From Nitrospinae bacterium RIFCSPLOWO2_12_FULL_45_22 (lineage in GTDB: Bacteria; 2-12-FULL-45-22), in contig MHDQ01000097.1 of assembly GCA_001803565.1 (NCBI GenBank), positions 1 to 8,930 on the forward strand: a stretch of 8,930 nt of DNA, written 5' to 3'. Every line of letters begins with the position of its first letter. Within the stretch, counting starts at the first letter, position 1. The translations under genes were made by a program, and so were the position numbers. Positions 1 to 8,930 of this stretch are shown in pieces. The notes beneath the pieces were generated by a model that searched no databases, was not told where the DNA came from, and worked only from the letters and a program-made list of their open reading frames with translations.

Positions 1-409
1 TCTTCAAGGCATGGTCCAGCATAGTTTCTTCTGGATTAGCACACACGGCAATAAGGGCGGCTTTTTTACCTTTAAGGGGGGTATTAAACTGCAAGTCCAT
101 CATACAATAACACCGATCAATCCAGGTCTTCATCTGGGCGGTTACATCCCCCCAGTAGACCGGGCTAGCCAGGATAAAGGCATCAGCCCCTTTCATCTTC
201 TCTGTAAGTCCAATCATATCGTCTTTTATAGCGCAACTGCCTTGCTGCTTACAGGTCATACAAGCCTTACAAGGAGCGATATTAAACTCGCTCAGATTAA
301 TAAGCTCTACCTCTGCCCACTGGCTCTTAGCCCCTTCTGCCACCTTATCTGTCAGGACGAAAGAATTGCTATCTTTTCTTGGACTGCCTATAATACCTAA
401 TATTTTCAT
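1..409 (-). CDS. Iron-sulfur flavoprotein, flavodoxin-like FMN reductase family (partial, C-terminus beyond left edge)
   Basis: Reading the minus strand from the ATG at 409 gives 136 residues that remain open at the window edge. The start MKILGIIGSPRK with the loop GSPRKDSNS (residues 8-16) is the FMN-phosphate loop of the NADPH-dependent FMN reductase / flavodoxin-like fold, and SPVYWGDVTAQMKTWIDR (82-99) is the second flavin-contacting segment of that family. Cys47, 50, 53 and 59 form C-x2-C-x2-C-x5-C, the compact cysteine motif known from archaeal and clostridial iron-sulfur flavoproteins (Isf), where it binds a 4Fe-4S cluster. Family knowledge therefore suggests a soluble electron-transfer flavoprotein, often linked to oxidative-stress protection or ferredoxin oxidation; the substrate here is unknown. 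A good Shine-Dalgarno (GGGGAGGG, minus strand) precedes the ATG. The gene is divergent from cobD. The plus-strand ORF over the same bases is a shadow. Confidence 0.88.
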   Translation of the reverse strand, partial: MKILGIIGSPRKDSNSFVLTDKVAEGAKSQWAEVELINLSEFNIAPCKACMTCKQQGSCAIKDDMIGLTEKMKGADAFILASPVYWGDVTAQMKTWIDRCYCMMDLQFNTPLKGKKAALIAVCANPEETMLDHALK

Positions 410-460
410 CTTCAGCCCTCCCCTATCTAAATTATATTTAGGATGTAGATTTTATTTGCC

Positions 461-489
461 ACTTTAGCCAAAAACTCCTTCTATGTCAA
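461..489 (-). promoter_or_regulatory. Candidate housekeeping-sigma promoter of the iron-sulfur flavoprotein gene
   Basis: On the minus strand there is a perfect -35 box TTGACA (positions 489-484), a 17-nt spacer and a -10 box TAAAGT (466-461, 4 of 6 matches to TATAAT). Transcription would start near 454, leaving a leader of about 45 nt that contains the Shine-Dalgarno of the flavoprotein gene. Based on sequence match only. Confidence 0.6.
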
Positions 490-533
490 TATTCTTTTCT
501 TGAATTGTTACGGGACACAAAATATAAAGATAG

Positions 534-562
534 TTGACAAGCTAAGACCCGCATGATATGTA
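534..562 (+). promoter_or_regulatory. Candidate promoter of the cobD-cobQ-cbiB module
   Basis: TTGACA at 534-539 is a perfect -35. After a 17-nt spacer lies TATGTA (557-562), preceded by TGa at 554-556, so it reads as an extended -10 (TGnTATnnn) with a weak core. The start site would be near 569, giving a leader of about 65 nt. This leader is too short for a cobalamin riboswitch, and no B12-box-like sequence was seen. It does contain a 6-bp hairpin, CTGGGT/ACCCAG, at 582-599, followed by a run of A and not of T, so it is not a terminator for this gene. Confidence 0.45.
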
Positions 563-633
563 GATTTGCATATTTTGTCTTCTGGGTTTCCTGACCCAGC
601 AAAAAAAGGAAATTCCTATACGTTCGAGCTAAA

Positions 634-1734
634 ATGGAAAGCGGTAGCAGCTTTAAAGACGGTCATGGTGGGAATGTCTGGCGACTAGCCCGGGAATCCG
701 GAAACAGTTGGCAGACGGTGTTAGATTTTAGCGCTAATATTAATCCTTTAGGGTTTCCTGCCGGACTAAAAGAGACAATATTGAATTATCTCCCCACTAT
801 CACTCACTACCCCGACCCTGAATGTCAAGCCCTGAGGGAGAAATTGGCTCAGCTACACCGGATAGGGCTGGAGAATATTATTGTAGGGAACGGTTCTACT
901 GAATTACTCCATCTATTACCCAGGGCTTTAAAGCTGCAGCAGGGCCTGATAATAGAACCGGCTTTTAGCGAGTATGAAAAGGGTCTCAGGTACAACGGCA
1001 CGAGGCCCCATTTTTTAGAATTATCCGAGGCCGATGGATTTCAGTTAGACCTGGCCGAGTTTGAAGAGAAGCTCAATGGGATGGAAATAGTCTTCCTGGC
1101 TAACCCGTCTAACCCAACGGGTCAAGTATGGGAGCGGAGTGTGCTAGAAGATCTCCTGCTGTTATGCTACCATAATGGGGCTTTTCTCTTGGTAGATGAG
1201 GCATTTATAGATTTTCTGGATCAACCGGAAAGGGTCTCTTTAACCCCACTACTCAACCAATGGGATAATCTATTAGTTTTAAGGTCTTTTACCAAGTTTT
1301 ATGCTATTCCGGGCCTACGTTTAGGTTATCTGGTAGGCAACCGCAGGATTATAAGGCGCATGAGAGAGAGGCAGGAACCCTGGAGCGTTAATCTGCTTGC
1401 CCAGGTGGTAGGCCAGGAATTATTAGTAGATCAAGATGACTTTATCCAACGCTCCCGGATATTGATAAAAGAAGAGCGGGCTTTTTTAGCTGCCGAGCTG
1501 GGCCGCCTTGATAGCATCAAAATCTACCCTTCTCAGGCCAATTTCCTCCTCCTTCGCTTAACCCAGAACGACTTGAATGCAACTACTCTAGCCCAGGAGT
1601 TAGTCCAGCGCAAGCTCTTAATTAGGGACTGTAGCAATTTCAGGGGACTGAATAATTTTTATTTTCGTATTGCGGTGAGAACCAGGCCAGAAAATGAGGT
1701 ATTAATCGCTGCCCTAAAAGAAATTTTAACTTAA
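634..1734 (+). CDS. cobD: L-threonine-O-3-phosphate decarboxylase (CobD, PLP-dependent)
   Basis: 366 aa, the usual length for the family. CobD decarboxylates L-threonine O-3-phosphate to (R)-1-amino-2-propanol O-2-phosphate, the linker that CbiB attaches to cobyric acid. It has the fold of histidinol-phosphate aminotransferases (class I/II, PLP), and the family-typical CobD start HGGNVWRLARE...LDFSANINPLG (residues 11-40) separates it from HisC. Visible PLP-enzyme landmarks are NPSNPTG (157-163), DEAFIDF (188-194), the Schiff-base lysine Lys221 in SFTKFYAIPGLRLGY, and the carboxylate-binding arginine in FRIAVRT (Arg345). The reading frame has no other start codon between a TGA at 592-594 and the ATG at 634, so this start is forced, although its Shine-Dalgarno is poor (the only AAGGA lies about 24 nt upstream). 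It is the first gene of the cobalamin module. The symbol follows Salmonella usage; in Pseudomonas nomenclature cobD means CbiB. HisC activity as a side function cannot be excluded. Confidence 0.93.
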   Translation: MESGSSFKDGHGGNVWRLARESGNSWQTVLDFSANINPLGFPAGLKETILNYLPTITHYPDPECQALREKLAQLHRIGLENIIVGNGSTELLHLLPRALKLQQGLIIEPAFSEYEKGLRYNGTRPHFLELSEADGFQLDLAEFEEKLNGMEIVFLANPSNPTGQVWERSVLEDLLLLCYHNGAFLLVDEAFIDFLDQPERVSLTPLLNQWDNLLVLRSFTKFYAIPGLRLGYLVGNRRIIRRMRERQEPWSVNLLAQVVGQELLVDQDDFIQRSRILIKEERAFLAAELGRLDSIKIYPSQANFLLLRLTQNDLNATTLAQELVQRKLLIRDCSNFRGLNNFYFRIAVRTRPENEVLIAALKEILT

Positions 1735-1787
1735 TACCATTTAGGAATTCACATTCTGGATACAGATTATACTGCTTAGGGAATACA

Positions 1788-1885
1788 GGAGTCAGGATTC
1801 AGAAGTCAGTATGAACGGAACAATCAGTTTCTCTTCTGACTACTGAATTCTAGTTATCTGCGTGAATCTGCGGAAATCTGCGTCC
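1788..1885. repeat. Composite short-repeat block: inverted heptamer repeats followed by three 10-bp tandem units
   Basis: Three heptamers, GGAGTCA (1788-1794), GGATTCA (1795-1801) and GAAGTCA (1802-1808), face an inverted set at 1836-1851. The arms 1794-1809 and 1836-1851 pair at 15 of 16 positions (one G-U, one A-A mismatch) around a 26-nt loop. Directly after them lie three decamers, ATCTGCGTGA, ATCTGCGGAA and ATCTGCGTCC (1856-1885). Such heptamer and 'ATCTGCG'-type runs resemble dispersed intergenic repeats of bacterial genomes; that family assignment is from memory. The block fills most of the 171-bp cobD-cobQ spacer, and no Shine-Dalgarno remains in front of cobQ. Confidence 0.7.
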
Positions 1886-1905
1886 TAAACATAATTTAAT
1901 CGCAA

Positions 1906-3435
1906 ATGAAGCCCACAGCTAGAAGCATAATGATCCAGGGCACCGGCTCTTATGTAGGTAAGAGCATATTGGTGGCGGGCCTGTGCCGCATATTCTATCA
2001 AGCCGGGTACCGGGTAGCCCCTTTTAAGGCCCAAAATATGTCTTTAAATTCCTATGCTACCTTGGAAGGGGGTGAGATAGGCCGGGCCCAGGTGGTCCAG
2101 GCAGAGGCTGCTGGTTTAGAACCCTCTGTCCATATGAACCCTATCCTGTTAAAACCTACGGGCGATATCGGTTCTCAGGTAATAGTCCAGGGAAGACCTT
2201 TTAAGAACCTTACTGCCCAGGAATATTACCAGCATAAACAGACCCTTTTCCAGCGCGTAAAAGAATCGTATGACTACTTAGCTCAGCAGTTTGAGATAAT
2301 GGTTCTGGAAGGGGCTGGCAGCCCCGCGGAAATAAACCTAAAAGAAAATGATATTGTCAATATGGCTATGGCCCGATATGCCCAGGCACCGGTATTGTTG
2401 GTAACGGACATTGACCGGGGTGGGGCCTTCGCCGCTGTAATAGGGACCCTGGAAATATTGGATCAGGAAGAAAGGAACCTGGTAAGGGGTATAATCTTTA
2501 ATAAATTTCGGGGCGATGTCTCCCTGTTAAAACCGGGCATAGATTATCTGGAGAGCCGGACGGGTATACCCGTGTTAGGAATCATTCCCTATTTTAATAA
2601 TCTGCTTATTGACCAGGAAGATTCTGTCTGGATGGAAGAGTACACCCAGGGGAAAAAGGATAGCCAGATACCGATCGCCGTGATTCAGCTCCCCCGAATA
2701 TCCAATTTTACTGATTTCGATCCCTTGGCCCGCGAGCCCGATGTGTCCCTTTATTATGTGAGAGATTTGAGGCAACTGAAAAAACCCACTATTATTATTA
2801 TCCCCGGCAGTAAGAACACTATTGCAGACCTGTTATTTCTCAAGGAATCAGGCCTGGCAGAGGAGATCCGCAAGCAGGCCCACCAGGGCTGCTTAGTAAT
2901 AGGGATATGTGGTGGCTACCAGATGCTGGGCCAGATAGTTAGAGATGATAGTGGTGTAGAATCAGACCTGAAAGAAGTGACAGGCTTGGGTTTGCTTAAC
3001 ACCACCACAGTCCTGGAGCCAGAAAAGATCACCCATCAGGTAGGATTTCATTCTATCGTCCCAGCCCCTTATCTCCAGTCCCTAGAGCCAATGAAAGGGT
3101 ATGAAATCCATATGGGCATAACTCAAATCCTGGGCTCTGAGAAACCCCTGTTCCAGATAATCTCCCGCTCCAACCAGCCCGTAACTATATTTGATGGGGC
3201 TATTAATAATGCCCGCAATGTCTTTGGCACTTATATCCATGGTATATTTGATAATGCTGAGCTACGTACCAATCTCCTTAATCAGTTCAGGAAAGAAAAA
3301 ATAACACCACCTGGTGAGAAGGTGAAAATGGCCCAGGAGTTCAAGGAGCAACAATATAATCTTTTGGCTCAGCAATTGCTCCAGTACTTAGACTTAGAGA
3401 GGATTTACGCCTTAATTGGTCTACCCAAAATTTGA
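1906..3435 (+). CDS. cobQ: Adenosylcobyric acid synthase, glutamine-hydrolysing (CobQ/CbiP)
   Basis: 509 aa, a full-length family member. The enzyme uses ATP and glutamine to amidate the b, d, e and g side chains of adenosylcobyrinic acid a,c-diamide, giving adenosylcobyric acid. The N-terminal BioD-like ATPase domain shows SIMIQGTGSYVGKS (7-20, phosphate-binding loop), APFKAQNMSLNS (38-49), LEGAGSPAEINL (134-145) and VTDIDRGGAFA (166-176). The C-terminal class I glutamine amidotransferase domain has the nucleophile Cys335 in GICGGYQMLG (333-342) and the catalytic His445 in GTYIHGIFDN. The ATG at 1906 places the first beta-strand as in known CobQ proteins; the next ATG (1930) would cut into it. 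No Shine-Dalgarno is visible before 1906, which is odd; a repeat block lies just upstream. The last codons lie inside a 29-bp sequence that recurs 73 bp downstream, at the cbiB start. The product passes to CbiB. Confidence 0.96.
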   Translation: MKPTARSIMIQGTGSYVGKSILVAGLCRIFYQAGYRVAPFKAQNMSLNSYATLEGGEIGRAQVVQAEAAGLEPSVHMNPILLKPTGDIGSQVIVQGRPFKNLTAQEYYQHKQTLFQRVKESYDYLAQQFEIMVLEGAGSPAEINLKENDIVNMAMARYAQAPVLLVTDIDRGGAFAAVIGTLEILDQEERNLVRGIIFNKFRGDVSLLKPGIDYLESRTGIPVLGIIPYFNNLLIDQEDSVWMEEYTQGKKDSQIPIAVIQLPRISNFTDFDPLAREPDVSLYYVRDLRQLKKPTIIIIPGSKNTIADLLFLKESGLAEEIRKQAHQGCLVIGICGGYQMLGQIVRDDSGVESDLKEVTGLGLLNTTTVLEPEKITHQVGFHSIVPAPYLQSLEPMKGYEIHMGITQILGSEKPLFQIISRSNQPVTIFDGAINNARNVFGTYIHGIFDNAELRTNLLNQFRKEKITPPGEKVKMAQEFKEQQYNLLAQQLLQYLDLERIYALIGLPKI

Positions 3436-3502
3436 CCGAAATGATTGGTAGGGCAAGGCCCTGCGGCTACAAAGGATCTATACCTTAATTGATCTACCCA
3501 AA
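3401..3502 (+). repeat. Near-perfect 29-bp direct repeat spanning the cobQ end and the cbiB start
   Basis: Copy 1 (3401-3429) and copy 2 (3474-3502) are identical at 25 of 29 positions and share the core CCTTAATTGRTCTACCCAAA. Copy 1 encodes RIYALIGLPK, the tail of CobQ. Read in the same frame, copy 2 would give RIYTLIDLPK; two of the four differences are then synonymous third-base changes. The offset of 73 bp puts copy 2 out of frame with cobQ. Copy 2 provides both the TAA just before cbiB and its TTG start. The intervening 44 bp includes a GC-rich piece at 3446-3470 with a GGGC-AAG-GCCC mini-dyad. Confidence 0.85.
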
Positions 3503-4433
3503 CCTTGCGCTGACCCTGGCTTATTTATTAGACTTGATCTTAGGGGACCCCCGGGGCTGGCCCCATCCGGTAAAGATAATGGGCCGCGGGATAGGCCGTG
3601 CAGAAAAGCTATTGTGGCACGGAGGGAAAGGGGATCGGTGGTGGGGTTTGGTGTTATGGCTGTTGATTGTTTTGCCAGCTTATTTTATACCCTGGTGGTT
3701 AATTCAAATGGTCTATAATTATTCTTCCCTGGGTGCTATAATGGTGTCCATCATCCTGATCTATTGGTGTCTGTCGGTTAAGGGTCTAGCCGTAGAAGCC
3801 GGGAGAGTGAGGCAGGCCCTGGAAGGGGGTGATTTGGAAAAGGCTAAAGGATACCTGGCTTTAATCGTGGGTCGCGATCCAAAACGATTGGAGCAGGAAG
3901 AGATAATCAGGGCTACGGTGGAGACCGTGGCAGAAAATATTACTGACGGCATTATTTCCCCCCTCTTCTATGCCTTCATAGGCGGAGCACCATTGGCTAT
4001 GGCTTATAAAGCGGTAAATACTCTGGATTCTATGGTGGGTTATAAAAACGAAAAATACCGGTACTTTGGCTATTTTTCAGCAAAGGCCGATGACATCTTT
4101 AATTATATCCCTGCCAGGCTCTCAGTCTTCTTTATCTACTTAGCCTGTCTGGTATTAAGAAAAAACCCTTTATCAGCCCTAATCACCGCCATACAAGATG
4201 GTAAGAAGCACCCCAGCCCTAATGCTGGTTTACCGGAAGCTGCAGTAGCTGGGGCATTGGGCTTACGGCTAGGGGGCCCCAATTTCTATCAGGGGATACT
4301 GGTAGAAAAGCCCTACCTGGGCCGGCACAATAATACCCCTACGGTCAATAATATTCGAGAAGTAATCAAAATAATGCATACTGCGGCACTGCTGGCTGTA
4401 ATAGCTGCCTGTTTGATTAATCTTTGGTTATGA
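3489..4433 (+). CDS. cbiB: Adenosylcobinamide-phosphate synthase, integral membrane protein (CbiB)
   Basis: 314 aa, the normal size. CbiB condenses adenosylcobyric acid with (R)-1-amino-2-propanol O-2-phosphate (the CobD product) to adenosylcobinamide phosphate at the cytoplasmic membrane. Family signatures are GDPRGWPHPVKIMG (19-32), LIVGRDPKRL (125-134), ETVAENITDGIISPLFY (145-161), YKAVNTLDSMVGYKNEKY (173-190), ADDIFNYIPARL (200-211) and KHPSPNAGLPEAAVAGALG (240-258). Hydrophobic stretches at about 50-72, 80-97, 155-172, 211-226 and 296-314 fit several membrane helices. The start is TTG at 3489: a TAA sits immediately upstream in frame, and the first ATG (3579) would delete the conserved GDP..HP motif. 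AAAGGA at 3471-3476 is the likely Shine-Dalgarno, with a rather long spacing of 12 nt. The stop overlaps the ATG of the following DUF4258 remnant (ATGA at 4430-4433). In Pseudomonas nomenclature this gene is called cobD. Confidence 0.94.
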   Translation: MIYPNLALTLAYLLDLILGDPRGWPHPVKIMGRGIGRAEKLLWHGGKGDRWWGLVLWLLIVLPAYFIPWWLIQMVYNYSSLGAIMVSIILIYWCLSVKGLAVEAGRVRQALEGGDLEKAKGYLALIVGRDPKRLEQEEIIRATVETVAENITDGIISPLFYAFIGGAPLAMAYKAVNTLDSMVGYKNEKYRYFGYFSAKADDIFNYIPARLSVFFIYLACLVLRKNPLSALITAIQDGKKHPSPNAGLPEAAVAGALGLRLGGPNFYQGILVEKPYLGRHNNTPTVNNIREVIKIMHTAALLAVIAACLINLWL

Positions 4434-4696
4434 AATATATTCAGATAGACCCACATACTAAAGAGAGGATGAAAAAACGCGGGGCCAACGAAGAGGAAGT
4501 TATAGACGCCATAAACAGCGGCATGGAATTCTAAGCTCGATATGGAAGAAAGGGCAAGTTTAAGGTTTATTCGTATCAAAAGTTGTGAGAAGGAAAGTAT
4601 TATCAAGAGAAAAAGGTGGAAGTTATCTATTATGAAGAAATAGATAAAGTAGTAACAGTGACGGTTTATGTCTACTATGGAAGGTGGTCGGAATGA
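4430..4696 (+). pseudogene. DUF4258-family gene broken by two in-frame stop codons
   Basis: Read without interruption from the ATG at 4430, the frame gives about 88 codons. They start MKYIQIDPHTKERMKKRGANEEEVIDAI and end EGKYYQEKKVEVIYYEEIDKVVTVTVYVYYGRW, which matches what I know of DUF4258 proteins (small basic proteins, often predicted toxins). Two stops interrupt it: TAA at 4532-4534 (codon 35) and TGA at 4586-4588 (codon 53). The TGA stands where relatives often have a tryptophan or other residue just before the GKYY motif, so a single TGG-to-TGA change could explain it. The original stop, TGA at 4694-4696, overlaps the ATG of the DUF2283 gene, so the frame is preserved end to end with no indel. 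Only a 34-residue N-terminal peptide would now be made unless the stops are read through. Family assignment is from recognition, not a search. Confidence 0.8.
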
Positions 4697-4896
4697 AAGT
4701 TTATTACCATCAGAAACATGATTTACTTTATATTACTCTAAAAGAAGCTAATAAAGTCCGAAACGAACGGTTCAAAGAAGATATAGTATTTGATATTGAT
4801 AAAGATGATAAGATAGTAGGGATAGAGATCCTGGGGGCTTCAACCTATTTCGATGTCAAAAATATTTTTACTGTGACTATAGAACAAGAAAATTAG
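4693..4896 (+). CDS. DUF2283 family small protein (putative antitoxin-like partner of DUF4258)
   Basis: 67 aa from the ATG at 4693. A GTG nine bases upstream is possible, but the ATG is better placed behind GGAAGGTGG (4679-4687) and forms an ATGA overlap with the ancestral stop of the DUF4258 frame. The protein follows the DUF2283 pattern: MKVYYHQKHDLLYITL (beta hairpin, D9/LLYI where relatives have 'DaLYI'), then EDIVFDIDKDDKIVGIEILGAS (residues 29-50), the highly conserved 'D.d..G.ivGiEIl.AS' half. DUF2283 genes commonly lie next to DUF4258 genes, and the pair has been predicted as a toxin-antitoxin-like module; biochemical proof is not known to me. The protein is acidic and has no membrane segment. 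It remains open although its partner is broken, which is what is expected if the toxin was lost first. Confidence 0.85.
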   Translation: MKVYYHQKHDLLYITLKEANKVRNERFKEDIVFDIDKDDKIVGIEILGASTYFDVKNIFTVTIEQEN

Positions 4897-4911
4897 AACC
4901 CGTTTATAGAA

Positions 4912-4930
4912 TTTACTTTCTACCAGTAAA
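4912..4930. promoter_or_regulatory. Palindrome TTTACT-N7-AGTAAA upstream of the Fe-S flavin reductase gene
   Basis: TTTACT (4912-4917) and AGTAAA (4925-4930) are perfect inverted 6-mers around a 7-nt centre, 26 bp before the reductase start. The spacing and symmetry suit a dimeric regulator. It does not fit the T-N11-A pattern typical of LysR boxes, so a link to the LysR gene at 7008-7901 is not shown. No convincing -35/-10 pair was found in 4897-4956, although TATAGAAT (4905-4912) could serve as a -10. Confidence 0.35.
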
Positions 4931-4956
4931 CATTAACTAAAGAAGGAGGGGTGGCC

Positions 4957-7005
4957 ATGAGATTCCAGAAGCTATTTGAGCCTGGCAAGATTGGTACCAT
5001 GGAAGTAAAAAACCGTATATTGCTCCCAGCTCTAGGACTAAATTTCTGTACGGATAAGACGGTAAATGAGCGCTGGCTGAACTTTTATGAAGAACGTGCC
5101 CGGGGTGGTGTTGGGTTGATGATTGTCTCAGCGGGTATTGAATACACTGGCGAAAAGGGCTACGAGCTGCTGAATACGAGCGATAAGATGGGTTATATCC
5201 CCAGCCTGGGCCATGATAAGTATCTACCAGGCTGGCAAAAGCTGGTAGACGCTTCGCATAAACACGGGGCCAAGATAGGCGTTCAGATCGCTCACCTGGG
5301 CAAGTATGCCCACTCCAGCGTGTTGGGTGGTGAGCAACCAGTCTCTCCTTCAGCTATCCAGGCCAATATGACCGTGTGCGGCTTAGCCGGTGAGATGCCC
5401 CGGGAGCTTACTATTCCAGAAATGAAACTCATCCAGCGAAACATTGCCAATACGGTTAAACGGGCCAGGGAGGCCGGTATAGATATAGTCGAGCTAAATG
5501 TTTGCTCGGGCTATCTCATGCGGGAATTCCTTTCTCCTATCACCAATAAGCGGACAGATGAGTATGGTGGCAGCGTAGAGAACCGGATGCGCTTCCTCTT
5601 GGAACTCATTAGCAAGATCCAGGAGACCGTGGGAAAAGGTTATCCCCTGATGGTCAGGCTCTCGGCCAATGAGTTTCTACCTGGGGGCCATACCCTTAAT
5701 GAGACTACCATAGTGGCTCAGGCATTAGAAAAAGCTGGACTCCATGCCATTAGTGTGGTAGGTGGCGGTCATGAGACCATGGTTCCTTTATCGCCTATGG
5801 CAGTCCCCCGGGGCGCCTTCGTTTATCTGGCTCAGGGGATCAAGAATGTAGTGAGTATCCCGGTTGTTGCCTCAGCCCGGATCAATAACCCCATAATGGC
5901 TGATAATATCTTGCGGGACGGCCAGGCTGATTTTGTGGCTATTGCCCGCTCGATCATGGCGGACCCGGACTTTCCTAACAAGGCCAGAGATGGGAGGCTG
6001 GATGAGATCCGCCCTTGCATCGCCTGCAACCAGGGCTGCTTTGACTTAGTCTTCGAATGGGTACCAGTAACTTGTATGATGAACCCCCGGGTAGGCTGGG
6101 AGAAAGAACGTCAAGTAACTCCGGCCAGTAAAAAGAAAAAAGTTATGGTGATCGGGGGTGGACCGGCCGGTATGGAGACTGCCCAGGTGTTGGCCCTGCG
6201 AGGACATACGGTATCATTATACGAAAAAGGAGATCGGCTAGGGGGTCAGGTTAATCTCTCTGCTGTACCGCCTGGCAGGGAAGAGTTTGCTAATATACCG
6301 GTATATTTCGGTCATCAACTAAACAAACTGGGAGTTAAGGTAAACCTGGGCCGGGAAGTTAATGCTGAGCTGATTAACCAGGAAAAACCCGATGCCGTTG
6401 TAGTGGCTACGGGTGCTGCACCATTAGTCCCTGATATCCCCGGTATAAAAAGGGATAATGTTATTACTGCCTGGGATGCCTTACAGGATAAAGAGCCGAT
6501 TGGTAGGCGGGTAGTGGTGCTGGGTGGTGGTTCTGTGGGTTGTGAAACCGCCATATATCTGGCTAAGAAAGGCGCTATAGATGCTGAAACCTTTATCTTT
6601 TTAACCTCTTATGCCGCCTGTGATCCACAAACGGCCTTTGGTTTGACCATGAAGGGAAATAAGGATGTTACTATTATAGAGATGCTGCCCCGGATCGGTC
6701 AGGATTTCGGCAAAGGGAACCGGTGGGTATTTGTGGGTGATATAAAGCGGCTGGGTATCAAGGTTATAACTAAGGCTGAAGTCACAGCAATAACCGACGA
6801 AGGGGTAAAGATAAAGGTGGGTGAGCAGGAACAAGTCATCCCTGCCGATACGGTAGTATTAGCCGTGGGCTCTCAACCAAATAACCGCCTCTATGAGAAG
6901 ATAAAAGATAAGGTAGCGGAGGTTCATCTGATCGGTGATGCCCAGAAGCCCCGAAAGACCCTGGATGCTATCCATGAAGGGTTTGAGGTGGCCTGCCGTA
7001 TCTAG
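4957..7005 (+). CDS. Fe-S/FMN/FAD enoate reductase-like oxidoreductase (2,4-dienoyl-CoA reductase / old yellow enzyme family)
   Basis: 682 aa. The start is ATG 4957: the Shine-Dalgarno AAGGAGG (4943-4949) is 7 nt away, whereas the GTG at 4951 is too close. The N-terminal part (1-350) is an FMN TIM barrel of the old yellow enzyme type: LFEPGKIGTMEVKNRILLPAL, GVQIAHLGKYA (108-118), GYLMREFLSPITNKRTDEYGGS (185-206). Tyr186 and His272 (GGGHE) align with Tyr166 and His252, the proton donors of E. coli FadH. Cys354, 357, 361 and 373 (C-x2-C-x3-C-x11-C) should hold a 4Fe-4S cluster. A FAD loop VIGGGPAGMETA (398-409) and an NAD(P)-loop VVLGGGSVGCETA (519-531) follow. Electrons would run NAD(P)H-FAD-FeS-FMN to a C=C bond; the substrate (enoate, dienoyl-CoA, other) is not determined. 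About 28 residues (539-567) are inserted after the NAD(P) loop compared with FadH. No signal peptide; cytoplasmic. Convergent with the LysR gene. Confidence 0.92.
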   Translation: MRFQKLFEPGKIGTMEVKNRILLPALGLNFCTDKTVNERWLNFYEERARGGVGLMIVSAGIEYTGEKGYELLNTSDKMGYIPSLGHDKYLPGWQKLVDASHKHGAKIGVQIAHLGKYAHSSVLGGEQPVSPSAIQANMTVCGLAGEMPRELTIPEMKLIQRNIANTVKRAREAGIDIVELNVCSGYLMREFLSPITNKRTDEYGGSVENRMRFLLELISKIQETVGKGYPLMVRLSANEFLPGGHTLNETTIVAQALEKAGLHAISVVGGGHETMVPLSPMAVPRGAFVYLAQGIKNVVSIPVVASARINNPIMADNILRDGQADFVAIARSIMADPDFPNKARDGRLDEIRPCIACNQGCFDLVFEWVPVTCMMNPRVGWEKERQVTPASKKKKVMVIGGGPAGMETAQVLALRGHTVSLYEKGDRLGGQVNLSAVPPGREEFANIPVYFGHQLNKLGVKVNLGREVNAELINQEKPDAVVVATGAAPLVPDIPGIKRDNVITAWDALQDKEPIGRRVVVLGGGSVGCETAIYLAKKGAIDAETFIFLTSYAACDPQTAFGLTMKGNKDVTIIEMLPRIGQDFGKGNRWVFVGDIKRLGIKVITKAEVTAITDEGVKIKVGEQEQVIPADTVVLAVGSQPNNRLYEKIKDKVAEVHLIGDAQKPRKTLDAIHEGFEVACRI

Positions 7006-7007
7006 AC

Positions 7008-7901
7008 TTAAAAATTATCGGCCATACTCCTGGCTACTTCCAGGAATGTCAGAGCTGCTTTACATAATCGTTTATCTTTGTGAGAGACAATAGATAGAGG
7101 ACGTTGAAAGGAGATATCTTTCACCTTTACTATAACCAGGCGCTGATCAGCGATTTCATTTAAGACCGAATATATGGAGACAAAGGATAGCCCTAGCCCG
7201 GCTGCTACAGCCTGCTTGACTGCTTCTGGGCTGCCTAGCTCCATAGCTATTTTAATTTTAAAGCCCTGTTTCTCTAGGGCTCTCTGAATCACCTCGCGGG
7301 TAGCAGACCCCTTTTCCCGCAGGATAAAGCTCTGGCCTTCTAGTTCTTTTAAACTAGTAGCCTTCCCCTTTATTTGCCGAGGGCCTTTTCTGGCTGAGAT
7401 CAATACCAGCTTATCCATTAGATAAGGCTCGCTCTTGATCTCATCTGCGATTATCTGCCCACCGATAAAACCCAGCTCGAGCTCATTGCGTAAAATCCTA
7501 TTCTGGATTTCTCTGCTGTTAGCTATTTCTAGGGCAACATCTATTTGGGGATAGCGGGCTTTAAATTCTCCTAAAATCCTGGGTAACAGATAGGTACCCG
7601 GGGTAGTGCTGGCACCAATATGGATAGCACCCCGCTCTAATCCTTTTAACTCATCAAGGGCTTGCTGGGATTCATCTATCAGGGCAAATATCTTTCGGGC
7701 ATATTGTTCCAGGAGCTGCCCGGCCTCGGTAAGGAAGATCCGTTTACCCATCTGTTCTACTAGTTTGCAGCCTAAAGTCCCTTCCAGTTGATGCAATTGT
7801 ACTGAGACAGAAGACTGGCTCAGATGGAGCTCTTGGGCCGCCCGAGTAAAGCTCCTTAGCCGGGCAAGAGTAAAGAATATCTTAAGCTGGTGCAAAGTCA
7901 T
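7008..7901 (-). CDS. LysR-family transcriptional regulator
   Basis: 297 aa, standard length. Residues 1-60 form the winged helix-turn-helix: MTLHQLKIFFTLARLRSFTRAAQELHLSQSSVSVQLHQLE, with the recognition helix around 29-39, and the wing LVEQMGKRIFLTEAG (47-61). A linker helix (about 62-88) leads to the type 2 periplasmic-binding-like effector domain, which opens with GAIHIGASTTPGTYLLPRIL (91-110); LILISA-type and AAGLGLSFVS segments are conserved positions of this domain. Overall it resembles the CysL/CbbR side of the family, but ligand and targets cannot be read from sequence. The ATG at 7901 (minus) has GAGG 5 nt upstream. The stop lies 2 bp from the stop of the convergent reductase. LysR regulators usually sit divergent from their targets; here the divergent neighbour is padR, so either the padR operon or the reductase might be a target. 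Confidence 0.94.
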   Translation of the reverse strand: MTLHQLKIFFTLARLRSFTRAAQELHLSQSSVSVQLHQLEGTLGCKLVEQMGKRIFLTEAGQLLEQYARKIFALIDESQQALDELKGLERGAIHIGASTTPGTYLLPRILGEFKARYPQIDVALEIANSREIQNRILRNELELGFIGGQIIADEIKSEPYLMDKLVLISARKGPRQIKGKATSLKELEGQSFILREKGSATREVIQRALEKQGFKIKIAMELGSPEAVKQAVAAGLGLSFVSIYSVLNEIADQRLVIVKVKDISFQRPLSIVSHKDKRLCKAALTFLEVARSMADNF

Positions 7902-7987
7902 ACTGGCCTCAATAGCATCTTTATCCTATGAAAAATAAGCGGTTACTCTGTTTGGTACAAGCCTACCTGGTTCTAGAATGGAAGTTT

Positions 7988-7993
7988 ATTATA
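7988..7993 (-). promoter_or_regulatory. Candidate -10 box of the LysR-family gene
   Basis: TATAAT on the minus strand, 86 bp before the start codon. It sits in an A/T-rich imperfect palindrome (7988-8008, ATTATA...ATATTAT). The nearest TTGAAT (minus, 8012-8007) is only 13 nt away, too close for an ideal -35, so an activator or autoregulation may be involved. Weak evidence. Confidence 0.3.
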
Positions 7994-8010
7994 AGTAGTA
8001 TATATTATTC

Positions 8011-8092
8011 AAGAAAAAATCCTGGCATGGAAAGAGAGCCAGAAAAAGATAACCCTGGCCCTGTGGTCTAAGAACCTCTTTCCCATGCCAGG
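8011..8092 (-). terminator. Long-stem hairpin with U-tract on the minus strand (terminator or attenuator-like)
   Basis: CCTGGCATGGAAAGAG (8021-8036) pairs with CTCTTTCCCATGCCAGG (8076-8092): 16 base pairs with one bulged base, around a 39-nt loop. The loop contains a second small stem, GCCAG (8038-8042) with CTGGC (8055-8059). On the minus strand the stem is followed by ATTTTTTCTT (8020-8011), which is terminator-like; on the plus strand no U-run follows. As a minus-strand terminator it would lie upstream of the LysR gene, blocking antisense transcription from the padR side or acting in a long lysR leader. The large loop is unusual for a plain intrinsic terminator. Confidence 0.55.
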
Positions 8093-8104
8093 AGCAAATA
8101 TCAA

Positions 8105-8169
8105 ATATCGTTGACATAAATAATCTTCACAGGTATTATATTATCGGTTACGGATAACGAATATCGATA
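8105..8169. promoter_or_regulatory. Operator-like repeats around the padR promoter
   Basis: The word TATCG occurs three times: 8106-8110 (just before the -35), 8142-8146 (at the expected start site) and 8162-8166 (inside the palindrome TATCGATA, 8162-8169). A dyad TTATC-N7-GATAA covers 8141-8157. PadR repressors usually autoregulate through dyads overlapping their own promoter, so these are candidate PadR sites. They do not match the ATGT-N8-ACAT site of classical PadR. Confidence 0.45.
8111..8139 (+). promoter_or_regulatory. Near-consensus housekeeping-sigma promoter of the padR operon
   Basis: TTGACA (8111-8116), a 17-nt spacer and TATTAT (8134-8139, 5 of 6). The expected start is near 8146, with a leader of about 41 nt holding the AAGGAG Shine-Dalgarno (8172-8177). 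It is the best promoter match in the window, consistent with a strong promoter kept off by a repressor. Confidence 0.75.
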
Positions 8170-8186
8170 GCAAGGAGATGGCTATT

Positions 8187-8495
8187 ATGAAGGATAAAGA
8201 CCTCTATTCTGGGTTCATACGACTCCATATCCTTTATCATGCCTCTAAGGGGACAATTTTTGGTTTGGGTTTGATAGAGGAATTGGGACGACACGGTTAT
8301 AGGATCAGCCCGGGAACTCTTTACCCCATCCTTCACAGCCTGGAAAATAGAGGTTATCTTCGATCTGCAGGGGAACAAATTGGGGGGCGAATCAGGCGAG
8401 TTTATAAGATAACATATGAGGGCCGCCGGGCGTTAAATGCGGCTAAGGATAAGGTTAGAGAACTCTTTGGTGAGCTTTTTGAAGATGGGTCATGA
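8187..8495 (+). CDS. PadR-family transcriptional regulator
   Basis: 102 aa from the ATG at 8187. An ATG at 8178 is in frame but directly abuts the Shine-Dalgarno AAGGAG (8172-8177), so 8187, with 9-nt spacing, is the better start. The sequence is a compact PadR winged helix-turn-helix: LHILYHASKGTIFGLGLIEEL (13-33), the recognition helix SPGTLYPILHSLENRGYL (41-58, with the hallmark SPGTLYP), and the wing GGRIRRVYKITYEGRRAL (66-83). A short C-terminal helix (about 84-98) would form the dimer interface, as in the short, subfamily 1-type PadR proteins. PadR proteins are mostly ligand-released repressors of the adjacent gene set. The stop overlaps the next ATG (ATGA, 8492-8495), implying translational coupling with the CxxC protein and joint control of the transporter. 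Confidence 0.93.
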   Translation: MKDKDLYSGFIRLHILYHASKGTIFGLGLIEELGRHGYRISPGTLYPILHSLENRGYLRSAGEQIGGRIRRVYKITYEGRRALNAAKDKVRELFGELFEDGS

Positions 8496-8863
8496 GGGAT
8501 AAACTTATCAGTCAGGATGTCCAAGCTTATGGGGTATGTAATACGTGTACTATTATGCTAGTACGATTGGCCTATGAGAGGGCCTGGTGGTTCCGCCTGA
8601 TCCGAGAACCCTTGCGCCTGGGAATGATATTGTTAGGGTGGTTGCACCGGATTAATCCCAAGGATTATCAGGTACGGACATTGGATTGTCATGGATGTAT
8701 CCGCTTTACCAAGACTGCTCTGAAGGAAAAGTCGGATTTATTTTGCTGGCTGAATGATCGCGTGAATCCAGTCTTTAACCTAATCCTGGAGACCCTGGTG
8801 ACCCAAGAAGAAATTCAGGAGGCAAAGCGTTATGCCCGGGAGGCTACACATGCAAGGAAATAA
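8492..8863 (+). CDS. Conserved-looking protein of unknown function with two CxxC pairs
   Basis: 123 aa, start ATG overlapping the padR stop. I do not recognise a named family. The protein has Cys16-x2-Cys19 (YGVCNTCT), Cys66-x2-Cys69 (DCHGCIRF) and a single Cys85. Two separated CxxC pairs could form one tetracysteine site for zinc or an Fe-S cluster, or two redox-active pairs. Between them, residues 24-50 are rich in Trp, Arg and Leu (RLAYERAWWFRLIREPLRLGMILLGWLHRI), possibly an amphipathic or membrane-peripheral helix. The C-terminal third (98-120) looks helical and charged. No signal peptide. Its place between a PadR repressor and a TauE/SafE-like transporter, with tight spacing on both sides, suggests a partner role in moving or handling a sulfur compound, organic acid or metal; that is inference only. 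Confidence 0.85.
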   Translation: MRDKLISQDVQAYGVCNTCTIMLVRLAYERAWWFRLIREPLRLGMILLGWLHRINPKDYQVRTLDCHGCIRFTKTALKEKSDLFCWLNDRVNPVFNLILETLVTQEEIQEAKRYAREATHARK

Positions 8864-8866
8864 ATA

Positions 8867-8930
8867 ATGGAATATTTTATAGTCTGTTTGGCAGCGTTAA
8901 TAGTTGCAGGGCTTACCCTTTTTTCTGGGT
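8867..8930 (+). CDS. TauE/SafE-type membrane transporter, N-terminus only (partial, cut by right edge)
   Basis: ATG at 8867, preceded by AAGGA (8854-8858) at 8-nt spacing and only 3 bp after the previous stop. The 21 visible codons read MEYFIVCLAALIVAGLTLFSG, a hydrophobic first membrane helix ending in the LTLFSG(F) motif that opens many TauE/SafE (TSUP) family permeases. Such proteins have 7-8 helices and are proposed to export sulfite, sulfoacetate or other small organic anions; the substrate cannot be told from this fragment. Too short for the ORF list but well supported by its ribosome binding site, operon position and motif. Confidence 0.65.
   Translation, partial: MEYFIVCLAALIVAGLTLFSG

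Follow-up and report, generated by a model that had tools for sequence, protein, structure and literature searches.

Chromate induces an operon of Bacillus cereus SJ1 in which the PadR-family gene chrI is transcribed together with chrA1 (PMC2936356). This pair resembles the operon analyzed here in that a PadR-family gene lies directly 5' of an anion transporter gene, although the transporter is the chromate transporter ChrA and no counterpart of the middle protein of our operon (hereafter MID) is reported. Another close relative is found in class 1 integrons, whose chrA-padR module is exemplified by Escherichia coli pGN4554-5 (NZ_CP102699); the integron record examined represents the chrA-padR-IS6100 end. 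The PadR of this module is about 64% identical to the one in our operon, and its gene lies immediately next to, and in the same orientation as, a gene for an anion transporter, but the transporter is ChrA instead of a TSUP (TauE/SafE) family protein, padR is the last gene instead of the first, and MID is missing. In plasmids of Pseudomonas putida, Citrobacter, Comamonas and Agrobacterium, PadR and ChrA adjoin a divergent TSUP gene. These modules share with our operon the PadR, the TSUP and an operator, located there between the genes, but differ in the presence of ChrA, in the separate, divergently oriented TSUP unit and in the lack of MID. PadR-ChrA and PadR-ChrA-TSUP groupings are already present in annotated records; a connection of the operon to such modules is not made in the earlier note, and no paper naming the operator of the chrA-linked plasmid PadR was found in the literature searched. 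Finally, the YeeE-YeeD (TsuA-TsuB) thiosulfate uptake system combines a membrane transporter with a small cytosolic cysteine protein, but the likeness is one of analogy only: no match of MID to a TusA-like (YeeD) family was obtained, and our operon encodes a TSUP as its transporter.

The window, i.e., the whole stretch of DNA analyzed, comprises one entire contig (8930 bases). The draft genome to which it belongs totals 3.67 Mb in 321 contigs, is 85% complete and comes from a class that is represented by only two genomes in the collection used. The operon is located at the right end of the contig and, because the contig stops at 8930, only 21 codons of the third gene are present and any further genes would lie beyond its end. 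The three genes, all on the plus strand, encode a PadR-family repressor of 102 amino acids (8187-8495), the 123-residue MID (8492-8863) and the beginning of the TSUP transporter (8867-8929; MEYFIVCLAALIVAGLTLFSG). The tight packing described in the earlier note is borne out: MID starts at 8492, that is, overlaps the end of padR by 4 nt, and ends at 8863, leaving a 3-bp gap before the next ATG at 8867. The padR start at 8187 was preferred over the mechanical ORF start at 8178 because the ribosome-binding site AAGGAG, read directly at 8172-8177, abuts 8178 and is well spaced from 8187; the homologs of this PadR also start at the position equivalent to 8187.

The product of the first gene belongs to the PadR winged-helix domain family (PF03551; E = 3.9e-16, 59.2 bits with a cut-off of 27), which backs the proposal of a small PadR-repressed operon. 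The closest solved structure is that of Rv3488 from Mycobacterium tuberculosis (PDB 5ZHC; E = 1.4e-22 over 90 residues), but the score against the Rv3488 equivalog family NF053635 (99.3 bits) is below the 140-bit cut-off, so that the window protein is not a member. The best plasmid matches, at about 64-68% identity, are PadR proteins that adjoin chrA; PadR proteins at 60-80% identity are encoded on 1,803 plasmid records, mostly enterobacterial. Judged by identity, the window PadR belongs to the ChrA-linked clade, but the transporter position next to it is occupied by TSUP instead of ChrA.

TSUP is a large family, and what its members transport is poorly known. The assignment of the truncated third gene to this family holds, both for the 21 residues that match TSUP N-termini and for the complete neighbors in homologous loci, which match PF01925. 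Of eleven TSUP ORFs compared, nine share 9-17 identities with the 21-residue start, including 17 for the TSUP of the PadR-MID-TSUP cluster L068, 15 for that of L038 and 14 for that of L039, and two divergent copies share 5 and 6; the maximum among 609 unrelated ORFs was 9. The rest of the gene was not found elsewhere in its own 85%-complete genome in a search that lacked a positive control.

MID was described in the earlier note as a protein without an assignable family that contains two CxxC pairs, and both parts of this description are correct. The cysteines are C16 and C19, and C66 and C69. Comparison with Pfam and NCBIfam yielded nothing above the cut-offs, the best chance matches having E values of 0.0092-0.9 to unrelated families. 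DUF5071, DUF1175, FdhE_C and lachnocin were discarded as relatives, being sub-cut-off matches that are not common to the members. Two homologs with 45-47% identity were detected among 386 diverse genomes, and the resulting three-sequence profile recovered 12 loci in Chloroflexota, Anaerolineae, Spirochaetes, Elusimicrobia, UBP15 and Acidobacteria metagenome-assembled genomes. Profile searches in the respective taxa were positive in 5 of the 396 genomes of the class that includes locus L013, 9 of 294 in the class of L015, 4 of 198 in the phylum of L016, 3 of 228 in the phylum of L012, and 4 of the 7 UBP15 genomes. Scans with the single sequence, among them a tblastn search of 72,556 plasmids, produced no match in genome contigs, viral contigs, phages or plasmids. 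A match with 26% identity in one genome (G008) was rejected on account of internal stop codons and because the family profile failed to retrieve it. The 23 aligned intact members, from several phyla, retain all four cysteines without exception, an outcome that the earlier note had named as support; the other invariant positions are Y28, R30, F34, R38, P40, L41, R71, K74, S81, F84, P93 and F95. These comparisons indicate that MID is a real family, rare and patchy and yet present in multiple phyla. The AlphaFold model of MID is all-helical (pLDDT 82.8), with helices at 20-30, 34-51, 70-80, 82-102 and 105-119. A search of solved structures in the PDB with this model retrieved no convincing fold (Foldseek best E = 5.8; VIA Z 2.6), which is not proof of a new fold.

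To classify the neighbors of MID, phmmer was run with a set of reference proteins, the family assignments of which were verified against Pfam (TauE, Chromate_transp, DsrE and Na_Ca_ex). The recurrent linkage to TSUP that the earlier note had named as support was recovered, with TSUP adjoining MID in several homologous loci, but TSUP is not the sole partner: in about seven loci the corresponding position is occupied by ChrA, and one locus (L059) has a Na/Ca-exchanger-like protein there, together with PadR. The PadR-MID-TSUP order of the window is found in L015, L062 and L068, and in L015, from Chloroflexota, the 4-nt overlap is identical as well. Other arrangements are PadR-MID-ChrA (L058, L064), MID-ChrA (L011, L057, L069, and L012 with a methyltransferase in between), PadR-TSUP-MID (L014, L060), TSUP-MID (L039, L063) and larger clusters around MID (L016, L066). 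Within 2.5 kb of MID (116 kb in total), there are 17 PadR, 10 TSUP and 8 ChrA ORFs; the remaining 141 kb of the same loci, used as an internal control, contain 2, 1 and 1, respectively. Most of the non-UBP15 loci thus combine MID with both PadR and a transporter, unlike those of UBP15, where MID follows tsaD and overlaps its end by 4 nt (L008, L017, L019, L040). In these copies, all four cysteines are retained with no PadR, transporter or operator nearby, which indicates that MID can function outside the module. None of the outcomes that would have refuted the earlier note, namely homologs without the cysteines, an absence of conserved linkage to the transporter or a third gene other than TSUP, was encountered. 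One additional locus (L065, 5592-5918) carries a deletion, immediately 3' of padR, that leaves the first ~30 TSUP residues fused in frame with the C-terminal half of MID; this is a broken copy that retains an ancestral PadR-TSUP-MID order. In L010 (2541-3323, minus strand), an ORF with a very Cys/His-rich, metallothionein-like tail is encoded beside a weak PadR/ArsR-like match.

The single strong promoter ahead of padR is readily identifiable as a sigma-70-type TTGACA-17-TATTAT sequence (8111-8139, plus strand) with 11 of the 12 consensus positions matched. The operator-like repeats that were noted on its flanks (8098-8110 and 8154-8166) exist, but the meaningful repeat is a tandem palindrome at 8142-8169. 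The flanking pair was dropped as the operator, given that the palindrome in its 13-bp register better explains the conserved part. The palindrome shared by the homologous loci is TATCG-N5-CGATA, mostly in two copies that together form a 28-bp site, TATCG-N5-CGATAWCG-N5-CGATA. The window copy, TATCGGTTACGGATAACGAATATCGATA, on the plus strand, matches 17 of the 18 defined positions of TATCG-N5-CGATAACG-N5-CGATA and begins 2 bp 3' of the -10 box. With a threshold of at least 14/18 for calling an operator in a locus, a candidate site is present upstream of the operon in 18 of the 25 MID loci. Across 266 kb, 30 positions score at least 14/18, some of which are two registers or offsets of one site, compared to 0.8 in first-order Markov shuffles; at 15/18 or higher, the counts are 19 and 0. 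Controls with other spacers or scrambled half-sites gave 2-15 single sites, compared to 39 for the actual motif.

In most of the homologous loci, a TTGACA-TATAAT-like promoter is followed at once by the operator, a position in which a repressor site would be expected. The site also precedes MID (L012, L016, L057, L069) or TSUP (L038, L039, L063) where PadR is encoded elsewhere, and thus marks a regulon rather than padR alone. Because the motif was first seen and then counted in the same MID loci, the five chrA-padR plasmid loci serve as an independent test: all five contain the tandem operator, with 14-17 of the 18 positions matched. In the class 1 integron (L076), the site is located upstream of chrA (16/18), and in L074, L075, L078 and L079 it is found between or before the ChrA and TSUP genes; a plasmid locus with TSUP that encodes neither PadR nor ChrA (L077) has no operator. 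By position and conservation, we infer that the tandem palindrome is the candidate PadR operator. Additional operator-like sites away from the MID operon (L015, 12119; L039, 7514; L065, 2553) might belong to further members of the regulon. No earlier description of the MID family, the alternation of TSUP and ChrA, or the shared tandem operator was found in the literature and databases searched.

Taken together, the gene order, the conservation of the MID family with its invariant cysteines, the predicted operator and the interchange of TSUP and ChrA, all evident from comparison of the loci, make it reasonably probable that the window contains an autoregulated oxyanion-stress operon of the PadR/ChrA kind, with TSUP in the place of ChrA or alongside it and with MID as an accessory protein in the cytosol that carries four cysteines. 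The regulatory part of this interpretation, for which the comparative evidence is strong, is very likely to be correct. PadR encoded by the first gene would bind the tandem palindrome that appears to span the transcription start by the -10 box, and would thus shut off its own operon until released by a small inducer, most likely chromate, another toxic oxyanion or an oxidized sulfur species. By analogy with chrI, the inducer could be chromate; the DsrE-family neighbors of MID in some loci equally suggest sulfur species, and these neighbors, along with the methyltransferase, appear compatible with sulfur chemistry as much as with chromate. Derepression would yield TSUP along with MID, a predicted soluble helical protein. 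TSUP would presumably move the offending anion, or an accompanying sulfur anion, across the membrane. The two CxxC pairs of MID, each just ahead of a helix in the model, probably come together in one site of four cysteines that binds Zn or an Fe-S cluster, or else act as a thiol relay; either way, they would handle the substrate of the transporter or the damage caused by this substrate. Considering the four invariant cysteines, the helical model and the gene neighbors, the candidate chemistries are binding of a metal or an Fe-S cluster, sulfur relay and a thiol partnership. The redox or metal-binding partner and the efflux or sensing unit proposed in the earlier note would likewise be conjectural. 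Two observations speak against the operon interpretation, namely, the UBP15 copies of MID outside such a module and the proteobacterial plasmid PadR/ChrA modules that manage without MID. A broader proposal can be put forward only tentatively, namely, that MID is a new four-cysteine family serving as the dedicated cytosolic partner of the unrelated TSUP and ChrA transporters, in a substrate-reducing, sulfur-handling or cluster-based gating role, within one PadR regulon that extends from hospital integrons to anaerobic, deep-branching phyla.

The role of MID could be different. It might be a persulfide carrier that, in conjunction with TSUP and DsrE, relays sulfane or thiosulfate-derived sulfur, as YeeD does for YeeE. 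DsrE-family genes are located directly 3' of MID in L013 and L014 and inside the L016 cluster, and a MID remnant in L041 (5713-5844) runs into DsrE-like sequence, in a genome that also has the intact L013 copy; like L065, this is a broken copy in which the former gene order can still be read. A precedent is YeeD, reported to be essential as a partner protein to the thiosulfate transporter YeeE (PMC11073785). However, in sequence MID matches neither TusA/YeeD nor any family of sulfurtransferases, and it contains two paired CxxC motifs as opposed to a single reactive cysteine, and ChrA accounts for nearly half of its partner transporters, so that a sulfur relay appears rather unlikely. The strict conservation of all four cysteines is also what would be expected if they held a purely structural zinc, with MID as a transporter subunit that serves for scaffolding or membrane docking and is devoid of redox or sulfur chemistry. 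Such a role would be consistent with the AlphaFold model, in which both CxxC knuckles sit immediately ahead of a helix, and with the conserved Trp/Arg/REPL segment and the hydrophobicity of helix 34-51, a possible docking surface for a membrane protein; nevertheless, MID occurs in UBP15 without any transporter, and we consider this alternative doubtful. Finally, a split sensor-repressor, in which the four cysteines of MID perceive a redox or metal signal and act on PadR, with the transporter as a mere output, might be suspected from the complete lack of cysteines in the window PadR and from the loci where MID lies beside PadR and the surrounding 2.5 kb contain neither TSUP nor ChrA (L013, L038, L059), but is improbable, given that MID and the transporter are equally often directly joined in loci that lack PadR or encode it at a distance (L011, L039, L063, L069) and that the plasmid chrA-padR modules combine the same operator and PadR without MID, which implies that PadR is independent of MID.

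The preferred interpretation, an autoregulated oxyanion-stress operon with MID as an accessory, ties TSUP to chromate-type oxyanion stress and singles out MID, with its four conserved cysteines, as the missing partner on which tests can focus. The 28-bp candidate site that is common to class 1 integrons and anaerobic bacteria provides a route to finding the regulon and its inducer and, because the chromate-resistance genes of many hospital plasmids carry this predicted control site too, makes the role of MID testable.

The remainder of the window contains several recognizable genes. At 634-4433, there is a cobalamin-related cluster that encodes a class I/II aminotransferase, CobC/CobD-like by position, a cobyric acid synthase-like amidotransferase and CbiB/CobD. 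Downstream, a gene for an Old-yellow-enzyme family flavin oxidoreductase (4951-7005, plus strand) faces that of a LysR regulator (7008-7901, minus strand) at a distance of 2 bp. The stretch that separates the LysR gene from the padR promoter contains a 14-nt inverted repeat, TCCTGGCATGGAAA (8020-8033) and TTCCCATGCCAGGA (8080-8093), with the two arms 46 nt apart.
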